DNA of 64,000 nt from the NCBI RefSeq assembly GCF_009708215.1, contig NZ_CP046175.1, positions 3,224,001-3,288,000 of the forward strand, given 5' to 3'. The stretch comes from Occultella kanbiaonis. GTDB taxonomy: Bacteria; Actinomycetota; Actinomycetes; Actinomycetales; Beutenbergiaceae. Below the pieces are notes generated by a model. The model worked only from the letters and a program-made list of their open reading frames with translations. It was not told where the DNA came from and did no database searches. Below are positions 1 through 64,000 of this stretch, one piece after another (the stretch's first letter is position 1; the number at the start of each line of letters is the position of its first letter). Made by a program: the position numbers and the translations under genes.

Positions 1-217
1 TTCTCCCGACACCCTCGATTGTCGGCCCAAATGACAGAACCCTTATCTTTGAGAGACTCAACTCATCGAGAATCCACAAGATGGTTGAACGCGCCACTCC
101 GACGTCCTGAGTGGCACGACAAACCAGAACAACCCATCCGTTCGACACAGGTCCAGACAGAACCCGTCCTCGAATCACCAATAGCGCGCACCAGACCAAA
201 GCACAATTAGGAGTATC

Positions 218-1315
218 TTGAGCCTCGTAGATCAGATCGCCCAGCGCGCCCGGGAAATTCGGACCGACGGTTATAGCATGTCAATAGGTGAGGTCCTCTC
301 CCTTTACCGTGATGGCGACATTGACATTCACCCGGAGTTCCAGAGGATCTTTCGATGGGACGACGACCAGAAGTCGAGGCTCATCGAGTCGGTATTGCTC
401 GGCATTCCGATTCCACCAATCTTCGTTTCACAACGCGCCGACGGCGTGTGGGATGTAATCGACGGGGTGCAGAGACTCTCCACCATCCTCCAGTTCGCTG
501 GAGAATACAAGAACGAGTCTGACATGCCGCAGCCCGAACTTGTTCTTCGAGGAGGAGAATATCTCACAGAACTCGATGGATACGTGTACTCCAAACCTTC
601 CGAGCCGGGCACCACTGCCTTCAATGAAGCACTTAGGCGCGACTTTAAGAGAGCGAAACTCGACTTTAGGATCATCACGAAAGAATCCGATCCGAACGCG
701 AAATACGACCTGTTCCAGAGACTGAACTCCGGATCCGTTCTGTCGCCTCAAGAGGCTAGAAATTGTCTAATGGTGATGATCGATCGTTCGTTCTACCAGA
801 GAGTGGTGGAACTGAGTCAAAACGCAAACTTCCAAGCCTCGGTCCTCCTTTCGGATCGTCAAGAAGAGCAAGCTTACCGTGAGGAATTGGTCCTTAGGTT
901 TTTCTGCCAAGTGGATCTGACAGGCGGGCCCACCGAACTCAAAAAGGAGTACGGCGAATACCTTACCGGCTGGATGCGCAACGCCGCCGACCCGGAGTCC
1001 ACATACTCGCTCGATACGGCAACATTCAACGAGACATTCGAGCTACTCAATCGCGCACTCGGTGAGGATACTTTTCGCCGCCATGAGAATGGTCGCCACC
1101 TCGGCCCGTTCTCGATTTCAAGTTACGAGTTCGTCACATCCGGTGTGGCATCCAATTTGGATCGATGGAGGACTCGCCCGTCTACCGACCTAAAGAGCCG
1201 CGTCGAGAGCATCTGGTCCGCAGACGTTTTCAGGTCCAACTCGGGGACCGGGGTTAGCCCTCGCCGACGCGTGCCTCGGCTCATGTCGGAAAGCCGCAAG
1301 TATTTCGGGGAGTAG
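218..1315 (+). CDS. DUF262 domain protein (ParB/Srx-like nuclease fold), defence or toxin-antitoxin partner
   Basis: The 365-residue product has the DUF262 layout: an N-terminal segment with 'HPEFQRIFRWDD' (about residues 38-49) and the hallmark 'DGVQRLSTI' (about 87-95), which corresponds to the DGQQR nucleotide/nuclease motif of the family (here Gln is Val at one position). A helical tail follows. The TTG start is chosen because an AGGAG Shine-Dalgarno sequence lies five bases upstream and the DUF262 fold begins within 30 residues. DUF262 proteins include GmrS-type restriction subunits and partners of HEPN RNases. The next gene, two bases downstream on the same strand, is such a HEPN protein, so the pair very probably works together. 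GC and codon use are clearly lower than in the housekeeping genes, which suggests horizontal transfer. The molecular activity of this DUF262 protein is not known. Confidence 0.88.
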   Translation: MSLVDQIAQRAREIRTDGYSMSIGEVLSLYRDGDIDIHPEFQRIFRWDDDQKSRLIESVLLGIPIPPIFVSQRADGVWDVIDGVQRLSTILQFAGEYKNESDMPQPELVLRGGEYLTELDGYVYSKPSEPGTTAFNEALRRDFKRAKLDFRIITKESDPNAKYDLFQRLNSGSVLSPQEARNCLMVMIDRSFYQRVVELSQNANFQASVLLSDRQEEQAYREELVLRFFCQVDLTGGPTELKKEYGEYLTGWMRNAADPESTYSLDTATFNETFELLNRALGEDTFRRHENGRHLGPFSISSYEFVTSGVASNLDRWRTRPSTDLKSRVESIWSADVFRSNSGTGVSPRRRVPRLMSESRKYFGE

Positions 1316-1317
1316 CC

Positions 1318-1992
1318 GTGGCGATCGTGACCGACGAGGACTTCGAAGCTTTCTTGGACGAAGAACTCGCATGGCGACGAATCGAGTTGTCAGCATTCTC
1401 AACTCAACTCGAGACGGCGGCAGGAAGAAATAGCGATTCACCGACGAGCCGCGCCCTTTCGCGCGGAATGACGACTCTTCTTTATGCACACTGGGAGGGT
1501 TACGGTAAAGCCGTATTCGACGCGTATCTTCGTCTCATTATGAAGCGAAAACCACTGGTCTCCGATGTGGCAGACGGACTGCTTCGTGCACACACAATTC
1601 AACTTGTTCGTCGGATGGAAAGCGGAGACGAATCGGCAAAGGTCGAGCTGATCGATATGGCCCGGGGGAAGGCGACAGGTAGGCTCCGCATCACAAGTGC
1701 GCGGGTAGTCGACACGAAATCGAATCTTCGTTCTAAGGTTCTCGAGGAGATCATGACGACTCTCGGAATCCCTCGAATCGAATTTGAGACAAAGCAGAAC
1801 CTCATCGATATTCTTCTGTGCGACCGCCGCAATGAAATTGCGCATGGCCGTGCGAGTTTTCCAAGTTGCGACGACGTGCTCGACCTCCACAAGAAGGTAC
1901 TGGGGATGATGGAAGCGTTGAGGTCCGTCACCATTTCCGAGATCCGCATCAAGGGGTACAGGCACAATGGATCGGCGTCCGCCAATGGATAA
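1318..1992 (+). CDS. MAE_28990/MAE_18760-type HEPN nuclease
   Basis: A 224-residue, mostly helical protein. Near residues 170-177 it has 'RRNEIAHGR', the R-x4-H active-site motif of HEPN RNases, preceded by a long helix with 'HWEGYGKAVFDAYLRL' (about 60-75). The layout matches the MAE_28990/MAE_18760 HEPN family, which is often found beside DUF262 genes. HEPN proteins of this kind are metal-independent RNases used in abortive infection or toxin-antitoxin modules. The GTG start sits two bases after the DUF262 stop, so the two genes form an operon and are likely translationally coupled. Which partner is toxin and which is antidote cannot be decided here, although the intact HEPN motif makes this one the likely effector. 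Confidence 0.85.
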   Translation: MAIVTDEDFEAFLDEELAWRRIELSAFSTQLETAAGRNSDSPTSRALSRGMTTLLYAHWEGYGKAVFDAYLRLIMKRKPLVSDVADGLLRAHTIQLVRRMESGDESAKVELIDMARGKATGRLRITSARVVDTKSNLRSKVLEEIMTTLGIPRIEFETKQNLIDILLCDRRNEIAHGRASFPSCDDVLDLHKKVLGMMEALRSVTISEIRIKGYRHNGSASANG

Positions 1993-2209
1993 TGCGAAGG
2001 TAGGACCGACACGCGTAGTCCCGACGCTTTGCAAGCGAGGAATCAAACTTGTTTGGTGCACGACGCAAGGTTGACCGTGGGTCGACCTGAGGAAATGGCG
2101 TGCAAATTCCTGTATTGGCTCCCCCTTTCACGGTCCTTCGTTGCAGTGTGCGGGGACAGGTTGGGCAATGGTGAGGTTTTAGGCACTGCTGTGCAACCGT
2201 CGTCGCATA

Positions 2210-2692
2210 TCACGTGAAGCGAAGGACGACTGGCATCAATCCGCACTCCCCTGCCCCTCCACGATCCACAAGTCGCTCAGCGAGAGTCGCACGGGCGGCA
2301 CCCTGACTGAGTGCGACGGAGAACTTCAGGCCAGCAACTGCCTGGGAATTGATTGCTGGCAGTGCAGTTTCAACAGATGCGGCGCGCAGGTCCGACAACC
2401 CTGTCGCCTCATCCAACGTAAACCGGTGGTTGTCCACACCGTCCCCAGCCTCAAGGGACGAGACCAGTGTCTCGTTTGCACGCATCCCAGCCCAACTCCA
2501 GAACTCTCGTCCTATCGGAGTTTCAAATAGCACCAAGCCACCCGGATCGACCACCTTGGCCATCTCCTCACGGATCCCCGTTAGCCGCTCCGTAGCCACG
2601 CCTCCCGGATAGCCGCCTTCAGAAGAGTCTTTCGCGATCCCGGGTGTCAGCAGCTTTCGCTTGCGGTCGACGCTGCAGGTCGATGTCCGCAC
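2210..2692 (-). pseudogene. possible remnant of an unidentified gene
   Basis: An open minus-strand frame of 160 codons overlaps the 3' end of the EVE-HNH gene by 74 nt. Its middle part has a protein-like composition with 'DPGGLVLFETPIG' (roughly residues 49-61), reminiscent of the strand-turn of Rossmann methyltransferases, but no complete domain can be recognised. It starts with GTG and has no convincing ribosome-binding site. The neighbouring HNH protein also has an unusual tail in this stretch, so the junction may be a recombination scar. It could equally be a non-coding open frame. The 217 bases between the HEPN stop (1992) and this frame hold nothing I recognise. Confidence 0.25.
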
Positions 2693-3569
2693 CAGGGCCT
2701 TGATCCGTCAGCCAAGGAAGCGCTCGGTTTCGGGCATCGAGGATCGCCGCATCAGGATGGGCCGCACGTGCTCCCGGTAGCGCGAGCGCGGCGCCTTCAA
2801 TTGCTTGGTATGCATCATCGGCCACGGATGGTTCGACGCGGACCACGTACGCACCCTGCGTCTGCACAACCGTGAGCAGGTTGAGGTCGAAGAGCGTGTG
2901 AATGTCGGCACGGAGCAGGAGCCCGTTGGCGACCGCGTTGGTGTGGGCGCCCCGGTACGGCGAGATGTGCGCCGCCTCAAGGACCGCCACGGTCGTACAG
3001 CCGGTCACCGCGCATCGGCGGTCGTATGCCGCGAGCAACGAGTCTCGGAACTTGCCCTGGCCTCGCCGGATCGCGATCTCGGCGAGCGTCCGCTCGCGGC
3101 GATCTTCGCCGAGATCACTCAACTGCCTCGCAGCTTCGGTCCCCGTCGCAAAGGCCGCGGCGACCTCGTCCACAGCGGTATCCGTGAACCACTGCCGCAG
3201 CGCCCGCTCGACCGCTCCGTCCTTCGAGTGCGGAGCCCACGACGGGCTCTGGGTGAAGCCGGTCTGCGACTTCACCTCCGACCAACTCGGGGACTTCCCG
3301 ACAAGCTCATCGGTACGCGCGAACTCGAATCGCTGAACATAGCTCCGCACCCCCGCGTCCGTCCAAGGCAGTCCGTCAGTGCTATCCAGCGGGCGCGCGT
3401 CGGTTGCGACTTCAGCCCTACCCACGAACCCTGTCTTCGCCGCCCAGAAGTACACGACGTCGCCCTCATGGATCGGCCGGCTGGTTGTCATGTCCCACAA
3501 CGCCTGCTTCTTGGCGATCTCCCAGTGGTGCACATACTCCTTGGCAATGCTCAGCACCCAACTTGCCAC
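2619..3569 (-). CDS. EVE/PUA-like domain fused to HNH endonuclease
   Basis: A 316-residue, two-domain protein. The N-terminal 120 residues resemble EVE/PUA domains ('EGDVVYFWAAKTGFVGRA', about 35-52), a fold that reads modified bases in DNA or RNA. The C-terminal part is an HNH_2-type nuclease: 'CAVTGC' (about 190), 'LEAAHISPY' (about 200) and 'NGLLLRADIHTLFD' (about 216-229) give the Cys pair, the catalytic His and the final His. EVE-HNH fusions are predicted modification-dependent (type IV-like) restriction enzymes. The GTG start is preceded by GAGG eight bases upstream. The gene lies in a block of defence genes and appears to have its own promoter region (3570-3700). The last 30 residues run past the usual end of the HNH domain. 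Target specificity is unknown. Confidence 0.85.
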   Translation of the reverse strand: MASWVLSIAKEYVHHWEIAKKQALWDMTTSRPIHEGDVVYFWAAKTGFVGRAEVATDARPLDSTDGLPWTDAGVRSYVQRFEFARTDELVGKSPSWSEVKSQTGFTQSPSWAPHSKDGAVERALRQWFTDTAVDEVAAAFATGTEAARQLSDLGEDRRERTLAEIAIRRGQGKFRDSLLAAYDRRCAVTGCTTVAVLEAAHISPYRGAHTNAVANGLLLRADIHTLFDLNLLTVVQTQGAYVVRVEPSVADDAYQAIEGAALALPGARAAHPDAAILDARNRALPWLTDQGPGADIDLQRRPQAKAADTRDRERLF

Positions 3570-3700
3570 GACATACCTCGTCCCCGTTTGTGGCGGGTGG
3601 AGGCATGTCCGGTTCGGAAGCCTGTCGGGCCGCTTGCTATTTCTGTGGTTGTAGTTGCGACAGCGTTGCCGTCGCGTCCGCGCGGTCTCCCGCGCGAAGG

Positions 3701-5605
3701 TCAGGTTCTTCGTCGCGGGTTCACGCGGCTGCGGAGCATCGCCTGCGTCTCCTCGTCGACGGAGTAGAGCAATGTGCCCACCAAGCCGCGGGTGAGCAGC
3801 ACCTTGTAGACGTGTCGGACGAGGCGGTCGAAAGTCGCGGCCTCGACGCTGGTCCGCGATCGGAACTCGGGATCCTTGTTGAACTCACGCCGGGCGACCC
3901 ATCGATCCGATCGCCACACAAGGTCCGGGCCGAAGATCACCCCGTTCCAGGCGTACTCGAAGCCTTGTGCCGTGTAGACGCAGCCGACCTGGTCGAAGCC
4001 AGCCGGATCGGACGCCCAGAGCGACGATGGCGGCGCGCCGCCTACGGCGCGGTCGCTCTTGAGGTTCCACGGCCGGGACCAGGCGCCGATCCGCACATCC
4101 GGAACCAGGGACCCGTCCTTGCGCGGGTCACTCCACGGCCAGCAGTAGCCCGCCGTCATCCGGGCGTTCAGACCGCTCTGGAGGTAGGTTCGGAGTCTTC
4201 CTTCGAGTTCCTCGACTGACGCAACGACGTCGACGGCGAACGTCGGCTCGTCGTGCCAAGTGGGCACTTCCGTAGAGCCCTCCTCTGCGGCGAGGCCCAG
4301 CAGCGAGTGCACCCAGTTGAGGTAGGTGGTGCTGCCACCCGAGCGGAACTGCGCGTTCAGATCCACGGCGTGCACGTCCATGCCGCGTCCTCGCGCATGT
4401 TCAATGATCTGCTGGACGGTGCCCATCTCCCCCGGACGCACCACCTGGTGCTCGTCGAGCAGGAAGACCGGCACCTTCGCGACGGCGAGGAGCTCCTCGA
4501 CCTGGTCTCGGGCGTTCTCCCGCAGCGCCTTCGGTGTGTAGCGATTGACCGACTTCGCGCGGATCCGGTGAGCCTCATCGAGGATGACGACCTCGAGCGA
4601 GCCGGGCTCCGCCGCCATGAAGGAGTTGAAGTACTTGAAGAGAGTCTTCGTCCGGGATGAGCCGCGCCCGGCGACCTGGCGCATCGTCTCCGTGAAGGAC
4701 TTCGAACCCGTCGCATGCACGACGCTGACGCCGCGCCGCGCGAGTTCGCCGAGGAGCGACAACGCGATGACGCTCTTCCCGCTGCCGGCCGAGCCAGTGA
4801 CCACGACTACGGCGCGCCGGTTCTTGGCGCGAGTTTGCTCGACGGCGTTCAGCACCAACTCGTAGGCGACCCGCTGTTCGTCCAGCAACACGAACTGCTC
4901 GCGGTCCTGGATCTCGGCGGCCGCGACCGAGAGCAGTTGCTTTGATGGGGCGATCTTCGAGGCCAGCAACTCCCGTGCGGATTCGGGGCGTGGCACTGAC
5001 GCGATCCGTGTCCTGAGGTAGTCGCGAAGCGCATCTCGACCCTGCCCGGTGAACATGCGGTGGGTATCGGTGCCGTCGAGCCGCCACAAGTCCGCGACAG
5101 TCGTATCCGTCGCGTTGTGCAGGTACGCCACGCTCGAGACTGAGCCTGGCTCCCCCGCGACCACCGACACGAAGTCCTGCAGGTACTCGCGATAGCCCTG
5201 AACCTGAAGCAGCGGGTGTAGCGAGGGCCGGTATGGCGCCCCGTCCACCTCGACCAGGGTGTTCGAGGTGCCCCAGGCCGTCGCTGAACTCCACTGCTTG
5301 AGTTCGACGACCACATAGCTGGCGCCGCCGGTCCCGGGATCTTGCCCGGCAAGAATCACGTCGGCGCGCTTGCTCGACAACGGCAGCGGGTACTCGAGGA
5401 TGACGTCGACCTCGCCGAGGCCGGCCGCTATGAGCTCGCGACCGAGGATCGGAAGGCTCGACCGCCACGACTTCCGCTCCGCCAGGCTCGGCGCACCGTG
5501 TCCACGCAGCACGAGTGCATTCTCGAGCGCTTCCTCGATCGGCGAGAAGTCGCCTCCGCGTCCCACGTCGAGCGCCGTCGCCGGCAAGGTGACGGGATCG
5601 AGCAC
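3701..5605 (-). CDS. nuclease-helicase: PD-(D/E)xK-like domain plus DUF2075 (Schlafen-type helicase)
   Basis: A 634-residue protein. The N-terminus (about 60-120) carries 'RADVIL' followed by 'YVVVELKQW', the D...ExK signature of a PD-(D/E)xK nuclease. The DUF2075 P-loop part starts near residue 260: Walker A 'GSAGSGKS' and a DEAH-like Walker B 'VVILDEAH'. Later 'QFRSGG' (motif IV-like) and 'YTAQGFEY' (motif V/VI-like) complete a superfamily-1-like helicase core. DUF2075 proteins with N-terminal nuclease regions occur in phage-defence islands, and their substrate is unknown. The GTG start has a GAGGGGG Shine-Dalgarno upstream. A 14-bp inverted repeat (5622-5635) lies just before it and could be an operator. 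The gene is transcribed alone, between the EVE-HNH nuclease and the reverse transcriptase. Confidence 0.85.
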   Translation of the reverse strand: MLDPVTLPATALDVGRGGDFSPIEEALENALVLRGHGAPSLAERKSWRSSLPILGRELIAAGLGEVDVILEYPLPLSSKRADVILAGQDPGTGGASYVVVELKQWSSATAWGTSNTLVEVDGAPYRPSLHPLLQVQGYREYLQDFVSVVAGEPGSVSSVAYLHNATDTTVADLWRLDGTDTHRMFTGQGRDALRDYLRTRIASVPRPESARELLASKIAPSKQLLSVAAAEIQDREQFVLLDEQRVAYELVLNAVEQTRAKNRRAVVVVTGSAGSGKSVIALSLLGELARRGVSVVHATGSKSFTETMRQVAGRGSSRTKTLFKYFNSFMAAEPGSLEVVILDEAHRIRAKSVNRYTPKALRENARDQVEELLAVAKVPVFLLDEHQVVRPGEMGTVQQIIEHARGRGMDVHAVDLNAQFRSGGSTTYLNWVHSLLGLAAEEGSTEVPTWHDEPTFAVDVVASVEELEGRLRTYLQSGLNARMTAGYCWPWSDPRKDGSLVPDVRIGAWSRPWNLKSDRAVGGAPPSSLWASDPAGFDQVGCVYTAQGFEYAWNGVIFGPDLVWRSDRWVARREFNKDPEFRSRTSVEAATFDRLVRHVYKVLLTRGLVGTLLYSVDEETQAMLRSRVNPRRRT

Positions 5606-6030
5606 GGGGCCCCCTCAAGCAGCACGAAGTCGTGCGGAGGGGGCATGTCTGCGAGCAGAAGTCCGTCGGTACCGCGGGTTCGACCAATGCTAGCGAAGGT
5701 GCGAACTGCCCTGCGTACCAATCGTCACGCTCACCTGAGGCAGCCAGACAGACCTCACGACAGGACTCTGCACCGACGAGCGACTCCACCGGTAGAGCGC
5801 CTGGCTCGCACTCCAGTACGGGCCAGTGCTTGGACCGGCTAAGACATCGCAACACGTCTCGCAAGGAAACCCGCGGCCCACACCTTCCTCCCGTCGCAAG
5901 GCGTCGAGCGGCAGCCGTCTTCGTCACCTGAGCAGTACCGAGTGTGAGACTTGCCATCCTCGGTAGACCTCGACACCTACCCGGGCCGACGCGCCAGCCC
6001 GTACTACACCCTCCGCTGAGAAGAGCCAGT
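5606..6030. other. 425-bp spacer with a dyad and a weak tRNA-like patch
   Basis: I see no convincing protein gene between the helicase start and the reverse transcriptase stop. Two things stand out. The first is a dyad of six-base arms GCACGA/TCGTGC around AG at 5622-5635, directly upstream of the helicase ribosome-binding site. The second is a stretch at 5782-5816 on the plus strand that resembles a D-arm and anticodon arm of a tRNA (GGTAGAGC followed by CTGG...CCAG), but it lacks a T-arm and an acceptor match. The stretch could hold promoters or an RNA linked to the reverse transcriptase, but nothing in it proves this. Confidence 0.4.
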
Positions 6031-7569
6031 TCACTCGTCGGCATACAGGTACAGCGGTGCCCGTCCGGACACGACGCCGAGGCCGTGGGTGGACACTGCC
6101 AGCCGAATGACCTTCGCAATCTTGCGAACGCTGGGCATCCTCAAGTCCACGACATCGCCAGAGCGCGAGGATCGTGAGGTGAAGCCGATAAGTTTAGCCT
6201 TTTGAAGCGTATGAGGCAACGGAAGAGCGAGACCCGCGGCGCGGAGGATGCGCGCACGTTTACGCATCGCAAGCCAGATTCGTGCTGCGATCCACTCGTC
6301 AAGCTCTCTTAGTCCGCGTTCGTCATTTATCAGGGGAAAGAAGGACATGACTCCCTCGAAGGACATTGGTGGTATCGCCCCTGCTTGAAACTTTCTGATG
6401 CCCTTCTCGGTCAAAGGGCCGTATAAATATCGGCGCAATTGCCAGATCAGAGTTGCATAGTCGCGATCGACATCACTGAGTCGACTCGGTTCCTGGGTTC
6501 CGTTGAGTGGCTCCAGAAGTAGGTTGGTGAAGATCAACTCGCCTATTCGGGCCTTTATTCGGTTGACCGAAGCATCCTTCATGCGGACGTCGCGGAGCCC
6601 GAGCCGGTGCCCGAGGTAGTCGACGTACTTTGTCGAGGACATCTCGACGTGCACGGTCTCTTCTTTTGCGAGCAGGCGTATTCCCAAGCTCTTCTCGGAG
6701 TTGATCGGCGAACCGATATGGCTTGACGCTTCATGAAGGATGGACGCAGCTTCGCCGATGCGCCCGTAGTCTGTGCTCCAGATGAGCGTGTCGTCTGCGT
6801 AGCGGACGAAACCGACCCCGAGCCTCTCTAGTGCGCGATCAAGTTCCGATGCGGCAACGTTGGCGAGAAAGAGACTTATGGAGGTCCCTTGCGGGACGCC
6901 TCGCTTGCGCGCGGGCTTGCTAGCGAGCTTTTGCGCGGGCGAGAGATATGGCTCGGGCGATTCGAGGAAGCGCTCGATCACGTACTGCTCCAATGGCGTC
7001 CTTGTGATGCCCATCGTGTCGAGTGTTTCCAACAGGAAATCGTGGTCGACCGTGTCAAAGAACTTGCTGAAGTCGTACTCGGCAACAAACAGTCGGTGTT
7101 CACGTGCGAACTCGGTCGAGACGTACGAGATTGCGTCGTGCGGACTCAGGTCGGGGCGGTAAGCGTACGCGCGAGCGCTCATCCGTGGAAGATTCTTCCG
7201 CGTTAGGGACCGCAGTAGGCGGTTGGAGATCACCTCGTCCGCGATCTGGAATGTGCTAATGATCCGTTCGCCGCCGGAAGGTTTAGGCACGCTGAAGCCT
7301 GCGGGATGGCGGGGCGCATAGCTGCGATCTCTAAGGCTCTCCGTGATCGCGTGGGCGATGCGTTGATGACGAGACCGGACGATGTATGGGTTGAAGCCCG
7401 GATCGAGATCCCACGTCTCAGGGCGCCGAACTTGGAGGACTTCCGGGATTCCGATGCTACGCCGGCGGCGTCGGTCGTTCTCGTCGTGGACAGACTTGGC
7501 GTAGGTCTCGTGCTCCACGATGAGCCGAGTGGACGTCTGCTGGACCCTCTGGTCAAGTTCCCACCACAC
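6031..7569 (-). CDS. stand-alone reverse transcriptase, probably defence-associated
   Basis: A 512-residue RNA-directed DNA polymerase. Core motifs are present in order: fingers 'VPKPSGGERIIS' (about 94-105), motif A 'YDFSKFFDTVDHDF' (about 160-173), motif B 'GVPQGTSISLFLAN' (about 222-235), catalytic 'RYADDTL' (about 254-260), and a thumb with 'YLGH'. There is no maturase/X domain, no HNH domain and no recognisable group II intron around it, so a mobile intron is unlikely. The motif set resembles the unknown-group/Abi and DRT reverse transcriptases used in phage defence, but I cannot assign a subclass. The C-terminal 170 residues have no recognised domain. The GTG start is fixed by AAGGAGG seven bases upstream, and a 15-bp hairpin (7596-7628) sits just before that site. 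It is divergent from the PLD-EVE/HNH pair. Lower GC than the core genes supports transfer. Confidence 0.88.
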   Translation of the reverse strand: MWWELDQRVQQTSTRLIVEHETYAKSVHDENDRRRRRSIGIPEVLQVRRPETWDLDPGFNPYIVRSRHQRIAHAITESLRDRSYAPRHPAGFSVPKPSGGERIISTFQIADEVISNRLLRSLTRKNLPRMSARAYAYRPDLSPHDAISYVSTEFAREHRLFVAEYDFSKFFDTVDHDFLLETLDTMGITRTPLEQYVIERFLESPEPYLSPAQKLASKPARKRGVPQGTSISLFLANVAASELDRALERLGVGFVRYADDTLIWSTDYGRIGEAASILHEASSHIGSPINSEKSLGIRLLAKEETVHVEMSSTKYVDYLGHRLGLRDVRMKDASVNRIKARIGELIFTNLLLEPLNGTQEPSRLSDVDRDYATLIWQLRRYLYGPLTEKGIRKFQAGAIPPMSFEGVMSFFPLINDERGLRELDEWIAARIWLAMRKRARILRAAGLALPLPHTLQKAKLIGFTSRSSRSGDVVDLRMPSVRKIAKVIRLAVSTHGLGVVSGRAPLYLYADE

Positions 7570-7595
7570 CAGCGCCTCCTTCGTCGTGGAGAGGG

Positions 7596-7628
7596 TGCTG
7601 GGGCTGAGCGGTGCGCTCAGCCCCAGCA
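7596..7628 (-). ncRNA. strong hairpin in the leader of the reverse transcriptase gene
   Basis: A perfect inverted repeat: arms 7596-7610 and 7614-7628 pair over 15 bp around a three-base loop. On the reverse transcriptase transcript it would lie about 26 nt before the GTG start and immediately before the AAGGAGG site. No run of T follows on either strand, so it does not look like an intrinsic terminator. It could be part of a structured leader, a non-coding RNA partner of the reverse transcriptase (as in retrons and some DRT systems), or a translation control element. The rest of 7570-7931, the divergent gap, shows no other clear feature except two GTGATC words at 7705-7719. Confidence 0.45.
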
Positions 7629-7931
7629 GCGGCTTCGAGTCCAGGCAAAATGTGCTTCACGCGGGCAACCAACTCGCGAAGGCGACCCCTAGCGGAGCAG
7701 ACAGTGATCAACCGTGATCTGCTCCAAATCGGCTCGATGCCTAGTCCCACTGGGGACCTGCGCCGAATACTACCGGCGCGGACGCTCGTCCTGACCGGAC
7801 TGACGTGCCTGGTAGTCATCACGGTGTCGATGCAGGTGATGGGCGCGGGTGACACTCACCGAGACCGGCCCCACGCACGCGCAACTTCTCGAGACGACCA
7901 CATCGACGGCGGCATTCGCTACGTTGAGCAT

Positions 7932-8942
7932 ATGGATCGTGTCGCTCCGCTTGGGTTGGTACCCCGAGCTCACGAGACGCTCATGTCGGCGGTCGGCGCG
8001 GCACGCGAGTCCGTGCTACTTGCCAGCCCTTACCTCGGCGGCAGGGTCGCGGGAGACCTTGCCGTGATTGCCAAGTCTTCCGCTGCGAGTTGGCGTCTCC
8101 TGACGGATCTCTCGCCCATCGCCATTGCATACGGATCACTGAATACGGAGGGTCTCCTGGCGCTGCTCCGGAGTGGAGTCAAGGTGCGGAGTCTAAGGCG
8201 GCTCCATGCGAAGGTCACCCTCTGCGACGGCGGCTTCGGTCTCATCGGTTCTGCAAACCTGACGAGCCCTGGGCTCGGCGTCGCGTCGCCATCGAATTTC
8301 GAAATCGGAGTCCTCCTCAGCGCCGACCAGCGAACGTCAGCCAGAACAGTGTTCGACACGTGGTGGGATGACGCCGTCGGGGTCGACCAACGAGCCATCA
8401 AGGACGCCGAGGCAGCGGCACGGCTTCTACCCAAGCCCGTGCGGGAGCGCACGCGGGGTCGAGCCAGTAAGACTGGCAGCGTTCTGGCGAACACTCTTAT
8501 GGCCGAGGCCCGTGATCGCGGGTTGTGGGTGAAGGCGGTGGACCACAGCGAGCCGTGGAAGCGGGGTTTCTGGTTCTCAAACTCGTCAAGAGGCCAACCA
8601 CGGTTCCGCGTCGGAGACCTCGTTCTGATGTACGCCAAGGATCTACGTGCCTGCAACGCCATCGTCGAGGTCCTTGAAGAGAGCCGAAACGACCCGCCGT
8701 ACATGGAGCGCTCGGGCGCGTCCAGCTACGAAGCGCACCGATGGCCGTGGGTGAGCAATGTCAAACCGCGTCTCAACATCCCCGAAGCAGAGGCGATACC
8801 ACTGGCTGAACTTGGTGCGACTCCCAAAGCGCTTCAGAACGGGTACAAGCGCCTTGACCTCGCACAGTTCACTGCCGCTCTCCGGTACATCATTGATCTC
8901 GAGCCGCGCGAACCCTCTGCATCTGGAAGGTCGAATGGTTAG
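7932..8942 (+). CDS. PLD-family nuclease with C-terminal EVE/PUA-like domain
   Basis: A 336-residue protein. Residues about 1-155 form a phospholipase-D-like domain with one HKD motif, 'HAKVTLCD' followed by 'GLIGSANLT' (near residue 95). One motif per chain implies a dimeric active site, as in Nuc, NgoFVII and BfiI-type nucleases. From about 185 to the end the sequence ('FRVGDLVLMYAK', 'HRWPWVSNVKPRLNIPEA') looks like an EVE/PUA modified-base reader. The ATG at 7932 is chosen because the PLD fold begins there. The same frame stays open back to 7611, but that stretch is unlike the family. The stop overlaps the next gene by eight bases, so both are probably one two-subunit or two-enzyme unit. 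The gene is divergent from the reverse transcriptase and shares its promoter region. Confidence 0.82.
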   Translation: MDRVAPLGLVPRAHETLMSAVGAARESVLLASPYLGGRVAGDLAVIAKSSAASWRLLTDLSPIAIAYGSLNTEGLLALLRSGVKVRSLRRLHAKVTLCDGGFGLIGSANLTSPGLGVASPSNFEIGVLLSADQRTSARTVFDTWWDDAVGVDQRAIKDAEAAARLLPKPVRERTRGRASKTGSVLANTLMAEARDRGLWVKAVDHSEPWKRGFWFSNSSRGQPRFRVGDLVLMYAKDLRACNAIVEVLEESRNDPPYMERSGASSYEAHRWPWVSNVKPRLNIPEAEAIPLAELGATPKALQNGYKRLDLAQFTAALRYIIDLEPREPSASGRSNG

Positions 8943-10101
8943 CTCCGCCCCTACGTTTACATACCCAACCGTCGAATGGGTCAAGGCGCCGATCACGCTC
9001 GAATCCGGCCGACCGTCCGGCCAACGGATCCGCATGCGGCATCTGCATGACTGCGACCACTGGTACCACGACGAGGCCGGAGATCTGATCGGCGGTGCGC
9101 CGCGACGGGCCACAGATGCGGAGATGCTCGATCTCGTCCCGTGTGCCGACTGTCAGCGCCGCGCAGAACAGCGAGGCGATCCTGCCGACGGGGTCCGCGG
9201 CCTCGTCCCTGCGCGACGCTACTGGTGGGCAAGTCAAGGCGAGAACCACGCGATAGCCCTCGAAGAGCAGACACTCTGGACGTACGCGGATCCCAATCGA
9301 CGTCGGCCGCTGCTGAGCGAGATGCAGGTCGGCGACGTGGTGCTGCACTACGGCGACAGGCTCCTGCGCACGATCAGCACGGTCACGACAGATCCAAGGC
9401 CGGCACCTCGCCCTGTCGGATACCCGCGACGGCCTGGCCAGGGTGACGACGGGTGGCTCGTCGAGGTGAACGTCGACGACACCACACTGCACTTATCGTT
9501 CCGCGAGATCCAAGAACTCATCTCACCCGGACCTCCTGGACCACTAGACAAGAACGGCACACCGCGGCGGAACTTCATCGCACGCCTGACCGAAGATGAG
9601 GCCACGCGGCTCATCGATGCCGCGGAGGCCCAATTGCCCTCACCACCCGACGCCGGCTTGATTGGCGGTCTCCTGCGCAACTGGGGTCTCGACGGGACCG
9701 ACTCCGAGGCCATCACACAGATCCGCCGAGAGCAGGGGCACCTCCGGGCAAGCCTGCTCCGCGCTCGCGCCACGGCGCCATGTGACGTCTGCGGTCGGGA
9801 ACTGCCAGCCACTTTCCTCGTCGCAGCCCACATCGTGCCGCGTCGCGACCTCACCCACGAAGAGCGGCTCGATTTCGCGTCCGCAGCGATGCTCGCATGC
9901 GCTCTCGGATGCGACTCCCTCTTCGAGTGCGGCTACATCGTCATCGACGACGACGGGCGCATCGCGCGAGGGCGACCAGCGGCGGCCGAAGCACTGCTCT
10001 ACGAGATCAACGCCCTCATCGGAAGGACATGTCTCGCGTTCAATGGCGTGCGGGCACCAAGTTTTGCTCGGCACCGCGGATCTCACCTCGAAGGGGTCTA
10101 G
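8935..10101 (+). CDS. EVE-like domain plus HNH endonuclease
   Basis: A 388-residue protein. A short N-terminal part has a possible zinc ribbon ('HDCDHWYH' and 'CADCQRR', about 40-80). A middle domain beginning 'RYWWASQGENH' (about 98) and containing 'MQVGDVVLHYGDRLLRTI' resembles EVE/PUA domains. The C-terminal HNH nuclease shows 'CDVCGRELPATFLVAAHIVPR' spread over about 282-302, then 'CALGCDSLFECGYI', giving paired Cys, the catalytic His and an Asn/Asp-replaced third position. The ATG at 8935 is preceded by GGAAGG and overlaps the end of the PLD-EVE gene by eight bases, a sign of translational coupling. The likely role is modification-dependent DNA cleavage alongside the PLD partner. Specificity and cooperation are inferred. 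Confidence 0.82.
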   Translation: MVSSAPTFTYPTVEWVKAPITLESGRPSGQRIRMRHLHDCDHWYHDEAGDLIGGAPRRATDAEMLDLVPCADCQRRAEQRGDPADGVRGLVPARRYWWASQGENHAIALEEQTLWTYADPNRRRPLLSEMQVGDVVLHYGDRLLRTISTVTTDPRPAPRPVGYPRRPGQGDDGWLVEVNVDDTTLHLSFREIQELISPGPPGPLDKNGTPRRNFIARLTEDEATRLIDAAEAQLPSPPDAGLIGGLLRNWGLDGTDSEAITQIRREQGHLRASLLRARATAPCDVCGRELPATFLVAAHIVPRRDLTHEERLDFASAAMLACALGCDSLFECGYIVIDDDGRIARGRPAAAEALLYEINALIGRTCLAFNGVRAPSFARHRGSHLEGV

Positions 10102-10226
10102 CTGAACAAACCCACGACGTGGCGACCCTGGTCAACCAATCATGGTAGACCGATACCACTCATCGCCCGACATCGCGTCCTTGTTCGCGGGTGCGCGCCC
10201 GTACGCGGCAGCAACGTGGCGACCAT

Positions 10227-10979
10227 CTATCGGAACTCGGTGGAGACAGGCTCGAGAAGGAAGAGAGTCGTGTCCGGTTCGAACGCTCCGACTCGAGCGA
10301 CAATATGGAGATTGTCCCCGACGCCTATGTCATCTGGGATGTCCTGCCCCACCAGGTGCAAGTCGTAAGTCGTATTGACGTCACGGAATTGGAAATTGGG
10401 CCCTCCCGACGACTGAGTCTCGCTATAGTCGCCATATGCAACTAGAATGTCATAGCGCGTGTCGTAGTCTCCATGAGCGTTCATGGCGCAGATGCTGCCA
10501 TCGAACTCAATGAGGCTGCCGCCGTAGTTCTGTGCGAACTCCTCAACTGCCGGCCCATCTGCCGACCCTGTCAAGAGCGCCGCGAGATCCTCGTTGTTCT
10601 CCGCAGTCAGCATCTCTTCATCAGGGGTCCCGCTCGGACTTGACGTCTCGGTCACCTCTTCCGAAGGCTGTTCACTCGTGATGCCCAGCCCCTCGGTCGG
10701 AGGCGCGGACGACTCAGGAGCATCTCCGCCTTGGCTCGCGCCGATGATGATGGCGATGACAGCGATCAGTGCGACGACCGCTCCGGCCGCTAGAACGGCC
10801 ACCATCCGCCGCTGCATCTTGGGTTTGGCGCGGCGCAACGTGAGTTCCGCCTGAACCTTTCCCGGGCTTTGGGACACGAGTTCCCAGCCCTCCTTCTGCC
10901 ACTTCGCGATCGTCCTGGCCTCCATGCCGCGGATCGAGCGAACGGTCTTCGCTTCGTACTTCACTTCGGCGTCAGCCAT
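10227..10979 (-). CDS. DUF4839 membrane-anchored protein
   Basis: A 250-residue protein. Residues about 1-55 are a small soluble domain ('GMEARTIAKWQKEGWELVSQ', seen also in DUF4177-like domains), followed by a single transmembrane helix at about 62-84. Next comes a low-complexity Ser/Pro/Glu/Thr linker, then a DUF4839 domain with 'IEFDGSICAMNAHGDYDTRY' and 'DLHLVGQDIPDD'. The C-terminal domain is likely outside the membrane. The ATG at 10979 has GAAGG eight bases upstream and is preferred over an upstream TTG. It converges with the EVE-HNH gene and is the last gene before the housekeeping region. DUF4839 has no established function. Confidence 0.8.
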   Translation of the reverse strand: MADAEVKYEAKTVRSIRGMEARTIAKWQKEGWELVSQSPGKVQAELTLRRAKPKMQRRMVAVLAAGAVVALIAVIAIIIGASQGGDAPESSAPPTEGLGITSEQPSEEVTETSSPSGTPDEEMLTAENNEDLAALLTGSADGPAVEEFAQNYGGSLIEFDGSICAMNAHGDYDTRYDILVAYGDYSETQSSGGPNFQFRDVNTTYDLHLVGQDIPDDIGVGDNLHIVARVGAFEPDTTLFLLEPVSTEFR

Positions 10980-11174
10980 ACAGACCTTCAACCCCAATCG
11001 GATTCATCAGCCGTGGACGTCGGCTAGCCGGCCGGCTTTGCCGCTCTCAAGCGCGTGCTGCGAGAACCCAACTACACCGTGGCCAATAACAGAGATCGGT
11101 ACCGCAGCTTGCGGGCGTGCCATTCAGCGTGCCACGACGAGGGCGCGCAGGAGGGTCAATCGGCGCCCGGATGC

Positions 11175-14100
11175 TCAGCCGAAGAACACTCGCTCCATCA
11201 CAACCCGCGCCTGCCGAGCCGTGCGCAGCCAGTCCTCCTCCAGGTCCCGGGCATGCCCGGCCTGGTAGCCGAGCAACCTCGACACCCCTCCGAGCTCGCC
11301 CCGCTCCGATGGCAGCACGTCCACCTTCTGGCCGCTCACCCGTCCGGTGCTGAGCACGATCGCGTTCCGCAACCGGGTGGCCAGCTCCCACGCAGCGGTG
11401 AGCTGTTCGGCGTCGGACTCCGAGATCAGGTGCGCGTCGCGGGCGGCGGCCAACGCACCCAGCGTCGACGTTGTCCGCAGGGCCTCGAACTCGCCCGCGT
11501 GGCACAACTGGAGGTATTGGGCCGTCCACTCCACGTCGCTCAGTCCGCCGCGGCCGAGCTTCAGGTGGTGTGTCGCCGGCACACCGCGGGGCAACCGCTC
11601 GGACTCCACCCGCGCCTTGATCCGGCGCAGCTCGCGGATCTCGGCAAGGTCGATCCCGGTGGCGGGGTAGCGCAGCGGGTCGATCAGGGCGGTGAACCGC
11701 TCCCCCAGGCCGACATCCCCCGCCACCGAACGCGCCCGCAGCAGGGCCTGACGCTCCCAGCCCTGCGCCCACCGCTGGTAGTACTCGGCGTAGGAGTCGA
11801 TGGTCCGCACCACCGGGCCCTGCCGGCCCTCGGGGCGCAGTTGGGAGTCCACCGAAAGCACGGGCTCGGGGCCGGTCTTGCCGAGCAGGGACGCGATCGT
11901 GGTGGCGACCAGGACCGCCCAGTCCTGGGCGGCCTTCGCGTCAGCACTCTCGTGCGGGTCGTGCACGAACAGCACGTCCGCATCGGAGGCGTAGCCGATC
12001 TCGGCGCCGCCGAGGCGGCCCATGGCGACCACGAGGAACACCGACGGGTCGGCGCCCAGGCCCAGTTCCGCCGTCGCGGTCTGGGTGGCGATCCGCACGG
12101 CGCCGGCCAGTGCCATGTCCGCGGCCGGGGTGACCACCTGCGCGCACGTGGTCACCGGCACGTCGGCGAGCACGTCGCCGATGGCGCCGCGGGTGAGCTC
12201 GCGGCGGCGCAGGAACCTAACCGCCTGGGCGGCGTCAGTGGGGTCGTCGCGGCGCAGCAGCATGGCGTTCATCGCGGCCGCCAACGCCTCGGCAGTACGC
12301 GGGGTGAGTTCGCGGTCGTCGCCGAGCCAGGCGACGGCCTCGGGGGTGCGCAGCAGCGAGTCGGCCACGTACTTCGAGGAGGACAGCAGCGTGGCCAGGC
12401 GTTCGGCGGCGGCGCCGGAGTCGCGGAGCATCTTCAGGTACCAGTGGGTGCCGCCGAGCTCCTCGGAGAGCTTGCGGAACGCGAGCAGGCCGCCGTCGGG
12501 GTCGGGCCCCTCGCCGAACCAGCCGAGCATCACCGGCAGCAATTGGCGCTGGATGGCGGCGCGGCGGGAGATGCCCTCGGTGAGGATCTTGATGTGTCGC
12601 AGCGCCCCGGCCGGATCCCGGTAGCCGATGGCCTGCAGCCGGGCCTTCGCAGCCTCGGGGTCGAGGGAGACGTCGTCCGCGGAGAGCCGTGCTGTGGCGG
12701 GCAGCAGCGGGCGGTAGTACAGCTCCTCGTGCAGGCGGCGGACCCGCCGGCGGATCGCCTGCCAACGCGCCACCAGGTCCTTGGCGCCGGCCACCTCCCC
12801 CTCGGGTGAGCGGCCCATCGACCGGGCCAGGCGGCGCAGGTCATCGTCGGCCGTGGGCAGCAGGTGGGTGCGGCGCATCCGGTACAGCTGGACGCGGTGC
12901 TCGAGCACGCGCAGGAACCGGTAGCAGGCGCCCAGTTCGGCGGCGTGGTCGCGGCCGACATAGCCGCCCGCGGCCAGGGACTGCAGGGCGCGGAGGGTGT
13001 TCGCGGACCGGATCGAGGGGTCGGTGCGGCCGTGCACGAGCTGCAGCAACTGCACGGTGAACTCGACGTCGCGCAGGCCGCCGCGGCCGAGCTTGATCTG
13101 CCGGTCCGCCTCCGCGGGCGGCACGTTGTCCTCGACCCGGCGGCGCATCGCCTGGGAGTCCTCGACGAAGTTCTCCCGGCCGGCGGCCTCCCACACCATC
13201 GGGCGGGTCGCGGCCAGGTAGGCGGCGGACAGGTCCACGTCCCCGGCCACGTGCCGGGCCTTGAGCAGGGCCTGGAACTCCCAGGTCTTGGCCCACCGCT
13301 CGTAGTAGGACACGTGCGAGGCGAGGGTGCGCACCAGCGGGCCGTTCTTGCCCTCCGGGCGCAGCGCGGCGTCCACCTCCCACAGGGCGGGCTCGCGGGC
13401 GGGCATCGAGCACATCCGGGCCAGGGTGGCAGCGAGCTTCGTGCCGACCCGCAGGGCGACGGCCTCGTCGGCACCGTCGACCGGTTCGGCCACGTAGATG
13501 ACGTCGACGTCGGAGATGTAGTTGAGCTCCCGGCCGCCGGTCTTGCCCATGCCGAGGACGGCGAGGCGTACGTCCTTGCCGTGGTCGGACAGTTCCGCCC
13601 GGGCCAGGGCCAGGGCCGCCTCGAGCGCGGCGGCGGCGAGGTTGGCCAGGGCGGCGCCGACCTCGGGCAGGAACGCCTCGGGGTCGGTGGCGGTGAGGTC
13701 CTCGGTGGCGATCGTCAGGAGCGCGCGGCGGTAGGCGCGGCGCATCTCGTCGAGGGCGCCGTCGCTGGCCCGCACGGACGCGACCGGCATCGCCGCGTCG
13801 GGGTCGGCGCCGACCGATTCCAACAGTTGGGTGCGCACGTTCGCCGGGTCTGCGGCCACGCCGTTGCGGGGGCGCAGTACGTACTCGACGTCGCCGGGGT
13901 GGGCGACCAGCCAGTCCCCCGTCGCCACCGACGCCCCGAGGACCGCGATCAGGTTGCCCCGGGCGCCGGCTGGGTCGGCGAGCACCTCGGTCAGGCGCTC
14001 GGCCCGGTCGGGGTCGGCCTCACCGAGCCGGGCCAGCGCGAGGAGCGCGAGGTCGGGGTCGGCGGCGCGGGCGACGTCGGCGATCAGCGCCGTCGACGCC

Positions 14101-14288
14101 GCGCCCAACCCGCCGTCACGACTTCCGCCGTCGAGCTCGGCGGCCTCGCACGCGGCGAGCACCCCGGCCAGGAAACCCGACTCCCACAGGTCCGCCGCGC
14201 GGGAGGCATCGGCGAAGCCGGTGCGCGCCAACCGGGCCCGCAGCGAAGGTGCGCGGCTCACGCGGCCGCCACCTGCGCCGTCGGGCAT
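11175..14288 (-). CDS. glnE: bifunctional glutamine synthetase adenylyltransferase/adenylyl-removing enzyme
   Basis: GlnE adds and removes AMP on the regulatory Tyr of type I glutamine synthetase, controlling nitrogen assimilation. The 1,037-residue product has the expected two nucleotidyltransferase halves: 'GGRELNYISDVDVIYV' near residue 250 (removing domain) and 'GGAEIGYASDADVLFV' near 760 (transferase domain), each followed by a GlnD-PII-uridylyltransferase-type helical domain with 'GRGGLRDVEFTVQ' and 'GRGGLSDVEWTAQ'. Length fits the actinobacterial family. It lies 22 bp downstream of the GlnA2-type synthetase gene on the same strand. This glnA2-glnE order is conserved in actinobacteria such as mycobacteria. 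Confidence 0.96.
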   Translation of the reverse strand: MPDGAGGGRVSRAPSLRARLARTGFADASRAADLWESGFLAGVLAACEAAELDGGSRDGGLGAASTALIADVARAADPDLALLALARLGEADPDRAERLTEVLADPAGARGNLIAVLGASVATGDWLVAHPGDVEYVLRPRNGVAADPANVRTQLLESVGADPDAAMPVASVRASDGALDEMRRAYRRALLTIATEDLTATDPEAFLPEVGAALANLAAAALEAALALARAELSDHGKDVRLAVLGMGKTGGRELNYISDVDVIYVAEPVDGADEAVALRVGTKLAATLARMCSMPAREPALWEVDAALRPEGKNGPLVRTLASHVSYYERWAKTWEFQALLKARHVAGDVDLSAAYLAATRPMVWEAAGRENFVEDSQAMRRRVEDNVPPAEADRQIKLGRGGLRDVEFTVQLLQLVHGRTDPSIRSANTLRALQSLAAGGYVGRDHAAELGACYRFLRVLEHRVQLYRMRRTHLLPTADDDLRRLARSMGRSPEGEVAGAKDLVARWQAIRRRVRRLHEELYYRPLLPATARLSADDVSLDPEAAKARLQAIGYRDPAGALRHIKILTEGISRRAAIQRQLLPVMLGWFGEGPDPDGGLLAFRKLSEELGGTHWYLKMLRDSGAAAERLATLLSSSKYVADSLLRTPEAVAWLGDDRELTPRTAEALAAAMNAMLLRRDDPTDAAQAVRFLRRRELTRGAIGDVLADVPVTTCAQVVTPAADMALAGAVRIATQTATAELGLGADPSVFLVVAMGRLGGAEIGYASDADVLFVHDPHESADAKAAQDWAVLVATTIASLLGKTGPEPVLSVDSQLRPEGRQGPVVRTIDSYAEYYQRWAQGWERQALLRARSVAGDVGLGERFTALIDPLRYPATGIDLAEIRELRRIKARVESERLPRGVPATHHLKLGRGGLSDVEWTAQYLQLCHAGEFEALRTTSTLGALAAARDAHLISESDAEQLTAAWELATRLRNAIVLSTGRVSGQKVDVLPSERGELGGVSRLLGYQAGHARDLEEDWLRTARQARVVMERVFFG

Positions 14289-14310
14289 TGGCTTGCCGAA
14301 CCAGCCATGC

Positions 14311-15645
14311 TCAGATCAGGCCGACGCGGGCCAGCTCGTAGGGGGTGACCTGCGCCCGGTAGTCGGTCCACTCCTGCCGCTTGTTCGCGAGGAAGAAGTT
14401 GAACACGTTCTCCCCGAGCGTGTCCGCGACCAGCTCGGAGCGTTCCATGGTCTCCACGGCCGCCTCCAGGCTGCCCGGCAGCGGCTCGATGCCCAGGGCG
14501 CGACGCTCGCCGTCGGAGAGCTCCCAGACGACGTCCTCGGCCTCCTCGGGCAGCTCGTAGCCCTCCTCGATGCCCTTCAGCCCGGCCCGCAGCAGCACCG
14601 CGAGCGCGAGGTAGGGGTTCGCGGCGGAGTCCATGCCGCGGTACTCGATCCGCGCGGACTGGCCCTTGTTCGGCTTGTACATCGGCACCCGCAGCAGCGC
14701 GGACCGGTTGTTGTGACCCCAGGTCTTGTAGCTCGGGGCCTCCTGCCCGCCCCAGAGCCGCTTGTAGGAGTTCACGAACTGATTGGCGACGGCGGTGATC
14801 TCACCCGAGTGCACCAGCAGCCCGGCCATGAACTGGCGGGCCGTGGTGGACAGCCCGTACTTGGAGCCCGGCGCGTGGAAGACGTTGGTGTCCCCCTCGA
14901 ACAGCGACAGGTGCGTGTGCATGCCCGAGCCGGGCTGGCCGGCCATCGGCTTCGGCATGAACGAGGCGACGAAGCCCTGCTCGATCGAGACCTCCTTGAC
15001 CACCGAGCGGAACGTCATGATGTTGTCCGCGGTGGACAGGGCGTCGGCGTAGCGCAGGTCGATCTCGTTCTGCCCGGGGCCGGCCTCGTGGTGGGAGAAC
15101 TCCACCGAGATGCCCATCGACTCCAGCAGGGTGATCGCGGCGCGGCGGAAGTCGTGACCCTGACCGCGGGCGACGTGGTCGAAGTAGCCGGCGTTGTCGA
15201 TCGGGACCAGCGGGTCGGTCTCGTTCTCCTGCGGCTGGAACAGGTAGAACTCGATCTCCGGGTGGGTGTAGAAGGTGAACCCGGCGTCCGCGGCCTTCGC
15301 GAGGGCGCGCTTGAGCACGTTGCGCGGGTCCGCGGCGGCGGGCTCACCATCCGGGGTGAGGATGTCGCAGAACATCCGCGCGGTGCCGTGCTTGCCGCCG
15401 CGCCAGGGCAGCACCTGGAACGTGGACGGGTCCGGCTTCGCGACGAGGTCGGACTCGGAGACGCGGGCCAGGCCCTCGATCGATGAGCCGTCGAAGCCGA
15501 TGCCCTCGCTGAACGCGCCCTCGAGTTCGGCCGGGGCGATGGCCACCGACTTCAGCACGCCGAGCACGTCGGTGAACCACAGCCGGATGAACCGGACGTC
15601 ACGCTCCTCGATCGCGCGAAGGACGTACTCCTGCTGCCTGTCCAT
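14311..15645 (-). CDS. glnA2: type I glutamine synthetase, GlnA2-like
   Basis: ATP-dependent ligation of glutamate and ammonia to glutamine. The 444-residue length, the beta-grasp N-terminus with 'FTDVLG' and 'GFDGSSIEG', and the catalytic segments 'HPEIEFYLF' (about 127-135), 'HHEAGPGQNEIDLRY' and 'HTHLSLFEG' identify GS-I. The C-terminal adenylylation loop of the beta subclass (consensus NLYDLP) is replaced by 'GYELPEEAEDV', so this enzyme is probably of the non-adenylylated alpha type despite its position beside glnE. The main GlnA1 target of GlnE is presumably elsewhere in the genome. The ATG start is divergent from nadE with only 77 bp between, so both promoters are compact. Confidence 0.95.
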   Translation of the reverse strand: MDRQQEYVLRAIEERDVRFIRLWFTDVLGVLKSVAIAPAELEGAFSEGIGFDGSSIEGLARVSESDLVAKPDPSTFQVLPWRGGKHGTARMFCDILTPDGEPAAADPRNVLKRALAKAADAGFTFYTHPEIEFYLFQPQENETDPLVPIDNAGYFDHVARGQGHDFRRAAITLLESMGISVEFSHHEAGPGQNEIDLRYADALSTADNIMTFRSVVKEVSIEQGFVASFMPKPMAGQPGSGMHTHLSLFEGDTNVFHAPGSKYGLSTTARQFMAGLLVHSGEITAVANQFVNSYKRLWGGQEAPSYKTWGHNNRSALLRVPMYKPNKGQSARIEYRGMDSAANPYLALAVLLRAGLKGIEEGYELPEEAEDVVWELSDGERRALGIEPLPGSLEAAVETMERSELVADTLGENVFNFFLANKRQEWTDYRAQVTPYELARVGLI

Positions 15646-15722
15646 GCACTGCTCCCGTCATAGTTTCCGGTGCTCGCCGGTGCCGGGACCATCATGTCAG
15701 GTGAGTCGTAGGCTTCCGTGCC

Positions 15723-17372
15723 ATGACGACGCTTCGCGTGGCACTCGCGCAGACGAATTCAACGGTGGGCGATCTGGACGGCAATGCCGCCACGGTGTTG
15801 CGGGTCGCGTCCGCCGCCGCAGCCGAGGGCGCGGACCTGATCGCGTTCGGGGAGATGATGCTGACCGGGTACCCGATCGAGGACCTCGCGGTGCGCGGCT
15901 CGTTCCAGCGGGCCGCCGCCGCGCGACTGGAGGCGCTGGCGGGTGACCTGGTCTCGGCGGGTGCGGGAGACGCCGTCGTGGTGGTCGGTGCGCTCGGGAC
16001 CGCGGCGGACGGGCGACCCACGAACACCGCGGTGGTGCTGCACCAGGGGCGCATCGTGACGCGCTACACGAAGCACCACCTGCCCAATTACGGGGTGTTC
16101 GACGAGTTCCGGATCTTCGCCTCCGGGAACGACCCGGTGGTGGTGGACGTCGCGGGTAAGCGAGTCGGCCTGGCGATCTGCGAGGACATCTGGCAGGACG
16201 GCGGCACCGTGGAGCAGCTCACCGACGACTCCCTCGACCTGCTGCTGGTCATCAACGGCTCCCCCTACGAGCGGGGCAAGGCGCCCCTGCGGGTGCGCCT
16301 GGGTGCGCAGCGGGCCCGGGAGGTGGGCGCCCCGGTCGCGTACGTGAACCTGATCGGTGGTCAGGACGATCTGGTGTTCGACGGCGGATCTTTCGTTGTG
16401 GATGTCGACGGCGAGTTGCTCGCGTCGGGGCCGACGTTCGTCGAGCACCTGCTGGTGCTCGATATCGACGCGCCCGGGCAGACCGTGGTGCGCGATGCCG
16501 CGTTCACGCGGCGCTCCGACGACACCGAGCAGATGTACGACGCGGTGGTGCTCGGGCTGCGGGACTACGCCTTGAAGAACGGGTTCGGATCGGTGGTGCT
16601 GGGGCTGTCCGGCGGGATCGACTCGGCGCTGGTGGCGGCGATCGCGGCGGACGCCGTCGGGGCATCGAACGTCGTGGGGGTGTCGATGCCGTCGGTGTAC
16701 TCCTCGTCGCACTCCCGCACCGACGCGGAGGACAGCGCGGAGCGGATCGGGCTGGACTATCGCGTGCAGGAGATCGCGCCGATGGTGGACGCGTTCCAGG
16801 GTGCGCTGGGGCTGTCCGGGACGGCGGAGGAGAACCTGCAGGCGCGGGTGCGCGGGGTGATCCTGATGGCGCTGTCCAACACCGAGGGGCACCTGGTGCT
16901 CGCGACGGGCAACAAGAGCGAGCTCGCGGTGGGCTACTCCACGATCTACGGGGACGCCGTCGGGGGGTATGCGCCGCTGAAGGACGTGTCCAAGACGCGG
17001 GTGTGGGAACTGTCGCGGTTCCGCAACGCCCGGGCGCTGGACCGCGGCGAGGTGGAGCCGATCCCGGAGAACTCGATCACGAAGCCACCGTCGGCCGAGC
17101 TGCGGCCCGGGCAGCGCGACGACCAGTCGCTGCCGGACTACGAGCTGCTGGACAACGTGCTCGACGCGTACGTGGAGAACGCGCTCGGCCGCGAGGACCT
17201 GCTCGCGTCCGGGTTCGACGAGGAGACGGTCGAGACGGTGGTCAGCCTCGTGGACCGCGCCGAGTGGAAGCGGCGCCAGTACCCGATCGGGCCGAAGGTG
17301 ACCGCGATGGCGTTCGGGCGCGACCGTCGGCTGCCGATCACGAGCGCATTCCGGGAGTCCGACGCGGACTAG
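15723..17372 (+). CDS. nadE: glutamine-dependent NAD+ synthetase
   Basis: Converts nicotinic acid adenine dinucleotide to NAD+ with ATP and glutamine-derived ammonia. The 549 residues comprise an N-terminal nitrilase-type amidase (about 1-265) with the Glu-Lys-Cys triad visible as '[10 protein letters not shown]', '[10 protein letters not shown]' and 'AICEDIW' (Cys about 152). The C-terminal synthetase has PP-loop 'SGGIDSA' (about 296) and '[16 protein letters not shown]'. This is the two-domain form that needs no separate amidotransferase. The ATG matches the expected first strand of the nitrilase fold. panB starts 10 bases downstream, suggesting cotranscription of two cofactor genes (NAD and CoA). 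Confidence 0.96.
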
Positions 17373-17382
17373 GCTGGTTGGC

Positions 17383-18243
17383 ATGTCACAGGAGACCCCT
17401 GCCCCGGCCACGTCCGTTCTGCCCCCGGTGGGAGGGGACAAGCCCAGGCGGGTGCGCGTGCAACACGTGCAGGCCGCGAAGGACGCCGGTGAACGGCTGA
17501 CGATGCTGACCGCCTACGACGCGCCGACCGCGCGGATCTTCGACGCCGCCGGGATCGACATGCTGCTCGTCGGCGACTCGATGGGCGACAACATGCTCGG
17601 GCACGCGAACACCATCCCGGTCACGATGGACGAGCTCATCCCGGCCGTGCGCGCCGTGACCCGGGCCACGAAGCGGACCATGGTGGTGGCGGACCTGCCG
17701 TTCGGGTCCTACGAGGCCAGCCCCGCGCAGGCGCACGCCTCCGCGGTGCGGATGCTCAAGGAGGGCGGCGCCCACGCCGTGAAGTTCGAGGGCGGCCTGC
17801 GGGTGGCGGAACACGTGCGGCTGCTCACCTCCGCCGGGATCCCCGTGATGGGCCACCTCGGCTTCACCCCCCAGTCGGAGAACGTCCTCGGCGGCAAGCG
17901 CGTGCAGGGCCGCGGCGAGGACGCCGCCGAGCGCCTCTGCGAGGACGCCCTGGCGTTGCAGGAGGCCGGAGCGTTCGCCGTGGTGCTGGAGATGGTGCCC
18001 GCGCCGGTCGCGGCCCGGGCCACCGAGATCCTCGCCATCCCGACGATCGGGATCGGCGCCGGGTCCTCCTGCGACGGGCAGGTGCTGGTGTGGCTGGACA
18101 TGGCCGGCATGGGTGGCTGGGCGCCCAGGTTCGCGAAGCAGTTCGCGCAGATCGGGGCGGAGCTGGAGAAGGCCGCCTCGGAGTATGCGGCCGAGGTGCG
18201 GGGCGGGACGTTCCCGGGGCGGGAGCACGCGTACTGGGAGTGA
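17383..18243 (+). CDS. panB: 3-methyl-2-oxobutanoate hydroxymethyltransferase (ketopantoate hydroxymethyltransferase)
   Basis: First step of pantothenate/CoA synthesis: transfers a hydroxymethyl group from methylene-THF to alpha-ketoisovalerate. The 286-residue product shows '[14 protein letters not shown]' (about 35-48), the metal-binding '[12 protein letters not shown]' (about 62-73), 'KFEGG', the catalytic-Glu strand 'VVLEMVPAP' and 'IPTIGIGAG'. A roughly 25-residue N-terminal extension before the TIM barrel is common in actinobacteria. It follows nadE after 10 bases. A 20-bp perfect palindrome directly after the stop may end the transcript. Confidence 0.96.
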
Positions 18244-18244
18244 G

Positions 18245-18264
18245 GGCGCTTCCGCGGAAGCGCC
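18245..18264. repeat. 20-bp perfect palindrome containing a dispersed 14-bp repeat, possible terminator
   Basis: A perfect palindrome begins one base after the panB stop codon. Its central 14 bases (GCTTCCGCGGAAGC) recur twice at 33,237-33,250 and 33,298-33,311. As RNA it would fold into a short hairpin with no T-run, compatible with a factor-assisted terminator. As DNA it could be a protein-binding site. Confidence 0.55.
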
Positions 18265-18331
18265 ACAGTGGGGGGGCAGCCTGGAGTCACGCCCACCACT
18301 GAGCCGGACGCCTGACGTCGCGGGAACCGGG

Positions 18332-18574
18332 TCAGTCCTGGACGTCGCGGGGACCCTGTCCGTCGCGGGGATCGGGTCCGTAGCTGGGCCGTTCGCCGAT
18401 CGTGCCGTCGACGTTTCTGACGACGTGGTCGACGCCGCCGGTGCGCGCTTCCTCACGCCCGACCGCAATGGCCTCGTCCCTGTCCTCGTGCGTGCTGAAC
18501 GCCTGCTCGATTCCCTCGCGGCGGTTCTTCCACTGCCCGTCCTCGTGGAACGTCTCGACGTCTCCGCGTGGCAT
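18332..18574 (-). CDS. DUF2188-like small protein
   Basis: An 80-residue hydrophilic protein with the DUF2188 pattern: a short beta stretch with 'DGQWKNRREG', then 'AFSTHEDRDEAIAVGREEAR', then 'HVVRNVDGTIGERPSYG', the typical repeated 'HxxDGxI' end. A strong GGAGG ribosome-binding site nine bases before the ATG at 18,574 sets the start. The same frame is open further upstream but codes low-quality sequence. It lies downstream of the ku and Cys-rich genes on the same strand, so it may belong to that transcript. DUF2188 has no proven function. Confidence 0.75.
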   Translation of the reverse strand: MPRGDVETFHEDGQWKNRREGIEQAFSTHEDRDEAIAVGREEARTGGVDHVVRNVDGTIGERPSYGPDPRDGQGPRDVQD

Positions 18575-18701
18575 TCGACCGACCTCCCTCACACGCCGGC
18601 GGCTGGCACGTGTGATGTGCTTCGGCGGGCCGTCCGACTCTGTACCGAGGCTGCCAGCACCGCGGCCGCAGCGCGCGCCGAGTGCCCGACGGCGCCGGCG
18701 G

Positions 18702-18923
18702 TCAGGGGACCTGCGGCCCGGACTCGGCCGGCGCCAGGCATCGGCACGCCGGCTCCAGGTCGGCGCACACCATGATGAGCGCGTGGCCCTCACCGGGGGT
18801 GTCACATCCGGGATCGGAACAGGCCTGGGTCTCGTCGGTGTGCACGATCCAGGTGTCGTGGCAGTGGCGCAGGTGCAGCGAACCACAACAGGGGCGAGCG
18901 GCCGTGGTGGACGGGCTGGTCAT
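18702..18923 (-). CDS. small cysteine-rich protein coupled to ku
   Basis: A 73-residue product with nine Cys and four His, including 'CCGSLHLRHCHDTW', 'CSDPGCDTPGEGH' and 'CRCLAP'. This spacing suggests one or two bound zinc ions, but no named zinc-finger family fits. The ATG overlaps the ku stop codon as ATGA, a classic coupling arrangement, which supports it as a real gene. By position it could serve in end-joining or DNA damage handling, but this is inference from neighbourhood only. Confidence 0.6.
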   Translation of the reverse strand: MTSPSTTAARPCCGSLHLRHCHDTWIVHTDETQACSDPGCDTPGEGHALIMVCADLEPACRCLAPAESGPQVP

Positions 18924-19915
18924 GAGGCCTTCTTCTTCTGGGTCCTGGCCGCCTGGGTGATCGCCTCGGCGAGCTCGTCCTTGGTCATCTGGGAACGGCC
19001 GTCGACGCCGTAGTCCTTCGCCAGGTCGTACAGCTCCTTCTTCGACTTCGCCGACACGTCCGGCGCGTCGCCGGACTCGTTGCTCTTGCGTTCGAGCCCG
19101 CCGGCCTGGTGGCGGTTGCCGGCCTTGTGCTGACGGGAGGCCTCGACCGATTTGCGCAGCGCCTCCATCAGGTCGACGACACCGCCACCCTCATCGTCCT
19201 CGGCGTCGCTCGCGGTGACGATGCCCTCACCCTTGGCCTTGGCCTGCACCAGGTCGAGGACCTTCTCGCGGTAGGTGTCGACGTAGTTCGCCGGGTCCCA
19301 CTGCGAGGTCATGGACTCGATCAGCGACGTCGCCATCTTCAGGTCCTTGTCGCCGGGCTTGCGCGCCGCGGGCACGCGCGGCAGCTCGGACTTGGGGTCG
19401 CGGATCTCGTCGGCGAAGAACATCGTCTCCAGCGTCAGAACCCCGTTGTGCGGGCGCACGGCGGCCAGGTACTGCTTGGAACGCATCACGAAGTTCGCGA
19501 CCGCGATCCGGTCGGTCTTCTCCATGGCGGCCGTGAGCAGCCGGTAGGCCCGCTCGGCCGCCTCGTTCGCCGGCGCCAGGTAGTAGGTCTTCTGGTAGTG
19601 GATGGGATCGATGTCCTCGGCATCGACGAAGTCGGTGATGTCGATCGTGCGGGAGCGGCCGGGTGCGATCTCGTCGAGCTCGTCCGGGTCGAGGAGTACG
19701 TACTCGCCGCTGTCCAGCTCGTAGCCCTTGACGATGTCGTCGTAGTCGACCTCCTTGCCGGTGTCCTCGTTGACCCGTTTGTACCGGACCCGCGACGAGG
19801 TGCCCTTCGCGAACTGGCGGAAGTGGATCGTCTTGTCCTCGGTGGCCGAGTACAGGCCAACGGGCACGTTCACCAACCCGAACGCCAACGCACCGGTCCA
19901 GATCGACCGCGCCAT
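18920..19915 (-). CDS. ku: non-homologous end-joining protein Ku
   Basis: Homodimeric ring that binds DNA double-strand ends and recruits LigD. The 331-residue protein starts with the family signature 'ARSIWTGALAFGLVNVPV' and contains 'YKRVNEDTGKEV', 'KGYELDSGEYVLL' and 'FADEIRD'. After the core (to about 260) comes a basic tail and a SAP/Rho-N-like segment 'KSKKELYDLAKDYGVDGR' (about 290-307), typical of long actinobacterial Ku. The ATG at 19,915 has GGAGGT upstream and is preferred over an ATG six codons earlier. No ligD is in the window. Two small genes follow on the same strand. Confidence 0.95.
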   Translation of the reverse strand: MARSIWTGALAFGLVNVPVGLYSATEDKTIHFRQFAKGTSSRVRYKRVNEDTGKEVDYDDIVKGYELDSGEYVLLDPDELDEIAPGRSRTIDITDFVDAEDIDPIHYQKTYYLAPANEAAERAYRLLTAAMEKTDRIAVANFVMRSKQYLAAVRPHNGVLTLETMFFADEIRDPKSELPRVPAARKPGDKDLKMATSLIESMTSQWDPANYVDTYREKVLDLVQAKAKGEGIVTASDAEDDEGGGVVDLMEALRKSVEASRQHKAGNRHQAGGLERKSNESGDAPDVSAKSKKELYDLAKDYGVDGRSQMTKDELAEAITQAARTQKKKAS

Positions 19916-20043
19916 CACGCACCTCCGCATCACCTCGAGGGTCCTGGCCTACGAGTGCCACTGTGGCGGCAGCCGCGGGCGTTGGCCACCGGAGAGTGCG
20001 CGGGAGCACGCGCACCAAACCGAGTCGGCGCGAGGACGACGAC

Positions 20044-21048
20044 CTACCAGACGAGTCCATCGAGATGGTTGTGGCCGGAGAGCAGGCGAGCGATGCGGAC
20101 CTGCGCCACTTCGCGGATGTCAGCCTGGGGGTGGTGTGCGTAGAGCGCGAGCTCCATGTACATGTCATAGAAGTTCAACCGCTCGCGCAGGTGCTCGCGC
20201 TCGAACAGCTCCGGATACGCGCCGTGCAGCCACCCCGGGACCTCCGTGAGGGTGGTCTCGTCGAGCCCCTGTTCGTCGGGTGTGGGTGGGTACTCTCGCG
20301 CCCTCGCGCACCAGCGCAGGATGGTGTCGAGCTCGGCATCCGCCGGCTGAGCCAACGCCTCCGCGAAGTCGATCAGACCGGTGACGCGACCTTGGTCGAC
20401 CATCACGTTGGAGCCATGCAGATCACCGTGGACGAGGACCGTTGCGTCGTTGGCGAACAACGCCAGTCGCTCCTGGATCCAGTCAGCGACGTCCGCGAGC
20501 AGGGGCGAGTCATGACCAGGCAGTCGCCGGGCAGCCTCGACCTGCTGGAGCGCCGCGTTCACGACGGGTGGGTGGTACGCCGGCCACGGCTTGCCGGTGA
20601 GCGCGCCGGCCAGCCAGGGCGGCATTAGGCCGGCCGGGACAGGAACGCGGTGAAGGGCGCGCAACGCAACGCCGAGGCTTTCGATCATTGCTTGCCGCGT
20701 GGGCGAGTCCGCCGCCGGCCATGCGTCGGACAGGGTTCGGCCGGGCAGGCGTTCGGAGACGTACCACGGCCCGTCCGGGCCGTCGCCGTGGGCGAGGATC
20801 CGGGCGTGTGGAACCTCGCTGCCTGCGAGCAGGGTGACGACTGCGGCTTCGTGGCGATACGCGTCGCGGAACTGTTCGTTGGTGTTCAGTCGTATGACGT
20901 GTTCGTCGCCGACCCACACGCGGCTGACCCAGCCGGCCTTGGGGAGAAATCGCCCGGTTGCTGGCAGACCAGCCGCCGCCAGCGTCCTCAGCAGCGCCGG
21001 ATCGGTAGCCGGCGCGCCGAGGAACGGCGTTGATTGGTCGTCGCGCAC
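20044..21048 (-). CDS. aminoglycoside phosphotransferase (APH)-family kinase
   Basis: A 334-residue APH/choline-kinase fold protein. The N-lobe has 'VSRVWVGDEHVIRLN' with the nucleotide-binding Lys position replaced by Arg. The catalytic loop is intact as 'LVHGDLHGSNVMV' (about 213-225, catalytic Asp in HGD), and the metal Asp is in 'GLIDFAEA'. Such proteins phosphorylate aminoglycosides, macrolides or small metabolites. The substrate cannot be told from sequence. The GTG start is weakly supported. It stands alone, divergent from the ROK regulator operon. Confidence 0.85.
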   Translation of the reverse strand: MRDDQSTPFLGAPATDPALLRTLAAAGLPATGRFLPKAGWVSRVWVGDEHVIRLNTNEQFRDAYRHEAAVVTLLAGSEVPHARILAHGDGPDGPWYVSERLPGRTLSDAWPAADSPTRQAMIESLGVALRALHRVPVPAGLMPPWLAGALTGKPWPAYHPPVVNAALQQVEAARRLPGHDSPLLADVADWIQERLALFANDATVLVHGDLHGSNVMVDQGRVTGLIDFAEALAQPADAELDTILRWCARAREYPPTPDEQGLDETTLTEVPGWLHGAYPELFEREHLRERLNFYDMYMELALYAHHPQADIREVAQVRIARLLSGHNHLDGLVW

Positions 21049-21138
21049 GTACCGAGCCTCGCACGCATCGGTTCGCCAGAGCGCCCTGGGAGGGTCTGGC
21101 CGAACCGCGACCCGTTCGTGGCCGATGGATATCGACCG

Positions 21139-21182
21139 TTGACGCCGCTCGATCTACCCTCTTAGTATGTGCCTAAATTAAG
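21139..21182 (+). promoter_or_regulatory. predicted promoter and operator of the alpha-glucoside operon
   Basis: TTGACG at 21,139-21,144 and TAGTAT at 21,163-21,168 are separated by 18 bases and resemble sigma-70-type -35 and -10 boxes. An imperfect inverted repeat at 21,161-21,182 (outer arms CTTA/TAAG) overlaps the -10 box. It is the most AT-rich patch nearby and resembles TTA-rich operators of ROK repressors. This suggests autoregulation by the ROK protein 20 bases downstream. Predicted from sequence only. Confidence 0.5.
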
Positions 21183-21201
21183 TCACGAACGAAGAGGTGT
21201 C

Positions 21202-22425
21202 ATGACTGGGACACGGACGTCACTGCCGGACCGGGGAGAACTCGGGCCCGCGAGCGTCATCGCCGCGCTGGGCGCCAAGGGACCGATGTCCCGGGCGCAG
21301 CTCGCCCGCGCACTACGGGTCAGCCCCGCGACCATCACCCAGGTCACCAAGTCACTGCTGAGTCTGGGCGTGATCACCGAACTCGACGTCGTGTCCTCGG
21401 GTGGCGGGCGGCCGGCGCAACTGCTCGGCCTCGTGGATGGCGCCGGAGTCGGGGCGATTGGCGCGAAGGTCACCGCGGATCACGTGACGATGGTCCAGGT
21501 CGGTCTCGACGGCGCGGTCCGGGACATCCTCAACGAACCGTTCGACCCCTCAACTCCCGACGCGCTGGACGTGCTGGCCCGCCTGCTCGCCGCGTCGATC
21601 GAGCGCTACGACGGCCTGCTGCTCGGCATCGGCGTCGGCGTACCGGGCACCGTGGACGACCAGGCCAGCGGCGTGGTGCAGGCACCGACGCTCGGCTGGC
21701 GCGAGGTCCCGGTCGGGACGTTCCTGCGCCGCGAGCTAGACCTGCCGGTGCTCGTCGACAACGACGTGAACACCCTCGCCGTGGCCGAGCGCCTCTACGG
21801 CACCGCGGGTTCGCATGACTCCGCACTCATCGTCACCATCGGCCGGGGTATCGGGTGCGGCATCGTCGTGGACGGGAACCTGCACCGCGGCGCCGCCGGC
21901 GGCGCCGGCGAGATCGGCCACTTCCCGGTCGCGGCGGACGGGCCGGTCTGCGGCTGCGGCAACACCGGCTGCCTCGAGGCCTTCATCGGGGACGAGGCCC
22001 TCGTGCGCACGGCACGGGAGACCGGCGCCATCGGCCCGCGGTCCGGCAAAGCCGCCCTGCGCCGGGCTGCCGACGAAGGCGATGCCGCCGCCCGGAGCGT
22101 GTTCGCCGACGCGGGCGCCCTGCTCGGGCGCACACTCGCCGGAGTGGTGCACACCGTGGCGCCCGAGATCGTGGTGGTCCTCGGTGAAGGCACGGACTGC
22201 TGGCCGCACTGGGAGGAGTCGTTCGAGCGGGCGTTCCGCCGGCACCTGCTGCCGGGCCGCCGCAGCCTCCCGTTCGCCGTCGAGTCCTGGTCGGACGAAC
22301 GCTGGGCGGCCGGCGCCGCGGCCCTGGTGCTGCACACCCCGTTCGACGCGGCCGGTGCGAGCGGCGACCAGGGCCGGCTCATCCGGGCCCGGCTGCACAC
22401 CGGCAGTGCGGCGGCGATGCGATGA
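21202..22425 (+). CDS. ROK-family transcriptional repressor
   Basis: A 407-residue NagC/XylR-type regulator. An N-terminal winged helix ('MSRAQLARALRVSPATITQV', about 30-49) is followed by a ROK sugar-kinase-like domain with 'GIGVGVPGTVDD' and the ROK zinc signature 'CGCGNTGCLEAF' (about 251-262). These repressors release DNA on binding a sugar. The first gene of an operon with ABC transporter and glycosidase genes, it most likely senses an alpha-glucoside or its product. The ATG at 21,202 has GAGGTG upstream. Its stop overlaps the next start (ATGA). Confidence 0.92.
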   Translation: MTGTRTSLPDRGELGPASVIAALGAKGPMSRAQLARALRVSPATITQVTKSLLSLGVITELDVVSSGGGRPAQLLGLVDGAGVGAIGAKVTADHVTMVQVGLDGAVRDILNEPFDPSTPDALDVLARLLAASIERYDGLLLGIGVGVPGTVDDQASGVVQAPTLGWREVPVGTFLRRELDLPVLVDNDVNTLAVAERLYGTAGSHDSALIVTIGRGIGCGIVVDGNLHRGAAGGAGEIGHFPVAADGPVCGCGNTGCLEAFIGDEALVRTARETGAIGPRSGKAALRRAADEGDAAARSVFADAGALLGRTLAGVVHTVAPEIVVVLGEGTDCWPHWEESFERAFRRHLLPGRRSLPFAVESWSDERWAAGAAALVLHTPFDAAGASGDQGRLIRARLHTGSAAAMR

Positions 22426-23375
22426 GCACCGCACCGGCGCCGGCGCTCCGCCGACCGATCACCGAGCCAGACCCATCAAGTACCAAGCGCGCGAACACGC
22501 GCCGGCGCGGGCTGCGCACCCTCGGCTGGGCGCTGCTGTTCCTGCTGCCCAGTGCGATCCCGCTCACCGCGTTCACGCTCGTGCCGATGATCTCCTCGGC
22601 CTGGGTGAGCCTGCACGACTGGAACCTCATCTCCCCGATGGAGTGGGTGGGCCTGGAGAACTACCGCGACCTGCTCGCGGACCCGCGCACCCGCGACGTC
22701 TTCGCCAACACCGCGACCTACATCCTCGGCTACCTCCCGCTGGTCTACATCGGCGGCCTCGGCCTGGCGCTCGCGCTCAACCGGACGATGGCCGGCATCG
22801 CGTTCCTGCGCGGCGCATACTTCCTGCCGGTCGTGACGAGTTGGGTGGTCGTAGCCCTCGTCTGGCAGTGGCTGCTCAGCCCGTCCAACGGCCTCGTCAA
22901 CACCGTGCTCGGCGCCATCGGGCTACCGGAGCCCGGCTGGTGGACCGACCCCGCGTGGGCGATGCCGTCGATCATCCTGGCCTCGGTCTGGAAGGACCTG
23001 GGCTTCGTCATGGTGATCCTGCTCGCCGGCTTGCAAGCCCTCCCGCAGGAGGTCCTCGAGGCCGCCCGCGTCGACGGCGCCGGCGCCTGGCGCCGGTTCT
23101 GGCACATCACTTTGCCGCTGCTCTCACCCTCGACGTTCTTCGTGGTGGTGATCTCGCTGATCAATGGCTTCCAGGTGTTCGACCAGGTGAACGTCATGAC
23201 GGGAGGCGGACCGGCCGGCGCGAGCCAGGTGGTGGTCGGCCAGATCTATGACCTCACCTTCCGGTACGGGCGCGCGGGTGACGCCTCCGCCCTGTCCTGG
23301 CTGCTGTTCGCCCTCGTGCTCGTCATCACCGCGATCCAGATCCGCGGCCAGCGCCGGTGGGTGACCTATGCCTGA
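22422..23375 (+). CDS. carbohydrate ABC transporter permease (MalF-type)
   Basis: A 317-residue inner-membrane permease of the CUT1 sugar family with about six transmembrane helices, the first at about 35-57 ('LLFLLPSAIPLTAFTLVPMI'). The EAA loop that docks the ATPase is visible as 'EAARVDGAGAWRRFWHITLP' (about 208-227). The ATG overlaps the ROK gene by four bases and the stop overlaps the MalG-type gene by eight. Together with the next gene it forms the channel for an alpha-glucoside oligosaccharide, judged from the two glycosidases at the operon end. Confidence 0.93.
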   Translation: MSTAPAPALRRPITEPDPSSTKRANTRRRGLRTLGWALLFLLPSAIPLTAFTLVPMISSAWVSLHDWNLISPMEWVGLENYRDLLADPRTRDVFANTATYILGYLPLVYIGGLGLALALNRTMAGIAFLRGAYFLPVVTSWVVVALVWQWLLSPSNGLVNTVLGAIGLPEPGWWTDPAWAMPSIILASVWKDLGFVMVILLAGLQALPQEVLEAARVDGAGAWRRFWHITLPLLSPSTFFVVVISLINGFQVFDQVNVMTGGGPAGASQVVVGQIYDLTFRYGRAGDASALSWLLFALVLVITAIQIRGQRRWVTYA

Positions 23376-24228
23376 GCTCACCGCCACCCGCCCTGCGAAT
23401 GGCACCGGCCGCCGTCGGGGCCTTGTCCAGAACCTGTTCTGGGGCGTCGCGCTCACGCTCGGCGCGGCCGTCATGCTGTTCCCGTTCCTGTGGACCGTCA
23501 TCACCTCGATCACCCCGGACGGGACTCTCGCCTCGGGCCCCACGCTGGTCGTCGAGGACCCCACCCTGGACGCCTACCGGCAACTGTTCGACGCGATGCC
23601 CATGTGGCGCATCGTGGCGAACTCGTTCTGGATCGCGATCGCCTCGACCCTGTTCCAGCTCATCACCGGCGCGATGGCCGCGTACGCGTTCACCCGGATC
23701 GCGTTCCCCGGCCGCCAGGCAGTGTTCGCCGTGTACCTGGCCACGCTCATGGTGCCGTTGCAGGTGCTCGTGGTGCCGCTGTTCATCCAGATGACCCGGG
23801 CCCAACTCTCCGACACCTACTTCGCCCTCCTCGCGCCGTCGATCGCGTCGGCCTTCGGCATCTTCCTGTTGAAGCAGGCGATGGAGGGTGTGCCACGCGA
23901 GTTGGACGAGGCCGCCACCCTCGACGGCGCCCACCACCTGCGGATCTTCGCGCAGGTCGTGCTCCCCCTCACCCGGCCGGCCCTGGCCACGGTGGCGGTG
24001 TTCGCGTTCATGGGGAGCTGGAACAGCTACCTGTGGCCGCTCGTGGTCATCCGCTCCCCCGAGCTGATGACGCTCCCGCTCGGCCTGGCCACGCTCCAGG
24101 GCCAGTTCACCACCCAGTGGAACGTCGTGATGGCGGGGTCGGTCGTCTCGGTCCTGCCCATCGCGATCGTCTACATCTTCGCCCAGCGATACATCATCGC
24201 CGGCTTCGCCCACAGCGGGCTCAAGTAA
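23368..24228 (+). CDS. carbohydrate ABC transporter permease (MalG-type)
   Basis: The second CUT1 permease, 286 residues, with six predicted helices and an EAA loop 'DEAATLDGAHHLRIFAQVVL' (about 184-203). It starts inside the end of the previous gene (8-base overlap), so the two subunits are translated together. No ATP-binding gene follows. In actinobacteria CUT1 importers often share one MsiK-type ATPase encoded elsewhere. Confidence 0.93.
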   Translation: MPELTATRPANGTGRRRGLVQNLFWGVALTLGAAVMLFPFLWTVITSITPDGTLASGPTLVVEDPTLDAYRQLFDAMPMWRIVANSFWIAIASTLFQLITGAMAAYAFTRIAFPGRQAVFAVYLATLMVPLQVLVVPLFIQMTRAQLSDTYFALLAPSIASAFGIFLLKQAMEGVPRELDEAATLDGAHHLRIFAQVVLPLTRPALATVAVFAFMGSWNSYLWPLVVIRSPELMTLPLGLATLQGQFTTQWNVVMAGSVVSVLPIAIVYIFAQRYIIAGFAHSGLK

Positions 24229-24273
24229 CCCACCCATCCGCGGCGACGTCGCCGCCCCACGAAAGGCCCCATC

Positions 24274-25548
24274 ATGACTCAGCACCGCCGCCGAGCCGCC
24301 CGGCTCCTGGCCACGAGCGCCGTCGTCGCCCTCGCCGCGACCGCCTGCTCACAGGGCTCCGCCAGCACCGACGACCCCACCGAGGCCGAGGGCTCAGGTG
24401 ACGCGCAGACGACAATCACGTACATGAACTTCTCCTCGAACGGCGGCAACGAGGAGAACCTCGCGCTCGTGGTCGACGCCTTCGAGGCGGACAACCCCGG
24501 CATCACGGTTGACGTCGAGACCTTCCCCTACGACGACTACTTCACCGTGCTGCAGACCGCCGTCGCCGGCGGCACCGAGGCGGACGTGTTCGAGCTGAAC
24601 TACGAGAACTTCGTCACCTACGCCCTGAACGGCTCGCTCGCCCCGCTCGAGGGCGTCGACGAGGCGGCGTACAAGCCGTCGCTGCTCGAGGCGTTCCAGG
24701 TGGACGGCACCCAGTTCGGGCTGCCGGAGTCGTTCTCGAACGTGGTGCTGTTCTACAACGCCGACCTGTTCGAGGCCGCCGGGGTGGAGCCGCCGACCGC
24801 CGACTGGACCTGGGAGGACGAGCGAGCCGCCGCGCAGGCCCTGACCGACACCGCCTCCGGCACCTGGGGCGACTACCAGCCGATCTCCTTCCACGAGTTC
24901 TACAAGGTGCTCGCCCAGAACGGTGGCGAGTTCCTCAGCGAGGACCGCACCGAGGCCACGTTCGCCTCGCCCGAGGGCGTCGAGGCCGCCGAGTGGCTCG
25001 TCGAGAAGTCCGGCACCGTGATGCCGACGACCGCCGACGGCGCCGGAACCCCGGACTTCGACACGAACCTGTTCACCTCCGGCCAGCTCGCCATGTGGCA
25101 CACCGGCATCTGGATGTTCGGCCCCCTCGCCGACGTCGACTTCGCCTGGGACATCGCGGTCGAGCCGGGCAACACCGAGAACGCGTCGGCGATGTTCTCC
25201 AACACTGCGGTGGTCTCCGCACGGTCGGCGAACACCGAGGCCGCGCAGGCCTGGGCCGAGTACCTCACCTCGTCCGAGGCGATGGTCCAGATGCGCCTGG
25301 ACACCGGGTGGGAGCTCCCGCCGGTCGCCGACGAGTCCCTGCTCGCCCCGTACCTCGAGCAGACGCCCCCGGCGAACCGGCAGGCCGTGTTCGACTCCCT
25401 CGACGCGATCGTGCTGCCCCCGGCGATCGAGAGCCAGACGGAGATGCAGGACATCGTCACCGAGGAGCTCACCGAGGCCGCCGCCGGCCGCAAGACGGTC
25501 GAGGAGGCGCTCACCAGCGCCCAGGAACGCGTCACCGCGCTGCTCTGA
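24274..25548 (+). CDS. sugar ABC transporter substrate-binding lipoprotein
   Basis: A 424-residue extracellular solute-binding protein (family 1). It has a basic N-terminus, a hydrophobic stretch and lipobox 'LAATAC' (Cys about 25), so it is a lipid-anchored surface protein. The mature part shows the family features 'TYMNFSSNGGNEEN' and 'LPESFSNVVLFYNADLFEAAG'. A Gly/Asp/Glu-rich linker follows the lipobox. It is the third transport gene of the operon, 45 bp after the MalG-type permease, with an AAAGG ribosome-binding site. The specific sugar is inferred, not shown. Confidence 0.93.
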   Translation: MTQHRRRAARLLATSAVVALAATACSQGSASTDDPTEAEGSGDAQTTITYMNFSSNGGNEENLALVVDAFEADNPGITVDVETFPYDDYFTVLQTAVAGGTEADVFELNYENFVTYALNGSLAPLEGVDEAAYKPSLLEAFQVDGTQFGLPESFSNVVLFYNADLFEAAGVEPPTADWTWEDERAAAQALTDTASGTWGDYQPISFHEFYKVLAQNGGEFLSEDRTEATFASPEGVEAAEWLVEKSGTVMPTTADGAGTPDFDTNLFTSGQLAMWHTGIWMFGPLADVDFAWDIAVEPGNTENASAMFSNTAVVSARSANTEAAQAWAEYLTSSEAMVQMRLDTGWELPPVADESLLAPYLEQTPPANRQAVFDSLDAIVLPPAIESQTEMQDIVTEELTEAAAGRKTVEEALTSAQERVTALL

Positions 25549-25583
25549 CCCCGACCCGCACCACGCCTCAGCACAGGAGAGTC

Positions 25584-27854
25584 ATGACCCTGCTCACCCA
25601 CCGGCCGTTCGGCATCGAGCACCCGTACGCGACCTCGGCCGACCAGCGCGTCCCGGTCCGACCCGAGGTCGGTACGGCGGTACGCCTCGGCGTCATCGCC
25701 GCGCCCGAGGTGCGGGCCATCGCCTGCGAGTGGATGCCCGACGGCGGAGCACCGGTCTCCCTGTCCCTCGCCCCTGTGGTGGTGGACGCCGCGGACGCTG
25801 CCGCCCTCGCCGGTGGCGAGGGGCACCTCGCCGCCGCTCAGGCGGCGGCCCTCGCCGACGACGGTGCGTGGGCGGTCATGAGCCCGCCCGTCACCGAGGG
25901 CGTCCGGTACCGGTTCCGGGCGGAGGCCGACGGCGGCGCTCAGGCCGAGACCGAGTGGTTCGAGCTGCGTCCGGTCACCTGGGTGGCCGACGGCGGCGAG
26001 CTCACGTTCGACGGCGCCGGCGACCCGGGGGGCACCGACCGGCTCGTGCCCGGGTCGGTCCAGTGGCTGCGTGACGAAACCGGGGTGCACCGGGTCCGGT
26101 TCGCCCTGACCCTCGGCCCGGACGAGCACGTGGTCGGGTTCGGGGAGCGGTTCGACGCCGTCGACCAGCGCGGTCGCACCCTGGACGCCGTCGTGTTCGA
26201 GCAGTACAAGGGCCAGGCCGCGGCCGGACGCACGTACCTGCCGATGCCGTTCGCGCACGTGGTCTCGCCGTCCAACTCGTGGGGCTTCCACCTGCGCACG
26301 TCGCGGCGGTCCTGGTTCGACGTGGGCGCGTCCACGGCGGACCGGCTGGTGGTCGAGGTGGCCCTCGGCGGCGAGGCGCACGAGCACCTCGACGTGGGCG
26401 TCTACACCGGCGACCCGGCCGCCGTCGTCGCCGCGTTCACCGCCGAGGTGGGTCGCGCGGAGGAACTGCCCGAGTGGGTGTTCCGGCTGTGGGCGTCCGG
26501 GAACGAGTGGAACACCCAGGACGTCGTGATGGACCGGATGGACACCCACGCCGACCTCGACATCCCGGTGGGCGTGGTGGTGATCGAGGCGTGGAGCGAC
26601 GAGCAGGGCATCATGCTCGTCCGCGACGCCGAGTACCCGTTGCACACCGACGGCGCGCCACACGCCGGCGCCGAGATCAACTACCCCGCCGGCGGCGCCT
26701 GGCCGGATCCGAAGGCCATGGTCGCCGAGCTCCACGAGCGCGGCGTCAAGGTGATCCTGTGGCAGATCCCGCTGCTGAAGACGAGCCATGACCTCGGCCC
26801 GGACGTCCCTGCGGACGCCCAGGTGTACGCGGATGGGCGCGCCCTGATCGACGGTGGCCACGCCGTCCTCGAGGCGGACGGCACGCCGTACCACAACCGG
26901 GGCTGGTGGTTCCCGCAGTCGCTCATGCCCGACCTGTCCACGCAGCGCACCCGCGACGCGTGGACCGCGAAGCGGGACTACCTGCTCGCGGACCTCGACG
27001 TCGACGGCTTCAAGACCGACGGCGGCGAGCACGCCTGGGGCCACGATCTGCGCTACGGCGACGGCACCCGCGGCGACGAGGGGAACAACCGCTACCCGGT
27101 GCACTACGCGCGGGCCTTCGGCGACCTGCTGCGCCGGCACGGCAAGGCACCGGTCACGTTCTCCCGGGCGGGGTTCACCGGCTCCCAGGCACACGGCGTC
27201 CACTGGGCCGGCGACGAGGACTCCACCTGGGAGGCGTTCCGGGCGTCGGTCACGGCCGGGATCACGGCCTCGGCCTGCGGGATCGTCTACTGGGGCTGGG
27301 ACCTGGCGGGCTTCTCCGGTCCCCCGCCGGAGAGCGAGCTGTATCTGCGGGCCGCCGCCGCGTCGGCGTTCATGCCGATCATGCAGTACCACTCGGAGTT
27401 CAACCACCATCGCCGGCCGCTGCGCGACCGCACCCCCTGGTACGTGGCCGAGGTGAACGACGACCCCGACCTGGTCGAGGAGTTCCGCCGGCTCGCGCAC
27501 CTGCGCGAGCGCCTCGTCCCCTACCTGACCACCCAGGCCCGCGTCGCGATCGAGACCGGTCGCCCTCTCATGCGCGGGCTGTTCTTCGACCACGCCGACG
27601 ACCCGGAGATCTGGCGGTGGCCGCTGCAGTTCGGGCTCGGCGACGACCTGCTCGTGCACCCCGTGACCGAACCCGGCGCCACCACCTGGCGGACGTACCT
27701 GCCTGCGGGCGACTGGGTCGACGCCTGGACGGGCGAAGCACACCACGGTAGGGCGACCATCACGCGCGAGGTTCCCCCCGCCGTCGTGCCGGTTTACGTG
27801 CGCGCGAGCGCGTGGCCCGGCCTCGCGCCCGTGTTCGACCGGGCGGCGCCGTGA
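25584..27854 (+). CDS. glycoside hydrolase family 31 (alpha-glucosidase/alpha-xylosidase type)
   Basis: A 756-residue GH31 enzyme without signal peptide, hence probably cytoplasmic. An N-terminal beta domain (about 1-290) is followed by the catalytic barrel. The nucleophile Asp is in 'DGFKTDGGEH' (about 477) and the acid/base Asp in 'WAGDEDSTW' (about 544), both at canonical spacing. A C-terminal beta domain has 'VHPVTEPGATTW'. GH31 cleaves alpha-linked glucose, xylose or related sugars, and sequence does not decide which. The ATG at 25,584 follows AGGAGA. The stop overlaps the GTG of the next gene, so the two glycosidases are coupled. Confidence 0.93.
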   Translation: MTLLTHRPFGIEHPYATSADQRVPVRPEVGTAVRLGVIAAPEVRAIACEWMPDGGAPVSLSLAPVVVDAADAAALAGGEGHLAAAQAAALADDGAWAVMSPPVTEGVRYRFRAEADGGAQAETEWFELRPVTWVADGGELTFDGAGDPGGTDRLVPGSVQWLRDETGVHRVRFALTLGPDEHVVGFGERFDAVDQRGRTLDAVVFEQYKGQAAAGRTYLPMPFAHVVSPSNSWGFHLRTSRRSWFDVGASTADRLVVEVALGGEAHEHLDVGVYTGDPAAVVAAFTAEVGRAEELPEWVFRLWASGNEWNTQDVVMDRMDTHADLDIPVGVVVIEAWSDEQGIMLVRDAEYPLHTDGAPHAGAEINYPAGGAWPDPKAMVAELHERGVKVILWQIPLLKTSHDLGPDVPADAQVYADGRALIDGGHAVLEADGTPYHNRGWWFPQSLMPDLSTQRTRDAWTAKRDYLLADLDVDGFKTDGGEHAWGHDLRYGDGTRGDEGNNRYPVHYARAFGDLLRRHGKAPVTFSRAGFTGSQAHGVHWAGDEDSTWEAFRASVTAGITASACGIVYWGWDLAGFSGPPPESELYLRAAAASAFMPIMQYHSEFNHHRRPLRDRTPWYVAEVNDDPDLVEEFRRLAHLRERLVPYLTTQARVAIETGRPLMRGLFFDHADDPEIWRWPLQFGLGDDLLVHPVTEPGATTWRTYLPAGDWVDAWTGEAHHGRATITREVPPAVVPVYVRASAWPGLAPVFDRAAP

Positions 27855-29602
27855 CCGAGTCGCAGCCATGGTGGCGCTCGGCCGTGGTGTACCAGGTGTA
27901 CCCGCGATCGTTCGCGGACTCCGACGGCGACGGCATCGGCGACCTGCGCGGTCTCATCGGCCGCCTGGACCACCTCGAACGGCTCGGCGTCGACGTGCTG
28001 TGGCTCTCGCCGGTCTACCCCTCTCCCCAGGACGACAACGGCTATGACATCTCCGACTACCGGGACGTGGATCCGGTGTTCGGCACCCTGGCTGACCTCG
28101 ACGAGCTGATCGAGGCGGTGCACGCGCGCGGGATGCGGCTCATGCTCGACGTGGTGGTCAACCACACCTCCGACGAGCACCCCTGGTTCGCCGACTCGCG
28201 GGCCTCGCGCGAGTCGGTGAAACGGGACTGGTACTGGTGGCGGCCACCTCGCCCCGGGCACGTCGGCGGAGAGCCCGGCGCGGAGCCGACGGACTGGCAC
28301 GGCTTCTTCTCGGGGCCGGTCTGGGAGTGGGACGAGGCGTCCGGCGAGTACTACCTGCACCTGTTCTCCGCCAAGCAGCCGGACCTGAACTGGGAGAACC
28401 CGCAGGTGCGGGCCGCCGTCCAGGAGATGCTGCGCTGGTGGGCGGACCGCGGCGTCGACGGCTTCCGGCTCGACGTGATCAACCTGATCTCCAAGGCGGT
28501 GCGCCCCGACGGGACCCTGCCCGACGGCGTGGACTCCCCCGCCCTGGTGGGCACCGGGCTCGCGGACGGCTCCGCGCACTACACGAACGGCCCCCGGCTG
28601 GAGGAGTTCCTCGGCGAGCTGCACCGCGAGGTGTTCGCGGCACCCACCGCCCGCGGCGACGTGCTCGTCACCGTCGGGGAGATGCCCGGCGTGACGCTGC
28701 CGCTGGCGCGCTCGGTCACGGACCCGGGCACGCCCCAGCTCGACATGGTGTTCACGTTCGAGCACGTCTCCCTCGACCATGGTCCCGGCGGCAAGTGGGA
28801 TCCCCGTCCGCTGACGCTGCCCGCGCTCAAGGCGAACCTGGCCGCCTGGCAGACCGGTCTCGGTGACGGATGGAACGCGCTCTACTGGAACAACCACGAC
28901 CAGCCGCGGATCGTCTCCCGGTGGGGTGACGACTCGCCGGAGCACCGTGTCGCGTCCGCGAAGACCCTCGGCACCGTGCTGCACCTGATGCGCGGCACCC
29001 CGTTCGTCTACCAGGGTGAGGAACTCGGGCTCACGAACGTCTCGTGGACCGGCATCGAGGACTACCGGGACCTCGAGACCCTCAACCACTACCGGCAGGC
29101 GGTCCGGGCCGGGGCCGACCCGGCCGACGTCCTCGCCGCCGTGTCCGCCATGGGCCGGGACAACGCGCGCACACCGATGCCATGGTCGGACGCCCCGCAC
29201 GGCGGCTTCACCGCGGGCACGCCCTGGCTCCCCGCCAACCCCGCCTACCCGGAACTGAACGCCGCCGCCGCGTGGGCCGATCCCGGCTCGGTGCTGCATC
29301 ACTACCGGCGGCTCATCGAGTTGCGACACACCCTGCCCGTAGTGGTCGACGGGGACTTCGAACTCGTGCTGCCCGACCATGAGCAACTGATGGCCTACCG
29401 CCGCACCCTCGGGACGCAGCTGCTCACGGTGGTCGCGAACATGTCGAGCGCACCGGCATCACTGGATCGCACCGACCTCGGGATAACCAATGGGCAGGTG
29501 CTGCTGGCCACCCACCCGCCGGCCCCCGACGACGCCGGGGACATCCTTCTGCGCCCGTGGGAGTCGCGGGTCGTCCTGTCGACCAGTGCCCTGACGCCGT
29601 GA
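27851..29602 (+). CDS. glycoside hydrolase family 13 alpha-glucosidase (oligo-1,6-glucosidase type)
   Basis: A 583-residue GH13 enzyme with all four conserved regions: 'DVVVNHTSDEHPWF' (about 102), 'GFRLDVINL' with the nucleophile Asp (about 206), 'VTVGEMPG' with the acid/base Glu (about 276) and 'NNHDQPR' (about 347). 'GDGIGDLRG' near the N-terminus is typical of calcium-site regions in exo-acting alpha-glucosidases. There is no signal peptide. GTG overlaps the GH31 stop as GTGA. It probably hydrolyses oligosaccharides imported by the ABC system to glucose. Isomaltose- and maltose-type specificities cannot be separated safely. Confidence 0.93.
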   Translation: MTESQPWWRSAVVYQVYPRSFADSDGDGIGDLRGLIGRLDHLERLGVDVLWLSPVYPSPQDDNGYDISDYRDVDPVFGTLADLDELIEAVHARGMRLMLDVVVNHTSDEHPWFADSRASRESVKRDWYWWRPPRPGHVGGEPGAEPTDWHGFFSGPVWEWDEASGEYYLHLFSAKQPDLNWENPQVRAAVQEMLRWWADRGVDGFRLDVINLISKAVRPDGTLPDGVDSPALVGTGLADGSAHYTNGPRLEEFLGELHREVFAAPTARGDVLVTVGEMPGVTLPLARSVTDPGTPQLDMVFTFEHVSLDHGPGGKWDPRPLTLPALKANLAAWQTGLGDGWNALYWNNHDQPRIVSRWGDDSPEHRVASAKTLGTVLHLMRGTPFVYQGEELGLTNVSWTGIEDYRDLETLNHYRQAVRAGADPADVLAAVSAMGRDNARTPMPWSDAPHGGFTAGTPWLPANPAYPELNAAAAWADPGSVLHHYRRLIELRHTLPVVVDGDFELVLPDHEQLMAYRRTLGTQLLTVVANMSSAPASLDRTDLGITNGQVLLATHPPAPDDAGDILLRPWESRVVLSTSALTP

Positions 29603-29702
29603 GGAAGAACGCCCTGCCCGAAGAAGTGCCGTAGAACAGTCTGCGTCGGGCCGCAGGCACTGCGTCACGGACGGAGGTACTGACTCACGGTCGACTGGCC
29701 CC

Positions 29703-30047
29703 TCAGTGCAACGCGAGGAAGTCCCGCAACCAGCCGTCCACCTCACGCATCGTCGCGGCGTCGACCACCCCGATGTCGCCGACGAACCGATCACGGGTGA
29801 CGGTGCGCGGCTGCTCCGTCATGACGAACGTCGGCGTCGACAGGCCGAGTCGCGGACCCCGTAGTAGTACATGATTCGGCCACCCTCGATCGGTCGTCGT
29901 CGCAGGCAGGACGATCGCGAGTGTGTCCGCCTGCTCGAGGTACAGGTCGCTGGCCACCACGAGCGCAGGCCGGCGCCCGGGTTGCTCACGACCGCCCGCC
30001 GGATCGAGCTCCGCCCAGACGACGTCCCCGCGACGCAGTTCAGTCAC
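29703..30047 (-). CDS. type II toxin, MazF/PemK family
   Basis: A 114-residue mRNA endoribonuclease of the MazF/PemK fold: 'RRGDVVWAELDPAGGREQPGRR' near the N-terminus (short basic loop), 'ALVVASD', 'VLLRG' and 'MTEQPRTVTRDR' (the family T/Q-R segment). It overlaps the antitoxin gene by eight bases. This arrangement, antitoxin first, is standard for mazEF-like operons. The two glycosidase genes upstream are on the other strand and converge with it. Confidence 0.9.
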   Translation of the reverse strand: MTELRRGDVVWAELDPAGGREQPGRRPALVVASDLYLEQADTLAIVLPATTTDRGWPNHVLLRGPRLGLSTPTFVMTEQPRTVTRDRFVGDIGVVDAATMREVDGWLRDFLALH

Positions 30048-30267
30048 CTGGCCGGCCGTCGTCGAGCGTCACGTCCCAGGACCGGAACTCATCCCAGTAG
30101 GACGAGTCTGCCCCTCTGAACGAACGCCCGAACTCCTCCATGCGCTGACGCCGCTCATGGGCGTCGAGCAGGCGCTCGATCAGGCCCGACGCAGTCAAAC
30201 CGCGCGCCCGCGCGTCACGGTTGATCCGATCGCGAAGCTCCGCACTCACTTTGATCGTGGTGGCCAT
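30040..30267 (-). CDS. antitoxin of the MazF-type toxin (ribbon-helix-helix)
   Basis: A 75-residue protein. The first 45 residues fit a MetJ/Arc ribbon-helix-helix DNA-binding fold ('TTIKVSAELRDRINRDAR' then 'LTASGLIERLLDAHERR'). The acidic, aromatic tail ('SSYWDEFRSWDVTLDDG') is the expected toxin-wrapping segment. It precedes and overlaps the toxin gene, and probably represses the operon through the dyad at 30,289-30,302. Confidence 0.85.
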   Translation of the reverse strand: MATTIKVSAELRDRINRDARARGLTASGLIERLLDAHERRQRMEEFGRSFRGADSSYWDEFRSWDVTLDDGRPGD

Positions 30268-30288
30268 GACACCAATCTACCCACCGGG

Positions 30289-30302
30289 ATACCAATCGGT
30301 AT
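30289..30302. promoter_or_regulatory. dyad upstream of the MazEF-type operon
   Basis: Five-base arms ATACC/GGTAT flank four bases, 22 bases before the antitoxin start. The adjacent GGTATACC is itself a palindrome. The site lies where the minus-strand promoter would be and is a good candidate operator for the ribbon-helix-helix antitoxin. Confidence 0.45.
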
Positions 30303-30346
30303 ACCTTCGAAGCAGGCCCGGCTCCGCCCTGCGAACCGGCGCCGAA

Positions 30347-31234
30347 CTACGACCGTACGGGGTACGCGACGAAGGCAACCCGCGTGCTGTCGGGTGCCCA
30401 GCTCGCCACGTTCATCGTGCCCTGGCCGCCGAAGAGGGATGCGAGGTCTCGCACGGCGCCATCCGGTTCGATGACACGGATGATGACGTCATGGTCGGCC
30501 GGATGGCCGATCGTGCCGGGCGGGAAACTGACGTACACGATGCGTCGGCCGTCCGGGGACACGTGCGGGAACCAGTTGACCCGCTCGTCGTGGCTCAGCT
30601 GCTCGACGCCGGTACCGTCCGGCGCCATCCGGAACAGTTGCGCGTGCCCCGGGGTGGCAGAGGCCCGTTCGGAGTTGAAGTAGATCCACTGACCATCCGG
30701 GCTGTACTCGGACCCGTCGTTGGGGAACGGGTCGTCGGTCAGCTGGGTGTCCTCGCCACCCGCGGCCGGCAGCGTGAACACGTTCGTGGTGACGGCGCCG
30801 TCCTCCGCGACGAGCATGCCGATGTACGCGAGGGTCGAACCGTCCGGGGATACGCCATGCAGGTAGTGGCGGAAGTCGGTGCCGTGGTCGTTGGAGACCC
30901 GGCGTGGCAGACCGGTCGCGAACGGGATCGCGTAGAGGTGGCCGTCGTTGGCCGAGACGTACACGGTCTCGCCGTCGGGGCTGAGCACGTGGTCGTTGTT
31001 GATCGGCGGGATCTCGCCGAGCGGGACCTCCGCGAGGTCGCCGCCCTCGACCGGGATCCGGTACAGCCAACCGTCTCCGTTGACGAGCAGGTGCATGCCA
31101 TCGGGTGTCCAGTTCGGTGCCTCGAACAGCACCGTGGGGCTCTCGTGCACGAGTGTCCGTTCGCCGGTGTCGACATCGACGATGTACAGCTCGGCGTGCT
31201 GGCCCGGGCGCAGCGCGCGGGAGGGACTTCGCAT
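30347..31234 (-). CDS. TolB-like beta-propeller protein
   Basis: A 295-residue protein built of PD40/WD40-like blades with repeated 'SPDG' turns ('WTPDGMHLL', 'LSPDGETVYVS', 'VSPDGSTLAYIG', 'YSPDGQWIYFNS', 'VSPDGRRIVYVS'). There is no signal peptide, so it is probably cytosolic, unlike TolB itself. Similar proteins are annotated as TolB-family biopolymer-transport-like proteins of unknown role. AGGAG precedes the ATG. The N-terminal 'ELYIVDVDTGERTLV' begins blade one, so the gene looks complete. Confidence 0.8.
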   Translation of the reverse strand: MRSPSRALRPGQHAELYIVDVDTGERTLVHESPTVLFEAPNWTPDGMHLLVNGDGWLYRIPVEGGDLAEVPLGEIPPINNDHVLSPDGETVYVSANDGHLYAIPFATGLPRRVSNDHGTDFRHYLHGVSPDGSTLAYIGMLVAEDGAVTTNVFTLPAAGGEDTQLTDDPFPNDGSEYSPDGQWIYFNSERASATPGHAQLFRMAPDGTGVEQLSHDERVNWFPHVSPDGRRIVYVSFPPGTIGHPADHDVIIRVIEPDGAVRDLASLFGGQGTMNVASWAPDSTRVAFVAYPVRS

Positions 31235-31274
31235 GGGTGATCACTCCTGGTGACGGAAGGCGGGTACCGGCGTC

Positions 31275-31691
31275 CTACTGTCCACGACGTCCCGACGCGT
31301 CACAACCCGTCGGCCGTCCGAACCAGAGCCACAGGACGCGCATCGTGACGAGGATGAACGCGGCGAACGCGGTCTGGCTCACGACTCCGAAGAGGGCAAG
31401 GCCGCCAACGGTGGCGAACACGGTCCAGTTCACCGCGATGGCGGCGAGGATCACCGCAGCGCCGAGAACGATGCCGGCGCGCAGCCGCAGCACGATCAGA
31501 ACGGCGGTGACCGCATCCAGCACCGTCAGGGACGTCCAGAACAGGCGGACCCCGGTCGGAAAGCCCTCGTAGGCGCCCGTCCCGCCGGCCACGAGGTCCG
31601 CCACGTGGGTGCCGGTGCCGATCAGGAATCCGACGATCCACACGCCCTGCACGACTCTGAGCACCAGTACGGACGGGGTACGGATGCTCAC
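31275..31691 (-). CDS. small integral membrane protein of unknown function
   Basis: A 138-residue protein with four predicted hydrophobic helices (about 8-27, 47-68, 71-92 and 96-118) and a short basic C-terminus. It resembles doxX-like or DUF-type four-helix membrane proteins in general shape, but I recognise no signature. It is 40 bp upstream of the TolB-like gene on the same strand and may be cotranscribed with it. Confidence 0.6.
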   Translation of the reverse strand: MSIRTPSVLVLRVVQGVWIVGFLIGTGTHVADLVAGGTGAYEGFPTGVRLFWTSLTVLDAVTAVLIVLRLRAGIVLGAAVILAAIAVNWTVFATVGGLALFGVVSQTAFAAFILVTMRVLWLWFGRPTGCDASGRRGQ

Positions 31692-31723
31692 CCGCTCATC
31701 CTATGAAGGCGGGTCGCCTCGGA

Positions 31724-32125
31724 TCAGCCGACGGCGGTTCCCTCGAGCTCGACCACCTGGCCGGGGATCGCCAACCTCGTGACACCGAGCATCGTCGTGG
31801 TGGGTGCCACCCGGGCGGCGCCCAACCGTGCCGCCAGGACGCCGTAGTGCGGGAACAGCGCGTCGACGTCGGTGGTGTAGACGTTGAGCCGGACGAGGTT
31901 CGCGAGGGTCATGCCGGCCTCGCCGAGCACGGCCTCGAGGTTGTCCAGGCTCAGCGCCAGCTGCGCCGCCACATCACCATCATGCTGGGGCCGGCCGTCG
32001 GCACTCATCGCCGTCTGCCCCGAGATGTACAGGGTCCGGGTGTGCCCGGAGACGACCTCGCCCTGGTTGAACCCCAGCTCCAGCGACCACGTCACCGGGT
32101 TGACTGCCGTTCGTTCGATTGCCAT
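31724..32125 (-). CDS. RidA/YjgF-family protein
   Basis: A 133-residue member of the RidA family of enamine/imine deaminases, which clear reactive intermediates made by PLP enzymes. Features include 'LYISGQTAMSADG' (about 34-46), 'NLEAVLGEAGMTLANLVRLNVY' split over two helices, and a C-terminal 'TTMLGVTRLAIPGQVVELE'. The usual catalytic Arg at the 'RxxV' strand is Thr-Thr here, so deaminase activity is uncertain. The ATG at 32,125 has GGAG upstream. It is divergent from the WYL regulator, which may control it. Confidence 0.88.
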   Translation of the reverse strand: MAIERTAVNPVTWSLELGFNQGEVVSGHTRTLYISGQTAMSADGRPQHDGDVAAQLALSLDNLEAVLGEAGMTLANLVRLNVYTTDVDALFPHYGVLAARLGAARVAPTTTMLGVTRLAIPGQVVELEGTAVG

Positions 32126-32229
32126 ATCTGCTCCATCCGATCGTTGGGTGCGTGCGTCCATCGGGCCAGAACTGCCTGCTCTGACGCGGTGAGACGAGCC
32201 TGGCGACTAATCACGACATCCTTGGTCAT

Positions 32230-32241
32230 GTATTCGGATAC
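32230..32241. promoter_or_regulatory. dyad between ridA-like gene and WYL regulator
   Basis: GTAT/ATAC arms flank four bases, 10 bases before the WYL regulator start and in the divergent gap. It could be the autoregulatory operator of the regulator. Confidence 0.35.
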
Positions 32242-32250
32242 GGTTCACGC

Positions 32251-33222
32251 ATGCGCGCCGACCGGTTGGTCTCGCTGGTGCTGCTGCTGCGCCAGCGCGG
32301 GCGGCTGACGGCGGACACGCTCGCCCGCGAGCTGGAGGTCTCCACCCGCACCGTGCTACGGGACATCGAGGCGCTGTCCGCGGCCGGGGTCCCGGTCTAC
32401 GCCGAACGTGGCCGGCACGGCGGGTTCGCTCTGCTGCCGGGGTTCCGCACCGAGCTCACCGGGCTGAACCACGACGAGGCGCTGGCGTTGCTGACCGCCG
32501 GTACGGGTCATGCCGAGCAGGTCTTCGGCCTCGGCTCGGCCCTTGCCTCGGCCATGCGCAAGGTGGTCGACGCGCTGCCCGAGGGCCATCGGGCCACCGT
32601 GAGCGACGCGACCCAGCGATTCCTCGTCGAGCCGCAGACGGACCTTCTCTCCCGGCGGCAGGTCACCGAGGACGTGCCCGATGCCACGATGAGCGAGGTT
32701 CGGCGGGCCGTGCTCGCCGGGCACAAGCTCCGGATCCACTATGCGGCCACCGGCCATGCACCGACCTGGCGCACGGTGGACCCCGTCGGCCTGGTCACGG
32801 TGCGCGACCGGGCGTACCTGCTGGCCACGAGATCGGGAGCGGACCGCACCTACCGGCTGTCGCGGATGCTGGCCGTCGAGGAACTTCCCGAGCGGGCGCA
32901 GCGACAAGATCAGGTCGATCTCGACCGGATCTGGCGGGAGCGCTGCGCGCAGTTCCTGTCCGACGGCCACCTCAGCGTGCTGGTCCGCGTGAGGCCGGCC
33001 AGGCGGGAGGACCTGCTGACGACCGCAGTCGCCGTCCGGGCTGAGGAACCCGAGCCGGACGGCTGGCTGCGGCTCGAGGTCACCTACCAGGACCAGTGGC
33101 ACGCGGAGTGGGCGCTGTGGCAGCTCGGCACGGACGCGGAAGCCCTTGGCCCGGCGTCGTTGCGCACGTCACTGCGCGAGCGCGCCGCAGCCGTTGCCGC
33201 GCGTTACGCCGAATCCTCCTGA
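32251..33222 (+). CDS. WYL-domain transcriptional regulator (YafY family)
   Basis: A 323-residue regulator with an N-terminal winged helix of HTH_11 type ('LTADTLARELEVSTRTVLRD', about 19-38, then 'ERGRHGGFALLPGF') and a WYL ligand-sensing domain (about 140-215: 'LRIHYAATGH', 'DPVGLVTVRDRAYLLA', 'YRLSRM'), followed by the WCX C-terminal extension. WYL proteins respond to nucleic acids or small ligands. The ATG at 32,251 begins the helix-turn-helix. The neighbouring divergent RidA-like gene is the obvious candidate target. Confidence 0.92.
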   Translation: MRADRLVSLVLLLRQRGRLTADTLARELEVSTRTVLRDIEALSAAGVPVYAERGRHGGFALLPGFRTELTGLNHDEALALLTAGTGHAEQVFGLGSALASAMRKVVDALPEGHRATVSDATQRFLVEPQTDLLSRRQVTEDVPDATMSEVRRAVLAGHKLRIHYAATGHAPTWRTVDPVGLVTVRDRAYLLATRSGADRTYRLSRMLAVEELPERAQRQDQVDLDRIWRERCAQFLSDGHLSVLVRVRPARREDLLTTAVAVRAEEPEPDGWLRLEVTYQDQWHAEWALWQLGTDAEALGPASLRTSLRERAAAVAARYAESS

Positions 33223-33236
33223 AGCCGTGCCCGGGT

Positions 33237-33311
33237 GCTTCCGCGGAAGCGCCGTCCGCTCACCCCTGGAACAGACTCGTGACAGACCGCGGCAGGCGCT
33301 TCCGCGGAAGC
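33237..33311. repeat. two copies of a 14-bp palindrome between WYL and BtrH_N genes
   Basis: GCTTCCGCGGAAGC occurs at 33,237-33,250 and 33,298-33,311, in the 235-bp gap between convergent genes. The same core lies in the larger palindrome after panB (18,245-18,264). All three copies are intergenic and close to gene ends, as expected for a small dispersed intergenic repeat or a termination/binding element. Confidence 0.6.
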
Positions 33312-33457
33312 TCCGCCCGCCTGTTCAGGTGCTTGCCCGGGCCGATCACGGCCCGGAACCGGTGCAGATGGCTGTCGAAGCAGCGCCGCATCCAGGAGTG
33401 CCTGTCGCTGCTCCGGGGTCGCATGCACCCACCGTGGCCGCCAACGCGCGCCCGCCC

Positions 33458-34714
33458 TCAGCGGCTGAGCACCGCCCGCAGCGACGCGACCGCGCCCGTC
33501 TCGGCGTCGTGGATCGCGGCCAGCTGCGTGCTCATCGTGGTGCGGATCGAGGCCAGCCGCTCCTCGTCCAGCGGCGACGCGTCCGCGTGCTCGGCCCGCA
33601 GTCGCCACAGCCGATCGGCGGCCGCTTCCCGCTCCGCGGATGCGGCGTCCCCCGCGGCGACGGCGCCGGTCACCGTCGCGGTCAGCTCCCGGAGCCGGAC
33701 GATCGCCGGCACGTCGTCCGGCAGCGCGGTCTCGGCGAGCAGATGCCACCGCTGCCCGATCTCCCGCCACCGCTGCGCCTCGTCCGCGAGCGCCGGCTCA
33801 TCGAGGACGGCAGCGGCCTGCGCGAGTCCGTCCGCGAACAGGCCGCGAAGGTGCCCACCGTCCATCCCGGCGGGCTCGACCGCCTCCCACACTCCGGCCA
33901 GTGCCCGCAGCAGACCACGCCGGTCGGCGAACACGGTCGGCCAGCCCTTCGCCGCACGCTGGTCGACCAGCATCCGCGACCACTTGCGCCACGCGGGCAG
34001 AGCGAACGACGTCGACGAGCCGGCCAGGTGGTCGCCCGTCGCGGCCAGCCCGTCCCGCACGGCGGCGCGCAGCCGGTCGGCCGGAACCACGGTGTCCGAG
34101 GACTGCACGACGAGCATCGTGTTCTTGTAACTGCCCACCCGGGCGCGCGCCCGGTCCAACACGGCGGTGGGCACAGTCAGCGGTGCCAGCGTGCGGTCGT
34201 CGACGTGCACGCGGTCGTCCGAGCCGGCATAGGCGACGACGGGGTGGCCGCCCTGGCCGTCGAGGAACTCGGGCAGGTTCCAGTAGCCGACCTGGTAGCG
34301 GTCCGGCCAGACGATGGCCGGGTCGCCCGCCTCCAGCGTCGAGGCCAGCGCCCGGGCCGCGGCGACGGACCCACCGGTCCGGGACCACCTCACGTCCAGC
34401 CCGAGCCGGTCGACCGTCGCGGCCAGCCGCCGGTCGAAGTACTGCCAGGAGTGCGTGAAGCCGAGGGTGACGACGCGGCTGTCGTCGTGCGTGAACTCCC
34501 ACAGGATGTAGCCGGCACCGAGTCCGCCGCCGACGACGAGCAACAGCGGCTCGGTCAGCGGCCCGTCCGGGCCGACGACCCCGCGGTGCGCGAGCACGTT
34601 GGCCAGCGCGGCGGTGTCCGGATCGGTACCTCCACGCAGCGTCCACCCGGCGTCGACGACGGGCCCTCCCCCGCCGCTCGCTCCCCGGACCTGCCCCTGC
34701 TCACCAGTTGCCAT
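33458..34714 (-). CDS. BtrH_N plus DUF4872 domain protein
   Basis: A 418-residue protein. The N-terminal half (about 25-190) matches the BtrH N-terminal domain, named after an acyltransferase-like protein of butirosin synthesis ('LLLVVGGGLGAGYILWEF', 'WPDRYQVGYWNLPEF', 'VVAYAGSDDRVHVDDR'). It is followed by a helical DUF4872 domain ('WRKWSRMLVDQRAAKGWP', 'GHLRGLFADGLAQAA'). The fold is related to papain-like peptidases/acyltransferases. No other natural-product gene lies nearby, so the substrate is unknown. The ATG has GGAGGG upstream. Confidence 0.82.
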   Translation of the reverse strand: MATGEQGQVRGASGGGGPVVDAGWTLRGGTDPDTAALANVLAHRGVVGPDGPLTEPLLLVVGGGLGAGYILWEFTHDDSRVVTLGFTHSWQYFDRRLAATVDRLGLDVRWSRTGGSVAAARALASTLEAGDPAIVWPDRYQVGYWNLPEFLDGQGGHPVVAYAGSDDRVHVDDRTLAPLTVPTAVLDRARARVGSYKNTMLVVQSSDTVVPADRLRAAVRDGLAATGDHLAGSSTSFALPAWRKWSRMLVDQRAAKGWPTVFADRRGLLRALAGVWEAVEPAGMDGGHLRGLFADGLAQAAAVLDEPALADEAQRWREIGQRWHLLAETALPDDVPAIVRLRELTATVTGAVAAGDAASAEREAAADRLWRLRAEHADASPLDEERLASIRTTMSTQLAAIHDAETGAVASLRAVLSR

Positions 34715-34806
34715 GTCGGACCCTCCGGATTCTCAATCCCCACGCGCGCGGGTGACTCCAGGCTAGGTCGCCCCAGCCCGACGCGGACCCGGGCCGGGAA
34801 CCAGGT

Positions 34807-36015
34807 TCAGCGCACCAGCGTGATCGCCTCGAGCAGCTGCGCGAACGCCGCCCGGCGGGGCAGATGGGTCAGGAGGTGCGTGACGCTGCGCGCGGTGAAG
34901 TCGCGCTCCGCCGCTTCGGTGCGCCCCGCCGTCGTCATCGCCGCACTGTGGGCGTCGAGGGCGGCGTCCACCTGACCGCCCACGTAGTTGCACATGCTCA
35001 TCGCGAACCCGCGGAACGCGGCCTCGTCGAGGTTCGGGACGCCGTCGGCCACCGCGGCGTACCCCTCGACCAGCGCCCGCGCACCCGCAACGTTGACCGC
35101 ACCGCTCGGGTCGATCGTCCAGTTCGCGAGCACGTCGGCCAGCTCCCACGCAGGCGGCTGCCCACCGGCATGCTCCCAGCCGACGACGACGAGGCTCCCG
35201 TCGCGCTCGCGCCGCACCTTCGCCGGGCCCATCGAGTTGTGCGTGAGGACCGCGGTCGAGGCGTCGACCGGTGCCGAGCCGAGGTCCGCGAGCCGCTCGA
35301 GTTCGCCGACGGCGGCGTCGAAGGCATCCGCCCACGGCACGCCGGCCTCGCGGGCCCGAACGGCGACCTGCGCCCACGGTTCGTCCGAGAACCGGGCCGC
35401 GTGCCACGGGCTGATGCGGTCGACCTCGAAGCGGAGGCCGTGGACCGTCGCCAGGATGGCGCCGACCTTGGCCGTGATCCGCGCCGCCACCGGCGCGGCG
35501 AGCGGCGGACCGGAGTGCCGCCACTGGGTCACCCGCCACGGCGCGCCGTCGATCTCCTCGACGACGGCGCCGGTCCGGCTCCGCACCGGGCGCGGGAGCT
35601 GCACGCCGGCCGCCGCGGCGGCCTCCTGGAGCTCGACATCGCGGTCGGCCTCGACGATCGGCCACCAGTTCTCGACCGAGCTCGCCGACCAGCGTCCTCG
35701 GTCGGTGTCGAGCAACCAGCGGCGCCCGAGGTCGTCGGATCGTTGCACCGAACGCAACTGCCCGGTCACGGCGCCGAGGTCGTAGCGCTGCGCGATCGCC
35801 GCCGCCAGGGAGGACGGTGCGACGTCCTCCGCGCCGCGGCGGGCCTCGACCTCCGCCTTCAGGGCCGGCCAGGTGCGGAACCCGTACTGCTGCGCGAGCG
35901 CGGCCTGGGCGTCGGCGAGCGACGTCGTCGGTTCGCCATCGCGCAGACCCGCCAGCAGGTCCTTCGCCTGGCGGCGCAGGTGGTCGAGGTTCGGGGAGTC
36001 GGGAAGGATCTTCAT
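34807..36015 (-). CDS. APH-fold protein with degenerate catalytic residues (likely pseudokinase)
   Basis: A 402-residue protein. The first 60 residues are the helical 'MKILPDSPNLDHLRRQAKDL' module found in front of many actinobacterial proteins. The rest has the aminoglycoside-phosphotransferase shape. At the catalytic loop the expected H-G-D...N reads 'THNSMGPAKV' (about 243-252), and the metal-binding 'IDWE' reads 'VGWEHAG'. The catalytic Asp, the loop Asn and the metal Asp are therefore all missing, so classic kinase activity is unlikely. The ATG at 36,015 is preferred because the N-terminal module starts there and GAGG lies upstream. Confidence 0.75.
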   Translation of the reverse strand: MKILPDSPNLDHLRRQAKDLLAGLRDGEPTTSLADAQAALAQQYGFRTWPALKAEVEARRGAEDVAPSSLAAAIAQRYDLGAVTGQLRSVQRSDDLGRRWLLDTDRGRWSASSVENWWPIVEADRDVELQEAAAAAGVQLPRPVRSRTGAVVEEIDGAPWRVTQWRHSGPPLAAPVAARITAKVGAILATVHGLRFEVDRISPWHAARFSDEPWAQVAVRAREAGVPWADAFDAAVGELERLADLGSAPVDASTAVLTHNSMGPAKVRRERDGSLVVVGWEHAGGQPPAWELADVLANWTIDPSGAVNVAGARALVEGYAAVADGVPNLDEAAFRGFAMSMCNYVGGQVDAALDAHSAAMTTAGRTEAAERDFTARSVTHLLTHLPRRAAFAQLLEAITLVR

Positions 36016-36285
36016 GTCGGAAACACCTCGCTCGTGGCCCGGACTCGCACGGGCTGAGCATCGGTAGGTGTCCGCAAACAGTTCACCCACGGCATCGGGG
36101 TGGCTTCGAGCCTTCCGGCGAGTCTCGGCGCGATCCCGCTCGCGCTATTCGCGACAGTAGACCCGCGCGAGAAGGTCGTCAACGGAACGCTGACGGTTCG
36201 AGCCGGCGCCGCGAGCGCGCGGGCGGCACGCGCTCGAAGCCACCCCCGCTGTCGGGCGTTGCCGCACAAGGGCCTCGCAGCCCCA

Positions 36286-36956
36286 GGGCGTGTCTCCTTA
36301 GTCGCACGGCCGCGATGTTGCAGCGTGCGGGTGTGGATCGTGGACGGGAGTTGCCGGTGGTGCTCGCCGCTCTCCTCCACTGGGTCGAGAACTGACGCGA
36401 GTACCTTTCCCTCATGGACTCGGTCGATGATCCGCTCGCGCCTTGGAGAACACTGGAGGCACAGCGCGCAGCTCTACCGCTCGAGGACCAGGCAATCTTC
36501 ATCCTCGTCTGCGTCGAGAGCATCTTGTCGATGCGCCCGGCACGAGGTGCCGCGGGCCAGGAATATCTCCACGCCATCTGGGACGCGATCGGCGCAGACC
36601 GTTCGAAGCTGTCGACGATCGCCGAGGCCCTCGATCAGCGCCCAGACATCGACGACCATGATGAACTGGCCGCCCTTCTTCATGCGGTCGAGACCCTTCG
36701 CGGATCCCACGACGCCGCGGCATGGGGCGCCCGCCGCCTTCTCGCCGACGCCTATGAACGCATTCCCAGAGACGGCAGCGACGACTTCTTCCCACCGCTT
36801 GCCGATGACACGGCGCACGAAACCGTTCAGGACGAGCTCCGCTGGCAACGCTCAGTCCTCGCATCACTGAGCGCCAACGACCACGCAGCGCGAATCGCGC
36901 ACCTGCGCGAGCAAGCACGCACTCGCGGCGAAGCCAGTCACTAGGGAGACACGCCC
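36286..36956. mobile_element. 671-bp segment bounded by 17-bp inverted repeats, enclosing one gene
   Basis: The left end, 36,286-36,302 (GGGCGTGTCTCCTTAGT), and the inverted right end, 36,940-36,956 (GGGCGTGTCTCCCTAGT), match at 16 of 17 bases. The enclosed gene at 36,414-36,944 ends inside the right repeat. The ends resemble insertion-sequence termini (GTGTCTC type), but there is no transposase inside and no clear target duplication. It could be a non-autonomous element carrying a passenger gene. The remaining 36,016-36,285 holds nothing I recognise. Confidence 0.5.
36414..36944 (+). CDS. hypothetical protein inside inverted-repeat element
   Basis: A 176-residue soluble, acidic, mainly helical protein with no recognised domain. 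It has no signal peptide or membrane helix. Coding character is good (balanced composition, helical 'DELAALLHAVETL' and 'DELRWQRSVLASLSANDH'). The ATG has a weak upstream site (CCTTTCCCTC region), so the start is moderately certain. It lies alone between the pseudokinase gene and the DUF11 protein, bracketed by 17-bp inverted repeats, and its stop codon is part of the right repeat, which ties it to that element. An immunity- or stress-type cargo role is possible but not supported by motifs. Confidence 0.6.
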   Translation: MDSVDDPLAPWRTLEAQRAALPLEDQAIFILVCVESILSMRPARGAAGQEYLHAIWDAIGADRSKLSTIAEALDQRPDIDDHDELAALLHAVETLRGSHDAAAWGARRLLADAYERIPRDGSDDFFPPLADDTAHETVQDELRWQRSVLASLSANDHAARIAHLREQARTRGEASH

Positions 36957-37003
36957 AATCCTAGGCAGGATCGCCGGACGGGTTGCTGATCCCGCGCCGC
37001 CGG

Positions 37004-40000
37004 CTAGGCAGGACGGCGACGTGAGGCCGCGAGCAGGACCGCGCCGACGAGGGCGAGCACGGCCCCGAGGACCAGCACACCCAGCGGCTGCGCGCCGGTT
37101 GCCGGCAGGTCCGGACCGGCACCGGGCCCGGGGCCAGGTCCCGGTGCGGGCCCGGGCGCAGGTCCCGGACCCGGCCCCGGTCCGGGTGGCTCCTGCTGCA
37201 CCGTGACCTCGACCGACGCCGTGTTGTTCTCCACGATCTCCTCGGGGGACGTCGTGGACACGGTCGCGACGTTCGTGTGCGGACCCGGCACCTCACCCAC
37301 GGCGCTCACCTGCACGACGACCTCGTCGCCGACCACGAGATCGCCGAGGTCACACGTCAGGTCCTGCCCGCCGAGAGTGCAGCCGTCGCCCAGGTCGGGC
37401 GACGCCGACGCGGAGACCGGCCGGACGCCGTCGGGGAACGCGTCGGTGAGAACCACGCCGTCAGCGTCGCCCGGTCCACCGACCGTAACGACGATCGTGA
37501 AAACGAACTCACCGCCGACCGGCACGGACGACGGCGTCGCCTCCTTGGTCACGGCCACGTCCGTCGGGGGGAACTGGGCCACCACGACCGCGGTGGCGGC
37601 GTTGTTGGTCGGATCGGGGTCGAACGGGAACGACTCCGCGCGGTCGGATGCGGCGGTGTTCTCCCAGGTGCCGGCCTCCGCGACGAGCGCCACGATCGTC
37701 AGCGTCGCCTGCGCTCCGACCGTCCTCGGCTGTCGGTCATGGGGCACCAGATCACCGACCGTCCACACCCCGGTGACCGCGTCGTAGGTGCCGATGGACG
37801 CCACGGACGAGACGTACGTCAATCCGGCCGGAAGCAGGTCGTCCACCGTCACGTCGGTGGCGAGGTCGGGGCCGTCGTTGGTGACCGCGACCGTGAAGGT
37901 GACCTCGTCGCCCACGTACGGGGCGCCGTCGCTCACCGCCTTCTCGACGACGATGTCCGCGACCGGGACGAACAGGGTGGCGAACGCACGGTTGTTGTCG
38001 AGGTTCGGGTCCGGCAGGCGCGCCTGGGAGATGAGTACTTCGTTGCGGAACGTGCCACCGGCGTCGCTGACCAGCACCTCGACCGTGAGCGTCTCCACCT
38101 GCCCCTCGGCCAGTTGCCCGACCGTCCAACGACGGGCCTCGACGTCGAACGTGGTGGCCCCGGACGCGGTCGATCCGGTGATGTTCGCCGTGATCGGCAA
38201 CGGATCCACGACTTCGATGTTCTCGTCGTCGTTCGGCCCGAGGTTCGTGATCGTGATCGTGTAGGTCACCGTGTCACCGGGCTGGGCGACTGGCTGGTCG
38301 ACGACCTTCGTGACCTCGAGGTCCGCTTCCTCGACGACGGTGATGCTCGCGGTCGCGTTGTTGTTCGTCGGGTTGGAGTCGCGCTGGTCGAGGGATACCA
38401 GGGAAACGCTGTTGGTCTGGAGCCCGACGGCGTCGGCGCGCGCCTGGATCTCGCACGTCACGGTGGCGAGGGCCACGATCTCCGGCACCGTCCAGCGACC
38501 GGTCGCCTCGTCGAAGCTGCCGTCGCAAGCTCCCGTGCTCACCCAGGTGAGTCCGGTCGGCAGGATGTCGGTCAGGATGACGTTGGTCGCGAGCGCACCG
38601 GGGGCCGCAGGATCGTCGAAGTTCGTCGCGGAGAGCGTGAACGTCACGGTCTCCCCGAGCGGGACGGCGTCATCGGGCTCGCCGCTGTCCACGACGACGC
38701 TCTTCTCCACACCGATGTCCAGCGGTGCGACATCGGTGACGACGGTCGCGGAGTCGACGTTGTTCTCGGGCGTCGGATCGAGGAGGCTCGGCGAGTCGAC
38801 CGTGGCGGTATTGACGTGCGTGCCCGGGGCGTCAACGGTCGCGGTGATGATGGCGATCGCAGTGGCGCCCGGGGCCAGGGTCCCGATGTCCCACCGGGTG
38901 GCCCCGGCATCGATCGTGCCCTGATCTGCCTCCGCGTCCACGACGGTGATGCCGTCCGGGCCGGAGTCGGTCACGAAGACGTCGTGCACCGTCTCGGGTC
39001 CGAGGTTCGTCACGGTTGCGCTGTACGTCACCGTGTCACCGACGAACGCCTCCTCGGGGAGCACACCCTTGGCGATCGCCAGGTCGGCGATCGGGGCACG
39101 CACCGTCACGGTGGCATCGGCCTGGTTGTTGCCCGGGTTCGTGTCACCTGGGCTGACCGTGTCGAGTGAGGCGATGTTGGTGTAGCGCCCGAGTTCCTGC
39201 GGCTGCACAAGCATCTCGAGGGTGACGACGCCATCGACCGGCAGCGCCCCGATGGTCCAGATCCCGGTCGCGGCGTCGAAGGTTCCCTGGCTCGGTGTGG
39301 CCGAGACCAGCGTGACGCTCGTGGGTAGGGTGTCCCGCAGTGTCAGTCCGGTCGCCGGATACGGCCCGTTGTTCGTCGCGGTCACCGTGTAGGAGGTCGT
39401 GGACCCGAGCGGGACGTCGGCGTCGGCCGCCGACTTCTGTACGGCGATGTCCGTGGACGGCGTGATCGGGTTGAGCGTGACGGACGCGCTGTCGTTCGCG
39501 GCGTTGATGTCCGTCTGCGTCATGGTCGTCCGGGTGGCGCTGTTCGCCACCTCGCTGTTCGTGTCCACGGTAGCGACCAGGGTGAGTGTCGCGGAACTGC
39601 CGACGGCGAGCTCCGGGATCCGCCACAGCCCGTCCTCCTGCGTGTAGGTGCCCGAGGTGGTGGCGGCACTCACGAACGTCAGGCGGCCGGCGGGGAGCCG
39701 GTCGGAGAGGACGACGTTCGTCGCGAGGCTCGGGCCGTTGTTGGTCGCGGTCACCGTGAACGTGACGTTCTGGCCGACGAGCGGGGCCTGGTCGTTCACC
39801 GTCTTCGTCACGCCGACGTCCGTGAACACCGGGATCTGCGCCTGCGCCTGGTTCGAGACCACGGTCTGCCCGATCGGCGTGGTGCCGCGCGCGGTCGCGA
39901 CGTTGCGGACGTACCCATCCGGATCGACGTGGCCAGACTGCACGGTGTACTGGGCGGTGCAGGTGGTCGATTCGTCCGGTGCGAGGACGTCCGTCGCGCA

Positions 40001-41491
40001 GACCACGGTCGGGACCCGGTTGTCGATGACGTTCACGGTGCTCAGCGTCGTGCCGCCGGTGTTGGTGACCGTGTACCCGTAGGTCACCTGCTGGCCCACG
40101 GCATAGGGCCCGGGTGTCGTCACGGTCTTGGTGAGCGCGAGCTCGGAGACGAGCGGAACCGTGACCGTCGCCTCGTTGGACACGACGTCACCGGCGATCG
40201 GCGTGGTGCCCGACGCCGTGGCGACGTTGGTGATGGCCTCCGCCGCGACGTCGTCGGCGGTCACGGTGTATGTGGCACGGCAGACGGTGGTCGACCCGGG
40301 CGCCGGCGCCGGTTGCAACGTCGTCGCCTCGCAGGTGATCGGACCGGTGATGGTGTCATCGGCGATCTCGAGCGCGGAGACCACCTCCTCGCCGGCGTTC
40401 GTCACGGTGTACAGGTACGGGATCGGCGTGCCGGCGGTGATCACCGGGGGCAGCGGCGCGCCGGCGCGATCGATCTGCTTCTCGAGCTGGAGCGCGGCCA
40501 GCGGGACGATCGTGTCGGTGACGTTGCGAACCAGGTGCACGTCGTTGCTGCCACCGGTCGACGCGGACAGCCCGAACTTGTAGGTGCTCGGCGTGCCCGG
40601 AGGCGCCGCGACGTCCAGTTCGGTGATCCACGGCCCGGTGGCGGAGTACCGGACCTGGACGATGATGCGCGGGTTCGGGGCCGGCGTGACCTGGACGTTG
40701 ACCCTGCGCACCGCAGTCGCCGGGTTCTGCGTGTTCACGCGGAGCTGTCCGTCCAGGGTGGACACCGGCTGCGCCACCACGGACACGACGGTCGCGCCCT
40801 GCCAGCAGTAACCCCGCAGCCCGACACCCGGACCGCGCACCGTGATGATGTTCGGAGCGTTCGCTCCCGACGCGCGCTGCGGCGACTGCTGGTCGGCCGG
40901 GCACCCGGAGCCCCGGCTCTCCCCGTCACCGTAGAAGTTGCCGAACGCGTCCAGCCCGACACCGACGTAGCCGCCCTCGACCCCCGGCTCCGCATCCCGC
41001 TGGGCGTACCCGAGGCTGCCGCCGAGCCCGCCCGTCGCGTTGAGGTTGGTCGAGCCGTCGACCAGGAAGAACCCGATGCCGTCGGCGCCGTTGCCGCCGT
41101 ACTGGTACTGGTCGAACGTGATCGAGACGCCGGCGGTCGCCGGGATCGGCCGGTTGTAGAGCAGGCTGCCGGCCCTGTTCCCGGCGGTGTCCGTGAGCTG
41201 GAGATAGCCCGGTGTGACACCCATGGCGGGCACCGGGCCGCTGCGATGGGCGGCACAGCTAGGGATGACGCCCGTTCCGCCGGTGGCGGGCCGACCCGTG
41301 AGGCAACCGTCCCCGAGTGGCTGCCACGCCGCGTCCGTCACCGAGGCGCCCGTGAACGTCTCGCTGACGATCGTCGTGCCGGTGGTCGGCGGGTCCGCGA
41401 ACGCTTCCTGCGCTGTCGGCGTCGCGAACGTGACTCCCAGGGCGCACAGCACCGTCACAAGCGCCGCACCCAGGACACGCTTCGCACGCAC
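37004..41491 (-). CDS. large LPxTG-anchored surface protein with lectin-like domain and nine DUF11-type repeats
   Basis: A 1,495-residue exported protein. The signal peptide (about 1-32) ends near 'EAFA'. Residues about 36-325 look like an L-type lectin-like beta sandwich ('DQYQYGGNGADGIGFFLVDG'). Nine repeats of 105-130 residues follow. Each starts with a variant of 'DVGVTKTV' and contains 'VTYTVTATNNGP'-like and 'LPAGLTYVS'-like segments, the DUF11/DUF7507 Ig-like fold. A Pro/Gly-rich linker leads to 'LPATG', a hydrophobic helix and a basic end, so sortase should attach it to peptidoglycan. No sortase gene is in the window. Its likely role is adhesion or surface structure. The amidase gene lies 122 bp upstream on the same strand. 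Confidence 0.9.
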   Translation of the reverse strand: MRAKRVLGAALVTVLCALGVTFATPTAQEAFADPPTTGTTIVSETFTGASVTDAAWQPLGDGCLTGRPATGGTGVIPSCAAHRSGPVPAMGVTPGYLQLTDTAGNRAGSLLYNRPIPATAGVSITFDQYQYGGNGADGIGFFLVDGSTNLNATGGLGGSLGYAQRDAEPGVEGGYVGVGLDAFGNFYGDGESRGSGCPADQQSPQRASGANAPNIITVRGPGVGLRGYCWQGATVVSVVAQPVSTLDGQLRVNTQNPATAVRRVNVQVTPAPNPRIIVQVRYSATGPWITELDVAAPPGTPSTYKFGLSASTGGSNDVHLVRNVTDTIVPLAALQLEKQIDRAGAPLPPVITAGTPIPYLYTVTNAGEEVVSALEIADDTITGPITCEATTLQPAPAPGSTTVCRATYTVTADDVAAEAITNVATASGTTPIAGDVVSNEATVTVPLVSELALTKTVTTPGPYAVGQQVTYGYTVTNTGGTTLSTVNVIDNRVPTVVCATDVLAPDESTTCTAQYTVQSGHVDPDGYVRNVATARGTTPIGQTVVSNQAQAQIPVFTDVGVTKTVNDQAPLVGQNVTFTVTATNNGPSLATNVVLSDRLPAGRLTFVSAATTSGTYTQEDGLWRIPELAVGSSATLTLVATVDTNSEVANSATRTTMTQTDINAANDSASVTLNPITPSTDIAVQKSAADADVPLGSTTSYTVTATNNGPYPATGLTLRDTLPTSVTLVSATPSQGTFDAATGIWTIGALPVDGVVTLEMLVQPQELGRYTNIASLDTVSPGDTNPGNNQADATVTVRAPIADLAIAKGVLPEEAFVGDTVTYSATVTNLGPETVHDVFVTDSGPDGITVVDAEADQGTIDAGATRWDIGTLAPGATAIAIITATVDAPGTHVNTATVDSPSLLDPTPENNVDSATVVTDVAPLDIGVEKSVVVDSGEPDDAVPLGETVTFTLSATNFDDPAAPGALATNVILTDILPTGLTWVSTGACDGSFDEATGRWTVPEIVALATVTCEIQARADAVGLQTNSVSLVSLDQRDSNPTNNNATASITVVEEADLEVTKVVDQPVAQPGDTVTYTITITNLGPNDDENIEVVDPLPITANITGSTASGATTFDVEARRWTVGQLAEGQVETLTVEVLVSDAGGTFRNEVLISQARLPDPNLDNNRAFATLFVPVADIVVEKAVSDGAPYVGDEVTFTVAVTNDGPDLATDVTVDDLLPAGLTYVSSVASIGTYDAVTGVWTVGDLVPHDRQPRTVGAQATLTIVALVAEAGTWENTAASDRAESFPFDPDPTNNAATAVVVAQFPPTDVAVTKEATPSSVPVGGEFVFTIVVTVGGPGDADGVVLTDAFPDGVRPVSASASPDLGDGCTLGGQDLTCDLGDLVVGDEVVVQVSAVGEVPGPHTNVATVSTTSPEEIVENNTASVEVTVQQEPPGPGPGPGPAPGPAPGPGPGPGAGPDLPATGAQPLGVLVLGAVLALVGAVLLAASRRRPA

Positions 41492-41613
41492 GAAATGCTC
41501 CCTTGCTCCTCCGTGGTCCTCGCGGGCCCACTATCGAGGATGCCTACCGACCTTGGCAAGGGTGCGGAGCCAACCCGATGCGCCCGGAGCAGCCCCGCCG
41601 TCGGGCATTCGCA

Positions 41614-42462
41614 CTACGACTGCGGGCTGTGCGGCCCGGACCAGTCGAGCACGCCGTCCACGAGCGCGTCCGCGTACTGCTGCCGGCCCGCCTCGCTGCT
41701 CATCAGCTCGGACTCGGCCGGGTTGCGCATCTCCCCCAGCTCCAGCATCACCGTCGGCCGGCGCGAGAAGTTCAGGGTGGCGAGGTCGGCGCGCTGGGAC
41801 AGCGCCTCCTCGTAGATCGTGCTCGGGGTGAAACCACCGTCGGTGAGCGCGGTGATCATCGTCTCGGCGAGCTCGAGGCTCGGCAGCCCCTGGGACTCCG
41901 AGAGCGGCGGGTCCGCGATGATCGCGAAGAACCCGGCGATCGCGGGGTCGGTGGAGCCGTTCGCGTGGATCGAGAGCATCAGGTCCACGTCGCTATCCTC
42001 GGCGAACGTGCCGCGCACGTCCACGCACGGGCCGACGCCGTCGTTGTTCTCGCGCGTCATCACCACGGTGGCGCCGAGGGCCTCGAGTGCCTCCCGCGTG
42101 CGCAGCGAGACGTCCAGGGTGAACTCGTGCTCCGGGTAGCCGGTGAGCGCCGTGGTGCCGGTGGTGTTGCACTGCTTCCAGCCGCCACGGCCGTCCGCGA
42201 CCTGCTGATTGATTGCGATCACATTGGTGGCGTTGCCGCCGTTGTGACCGGGGTCGAGGCCGATCGTCCACCCGGCCAGGGGCTGGCTGGTGGTGTGCGC
42301 CTTGACCTTGGCGGCGACGTCGTCCTCATCGTCGCGGGGGACGGCGGAAGTCGGGGCCGGGCCTGCGGCCGCGGGGCCGACGGCGGGGATCACCAGGGCG
42401 AGGGCCGTCACCAGGGCGGCGCCGGCCAGGGTCCCCCGTCGTCGGGGTGATCGCTTGGCCAT
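41614..42462 (-). CDS. secreted N-acetylmuramoyl-L-alanine amidase (Amidase_3)
   Basis: A 282-residue exported zinc amidase that cleaves the amide between MurNAc and the stem peptide. The signal peptide is about 1-34. Zinc ligands are visible as 'DPGHNGG' (His), 'EHEFTLDV' (Glu) and 'LSIHANGS' (His), with the catalytic Glu in 'LELGEMRN' near the C-terminus. The ATG at 42,462 follows GAAGAGG and is preferred over an upstream in-frame ATG. There is no cell-wall-binding repeat, so it is a minimal secreted enzyme. Neighbouring genes also act at the envelope. Confidence 0.92.
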   Translation of the reverse strand: MAKRSPRRRGTLAGAALVTALALVIPAVGPAAAGPAPTSAVPRDDEDDVAAKVKAHTTSQPLAGWTIGLDPGHNGGNATNVIAINQQVADGRGGWKQCNTTGTTALTGYPEHEFTLDVSLRTREALEALGATVVMTRENNDGVGPCVDVRGTFAEDSDVDLMLSIHANGSTDPAIAGFFAIIADPPLSESQGLPSLELAETMITALTDGGFTPSTIYEEALSQRADLATLNFSRRPTVMLELGEMRNPAESELMSSEAGRQQYADALVDGVLDWSGPHSPQS

Positions 42463-42576
42463 CTCGCCTCTTCCGATGTGTCGTGTCACCGCCCCGCTCG
42501 CGCGCGGCTGACGTTGCGGACCGGCCTGCCCAACCGGTCCTTCTCGTTTCGTCCTGTGTTCTGCTGTGGTGCCTGC

Positions 42577-42804
42577 TCAGTCCTCGTCCTTGCGGCTGCC
42601 GGGATCGTCGCTCTCGTTCCAGGCCCGATCCTCGTCCTCCCACTTCGCGTTCCGGTTCCGCGCCGTCTCCAGCGCCTTCGCAGCTTCCTCGCGGGTGGCG
42701 TAGGGGCCCATCCGGGACGTCCAGTCGCTGACGAGACCTTCCTCGACCGCTCCGGTTTCGAGATTGTAGTAGAAGGACTTTGGCTGCGGGGAGGTCTCAG
42801 ACAT
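42577..42804 (-). CDS. small SPOR-like protein
   Basis: A 75-residue acidic protein with 'FYYNLETGAVEEGLVSDW' and 'RMGPYATREEAAKALETARNR', the short SPOR-like pattern of a widespread actinobacterial family whose function is unknown. AAAGGA before the ATG at 42,804 sets the start. The open frame continues upstream without coding character. It is divergent from ppgK and upstream of the amidase. Confidence 0.8.
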   Translation of the reverse strand: MSETSPQPKSFYYNLETGAVEEGLVSDWTSRMGPYATREEAAKALETARNRNAKWEDEDRAWNESDDPGSRKDED

Positions 42805-42944
42805 TGTCGGTTCCTTTCGCTGACTCCTCGATTGTGGCACGTCGCACCGGGCGCAGTGTCGGCCTCTAGACTCTTCCCGATGCCGTCGCTCCGCACGCGC
42901 GGGGCCAGGCGCCGACACACCTCGAAGCGGAGATTCCGACAGCC

Positions 42945-43739
42945 ATGGCCAAGAACGTGAGTGATCTGACCCTCGCCGACGTGCACGAGAACGACGTCGG
43001 GTTCGGCATCGACATCGGTGGCTCCGGCATCAAGGCAGCCCCGGTGCACCTGCGCACCGGCGAGCTCCTGGGCAAGCGGTTCCGGCTGGACACTCCCGAG
43101 GAGTCCAGCCCGGAGGCCGTCGGCGAGGTGCTCGGCAAGGTGGTCGCGCACTTCGGGGACCTGCCGGACTCGACCCCGGTCGGGCTCACGTTCCCGGGTG
43201 TCATCCTCAACGACGTGACGATCACCTCGGCGAACATGGACAAGCGCTGGATCGGCACCGACGTCGGCGAGGTGGCCCGCCGGTTCACCGGGCATGACGC
43301 GCACGTGGTCAACGACGCCGACGCCGCCGGCTACGCCGAGGCCCGCTACGGCGCCGGCCTCGGGCAGGACGGCACGGTGCTCGTGATGACGCTCGGCACC
43401 GGCATCGGCAGCGCCCTCATCCACGACGGCGTCCTGGTGCCGAACCTCGAGCTCGGGCACCTCGAGCTCGACGGCCACGACGCCGAGACGCGCGCCGCCT
43501 CCTCCGTCAAGGACAAGGAGGGCCTCAGCTACGCCAAGTGGGCCGAGCGGCTGCAGCGGTACTTCGCGCACGTGGAGTTCCTGTTCTCCCCCGACCTGTT
43601 CATCGTCGGCGGCGGGGTGTCCAAGGACCACGAGAAGTTCCTGCCGCTGCTGGAGCTGCGCGCGCCGATCGTGCCCGCGAAGCTGCGCAACACCGCCGGC
43701 ATCGTCGGTGCCGCGGCGCTGGCGGCGCGGGACCGCTAG
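42945..43739 (+). CDS. ppgK: polyphosphate-dependent glucokinase
   Basis: Phosphorylates glucose using polyphosphate (and ATP) and belongs to the ROK fold. The 264 residues show the phosphate loop '[14 protein letters not shown]' (about 20-33), '[14 protein letters not shown]' with the catalytic Asp (about 123-136), and 'LGTGIGSAL'. The ROK zinc cluster is absent, as is usual for PPGK. In this organism it could phosphorylate glucose released by the GH31/GH13 enzymes, though it is 13 kb away and not in that operon. The stop overlaps the stop of the convergent membrane protein gene by four bases. Confidence 0.93.
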
Positions 43740-44368
43740 TCCCCGGCGCGCCGGCGCAGGTGCAGGCCGACCAGGAACCAGGCGAGCCCGGCCTGCCCCT
43801 CGGTGGCGATCCAGGTGATGACGGTCGCGGCCGTGCCTCCCACGGCCAGGCCGAGCCCGACCCCGGCCAGTAGCAGCGGCAGTCCGCAGACCAGCGGCAC
43901 CGAGACGAGGCGCGGCAGGGCGCCGGGCCTCAGGCAGGCGATGCCGAGCACGGTCGCTCCGAGGTACATCAGGTGCGCCAGCGACCAGGCCGGGATGCCG
44001 ATCACGGCCACCGCCGCGGCGGCGTCGCCGGGCAGCAGCGGGCCGACCAGGTTCACGAGGTAGCCCAGGACCGTGGCCAGCAGGCCGAACCGGATCAGGC
44101 CGATGCCCCAGGCGCCCAGCCTGCCCAGGACCGCCCGGTAGCGGCGGTGGAACGCGCCGAACCCGGCCAGGACGAATGCGATGGCGATCAGGCCCGCCAC
44201 GTTCGAGACCGTGTAGGCCGCGGTGCCGGACGGCTCGCCGGCGAGGTATCCGGCGGCTGCGAACACGGCCGCGCCGGCCATCATCGCCGCGCCGGCGAGC
44301 CGGGTCCGTGGCGCTGCCGGGCCGTCCACTTCTGCGGTCTTGAGGATGGGCGAGGTCTGCATCGTCAC
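43736..44368 (-). CDS. six-helix membrane protein of unknown function
   Basis: A 210-residue hydrophobic protein with about six transmembrane segments (about 24-44, 51-72, 88-110, 116-140, 150-170 and 175-200), rich in Ala, Gly and Leu. No transporter or enzyme motif is visible. AGGAG precedes both a GTG at 44,368 and an ATG at 44,362, and either could be the start. It is convergent with ppgK and lies downstream of kdpE, 150 bp away on the same strand. Confidence 0.7.
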   Translation of the reverse strand: MTMQTSPILKTAEVDGPAAPRTRLAGAAMMAGAAVFAAAGYLAGEPSGTAAYTVSNVAGLIAIAFVLAGFGAFHRRYRAVLGRLGAWGIGLIRFGLLATVLGYLVNLVGPLLPGDAAAAVAVIGIPAWSLAHLMYLGATVLGIACLRPGALPRLVSVPLVCGLPLLLAGVGLGLAVGGTAATVITWIATEGQAGLAWFLVGLHLRRRAGD

Positions 44369-44518
44369 TGTTCTCCTACTGACATCGGGCGAGGCCCGCC
44401 GTCCGGCGATCCCTACACCCCATGCTGCCGGTGCCGCGACATGGCCGCACTCCCCCGGACGGGCCGAGGCTCTCCCCCGAGCGAGGGATCGTGCGGCGAC
44501 CGGACGGCGCGCGCTCGG

Positions 44519-45196
44519 TCACAATTGCAGCCGGTAGCCGACGCCCGCCTCGGTGATCAGGTGCCGGGGTCGCGCGGGATCGGGCTCGAGCTTTCGACGC
44601 AGTTGCGCCATGTACACCCGCAGGTAGTGCGTCTCGACATCAAGGTTCGGGCCGCGCAGCTCCTGGAGCAGCTCGCGCCGCCCGACGATCTTGCCGACGT
44701 TGCGGGTGAGCAGCTCGAGCAGGTGCCACTCGGTCGGCGTCAGCCGCACGGTCTCCCCCGACGCGAGCACCACGCGCCGAAGGGCCAGGTCAACCGTGAA
44801 CGCCCCGGCGCGCACCACGGGTGGGTCCTCCTCCGCCGGGCGGCGCCGGACGGCGGCCCTGATCCGGGCGAGCAGCTCGTCCGTCCCGAACGGCTTGGTC
44901 ACGTAGTCGTCCGCGCCGGCGTCCAGCGCTTCGACCTTGTCGTCGCTGGTCTGGCGCGCGGAGAGCACCACGATCGGAAGGGTCGACCAGCTGCGGATCG
45001 CGCGCAGCACGTCCATGCCGTCCAGGTCGGGCAGCCCCAGGTCCAGGACGACGACGTCCGGGTGCCAGTCGGTGACCGCCTGGACGGCCGCCGCGCCGGT
45101 CGTGGCCACCTGGGCCTCGTACCGGTTCGCCCGGAACACGACCGCGAGTGCCCGGGCCAGGGCGGGCTCGTCGTCAACGATCAGTACGCGCGTCAT
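44519..45196 (-). CDS. kdpE: response regulator of the Kdp system
   Basis: A 225-residue OmpR-type regulator: receiver domain (about 1-115) with the phospho-acceptor Asp in 'VVLDLGLPDLDG' (about 51) and 'VLSARQ', then a winged-helix DNA-binding domain ('LTPTEWHLLELLTRNVGKIV', about 155-174). Activated by KdpD, it turns on kdp at low potassium. The ATG overlaps the kdpD stop by four bases. Confidence 0.95.
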   Translation of the reverse strand: MTRVLIVDDEPALARALAVVFRANRYEAQVATTGAAAVQAVTDWHPDVVVLDLGLPDLDGMDVLRAIRSWSTLPIVVLSARQTSDDKVEALDAGADDYVTKPFGTDELLARIRAAVRRRPAEEDPPVVRAGAFTVDLALRRVVLASGETVRLTPTEWHLLELLTRNVGKIVGRRELLQELRGPNLDVETHYLRVYMAQLRRKLEPDPARPRHLITEAGVGYRLQL

Positions 45197-47718
45197 GGTG
45201 CATCCGCTGGCAGGGGCAGGGTCGCGATCATCGTAAGGCCGCCGCCCGGGGTGTCCTCGGCCTCCAGGGTGCCGCCGTTGGCCTCGATGAAACCCCGCGC
45301 GACGGCGAGTCCGAGGCCGAGGCCGTGTCCCTGGGGCACGTCGCCGAGGCGCTGGAACGCCGCGAACATCTGCTCCTTGCGCTCGTCCGGCACCCCGGGA
45401 CCGCGGTCGACGACGCGGATCATCAGCGAGCCGCCGACCTGCTCCGCGACCACCCGGACCCGCGTTCCTGGAGCGGTGTGACGGACCGCGTTCTCGATGA
45501 CGTTCGCGAGCGCCCGCTCGAGCAGGCCCGCGTCCGCGCGCAGCAGCGGCAGGTTCTCCGGCACGTCGATCTCGATCGCCGAGACGCCGACGGCGCCGGC
45601 CGCGAGGGGCACGACCTCATCGAGTGCCACGGGGTCCAGGTGGGGGGTCACCACGCCGGCGTCGATGCGGCTCATATCGAGCAGGTTGTCGATCAGGGAC
45701 TGCAGCCGGTCGGTCTGTTCCTCGACGTCGGCCAGGAGGGTCCGCCGGTCCTCGGGCGCGATCTGCGTGGACGAGCGCAGCGCGGTGATCGCCGCCTTGA
45801 TCGAGGTCAGCGGCGTGCGCAGGTCGTGCGAGACCGCGGCGAGGAGCGCGGTGCGGGTCGCGTCGCGTTCGCGTGCGATGCGGGCCGAACGCGCCTGGGC
45901 GCGCAGGTGCTCCCGCTCCAGCAGCGAGTTCAGGTACTGCCCGACGGCGCCCACGAACCGGACCTGCCCGGGCGAGAGGGTGCCGCCACGCAACGCGAGC
46001 GAGAGGTCCTCGTCGATCTGGATGGTCGAGGACGCCTGCTCCGGCGTGCTCGGCGGCTCACCGGACGAGGTCTCCAGGATCTGCCACGCCGACCCGGCGC
46101 CCGTGCGGACCAGCGCCACCCCGCCGACGCCCAGCGTCTCCCGCAGTTGCTCGAGCACGGCGGGCACGGCGTCGGTGGCCCGGACCACGGCACCGGCGAT
46201 CGAGGTCAACGCGTCGGCCTCGGCCCGGGCCCGCGCGGCCTCCAGGGTGCGGCGGGCGGCGAGGTCGACGACCGTCGAGACGCCCACCGCCACCGCCAGC
46301 AGGATCCCGATGGCGAGCGCGTGCTGCGGCTGCGCGATCGTCAGGGTGCGCACCGGTGGCGCGAACAGGAAGTTGCTGAGCAGGCCGCCGAGCACCGCGC
46401 TGAACAGCGCGGGGCGCAGCCCGCCGACCAGCGCAACCCCGACGGTGAGGCTGAGGAACAGCATCAGGGCCGTCGGGAGGGAGTCCAGATCGCCCGCCAC
46501 GGTGCAGATCCAGGACAGCACCGGTGGGCCGGCCAGTGCCATGGACCACGCCAGGACGGTGCGGCGCCGGGTCAGCACGCCCCGTGGCGGTCGGCGGCGG
46601 GTACCGCCCCTGGCCCCCTCGTGCGGGACCACGAGCACGTCGATGTCACCGGATCCGTCGATCACCCGCGCCGCCACCCCGGGCGCGAGGGCGCCGGCGA
46701 CGCGACTCCTGCGGGTGACGCCGAGCAGGATCTGGTTGGCGTTGACGCCGCGGGCGAAGTCGAGGACGGCGCCGGGCACGTCGTCGCTGAGCACGGTGTG
46801 CCAACTGCCGCCGAGTGACTCGACCAGGGTGCGGTGCTTCCCGAGCGAGTCCGGTGCGACCCCGGTGAGGCCGTCGCTGCGGAGCACGTGGATGGCCAGG
46901 AACTCGGCGCGGCTGCCGCGCTGGGCGATCCGGGCGGCCCGCCGCACCAGGGTCTCGGTCTCGGTGCCGCCGGTGACGGCGACGACCAGGCGCTCCCTAG
47001 CCGGCCATGGCTCGGCGATGTCGTGGTCCCTGCGGTAGGCCTCCAGCGCCTCGTCGACCCGGTCCGCGGTCCACAGCAGCGCGAGCTCACGCAGCGCGGT
47101 CAGGTTCCCGACCCGGAAGTAGTTCGACATGGCGGCGTCGATCTTCTCGGCCGGGTAGACGTTGCCGTGGGAGAGCCGACGGCGCAGCGACTCCGGGCTC
47201 ATGTCGACGAGTTCGATCTGGTCGGCTCGCCGGACGATCTCGTCCGGGATCGTCTCCTGCTGCCGGACCCCGGTGATCGACGCCACGACGTCGTTCAGGC
47301 TCTCCAGGTGCTGGATGTTGACGGTCGTGACGACGTCGATGCCGGCGTCGAGCAGTTCCTCGACGTCCTCCCAGCGCTTGGCGTTGCGGCTGCCCGGGAC
47401 GTTGGTGTGGGCGAGCTCGTCGACCAGGGCGACCTGCGGCGCTCGGGCCAGGACGGCGTCCAGGTCCATCTCGGTGAAGTCGGCGCCGCGGTGCCCCAGC
47501 TCGCGTCGCGGGACGATCTCGAGGCCGTCCAGGAGCGCCGCCGTGTGGGCGCGGCCGTGCGTCTCGACGAGCCCGACGACGACGTCGACGCCGCGACCGA
47601 TCCGGCGGCGCCCCTCGTCGAGCATCGCGTAGGTCTTCCCGACGCCCGCCGAGGCGCCGAGGTAGACCCGCAGGCGCCCACGGTGACCGGCGCCGTCGGG
47701 CTTGTCGTGCTCCGTCAT
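45193..47718 (-). CDS. kdpD: potassium/turgor sensor histidine kinase
   Basis: An 841-residue full-length KdpD. The N-terminal KdpD domain has Walker A 'GASAGVGKTYAML' (about 12-24) and 'DELAHTNVPGS'. A universal-stress-protein-like domain follows (about 225-350), then four transmembrane helices (about 390-490), a GAF-like part, and the histidine kinase core with phospho-accepting His in 'AVSHDLRTPLTS' (about 631) and ATP-binding 'DRGPGVPD' and 'GHGLGLGLAV'. The sequence starts 'MTEHDKPDG'. It lies 12 bp after kdpC, within the kdp transcript. Confidence 0.95.
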   Translation of the reverse strand: MTEHDKPDGAGHRGRLRVYLGASAGVGKTYAMLDEGRRRIGRGVDVVVGLVETHGRAHTAALLDGLEIVPRRELGHRGADFTEMDLDAVLARAPQVALVDELAHTNVPGSRNAKRWEDVEELLDAGIDVVTTVNIQHLESLNDVVASITGVRQQETIPDEIVRRADQIELVDMSPESLRRRLSHGNVYPAEKIDAAMSNYFRVGNLTALRELALLWTADRVDEALEAYRRDHDIAEPWPARERLVVAVTGGTETETLVRRAARIAQRGSRAEFLAIHVLRSDGLTGVAPDSLGKHRTLVESLGGSWHTVLSDDVPGAVLDFARGVNANQILLGVTRRSRVAGALAPGVAARVIDGSGDIDVLVVPHEGARGGTRRRPPRGVLTRRRTVLAWSMALAGPPVLSWICTVAGDLDSLPTALMLFLSLTVGVALVGGLRPALFSAVLGGLLSNFLFAPPVRTLTIAQPQHALAIGILLAVAVGVSTVVDLAARRTLEAARARAEADALTSIAGAVVRATDAVPAVLEQLRETLGVGGVALVRTGAGSAWQILETSSGEPPSTPEQASSTIQIDEDLSLALRGGTLSPGQVRFVGAVGQYLNSLLEREHLRAQARSARIARERDATRTALLAAVSHDLRTPLTSIKAAITALRSSTQIAPEDRRTLLADVEEQTDRLQSLIDNLLDMSRIDAGVVTPHLDPVALDEVVPLAAGAVGVSAIEIDVPENLPLLRADAGLLERALANVIENAVRHTAPGTRVRVVAEQVGGSLMIRVVDRGPGVPDERKEQMFAAFQRLGDVPQGHGLGLGLAVARGFIEANGGTLEAEDTPGGGLTMIATLPLPADAP

Positions 47719-47730
47719 GCGCTCAGCCTG

Positions 47731-48309
47731 TCACTGCTCCAGCGCGAGGAGCGCCGCGTTCAGTTCGACGACGTTCACGCGGGGGGCGCCGAGGAAGCCG
47801 AGCTCGGGGGTGGTGGTCGCCTGGGCGAGGAGTTCGCGGACGACGGCGTCGCTGAGGCCACGCTCCCGGGCCACCCTCGCGACCTGCAGGTCGGCGTACT
47901 CGGGTGAGATGTGCGGGTCGAGGCCGGAGCCGGAGGCGGTGACGGCATCGACGGGAACCAGATCAGGGTCGACACCCTCGCGCTCGGCGACCTCGGCGCG
48001 CCGTGCCTGCACGCCTGCGAGCAGCTCGGGGTTCTCCGGGCCGAGGTTCGAGGCACCAGAGGCGAGCGGGTCGTACCCGTCCCCGGCGACCGACGGCCGG
48101 GACCGGAACCACTCGTCGCCGTCGAAGGTCTGGCCGATCAGGCTCGACCCGACGGTCTCGCCGTCGACGACGACCAAGGACCCGTTCGCCCGGGCGGGCA
48201 TCAGGGCGCCGACGCCGAAGACGGCGAGGGGGTAGCCGAGTCCGAGGATGACGGTCATCACGAGCAGGACCCGCAGGCCGGCGAGGGACTGTTTGAGGAA
48301 TGCGGACAT
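47731..48309 (-). CDS. kdpC: potassium-transporting ATPase subunit C
   Basis: A 192-residue subunit with one N-terminal membrane helix (about 12-35) and a periplasmic-side domain containing 'GQTFDGDEWFRSRPS' and 'ASGSGLDPHISPEYADLQ', both diagnostic for KdpC. It stabilises the KdpFABC complex and helps ATP binding. It begins 23 bp after kdpB. Confidence 0.95.
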   Translation of the reverse strand: MSAFLKQSLAGLRVLLVMTVILGLGYPLAVFGVGALMPARANGSLVVVDGETVGSSLIGQTFDGDEWFRSRPSVAGDGYDPLASGASNLGPENPELLAGVQARRAEVAEREGVDPDLVPVDAVTASGSGLDPHISPEYADLQVARVARERGLSDAVVRELLAQATTTPELGFLGAPRVNVVELNAALLALEQ

Positions 48310-48332
48310 GGTGCAGTGCTCCAGTCGAGGGT

Positions 48333-50426
48333 TCAGAAGCCCGGTAGCAGGGAGACGACGAGGTCGATGAGCTTGATGCCGACGAACGGGGCGATCAGTC
48401 CCCCGAGGCCGTAGACGAGCAGGTTGCCGCGCAGCATCGCGGAGGCTCCGCGGGGGCGGTACCGCACGCCGCGCAACGCGACCGGGATGAGGGCGACGAT
48501 GATCAGCGCGTTGAAGATGACCGCGGACAGCATCGCCGACTCCGGTGAGGACAGCCCCATCAGGTTGATACGGTCGAGCTGCGGGTACAGGCCCGCGAAC
48601 ATGGCCGGGATGATCGCGAAGTACTTCGCGACGTCGTTCGCGATCGAGAACGTGGTGAGCGCGCCGCGGGTGATCAGCAGTTGCTTGCCGATCGCGACGA
48701 CCTCGATGAGCTTCGTGGGGTTGGAGTCCAGGTCCACCATGTTTCCGGCCTCCTTCGCGGCCGAGGTCCCGGTGTTCATCGCGACGCCGACGTCCGCCTG
48801 GGCCAGGGCAGGGGCGTCGTTCGTGCCGTCGCCGGTCATGGCAACCATCCGCCCGGCGGCCTGCTCGGACTTGATGAGCGCCATCTTGTCCTCGGGCTTG
48901 GCCTCGGCGAGGTAGTCGTCGACGCCGGCCTCGGCCGCGATGGCGCGCGCGGTGAGCGCGTTGTCGCCGGTGATCATCACCGTGCGGATCCCCATCCTGC
49001 GGAGCTCGTCGAACCGCTCCCGCAGACCGGACTTGACGACGTCCTTGAGGTGGATGACGCCGAGCGCGCGGGCCGGGGCGTCACCGCGCTGCTCGGCCAC
49101 CACCAGCGGGGTCCCGCCCGATGCGCTGATCGAGTCGACGCTCTCGCCGACGTCCGCGGTCGGGTGACCGCCGTTCTCGCGCACCCAGGCCATCACCGCC
49201 GACGCGGCGCCCTTGCGGATCCGCCGGATGCCGGAGTGCGTCTGCACGTCCACACCGCTCATCCGGGTCTGGGCGGTGAACGGGACGAACGTCGCGGTCG
49301 GGAGCTGGTCGTGGAACAGCAGGCGCATGTCGTAGCGCTCCTTGGCGAGCACCACGACGGAGCGCCCCTCGGGGGTCTCGTCCGCGAGGCTGGACATCTG
49401 CGCGGCCTCGGCGAGCTCGACCTCGGTCACCTGCCCGGCGGGGAGGACCTCGACGGCCTGCCGGTTGCCGAGCGTGATCGTGCCGGTCTTGTCCAGCAGC
49501 AGCACGTCGACGTCACCGGCGGCCTCGACGGCGCGGCCGGACAGCGCCATCACGTTGCGCTGGATCAGCCGGTCCATGCCCGCGATACCGATCGCGGACA
49601 GCAGCGCGCCGATCGTGGTCGGGATCAGGCAGACGAGCAGGGCGACGAGCACGATCAGCGGCTGGGCCTGCCCGGAGTAGACCGCGAACGGCTGCAGGGT
49701 CACCACGGCGAGCAGGAAGATCAGCGTGAGGCTGGCCAGCAGCAGGTTCAGCGCGATCTCGTTGGGCGTCTTCTGCCGTGCGGAGCCCTCGACCAGCGAG
49801 ATCATCCGGTCCAGGAACGTCTCGCCGGCCTTGGCGGTGATGCGCACCACGATGCGGTCCGAGAGGACCTTGGTGCCGCCGGTGACCGACGAGCGGTCAC
49901 CGCCCGACTCCCGGATGACGGGCGCCGACTCCCCGGTGACGGCCGACTCGTCGACGGAAGCGACGCCGTCGACCACGTCTCCGTCGCTGGGGATCACCTC
50001 ACCGGCCTCGACGACGACGAGGTCTCCGACCTCGAGTGCCGTGCCCGGCACCGATTCCTCGGTGTCGTCACCGCGGAGGCGGCGGGCCATCGCGGTGGTG
50101 CGCGCCTTGCGCAGCGAGTCGGCCTGGGCCTTGCCGCGGCCCTCGGCGACGGACTCGGCGAGGTTGGCGAACACGACCGTGGCCCAGAGCCACACGGTGA
50201 TCGACCAGGCGAACAGGGACGGGTGCACGACGGCCAGGACGGTCGTGGCCACCGCGCCGACCCAGACGACGAACATCACCGGATAGCGGATCTGGTGCCG
50301 CGGATCGAGCTTGCGCAGGGCGTCCGGAAGGGACCGCAGCAGCTGCCGCGGGTGGAACGCGCCGGCCCGGACCCGTGTGGCAGGAGCGTGGTCGGTCTCG
50401 GGGGTGGTGGTGGTCAGGGTGGTCAC
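48333..50426 (-). CDS. kdpB: potassium-transporting ATPase, ATP-hydrolysing subunit B
   Basis: A 697-residue P-type ATPase. The phosphorylated Asp is in 'DKTGTIT' (about 312). The actuator motif 'TGES', nucleotide domain and hinge '[12 protein letters not shown]' (about 525) are present, with the membrane segments expected for type IA ATPases. Its Ser/Thr-rich N-terminus is short. The GTG start overlaps the kdpA stop (GTGA), coupling the two subunits. Confidence 0.96.
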
Positions 50427-52087
50427 AGCAGAGCCTCCGAAAGAGGAGCGAGAGCAAGAGCGGGGAAGAAGGTCAGTCCGGCGACGATCAGCACCACGAA
50501 GCCGAGCAGACCGACGAAGACGGGCCCGTGGGTGGGCAGGGTTCCGGTGGTCTCGGAGACCTTCCGCTGGCTGGCGAGCGATCCCGCCAGAGCCAGCACC
50601 AGGACGATCGGGACGAACCGGCCGAACAGCATGGCCAGACCGAGGGCGGTGTTCTGGTACGGCGTGTTGGCACCGAAGCCGGCGAACGCCGAGCCGTTGT
50701 TGTTCACGGTCGAGGCGTAGGCGTAGAGGATCTCGGAGAGCCCGTGCGGTCCGCTCTCCTGCACGGAGGCGTCGACGAGAGCGGGGCTCGCGGCGGTGAT
50801 GGCGGCGCCGGCGAGCAGCAGGGTCGGCATGGTGAGGATGTAGAGGGCCACCAGTGTGACCTGCTTCCGGCCGATCTTCTTGCCGAGGTACTCGGGCGTG
50901 CGGCCGACCATCAGTCCGGCCAGGAACACCGCGAGCACGGCCATCACGAGCATCCCGTACAGGCCGGCGCCGACACCACCGGGCGCCACCTCGCCGAGCA
51001 TCATGTTCAGCAGCGTGACGCCGCCGCCGAGGCCGGTGTAGGAGTCGTGGAAGCTGTTCACCGATCCGGTCGAGGTCCCGGTCGTCGAAGCGCCGAACAG
51101 CGCGGATGCCGCAGGCCCGAACCGGAGTTCCTTGCCCTCCATGGCGCCGCCGGCGGCGCCGGGCACGGTGCCGAACCCGCGCATCTCAGCCCACGTGGTG
51201 ATGGTGACGGCGGCGAGCCAGAGCGTGGCCATCACGGAGACGATCGCCGTGCCCTGCCGCTGGTTGCCGGCCATCCGCCCGAAGGTGCGCGGCAGGCTGA
51301 ACGGGATGACCAGCAGCAGGAAGATCTCGACCAGGTTGGTCCACGCCGTCGGGTTCTCGAACGGGTGCGCACTGTTGGCGTTGAAGAACCCGCCACCGTT
51401 GGTGCCGAGGTTCTTGATCGCCTCCTGGGACGCGATCGGGCCGCCGATGATGCTCTGGTCGTCGCCGGTGATCGTGGTGATCTCGCGGGCGCCGTCGAAG
51501 TTCTGGACGACACCACCGATGACGAGCACGATCGCGGCGAGGAAGGCGATCGGCAGCAGGATCCGCACGGTGCCCCGGACCAGGTCGACCCAGAAGTTGC
51601 CGATGCGGTCGGTGCCCTGCCGGGCGAAGCCGCGCACCAGCGCGATCGCGACGGCGATCCCCACCGCGGCGGAGAGGAAGTTCTGCACGGCCAGGCCACC
51701 CATCTGGGCGAGGTGGCCCATGGCGGACTCACCGGAGTACCACTGCCAGTTCGTGTTCGTGACGAACGAGACGGCGGTGTTCCAGGCTCCGTCCGGGGCG
51801 AGGCCGGTCATGCCGAGCGAGAGCGGCAGGTACGCCTGCAGGCGCAGGAGCAGGTAGAGCACGAGGATGCTGACGGCGGAGAACGCGAGCAGCGACCGGG
51901 TGTAGACCGACCAGTGCTGGTCGGAGTCCGGGTCGATCCCGCCGATCCGGTAGACGGCCCGTTCGGCCCGCAGGTGGCGGGTGCCCGAGTAGACGCCCGC
52001 CATGTAGTTGCCGAGCGGAACGTGGACCGCGGCGAGGAGCAGGACGAGGAACCCGACCTGCAGCACGGCGGCCAGCGCGAGGGACAT
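50423..52087 (-). CDS. kdpA: potassium-transporting ATPase, K+-binding subunit A
   Basis: A 554-residue channel-like subunit with about ten helices. The selectivity-filter loops include '[11 protein letters not shown]', '[14 protein letters not shown]' and '[12 protein letters not shown]', diagnostic of KdpA. The ATG at 52,087 is chosen because the family starts there and GGAG lies upstream. It overlaps the kdpF stop by one base (TGATG). Confidence 0.96.
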
Positions 52088-52176
52088 CAGAATTTCTCCG
52101 GGTGCAGCAGGGCCCACAGCAGGTAGCCGGCGAGCGCGAGTGCGAGCACCAGTGCGACGACAGACTCCACGCTCAC
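52087..52176 (-). CDS. kdpF: potassium-transporting ATPase subunit F
   Basis: A 29-residue, single-helix peptide with sequence features of KdpF: hydrophobic '[19 protein letters not shown]' and the conserved end 'HPEKF'. It is too short for ordinary gene calling. The GTG start overlaps the stop of the upstream small frame as GTGA, and its own stop overlaps kdpA as TGATG. KdpF stabilises the KdpABC complex in the membrane. Confidence 0.9.
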
Positions 52177-52283
52177 GGCTTCGACACCCCCCGCGCCAGC
52201 AACGCCAGCAGGAGGAACCCCGCACAGGTCAGGGCCACGAAGGCGAGATCAGCCACAGCGAACTCCAGGTCGGAATGCGACAT
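52173..52283 (-). CDS. 36-residue membrane peptide upstream of kdpF
   Basis: A short frame of 36 codons from ATG 52,283, with an acidic N-terminus, one hydrophobic helix ('[16 protein letters not shown]') and the end 'RGVSKP'. Its stop overlaps the kdpF start by four bases. Similar tiny hydrophobic frames ending in a basic 'KGVE/RGVxK' tail occur before kdpF in other actinobacteria, as far as I recall, so it is likely translated. The ribosome-binding site is weak. It may be an accessory Kdp peptide or a leader for coupling. Confidence 0.6.
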
Positions 52284-52355
52284 GCCGGCAGGCACGTCGA
52301 GCGGTCCGGACGACCGCCGTGATCCATTCAGCACCCGGAAATCGGCCCGGAGGGC

Positions 52356-52369
52356 GTTCCTGACGGAAC
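52356..52369. promoter_or_regulatory. dyad in the kdp upstream region
   Basis: Arms GTTCC/GGAAC flank four bases inside a larger GGGCG...CGCCC symmetric context, 73 bases upstream of the first kdp frame. It lies where a KdpE-controlled promoter would be expected, but I know no actinobacterial KdpE consensus that matches, so the assignment is tentative. Confidence 0.3.
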
Positions 52370-52542
52370 CCGGACGCCCGGCCGGTGGATCCGGACGCCT
52401 CCCTGACGCCGGTGCCCACGCCGAGCACCCACCGCGTCCGGGCGGGCATCGTTCACCGGCAATTGACGCGCTGTTCGCCTCGCTCCGGTTGCCCGCGGTG
52501 CGCCGCCGCCGTTGGCTGGTGCCCACCCACCCTGGAGGAACC

Positions 52543-53382
52543 GTGAAGCGCACGACCGCCACAGCCCTGCTCGCAACGATCGGCCTCATCGGCGCCAGTA
52601 CCGCCGCCAGCGCCGCACCACCCGCGCCGGTGGACCTGGGCGACCCGCTCGACGCCGCCCACGCGCACAACGACTACGAGCACGAGCGGCCCCTGTTCGA
52701 CGCACTCTCCCACGGCTGCACCAGCGTCGAGGCGGACGTGTGGCTGGTCGACGGTGAGCTGCTCGTCGCCCACGACCTGGCGGACGTCGACTCCGACCGC
52801 ACGCTGGAGAGCCTCTACCTCGACCCGCTCACGGACCTGATCCGCAGCGGCCAGGGCCGGTCGGTCTACCCGGACTGGGACGGCAGCCTGCAGCTGCTGA
52901 TCGACATCAAGTCCGAGTCGGAGTCCACCTGGGCCGCCATCGAGGCCGCGCTCGCCGAGCACCGACAGCTCGTGACCCGGTATGTGCGCGGTCGGGTCCT
53001 GCCCGGCCCGGTCACCGCCGTGATCAGCGGGAACCGGCCGCTGGAGACGATGGCCGCGGCCGAGCACCGGTTCAGCTTCTACGACGGCCGGGCCACCGAC
53101 CTCACCTCGGGCCTGCCCGCCGCCCTGATGCCGTTGGTCAGCCACAACTGGACCCAGTTGTTCTCCTGGAGCGGTGTCGGCGAGATGCCGGCGGACGAAC
53201 GCGCCGAACTGCACGCGTACGTCGCGACCGCGCACGCGGCCGGCTACCGGGTCCGGTTCTGGGCCACCCCGGACGTGGCGGGTCCCGAGCGCGACGCCGT
53301 CTGGGCCGAACTGGTCGCCGCCGGAGTGGATCACATCAACACCGACGACCTCGCCGCTCTGGAGACGTTCCTTTCGCGATAG
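52543..53382 (+). CDS. secreted glycerophosphodiester phosphodiesterase/PI-PLC-like protein
   Basis: A 279-residue exported protein of the GDPD/PI-PLC TIM-barrel superfamily. The signal peptide is about 1-25 ('ATALLATIGLIGASTAASAA'). The metal and catalytic parts 'AHAHNDYEHERPLFDAL', 'SVEADVWLVDGELLVAHD' and 'LLIDIKSES' are present, with 'FWATPD' near the end. The GTG at 52,543 follows GGAGGA. It could release phosphate or headgroups from lipids or wall polymers. It is divergent from the kdp operon, and a strong hairpin terminator follows. Confidence 0.88.
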   Translation: MKRTTATALLATIGLIGASTAASAAPPAPVDLGDPLDAAHAHNDYEHERPLFDALSHGCTSVEADVWLVDGELLVAHDLADVDSDRTLESLYLDPLTDLIRSGQGRSVYPDWDGSLQLLIDIKSESESTWAAIEAALAEHRQLVTRYVRGRVLPGPVTAVISGNRPLETMAAAEHRFSFYDGRATDLTSGLPAALMPLVSHNWTQLFSWSGVGEMPADERAELHAYVATAHAAGYRVRFWATPDVAGPERDAVWAELVAAGVDHINTDDLAALETFLSR

Positions 53383-53395
53383 CGCCCGACGGCGC

Positions 53396-53423
53396 AGGCG
53401 GGCCCGGTCTGCCGGGCCCGCCT
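53396..53423 (+). terminator. GC-rich hairpin terminator after the GDPD-like gene
   Basis: Perfect arms 53,396-53,407 and 53,412-53,423 (12 bp) around a four-base loop, 13 bases after the stop. There is little T downstream, which is common for actinobacterial terminators. Confidence 0.7.
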
Positions 53424-53531
53424 CTGCGCGGCGTGCGGTGGGCGCGACCCCGCGGCCGAGGTGCGACCCCGGTGCCGGGGTATGTTCGGCACGTGAGGGA
53501 ACCGACCCACCATCGCACCTAGGAGCACGCC

Positions 53532-54284
53532 ATGGCGTGGAGTACGCGTGAGCTCGCCGACCTCGCGGGGACGACCGTGAACACGGTGCGGCACTACCAC
53601 CGGCTCGGCCTGATCGACGAGCCCGATCGCGGCTACAACGGATACAAGCAGTACACGGTGCCCGACCTGGTCCGCCTGCTGCGGATCCGGCGCCTCACCG
53701 AGCTCGGCGTGCCGCTGTCGCAGATCGGCGAGGTCGAGGCGGCCGGCGACGCCACCCCCGAGGCACTGCGCGAGGTCGACGCGCAGCTCGCGGCGCAGAT
53801 CGAACAGCTGCACCGGGCCCGGGCGGACATCGCGGCCATCCTGCGCGACCAGGCACCGGCCGACGTCCCACCGGGCTTCGAGTCCGTCGCTGCCCGCCTG
53901 TCCGAGGCCGACAGCTCGATCCTGCACATCTACCGCAAGCTCTTCGACGAGGGCGCGATGGCGGACCTGCGCCGCATGGTCGAGGCCGACCCCGAGGACC
54001 TCGGCGACGAGCTCAACTCGCTGCCTGCGGACGCGGACGAGGCCACCCGGCAGCGGCTCGCGGAGTCGCTCGCGCTGACCCTCGCGCAGAACCTGCGGGA
54101 CTACCCCTGGCTGAGTGATCCGGTGGGCCATCTGTCGAAGAGCTCGCGGGTCACGCAGACGACGTTCATCGAGGCGATCGTCGAGCTTTACAACCCCGCG
54201 CAGCGCGACGTCCTCGGCCGTGCGGGCCTCCTCGCGCAGGAACTGCTGAGCGCCGAGCGGGAGGCGGGCGTCGACGCGGACTGA
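53532..54284 (+). CDS. MerR-family transcriptional regulator
   Basis: A 250-residue activator/repressor. The MerR winged helix occupies about 1-70 ('WSTRELADLAGTTVNTVRHYHRLGLI' split over two helices, then 'YKQYTVPDLVRLLRIRRL'). A coiled-coil dimerisation helix spans about 80-115. The remaining 130 residues are a helical ligand domain without the Cys of metal sensors, suggesting an organic effector. The ATG follows AGGAG. Just downstream lies a 19-bp-spacer promoter with a dyad, the hallmark of MerR control, in front of the membrane protein-GPP34 operon. Confidence 0.92.
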   Translation: MAWSTRELADLAGTTVNTVRHYHRLGLIDEPDRGYNGYKQYTVPDLVRLLRIRRLTELGVPLSQIGEVEAAGDATPEALREVDAQLAAQIEQLHRARADIAAILRDQAPADVPPGFESVAARLSEADSSILHIYRKLFDEGAMADLRRMVEADPEDLGDELNSLPADADEATRQRLAESLALTLAQNLRDYPWLSDPVGHLSKSSRVTQTTFIEAIVELYNPAQRDVLGRAGLLAQELLSAEREAGVDAD

Positions 54285-54302
54285 GAGTCGCGTCACACCG
54301 GC

Positions 54303-54333
54303 TTGACCCTGTTCCTAGAACACGGACTCTACT
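54303..54333 (+). promoter_or_regulatory. MerR-type promoter with 19-bp spacer and central dyad
   Basis: The -35 box TTGACC (54,303-54,308) and -10 box TCTACT (54,328-54,333) are 19 bases apart, two more than optimal, as in promoters untwisted by MerR proteins. Inside the spacer is the dyad TGTTC/GAACA around three bases (54,310-54,322). The promoter lies directly after the merR gene and 50 bases before the next gene, so the MerR protein very likely controls it. Confidence 0.7.
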
Positions 54334-54385
54334 GACGGTCCTGGCCCAGAACGGGCTCGGAATCCCTGACACGAGGAGTCCTACC

Positions 54386-54907
54386 GTGAATCCCATCGCG
54401 GATCTGATCCGCACCTTCCAGGAGCTGGTCGCCCAGGTCCCGGAGTTCCTGCAACCGTTCATCGTCCTGCTCGGCGGCATGGTCCCCTTCATCGAGGGGG
54501 ACGCCGGCGGCATCATCGGCGTGCTTGGCGGCATCAACCCGATCGTGGCCGGAGTGGCCGCGGCGACCGGGAACTTCCTCGCCGTCACCGCCGTCGTGTT
54601 CGTCAGTTCGCGAGCCCGCACCGCGGTCGTCGCCAGCCGCTCGGGCGGAGGGGTCCAGACCCTCGAGGAGCCCAAGCCCCAGTCGAAGGGACGCCAGCGC
54701 GTCCAGAGGTGGCTGGTCCGGTTCGGTGTCCCCGGAGCGAGCCTGCTCGCGCCGGTCGCGATCCCGACGCACTTCACCGCCGCCATGTTCGTCGCGTCCG
54801 GGGCGCCACGCGGCTGGGTCCTGCTCTGGCAGGCCGTGGCGATCGTCGGTTGGACCACCCTGACCACGACGCTGATCTGGGTCGGGCTGAACACGGTGCT
54901 GATGTGA
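54386..54907 (+). CDS. small membrane protein annotated in relatives as 'small multidrug efflux protein'
   Basis: A 173-residue membrane protein with about four helices. 'PFIVLLGGMVPFIEGDAGGIIGVL' (split) and 'FLAVTAVVFVSSRARTAV' fit a conserved actinobacterial family whose transport role is not proven. It is not an EmrE-type SMR. A cytoplasmic basic loop is at about 88-112. The GTG start follows AGGAG. It overlaps the GPP34 gene by four bases and is preceded by a MerR-type promoter, so it is inducible with GPP34. Confidence 0.8.
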   Translation: MNPIADLIRTFQELVAQVPEFLQPFIVLLGGMVPFIEGDAGGIIGVLGGINPIVAGVAAATGNFLAVTAVVFVSSRARTAVVASRSGGGVQTLEEPKPQSKGRQRVQRWLVRFGVPGASLLAPVAIPTHFTAAMFVASGAPRGWVLLWQAVAIVGWTTLTTTLIWVGLNTVLM

Positions 54908-55602
54908 CCACACCACAGCGACCCAACCTCGCCGAAGACCTTCTGCTCCTGCTGTTCCAGCCGAACTCCGGCTTCCAGCGCACCGGGTCCATCGCCGGGG
55001 AGAACACCCTGTTCTACGTCCTCGCCGGTGCCGTGCTCGCCGATCTCGGCCTCGGCGAGCACGTGCGCACCGCCACCGGCCGGCTCGGTGGCACCATCGT
55101 GGAGGCGGTCGAGAACAACCCGCCCGCCGACGAGATCCTGCGCTCGGCGTGGGACTACGTCGCCGAGAAGCCCAGGGGCATCCAGACGGTCCTCGCGGCG
55201 GTCGGCCCGAGACTGCGCGAACCGCTGCTGGACCGGCTGATCGAGCGCGGCGACATCCAGCGGGGTACCCGCAGGACCCTCGGCCTGTTCGACACGAAGG
55301 TCCTGGAGGGCACCGGCGGCGAGCGCCGGGCCGCCCTCCTCGCGGACGTGCGTGCGGTCCTCGTCGACGGCGTCGAGCCGCAGCCCCGGGTCGCCGCGCT
55401 CGCCGCACTGATCTCGGGCAGCGGGACGCTTCCGCAGTTCCACCGGGACATCCCCTGGACCTCCCCCGTGATCACCAGGGCCAAGGAGCTCGAGCAGGGC
55501 AACTGGGGAGCCGAAGCAGCCGCCGAGGCAGTGGCCCGCACCGTCACCGCGGTGATCGTCAACAACGTGGTCATCGCGGCGGCCGTGCTGCCCAAGGCCT
55601 AG
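54904..55602 (+). CDS. GPP34 (GOLPH3-like) family protein
   Basis: A 232-residue protein of the GPP34 family, known in eukaryotes as the phosphoinositide-binding Golgi protein GOLPH3 and common in actinobacteria with unknown role. Typical parts are 'NLAEDLLLLLF', 'LAGAVLADLGL', and the helical C-terminus 'AVARTVTAVIVNNVVIAAAV'. The GTG start overlaps the stop of the membrane protein gene (GTGA). It may bind membrane lipids and work with that protein under MerR control. Confidence 0.85.
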   Translation: MTTPQRPNLAEDLLLLLFQPNSGFQRTGSIAGENTLFYVLAGAVLADLGLGEHVRTATGRLGGTIVEAVENNPPADEILRSAWDYVAEKPRGIQTVLAAVGPRLREPLLDRLIERGDIQRGTRRTLGLFDTKVLEGTGGERRAALLADVRAVLVDGVEPQPRVAALAALISGSGTLPQFHRDIPWTSPVITRAKELEQGNWGAEAAAEAVARTVTAVIVNNVVIAAAVLPKA

Positions 55603-55642
55603 GGCGGTGGGGATGGCTCAGCAGTGGACAGCAACACGGACC

Positions 55643-55978
55643 TCACGCGCGGAGCAGGGCGTCCTCGGACACCTCGCGCCGCTCGTAGGCGAGGTCGGCG
55701 TCCCGAGTGATGGCGCCAAGGGTCCGGTGCAGCCGGTCCGTGACGTTCACCGCGACGAGCCGGGTCACGCCGGCGTTGCCGGCGGAGGTCACCAGGGCCG
55801 AGATGGCGGCCGGCGTGGCGTTCGACTCGGGTCCCCCGTGCAGCACGAGGGTGTCCGGGCGCCTCGCTCCGGCTCGGCGCAGCGTGGCCGCGACGAGCAG
55901 GCGGGCCGAGTTCGTCGTGGCGAGCTGGCCGGGCAGCACGGCCACTGCGATCTCTCGGGTCATGTTGGTGTTCGACAT
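55643..55978 (-). CDS. hypothetical protein downstream of rtcB
   Basis: A 111-residue soluble protein of alternating strands and helices ('EIAVAVLPGQLATTNSARLL', 'RRPDTLVLHGG', 'GVTRLVAVNV'). The alpha/beta pattern is Rossmann-like or STAS-like, but no family is recognised. The ATG at 55,978 follows AGGGAG. It lies after rtcB on the same strand, but a strong hairpin (56,021-56,058) between them may reduce read-through. It might assist RNA repair, from position only. Confidence 0.6.
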   Translation of the reverse strand: MSNTNMTREIAVAVLPGQLATTNSARLLVAATLRRAGARRPDTLVLHGGPESNATPAAISALVTSAGNAGVTRLVAVNVTDRLHRTLGAITRDADLAYERREVSEDALLRA

Positions 55979-56020
55979 CGTGTGCTCCCTTCTCGAGCAT
56001 GGTTGGTTGATGCAGGCTTG

Positions 56021-56058
56021 TGGCCCGGCCAACGAGCAGCTGCTCGCCGGCCGGGCCA
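56021..56058 (-). terminator. long hairpin between rtcB and its tail gene
   Basis: A 38-base symmetric structure: outer arms of 10 bp, a two-base bulge on each side, then an inner self-complementary 14-base core. It begins 11 bases after the rtcB stop on the minus strand. No T-run follows, so it may be a Rho-independent-like terminator of actinobacterial type or an RNA processing/attenuation site. Confidence 0.55.
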
Positions 56059-56069
56059 TCCGAGGGCGG

Positions 56070-57293
56070 TCAGCCCTTCACGCACAGGACCGTGCGCAGG
56101 CGGGCGACCACCTCGACCAGGTCCGACTGCGCCGCGATCACGGACTCGAGGTCCTTGTAGGCGCCGGGGATCTCGTCGACCACCCCGGCGTCCTTGCGGC
56201 ACTCGACGCCCGCGGTCTGGGCGGCCAGATCGTCGACGGTGAACGTCTTCCTCGCCTGGTTCCGGGACATGCGTCGCCCTGCCCCGTGGGATGCGGAGTA
56301 GAACGACTCCGGGTTGCCCAGGCCGCGCACGATGTACGACCCGGTGCCCATCGATCCCGGGATCAGTCCCAGTTCGCCGGATCCGGCCCGGATCGCCCCC
56401 TTGCGGGTCACGACCAGGTCCTCGCCGTCGATCTGCTCGTGTGCCACGTAGTTGTGGTGCACGTTGGCGACTTCGGTGAAACTGACGTCCCGGTCGGTGA
56501 AGTGCCTGCGCACGACGTCGACCATCAGGGTCATCATCACCGCACGGGACCGGGCGGCGTACTCCTGTGCCCAGTGCAGGTCGCGCAGGTAGGCGTCCAT
56601 CTGCGGGGTGCCCATGAGGAACACCGCGAGGTCACGGTCAACCAGACCCTGGTTGTGGTCCAGGTCCTTGGCGATCGCGACGTGACGCTCGGCCAGCTCC
56701 TTGCCGATGTTCCGGGAACCGGAGTGCAGCTGGAGCCAGACGGCACCGTCGGTGTCGACGCAGAGCTCGAGGAAGTGGTTCCCACCGCCGAGGGTGCCGA
56801 GCTGCTTGCGCGCTCGACCCTCAAGCCGCTGGACGTCGTCGTGCAACCCACCGAAGCGGTCCCAGAACGCCCCGTCGCCGCGCAGCCGGTCCGCTCCCCC
56901 GGTGCCGGTGATCGGCCGGATCCGACGCAGGTCCACCTGCTCGTCGTGGGAGTGGAACCCGACCGGGATGGTCGCCTCGATCGCCGCGCGCAGGCCGGAC
57001 AGGTCGTCCGGCAGGTCGGATGCGGTCAGCGACGTCCTGACGCCGATCATCCCGCAGCCGATGTCCACGCCCACGGCGTTCGGGGAGACCGCGTCCCGCA
57101 TCGCGATGACCGATCCGACGGTCGCGCCCTTGCCGAGGTGGACGTCCGGCATCACGCGCACCCCGGCGACCCAGGGCAGTGCTGCGATGTTGCGGAGCTG
57201 CTGCAGTGCCTGCGCCTCGACCTCGTCCTCATGCGCCCACATGAGGGTGGGCGCCATGGCACCGGTGAGCGGAACGGGGTACTGGGTGTTCAT
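56070..57293 (-). CDS. rtcB: RNA-splicing ligase RtcB
   Basis: A GTP- and Mn-dependent ligase that joins RNA 2',3'-cyclic phosphate or 3'-phosphate ends to 5'-OH, used in RNA repair. The 407-residue length is typical. Metal and catalytic motifs include 'MPDVHLGKGATVGSV', 'VDIGCGM' (Cys ligand), 'LGGGNHFLEL', 'HSGSRNIG', 'HHNYVAHE' and the guanylylated His in 'SASHGAGR'. The ATG at 57,293 has a perfect AAGGAGG. It is next to a tRNA cluster and divergent from the TraR/DksA-like gene. Broken tRNAs or stress-cleaved RNA are plausible substrates. No archease or rtcR is nearby. Confidence 0.95.
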   Translation of the reverse strand: MNTQYPVPLTGAMAPTLMWAHEDEVEAQALQQLRNIAALPWVAGVRVMPDVHLGKGATVGSVIAMRDAVSPNAVGVDIGCGMIGVRTSLTASDLPDDLSGLRAAIEATIPVGFHSHDEQVDLRRIRPITGTGGADRLRGDGAFWDRFGGLHDDVQRLEGRARKQLGTLGGGNHFLELCVDTDGAVWLQLHSGSRNIGKELAERHVAIAKDLDHNQGLVDRDLAVFLMGTPQMDAYLRDLHWAQEYAARSRAVMMTLMVDVVRRHFTDRDVSFTEVANVHHNYVAHEQIDGEDLVVTRKGAIRAGSGELGLIPGSMGTGSYIVRGLGNPESFYSASHGAGRRMSRNQARKTFTVDDLAAQTAGVECRKDAGVVDEIPGAYKDLESVIAAQSDLVEVVARLRTVLCVKG

Positions 57294-57396
57294 GCTGGCC
57301 TCCTTCCGGGAGGTGCTGAGGGTAGGTCTGGTAACTGGGTGAGGGCTGATGCCCGACGGCGTTGTGTCCGGTCCGTCGGCATGGTCGACTTCGGGG

Positions 57397-57735
57397 ATGG
57401 ATGAGGACGCCGCACGGGTCGGGCTGCTCGCGCTGCGTGCGGAGGCGCTGACGCGGCTGGCGGACCTCGGCATCAGCCGCGACGACGTCGTCCAGGCCTC
57501 CCAGGGCGCCAACATCGACGACGAGCACGACCCGGAGGGCTCGACCATCGCCTACGAACGTGCGCTGCTGGAAGCGCTGGCAGCAAGCGCGCGAGCACGG
57601 ATCGCCGATGCCGACGCAGCCTTGGAACGCCTCACCGCCGGCACCTACGGGATCTGCGAGGTGTGCGGGGAGCCGATCGGTGCGGAGCGTCTCGCAGCAC
57701 GTCCGATCGCGTCCCGGTGCCTGCAGCATTCCTGA
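57397..57735 (+). CDS. TraR/DksA-family zinc-finger protein
   Basis: A 112-residue protein with an N-terminal coiled-coil-like helical part ('RVGLLALRAEALTRLADL') containing 'DDEHDPEGSTIAYER', then the DksA finger 'CEVCGEPIGAERL...RCLQHS'. The fourth zinc ligand is His instead of Cys in this reading. Such proteins bind RNA polymerase near its secondary channel or act as small regulators. An in-frame start 16 codons upstream (57,349) has a weak site, and 57,397 fits the family start better. It is divergent from rtcB. Confidence 0.82.
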   Translation: MDEDAARVGLLALRAEALTRLADLGISRDDVVQASQGANIDDEHDPEGSTIAYERALLEALAASARARIADADAALERLTAGTYGICEVCGEPIGAERLAARPIASRCLQHS

Positions 57736-57774
57736 ACGTCTGGCCGATGGCCGGGCCGCGCGGCCGCGGCGCGG

Positions 57775-57850
57775 TGGTGCCTTCGGCCGGACTCGAACCG
57801 GCGACCTTCCGCTTCGGAGGCGGACGCGCTGTCCACTGCGCTACGAAGGC
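57775..57850 (-). tRNA. tRNA-Arg (anticodon CCG)
   Basis: A 76-nt cloverleaf with acceptor GCCTTCG/CGAAGGC, anticodon loop CTCCGAA and T-loop TTCGAGT. The CCA end is encoded. It reads CGG codons, which are frequent in this genome. Last in the minus-strand tRNA cluster. Confidence 0.95.
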
Positions 57851-57893
57851 CTGCGCCCCCAATCCGGTCACGCCGGTCCGGTTGACTCTGCGA

Positions 57894-57981
57894 GGCGGAG
57901 GACGAGGGATTCGACCCCCCGCGGGTATGACCCCGACCGCTGTTTTCTGGACAGGTGCAATGGCCGCTCTGCCAGTCCTCC
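57894..57981 (-). pseudogene. degenerate tRNA-Ser-like sequence
   Basis: The acceptor arms GGAGGAC/GTCCTCC pair perfectly and a long variable arm is present, so the parent was a tRNA-Ser, most like the TGA isoacceptor. However, the anticodon loop reads CCAGAAA, so universal U33 is C and the anticodon would be AGA. The first anticodon-stem pair is C-C, the T-loop reads GTCGAAT (position 54 is G, not T), and the 3' end is GCCT without CCA. These changes suggest loss of function. A specialised tRNA cannot be excluded. Confidence 0.65.
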
Positions 57982-58033
57982 ATGGGTGTCCGACGGGAGG
58001 TGAACCCGCGCGGACCGGTTCGGTCCGCCGTCG

Positions 58034-58116
58034 TGGCCTCCGAGGGACTCGAACCCTCACACCCATCGGGAACGCGGCTCTGAGCCGCGCGCGTCTACCA
58101 GTTCCGCCAGAAGGCC
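58034..58116 (-). tRNA. tRNA-Leu (anticodon CAG)
   Basis: An 83-nt class II tRNA: acceptor GGCCTTC/GGAGGCC with one G-T pair, anticodon loop CTCAGAG with anticodon CAG, long variable arm and T-loop TTCGAGT. No CCA is encoded. It reads CTG, the main Leu codon here. Confidence 0.93.
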
Positions 58117-58165
58117 AAGGTGGTCGCGGCACCCGAGGGTGCTCACCGTGTGCGACCGGCACGGT

Positions 58166-58241
58166 TGGTGCCTTCGGCAGGACTCGAACCTGCAACCTCC
58201 TGATTCGTAGTCAGGTGCTCTGTCCGTTGAGCTACGAGGGC
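58166..58241 (-). tRNA. tRNA-Arg (anticodon ACG)
   Basis: A 76-nt cloverleaf with anticodon loop CTACGAA (anticodon ACG, A34 to be deaminated to inosine), D-arm AGCTCAACGGACAGAGC and T-loop TTCGAGT. CCA is encoded. The acceptor GCCCTCG/CGAAGGC has one C-A mismatch at position 4-69. The 3' strand is identical to that of tRNA-Arg(CCG), hinting at local gene conversion. Confidence 0.9.
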
Positions 58242-58279
58242 GAGTGCCGGATGAGCTCCGGCAGCGTGGTCGTGCTGAG

Positions 58280-58352
58280 AGCGAGCGGCCGGATTCGAAC
58301 CGGCGTCGACTGCTTGGAAGGCAGTGGTCCTGGGCCACTGGACGACGCTCGC
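58280..58352 (-). tRNA. tRNA-Gly (anticodon TCC)
   Basis: A 73-nt cloverleaf with acceptor GCGAGCG/CGCTCGC, anticodon loop CTTCCAA and T-loop TTCGAAT. No CCA is encoded. It is the first tRNA of the minus-strand cluster. Confidence 0.94.
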
Positions 58353-58583
58353 GAGATCGGGCATCCCTTCGCCTGCTCGACCCGGCGGTACTTCGGCCGC
58401 TGGGTGTCGACGTCTCGGTGGGGGTCGCCCGAACTCGGGCGGGGATGCTACCCCGCCCGGTGTTGCTGTCCACTGTTGAGGTTTCAAGGTGCCCCTGAGG
58501 GCTCGAGGGCTCCACCTGCGGGTGGGCCCTTGCTCGCCGTGCCGTGGCCGGCGACCCGCAGGTCGTCCCACCGCACAACGGAA

Positions 58584-58610
58584 ACGGGGCCACCTGACTG
58601 GTGACCCCGT
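58584..58610 (-). terminator. hairpin terminator upstream of the tRNA cluster
   Basis: Arms ACGGGG-CACC and GGTG-CCCCGT pair with one internal mismatch around a five-base loop. On the minus strand the hairpin is followed by a T-rich stretch (TTTCCGTT). It would end a transcript from the small frame at 58,676-58,888. The rest of 58,353-58,675 shows no gene and must contain the tRNA promoter. Confidence 0.65.
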
Positions 58611-58675
58611 GGAGGTTCGGACCCTGGCCCGACCCTGCCGCGGTTATCCGCTGCTCGGGTGGGCTGGTGTCCTCA

Positions 58676-58888
58676 TCAGGTGGCGCGAGCCGGGCTCGCT
58701 GTCCCCACGGGGCTGGGCCACAGATAGTGGTGGCCGATGGGCTCGGAATCAAACTGCTTCGACCGAGCCCGCATGGATCGGGTCGGTCGCAGTCGTTCCG
58801 CCGCCGTCGCACTCGCCGAGCCGAGTCCGCGCAGCACGACGACGTCGAAGGCGGTGGCCCTCTTGGTCGTGATGAGGCGCGCAGACAT
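58676..58888 (-). CDS. small hypothetical protein
   Basis: A 70-residue basic protein beginning 'MSARLITTKRATAFDVVVLR', with no recognised domain. AAGGAG lies four bases before the ATG at 58,888, and a terminator-like hairpin follows 66 bases after the stop, which together favour a real gene. The composition of the C-terminal half is less protein-like. Function unknown. Confidence 0.4.
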   Translation of the reverse strand: MSARLITTKRATAFDVVVLRGLGSASATAAERLRPTRSMRARSKQFDSEPIGHHYLWPSPVGTASPARAT

Positions 58889-59016
58889 GATGCTCCTTGG
58901 GCGGGTGGGTGTCGCTCTGTGCAACGAACGCTACGTGTGGATTCTTCCCCTGGCCAAGGAATACTCGCGAGCTCCCTTGAGTGGACACCCGACGTCGCCC
59001 GACCTGGCCCCGCCCG

Positions 59017-59049
59017 ATGCATGCATAGTTCATGAAGTGCGGCTAGTAT
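59017..59049 (+). promoter_or_regulatory. promoter/operator region of the VapBC-type operon
   Basis: Two palindromes, ATGCATGCAT (59,017-59,026) and TTCATGAA (59,029-59,036), precede a -10-like TAGTAT (59,044-59,049), seven bases before the antitoxin ATG. Such tandem palindromes are typical binding sites for VapB-type antitoxin complexes. Confidence 0.5.
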
Positions 59050-59055
59050 GGCTGC

Positions 59056-59286
59056 ATGAGCACCGAGATCCTGCAGGTCCGCGACGTCCCTTCGGAGGAT
59101 GCGCAGGTCCTGCGCGCACGCGCCGCGGCCCGAAACATGTCGCTGTCGAGTTACCTGCGGGAACTGATGCACGAGGATGCCTCGAGCCCGGCGATGAGCG
59201 AGGTCCTGGCGCGGATCGCCTCACGCGAGAGTGTCGAGGCGAGCGGCGACGAGGTCAGGGCACTCATGACCGAAGACCAGCGTTGA
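59056..59286 (+). CDS. vapB: VapB/FitA-type antitoxin
   Basis: A 76-residue protein with an N-terminal ribbon-helix-helix ('EILQVRDVPSEDAQVLRARA' then 'NMSLSSYLRELMHEDA') of FitA/VapB type and a C-terminal toxin-binding tail. It starts seven bases after the predicted -10 box, so the transcript may have almost no leader. The toxin gene follows after one base. Confidence 0.88.
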   Translation: MSTEILQVRDVPSEDAQVLRARAAARNMSLSSYLRELMHEDASSPAMSEVLARIASRESVEASGDEVRALMTEDQR

Positions 59287-59287
59287 C

Positions 59288-59692
59288 GTGACCGTCGTCG
59301 ATGCCTCGATCGTCGTGCGACTCCTGCAGAACCGGCGAGGCGATTCCGCACTCCGGGATCAGTTCGGCCGTCAACGGCACGTCTATGCACCAACGCTTGT
59401 CGATGCCGAGGTGACGTCGGCGATCCGCGGGCTGTTGCTGACGTCGAAGCCCTCGATCCGGATCAGCCCCTACCGAGCGGAACAGATGCTCGACGACTTC
59501 GCGGATCTGCCGCTCATCCGCTATCCGATGCAGCCCTACCAGCGGCGGGCGCTGGCGCTGCGGGACACCTTCACCGCCTACGAAGCCTTCTATCTGGCGT
59601 TGGCCGAATCGTTGGGAATGCCGTTGCTCACCGACGACAGGAAGTTCGCACGAGCCCCGGCGCAGACAACGCCGATAGAGACCTGGTCGTAG
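59288..59692 (+). CDS. vapC: VapC-type PIN-domain toxin
   Basis: A 134-residue PIN-domain RNase. Conserved acidic residues are in 'VVDASIVVRL' (Asp about 5), 'LVDAEVTSAI' (Glu about 41), 'TAYEAFYLALAES' (about 96-108) and 'LLTDDRKFAR' (Asp about 115). VapC toxins cleave tRNA or rRNA at single sites. The GTG start is one base after the vapB stop. The nearby tRNA cluster is not evidence of target choice. Confidence 0.9.
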   Translation: MTVVDASIVVRLLQNRRGDSALRDQFGRQRHVYAPTLVDAEVTSAIRGLLLTSKPSIRISPYRAEQMLDDFADLPLIRYPMQPYQRRALALRDTFTAYEAFYLALAESLGMPLLTDDRKFARAPAQTTPIETWS

Positions 59693-59720
59693 GACCCTCA
59701 TGCATGCGGCTGGCTGGGGT

Positions 59721-59738
59721 GTGGATGAGCCGGCCGAT
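59721..59738 (+). repeat. 18-bp direct repeat, left copy (matches rnpB 3' end)
   Basis: GTGGATGAGCCGGCCGAT is identical to 62,342-62,359, where it forms the 3' strand of the RNase P RNA P1 helix. The two copies bracket the amino-acid ABC transporter operon. The following 19 bases match weakly (9 of 19), as if a longer duplicate had decayed. Confidence 0.75.
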
Positions 59739-59864
59739 GTCGCAGGTCACAACCCGGTCTCGGTCGGCCGATCCGAGGGGTGGGCGCCGACGAACCGCCA
59801 TACGATTTCCTCGTCCCGGCAAACCGTCGTCCGGGCGCGCACCACCTGCATCAGGAGGAACGCC

Positions 59865-60698
59865 ATGAACCGCAGGACGACTCGCACCCCCTGGCCCGGC
59901 AGGCTTGCCTCGATCGTTGCACTGGCGGCGACGACGGCCCTGCTCGCGGCCTGCGGCGGCTCCGGAGGGGAGGATGAGACCGACGGCGAGGCGGCCGGTC
60001 TCGAACTCGTCACCGAGGGCACCCTGACCGTGTGCTCCGACATCCCCTATCCCCCGTTCGAGGTCGAGGACGCGTCGGCCGAGAGCGGCTACAGCGGTTT
60101 CGACATGGACATCATGCAGGAGATCGCCGACCGGCTCGAACTCACCCTGAGCGTCCAGGACGTCTCGTTCGACGCGCTGCAGTCCGGTGCGGTGCTCGGG
60201 GCCGGTCAGTGCGACCTCGGCGCGTCGGCGATGACGATCACCCCGGAGCGCGCCGAGAACCTCGACTTCTCAGACCCCTACTACGACTCGCTGCAGTCGC
60301 TGCTGGTGCCTGCCGCAAGTGGCGTCACCAGCCTCGCGACCTTCACCGGCGCCCTCGGCGTGCAGCAGGGCACAACCGGCCAGGCGTTCGCGGAGGAGAA
60401 CGCCCCCGACGGTGTCCAACTCGTCGAGTTCCCCTCCGACGGCGAACTGTGGCCGGCACTGCAGGGCGACACGATCCAGGGCATCCTGCAGGACCTCCCG
60501 GTGAACGTCGAACACGTACGGACCGACTCCAGCTACGTCGTCGTCGAGGAGTTCCAAACCGACGAGAGCTACGGCTTCGCGTTCGCCAAGGGGGAGCGGC
60601 CGAACCTGCTGGCCGCCGTCAACGAGCACCTGCAGGCCATGCGCGACGACGGCACCTACGAGACGATCTACGACCGCTACTTCTCCACCGAGGGCTGA
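59865..60698 (+). CDS. amino-acid ABC transporter substrate-binding lipoprotein
   Basis: A 277-residue family-3 solute-binding protein. The signal ends in lipobox 'LLAAC' (Cys about 29), followed by a Gly/Glu linker. The mature domain has 'LTVCSDIPYPPFEVED', 'YSGFDMDIMQEIADRL' and 'DFSDPYYDS', typical for polar amino-acid binding. The ATG at 59,865 follows AGGAGG. First gene of a three-gene importer. The ligand is unknown. Confidence 0.92.
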   Translation: MNRRTTRTPWPGRLASIVALAATTALLAACGGSGGEDETDGEAAGLELVTEGTLTVCSDIPYPPFEVEDASAESGYSGFDMDIMQEIADRLELTLSVQDVSFDALQSGAVLGAGQCDLGASAMTITPERAENLDFSDPYYDSLQSLLVPAASGVTSLATFTGALGVQQGTTGQAFAEENAPDGVQLVEFPSDGELWPALQGDTIQGILQDLPVNVEHVRTDSSYVVVEEFQTDESYGFAFAKGERPNLLAAVNEHLQAMRDDGTYETIYDRYFSTEG

Positions 60699-60723
60699 GC
60701 CGAGGCCGGGCGGGAGACCTCAC

Positions 60724-61515
60724 GTGAGGCTGCGTCGCACCACGCGCCGCAGGTTGGTGCGCGGCGCACTGTACGCAGCGTTCGTCGCCGCCCTCATCGT
60801 GGTCGTTCTCGCGGCGGACTGGCAACGGTTCGCGCAGTACTTCCTCCAGTGGGACATCGCGCGGGAACAGTTCCCCGAGATCATCACGATCGCCCTCAAG
60901 AACACGCTGGTGTTCACAGTCGTGTCGTTCGTCGGGGGGCTGCTCGTGGGCACCCTGATGGCGCTGATGAAACTGTCGAGCATCCGCCCCTACCGCTGGT
61001 TCGCGACGGCCTACATCGAGTTGTTCCGAGGGCTGCCGGCGCTGCTGACGATCTTCGCGTTCGCGTACATGCTGCCGATCGCGTTCGGTGTCAAACTGCC
61101 GTTCGCACCGGTCGGCGCCGGCCTGCTCGGTCTGATCGTCGTGGCGGGCGCCTACATGGCCGAGGTGATCCGGGCGGGCATCCAGGCGGTGCCGAAGGGG
61201 CAGACCGAGGCGTCGCGCTCGCTGGGCATGTCCCCGCTGAAGACGACGTTCTTCGTGATCCTGCCGCAAGGGTTGCGGATCATCATCCCGCCGCTGACCA
61301 ACGAGTTCGTCCTGCTGCTGAAGGACACGTCGCTGTTGTTCATCGCGGGCTCCACGATCTTCACGAAGGAGCTGACCACGTTCGCGCGCGACGCCACCAC
61401 GACCAACAGCAACGGCACGGTGCTCGTGATGGCAGCCATGCTCTACCTGCTGGTGACGATCCCGCTGACCCGGGTCGTCGCCTACCTCGAGCGACGGATG
61501 GCGAGGGCACGATGA
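60724..61515 (+). CDS. amino-acid ABC transporter permease
   Basis: A 263-residue HisMQ-type permease with about five helices and the EAA loop '[20 protein letters not shown]' (about 161-180). '[19 protein letters not shown]' is the family signature. The GTG start is 25 bases after the binding-protein gene. The stop overlaps the ATPase start by four bases. Confidence 0.93.
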
Positions 61516-62297
61516 CCGGCTCAGCCACGCCGTCGGGCAGCGAACCGATGCTGCCGGTGCGGCCCGACGCACCGGCGATCGAGATCATCGACCTGCACAA
61601 GTCCTTCGGCGACAACGAGGTGCTCAAGGGCATCTCGCTGACGGTCCGACCGGGCGAGGTCGTCTGCGTGATCGGGCCATCGGGGTCCGGGAAGTCCACA
61701 CTGCTGCGGTCGGTCAACCTGCTCGAGGCGCCCACGGACGGGCAGATCCTCATCGAGGGCATCCCCATCCTCGATCCCGAGGTGGACGTCGACAGGGTCC
61801 GCACCCGGATCGGGATGGTGTTCCAGCAGTTCAACCTGTTCCCGCACATGACGGTGCTCGGCAACCTGTGCCTGGCCCAGCAGCGGGTGCTCGGCCGCAA
61901 GCGGGCCGAGGCCGAGTCGGTTGCGCGCGAGAACCTCGCGAAGGTCGGCCTCGCCGACCGCGAGGATGCCTACCCGGCGCACCTGTCCGGCGGCCAGCAG
62001 CAGCGGGTCGCGATCGCGCGGTCGCTGTCGATGAACCCGGACATGATGCTCTTCGACGAGCCGACCTCGGCGCTGGACCCCGAACTGGTGGGTGACGTGC
62101 TCGCGGTGATGCGGACGCTGGCGGACGAGGGGATGACGATGATGGTCGTGACCCACGAGATGGGCTTCGCCCGCGAGGTCGGCAACCGACTGATCTTCAT
62201 GGACGACGGCATGATCGTCGAGGAGGGCGACCCCCGCGAGGTGCTCACCAGCCCGCGCGAGCCGCGCACCCAGACCTTCCTGTCGAAGGTCCTCTGA
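61512..62297 (+). CDS. amino-acid ABC transporter ATP-binding protein
   Basis: A 261-residue GlnQ-type ATPase: Walker A 'GPSGSGKST' (about 55-63), Q-loop '[12 protein letters not shown]', signature '[15 protein letters not shown]' (about 155-169), Walker B '[13 protein letters not shown]', and switch His in 'VTHEMGFA'. A 20-residue N-terminal extension is present. It completes a binding protein-permease-ATPase importer of polar amino acids. Confidence 0.95.
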
Positions 62298-62341
62298 CGC
62301 CACGGTGCCACCGGAGCGTCAGGTCGGCACCGGCCCGGGTG

Positions 62342-62359
62342 GTGGATGAGCCGGCCGAT
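62342..62359 (+). repeat. 18-bp direct repeat, right copy (inside rnpB 3' end)
   Basis: Identical to 59,721-59,738. This copy is the functional 3' end of rnpB. Identical short repeats at the 3' end of an RNA gene and 2.6 kb away are the usual trace of site-specific insertion. Confidence 0.75.
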
Positions 62360-62718
62360 ACGCCGGGTTCTGTCCCGGACCGCGTGCGATCCGGGGGCGG
62401 CCATCCATCTACGACGTACGTTGCCGCACGCCTCCAGCGACCTACCCGGAAGCTCGGGCGAGCAGCCCTCGAACGCTTCCTGTCTGGTCTTGCTCCGGGT
62501 GGGGTTTACCTAGCCGCTTCGGTCACCCGATGCGCTGGTGGTCTCTTACACCACCGTTTCACCCTTACCGCTCCGGCGAACCGGGGCGGCGGTCTACTTT
62601 CTGTGGCACTGTCCCGCGGGTCACCCCGGGTGGGCGTTACCCACCACCCTGCCCTGTGGAGCCCGGACGTTCCTCGGCACGGATCACTCCGTGACGCGAC
62701 CGCCTGGCCGACTCATCC
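62344..62718 (-). ncRNA. rnpB: RNase P RNA
   Basis: Catalytic RNA of RNase P, which trims tRNA 5' ends. The P1 helix pairs 62,706-62,718 with 62,344-62,356 (13 bp with one G-T). Conserved segments are visible on the minus strand: 'GAGGAACGTCCGGGCTCCAC' near the 5' side, 'GGGCAGGGTG', and the 3' conserved 'AGACCAGACAGG'-like block before P1. The size of about 375 nt and the long GC-rich P12/P13-type arms fit actinobacterial type A RNA. Exact ends are estimated from P1. Confidence 0.92.
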
Positions 62719-62757
62719 GTGTGCGAGTCTAGCCCGCGGCGCGCCTACCCTGGGTCC

Positions 62758-63534
62758 GTGCTCATCCTGCTTCCCCCGTCCGAGGGCAAGACCTCACCCG
62801 CACGCGGCACGCCCGTGGATCTCACGTCCCTCAGCCACCCCGAGCTGTCCGAGCACCGCGAGCGGCTGCTCGACCTGGTGATCGATGCCAGCGCCCGCCC
62901 GGATGCCGCCCGGGTCCTCGACATCCCGCCGACCCTGACCGCCGAGATCGAGCACAACACGACGCTGCGGTCGGCGCCGGCGGCGCCCGCGGCGAAGGTC
63001 TACACGGGCGTTCTCTATGCGGCCGCCGGTCTGGACGCCCTGACCGGGACCGCCCGACGGCGGGCGAACCGTTCCGTACGGATCGTGTCCGGACTGTGGG
63101 GGGTGCTGGCGCCGACTGACCGGATCCCGGCGTATCGCACCTCCATCTGTGCGAAACTGCCCGGCATCGGCGAGCTGACCCAGTACTGGGCGCCCGCACT
63201 CAAGCAGACCCTCGGGGAGGACTGGGGCGTGGTGATCGACTCCCGGTCCTCCAGCTACCTGCCCACCTGGCGGCCGCCGTCGGGCCTGCCGTGGCTCACG
63301 GTGCGGGTGGTGCAGATCCGCGACGGCAAGCCGTCCGTGGTCTCCCACTTCGCCAAGCACACCCGCGGCGTGCTCACCCACCACCTGCTCACCCGGCCCG
63401 GCGCCCCGCCGCGCACCCCGGCGCAGGTGCTCGCCGCGGCGCAGGAACTGATCCCGACCGTGCTGCGTGAGGCGAGCCTGCTCCCCCGCGCCGGCCGGAC
63501 CGGCCCGGACACCCTGGAGCTCGTCCTGGCGTGA
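62758..63534 (+). CDS. yaaA: YaaA-family peroxide stress protein (DUF328)
   Basis: A 258-residue protein. 'LILLPPSEGKTSP' at the N-terminus, 'VYTGVLYAAAGLDAL' and 'SGLWGVLAPTDRIPAYR' are characteristic of YaaA, which in E. coli limits free iron and DNA damage under peroxide stress. The fold has a helix-hairpin-helix-like DNA-binding cleft. The GTG at 62,758 places the conserved 'LLPPSEGK' at residues 4-11 and is preferred over an in-frame upstream ATG. Confidence 0.9.
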   Translation: MLILLPPSEGKTSPARGTPVDLTSLSHPELSEHRERLLDLVIDASARPDAARVLDIPPTLTAEIEHNTTLRSAPAAPAAKVYTGVLYAAAGLDALTGTARRRANRSVRIVSGLWGVLAPTDRIPAYRTSICAKLPGIGELTQYWAPALKQTLGEDWGVVIDSRSSSYLPTWRPPSGLPWLTVRVVQIRDGKPSVVSHFAKHTRGVLTHHLLTRPGAPPRTPAQVLAAAQELIPTVLREASLLPRAGRTGPDTLELVLA

Positions 63535-63560
63535 CCCGCCGGCGATCGTGATCGGGCAGG

Positions 63561-64000
63561 TCAGCGGGTCCGGTAGTGCGCGTAGATCAGCCCGCTGGCG
63601 AACGCGCGCTCCTCGACCAGGTCGAGATCAAGGCGTACGCCGTCGGGGAAGAACCGCTTGCCGCCGCCGACCACGCTCGTGGTGATGAACAGGTGATACT
63701 CATCCACCAGGCCCGCCGCGATCGCCTGGGCCGCGAGGTTCGGACCGTCGACGCTGAGGTCGTGATCGGACTCGGCCTTGAGCGTGCGCACCGCGTCCGG
63801 ATCGAAGCTCCGCTCGATCCTGGTCCTCTCGCTGGAGACCGACTCCAGCGTCGTGGAGTACACGACCTTCTCCGCGGCCTGCCAGTCGCGGGCGTACTGC
63901 AGGATGTGCGGCGGCACCTCGGGCAACTCGTGCGCCGTCTCCCAGAAGACCATCGTCTCGTACATCCGCCGGCCGTAGAGGAACGTGCCCACGTCGCGGA
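63561..64000 (-). CDS. dihydrofolate-reductase/RibD C-terminal-like protein, cut by window edge
   Basis: The visible 146 residues form most of a RibD_C/YyaP-type domain: 'FLYGRRMYETMVFWE', 'KVVYSTTLES', 'DLSVDGPNLAAQAIAAGLVDEY' split over strand and helix, and 'VVGGGKRFFPDG', which is the NADPH-binding GGG segment. The N-terminus lies beyond position 64,000. Such small reductase-like proteins are common in actinobacteria and usually lack a proven substrate. Confidence 0.85.
   Translation of the reverse strand, partial: RDVGTFLYGRRMYETMVFWETAHELPEVPPHILQYARDWQAAEKVVYSTTLESVSSERTRIERSFDPDAVRTLKAESDHDLSVDGPNLAAQAIAAGLVDEYHLFITTSVVGGGKRFFPDGVRLDLDLVEERAFASGLIYAHYRTR

Follow-up and report, generated by a model that had tools for sequence, protein, structure and literature searches.

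A PLD nuclease with a putative EVE-like domain and a zinc-type EVE-HNH nuclease encoded by overlapping genes in a defence hotspot of Occultella kanbiaonis: a new arrangement of known enzyme kinds

Two overlapping genes lie in the 64,000-nt stretch of Occultella kanbiaonis DNA that was analysed (hereafter the window). Gene 1 (7932..8942, + strand, 336 aa), delineated by translation, a PLDc_2 match and a family alignment, encodes a PLD nuclease that ends in an EVE-like domain. Gene 2 (8935..10101, + strand, 388 aa), delineated by translation and a match to VcaM4I, encodes a nuclease in which a zinc-type N-terminal domain is followed by EVE and HNH domains. The 8-nt overlap between them, already noted in a first-pass annotation of this DNA, is exact, with the ATG of gene 2 at 8935 and the TAG of gene 1 at 8940-8942. 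A ribosome-binding-like GGAAGG (8925..8930, + strand) sits within gene 1, 4 nt ahead of the gene 2 ATG, and the junction reads GGAAGG TCGA ATGGTTAG. Given this overlap, the two genes are probably co-translated. The reading frame of gene 1 is also open 5' of 7932, back to a GTG at 7611, and the start at 7932 is consistent with the extent over which relatives align. The start of gene 2 at 8935 is supported by its initial ~80 residues, which can be aligned to separate open reading frames elsewhere. A promoter and terminator scan of 7500-10300 and an Rfam search of 5400-11200 gave no match.

The nuclease part of gene 1 is a PLDc_2 domain (Pfam E 4.2e-9, 36.8 bits against a cut-off of 27), in which the family alignment places a single HKD motif, H92-x-K94-x4-D99 (8205..8228, + strand), with S107, N109, N122 and E124 located C-terminal to it. 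Besides gene 1, this alignment includes three relatives encoded by other genomes and a pair of plasmid proteins from Dietzia, which makes six rows in all. H92, K94, S107, N109, N122 and E124 are invariant in all six, and the position of D99 is occupied by D in two and by G in the other four. With PLDc_2 and these six invariant residues, gene 1 has the PLD motif that is required of EVE-PLDc fusions. The resulting pattern, HxK...GSxN...E, is one that we take to resemble that of BfiI/NgoFVII-type PLD restriction nucleases; in relatives of gene 1, the matches to Pfam NgoFVII are weak, the best of them having an E of 0.018. The best solved structure for the PLD profile is 7clg (E 1.9e-7), a code that appears once in the accessible text of the SauUSI paper (PMC7913695). 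Identity with DrmC of DISARM was considered and rejected: DrmC models are the best that PADLOC offers for gene 1 (best E 5.7e-7), but with NCBIfam DrmC the protein scores 30.4 bits where 133 are required, and most of the PADLOC matches are limited to the PLD motif region. Because the NCBIfam score falls so far under its cut-off, the likeness was taken to reflect a shared PLD fold only.

The C-terminus of gene 1 (residues 185-325; 8484..8906, + strand) is provisionally regarded, on the basis of Pfam and hhalign, as an EVE-like domain of the PUA superfamily and a putative modified-base reader. Pfam EVE matches the whole protein with an E of 0.014, under the gathering score, and the isolated 141 aa (185-325) with an E of 0.0026 (18.2 bits against the 23 required). 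Profiles were then compared with hhalign, using an EVE profile built from six EVE domains of other genomes in the order, five of which score above the Pfam cut-off. With this profile as query, the gene 1 domain family reached 64.1% (87 columns) and the gene 2 EVE family 62.3%; when query and target were exchanged, these values became 19.4% and 64.1%, respectively. The gene 1 domain compared directly with the gene 2 EVE family gave 15.5% when gene 1 was the query and 44.7% in the other direction. When the columns of the gene 1 domain were shuffled 40 times and used as query, the maximum against EVE was 1.2% (real value 19.4%), and shuffles in the same direction against the gene 2 EVE family reached at most 0.8% (real value 15.5%). 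EVE-type profiles compared with PLD, HNH and zinc-type profiles gave 0.2% or less. Profile support for an EVE-like C-terminus is thus well over background, strong in one direction and weak in the other. The earlier description of gene 1 as carrying one HKD motif and an EVE-like C-terminus therefore stands, with the EVE part below the Pfam cut-off and supported by hhalign. Single-sequence AlphaFold2 models of the whole protein and of its C-terminal domain were poor (mean pLDDT 32 and 46, respectively), and searches of viral and phage DNA for the EVE-like domain found no match.

For gene 2, the key comparison is with VcaM4I, an EVE-HNH modification-dependent endonuclease whose structure has been solved (PDB 6yex; excerpts of PMC7897488) and whose type is defined in part by 5mC/5hmC-dependent cleavage. 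Taken alone, gene 2 gives sub-threshold Pfam matches to both HNH_2 (E 0.0061) and EVE (E 0.084). However, phmmer aligns its residues 95-343 with VcaM4I at E 2.4e-9, and a profile of its 12-member family does so at E 1.4e-33, over profile positions 1-259 of 301, in agreement with the EVE middle and HNH end originally proposed. The predicted EVE fold (residues ~95-235; 9217..9639, + strand), delimited by profile comparison with VcaM4I and EVE, rests on this homology to a solved structure, and the HNH domain (residues ~255-387; 9697..10095, + strand) was delimited by alignment with VcaM4I, so gene 2 has the VcaM4I-type order of EVE, linker and HNH in one chain. The catalytic residues H224, D250 and D254 of VcaM4I align with H299, D327 and E331, with a change from D to E at the last of these positions, which is E in 12 of the 12 aligned family members. 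The position of H299 is H in 10 of the 12 and Tyr in the other two, and some members of the family therefore need not be nucleases. The base pocket of VcaM4I (P24/W82/Y130) aligns with Y117/Q169/F214, in an alignment that is uncertain around W82 and in which gene 2 lacks an equivalent of the W82 stack. The structural roles of these VcaM4I residues are those given in excerpts of PMC7897488.

The original domain list for gene 2, correct for EVE and HNH, overlooked the zinc-type domain at the N-terminus, which spans ~80 aa (8935..9174, + strand) and was defined by alignment. Four rows could be aligned, i.e. gene 2, a 109-aa open reading frame from a different genome and two stretches without annotation on plasmids from Rhodococcus qingshengii (three plasmid records matched, of which two were retrieved). 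H36, C40, H42, C70 and C73 are invariant across them, which suggests that the domain binds zinc. In that other genome and in the plasmids, the domain stands by itself as a short open frame. The 11 other aligned EVE-HNH relatives lack it; three of them are rows clipped to a later start, in whose loci the domain profile found no copy within the full open frames. Across the 92 loci searched, this profile is present only in the loci of the own genome and in those of the separate open frames, and no match was found in viral or phage DNA. The joining of this domain to EVE-HNH is a new domain fusion.

Divergent from the pair lies a gene for a 512-aa reverse transcriptase (6031..7569, - strand), which matches the PADLOC model Drt9 with 588 bits (E 3.6e-177), the runner-up model reaching 108.5 bits, and is assigned to DRT9 (UG28). 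The 211 nt upstream of it (7570..7780, - strand), which include a UUUU stretch, have a folding z-score of -4.71, none of 200 shuffles being as good, and no match in Rfam. They represent a candidate DRT9 non-coding RNA, their structured nature being in agreement with the description of this RNA (PMC12483538). In the available passages of that paper, DRT9 consists of a reverse transcriptase and a non-coding RNA, occasionally with a SLATT protein, and no PLD-EVE or EVE-HNH partner is named there. The likeness of the locus to DRT9 is confined to its divergent neighbour, with the strong reverse transcriptase match and the structured RNA candidate upstream of it. Among 59 loci searched, the sole reverse transcriptase match was the one in the window itself. 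Because the gene is divergent, because DRT9 is a reverse transcriptase plus a non-coding RNA, and because none of the other loci among these 59 has such a match, the reverse transcriptase is not a demonstrated partner of genes 1 and 2 and is probably a separate system.

The left part of the window encodes, in order, GmrSD_N and HEPN proteins, an HNH_2 protein beside a Schlafen-type helicase gene, and the DRT9 reverse transcriptase, while the gene pair is followed on its 3' side by a DUF4839 gene, glnE and a glutamine synthetase gene. The G+C content per 1-kb interval is 0.53-0.67 in this island versus 0.70-0.75 in glnE. Beside glnE, which all four sampled genomes of the genus possess, lies a variable defence hotspot whose gene content differs across three congeners. 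One of them has kept the HNH_2/helicase stretch beside glnE (window 2598-5703, 86% identity) and shows no match to the stretch from DRT9 to DUF4839. The two others have no match past the glnE end; two of the three congener cut-outs are truncated at 7.6 and 8.6 kb, where their contigs stop. Elsewhere, the genome encodes a predicted C5 cytosine methyltransferase (PF00145, E 9.8e-67).

How widespread the two genes are was assessed in genome samples of the order, phylum, class, genus and families, which overlap with each other. At E <= 1e-3, gene 1 has matches in 12 of 396 genomes of the order, four of them nearly full length including that of its own genome, and in 15 of 396 genomes of the phylum, where only its own genome has a full-length match. 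The latter is also true in the class, where the family profile at E <= 1e-8 found seven of 394 genomes. Gene 1 is present in one of four genomes of its own genus, and in the families of its three relatives the counts are 1/13, 1/47 and 1/94, each being the starting genome. Three of 72,556 plasmid records match, two of them, both from one Dietzia strain, covering >90% of the query. None of 50,697 phage records matches, viral contigs yielded one relative of the PLD part only, and a scan of genome contigs with patterns derived from gene 1 alone, which can reach no more than its close relatives, found two partial PLD matches. Gene 2 is found in 22 of 396 genomes of the order; its own and six others match across EVE and HNH, and for two more relatives the match extends into the EVE part only when the family profile is used. 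It also matches 18 plasmid records, of which 10 begin at or before query residue 97 and five were retrieved, as well as five viral contigs, two of them over EVE and HNH; phages gave no match.

The two Dietzia plasmid relatives of gene 1 have an N-terminal extension of ~350 aa with CxxC/H motifs that looks HNH-like by eye, which raised the idea of a natural HNH-PLD fusion serving as a Rosetta stone for the pair. This idea was rejected, Pfam HNH giving an E of 0.28 in one protein and no match in the other, and a search of the PDB returned one irrelevant match (E 1.4). In Gordonia plasmids the same extension is a separate gene, which also counts against its use as evidence of HNH-PLD coupling.

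Whether the pair is conserved was addressed by searching all open frames of at least 60 residues in 92 loci with both family profiles, and the two families occur together only in the loci of the own genome. In the neighbourhoods of five nearly full-length gene 1 relatives (flanks of 0.9-6.8 kb, one being a 3.1-kb contig) and of 13 gene 2 relatives (3.1-6.9 kb per side), the partner gene was found in 0/5 and 0/13, respectively. The pairing is therefore a single observation, and both types of enzyme persist alone. The first-pass annotation had proposed a coupled two-component modification-dependent defence system, to be abandoned if the genes proved adjacent only here. Within the sampled loci this is the case, and the conserved adjacency in more than one lineage that such a system needs was not found. 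The view of both proteins as type IV-like nucleases survives, whereas their coupling is not supported.

Each of the two enzymes has published counterparts. EVE-HNH and EVE-PLDc fusions are both listed as predicted type IV enzymes in excerpts of Bell et al., 2020 (PMC7641849), and EVE-HNH enzymes are purified and tested proteins according to the accessible text of PMC7897488. Gene 2 resembles VcaM4I in that EVE, linker and HNH align and the catalytic H and D250 are kept, with D254 present as E, but it adds the zinc-type domain, P24 and W82 are not conserved in the alignment, and most of the relatives that were found and aligned come from actinobacteria. Gene 1 resembles the EVE-PLDc fusions of PMC7641849, as far as its excerpts describe them, in having PLD and EVE-like domains in one chain and a predicted type IV restriction role, a comparison made by class name rather than by sequence and with an EVE-like domain that is sub-threshold in Pfam. 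Gene 1 also resembles SauUSI, described in parts of PMC7913695 as a 5mC/5hmC-dependent PLD-ATPase-SRA enzyme that dimerises via its PLD domains, since both have a single-HKD PLD domain expected to dimerise and a C-terminal modified-base reader, SRA and EVE sharing a PUA-like fold. However, gene 1 is without an ATPase/helicase domain and has an EVE-like domain instead of SRA. In the PLD-wH fusions Aba4572I and CbaI (excerpts of PMC11037411), a PLD domain is likewise followed directly by a modification reader with no motor, but this reader is a winged helix for 6mA rather than EVE-like, and the evidence reported there is of cell toxicity only, with no purified active enzyme. In a search of the open-licence literature, neither a named PLD-EVE plus EVE-HNH system nor an assay of any EVE-PLD enzyme was found. 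The initial statement that no named system has this exact composition thus holds for the pair, although EVE-HNH and EVE-PLDc fusions had each been published in 2020 (excerpts of PMC7641849). The locus is a new arrangement of known enzyme kinds with one new domain fusion.

We consider it fairly probable that genes 1 and 2 share one mRNA, are translated together and encode two restriction-type nucleases of type IV (modification-dependent) that act autonomously. Their autonomy is suggested by the neighbourhoods of the examined relatives, in which a partner lies nearby in 0/5 (full-length gene 1 relatives) and 0/13 (gene 2 relatives), and the tandem is probably an isolated pairing within a defence hotspot, not a new immune system of two parts. 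By analogy with VcaM4I, the EVE domain of gene 2 would flip out a modified base, which would free an autoinhibited HNH dimer to make a metal-ion-dependent DNA cut nearby. In gene 1, the EVE-like domain would read the DNA and a PLD site formed by a homodimer, modelled on SauUSI and BfiI, would cut it without a motor. An operon with two readers and two chemistries of cleavage might extend restriction to a wider range of modified phage DNAs, or provide redundancy. Since the host genome itself encodes a predicted C5 cytosine methyltransferase, an enzyme that cut at 5mC in general would endanger the host's own DNA; together with the apparent loss of a W82 equivalent, this disfavours indiscriminate cutting at 5mC. 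The target may instead be a bulkier or different modification, or be defined by sequence context or a need for several sites. A role in anti-phage defence would fit the neighbouring DRT9 reverse transcriptase, the GmrSD_N/HEPN pair, and the HNH_2 and Schlafen-type helicase genes.

Joint action of the two proteins is another possible meaning of the 8-nt overlap. In an obligate two-subunit complex, PLD-EVE and Zn-EVE-HNH would each cut one strand, or check each other's recognition. Matched synthesis is indeed favoured by an overlap with GGAAGG inside gene 1, and the additional N-terminal domain of gene 2, missing in 11 relatives, could be a contact surface. This is nonetheless unlikely, considering that no second examined locus has both genes, that the families persist alone with their catalytic residues kept (6/6 for gene 1, 10/12 for gene 2), and that the N-terminal domain is found elsewhere as a separate open frame. 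At the other extreme, the genes might be fortuitous neighbours in a hotspot, with an overlap that has no functional meaning beyond a shared promoter, a reading which differs from that of two autonomous nucleases only by denying that the pairing brings a benefit. The uniqueness of the pair among the examined loci, the varying content of the hotspot between congeners and the finding that each of the three gene 1 relatives is the sole one in its family sample (1/13, 1/47 and 1/94) would all agree with this. However, an 8-nt overlap with a ribosome-binding-like stretch exceeds mere adjacency, and we hold pure chance to be quite improbable.

PLD and PUA-type domains are also found in RNA enzymes, and the pair might read modified RNA, either tRNA or phage RNA, and act as an RNase or abortive-infection device. 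RNA-directed relatives of type IV enzymes, the CoCoNuTs, have been predicted (excerpts of PMC11090510). Nevertheless, the nearest solved relatives, VcaM4I and SauUSI, target modified DNA in the accessible accounts of them, and the chances of an RNA target seem slim.

On the reading of two autonomous type IV nucleases, the locus extends an enzyme kind already known by a tandem and a new domain fusion, and introduces no new principle. Here the two kinds of reader-nuclease lie next to each other, the EVE pocket of gene 2 appears altered, and cytosines of the host are probably methylated by the host itself. The locus is thus a useful natural case for finding out which bases are read by EVE domains outside the VcaM4I group, and it bears on whether type IV restriction becomes broader or more precise when readers are stacked. 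The most far-reaching variant, which we regard as a long shot, is a dual-reader, dual-nuclease type IV system in which the zinc-type domain of gene 2 would dock the PLD-EVE protein and DNA would be cut only if both readers agreed. The input would then be DNA with two different modifications, or with one modification on both strands, and such a system would allow the host to destroy phage DNA without giving up the C5 methylation of its own cytosines.

The variable defence hotspot beside glnE that carries the PLD-EVE and EVE-HNH genes holds further candidate defence genes, one of which encodes an HNH_2 protein (window 2619-3569, minus strand; Pfam E 1.4e-12) whose HNH part matches VcaM4I, the structurally solved EVE-HNH modification-dependent endonuclease, with an E of 1.4e-4. 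Its N-terminal part looks EVE-like by eye; a Pfam EVE match was not found in this protein. Beside it lies a gene for a Schlafen-type (SLFN-g3) helicase (3701-5605, minus strand). Since this stretch is retained beside glnE in one of the three congeners, at 86% DNA identity, the HNH_2/helicase pair recurs where the reported PLD-EVE/EVE-HNH pair does not. Another defence pair within the same island (218-1992, plus strand) is likely formed by a GmrSD_N/DUF262-type protein (PADLOC NsnA, E 1e-55) and a RiboL-PSP-type HEPN protein, whose gene begins 2 nt downstream of the first.

The PLD-EVE gene shares its intergenic region with a divergent reverse transcriptase gene that is a strong match to DRT9 (6031-7569, minus strand), a system described as a reverse transcriptase plus a non-coding RNA. 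The candidate RNA upstream of this gene (7570-7780, minus strand) is predicted to be highly structured (z -4.71), and the two together likely represent a complete DRT9 system in an actinobacterium. A UUUU stretch is present within the structured RNA.

Relatives of the PLD-EVE protein occur in other arrangements. In Dietzia plasmids, they are fused to a cysteine-rich protein of ~350 aa (L060:3939-6173 and L061:4930-6993), in one case with methyltransferase and helicase genes adjoining, while in Gordonia plasmids (L101-L103) the cysteine-rich protein is a separate gene, adjoined by a DNA methyltransferase gene in two of the three loci viewed. In a 207-residue open frame (L050:1219-1839; 141 aa from the first start codon), the match to the PLD-EVE family (E 4.9e-11) is confined to the C-terminal EVE-like domain, and the PLD part is absent. 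Among 12 aligned EVE-HNH members, two (L040:6454-7371 and L065:4995-5894) carry Tyr at the position of the HNH catalytic His, a substitution hinting that they might be inactive or repurposed.

Elsewhere in the host genome, a C5 cytosine methyltransferase gene (C1:678823-680040) followed by two large genes probably marks another restriction-type locus, and is a possible source of host 5mC. By eye, one of the large genes has a DUF262-like stretch and the other an ATPase-like stretch.
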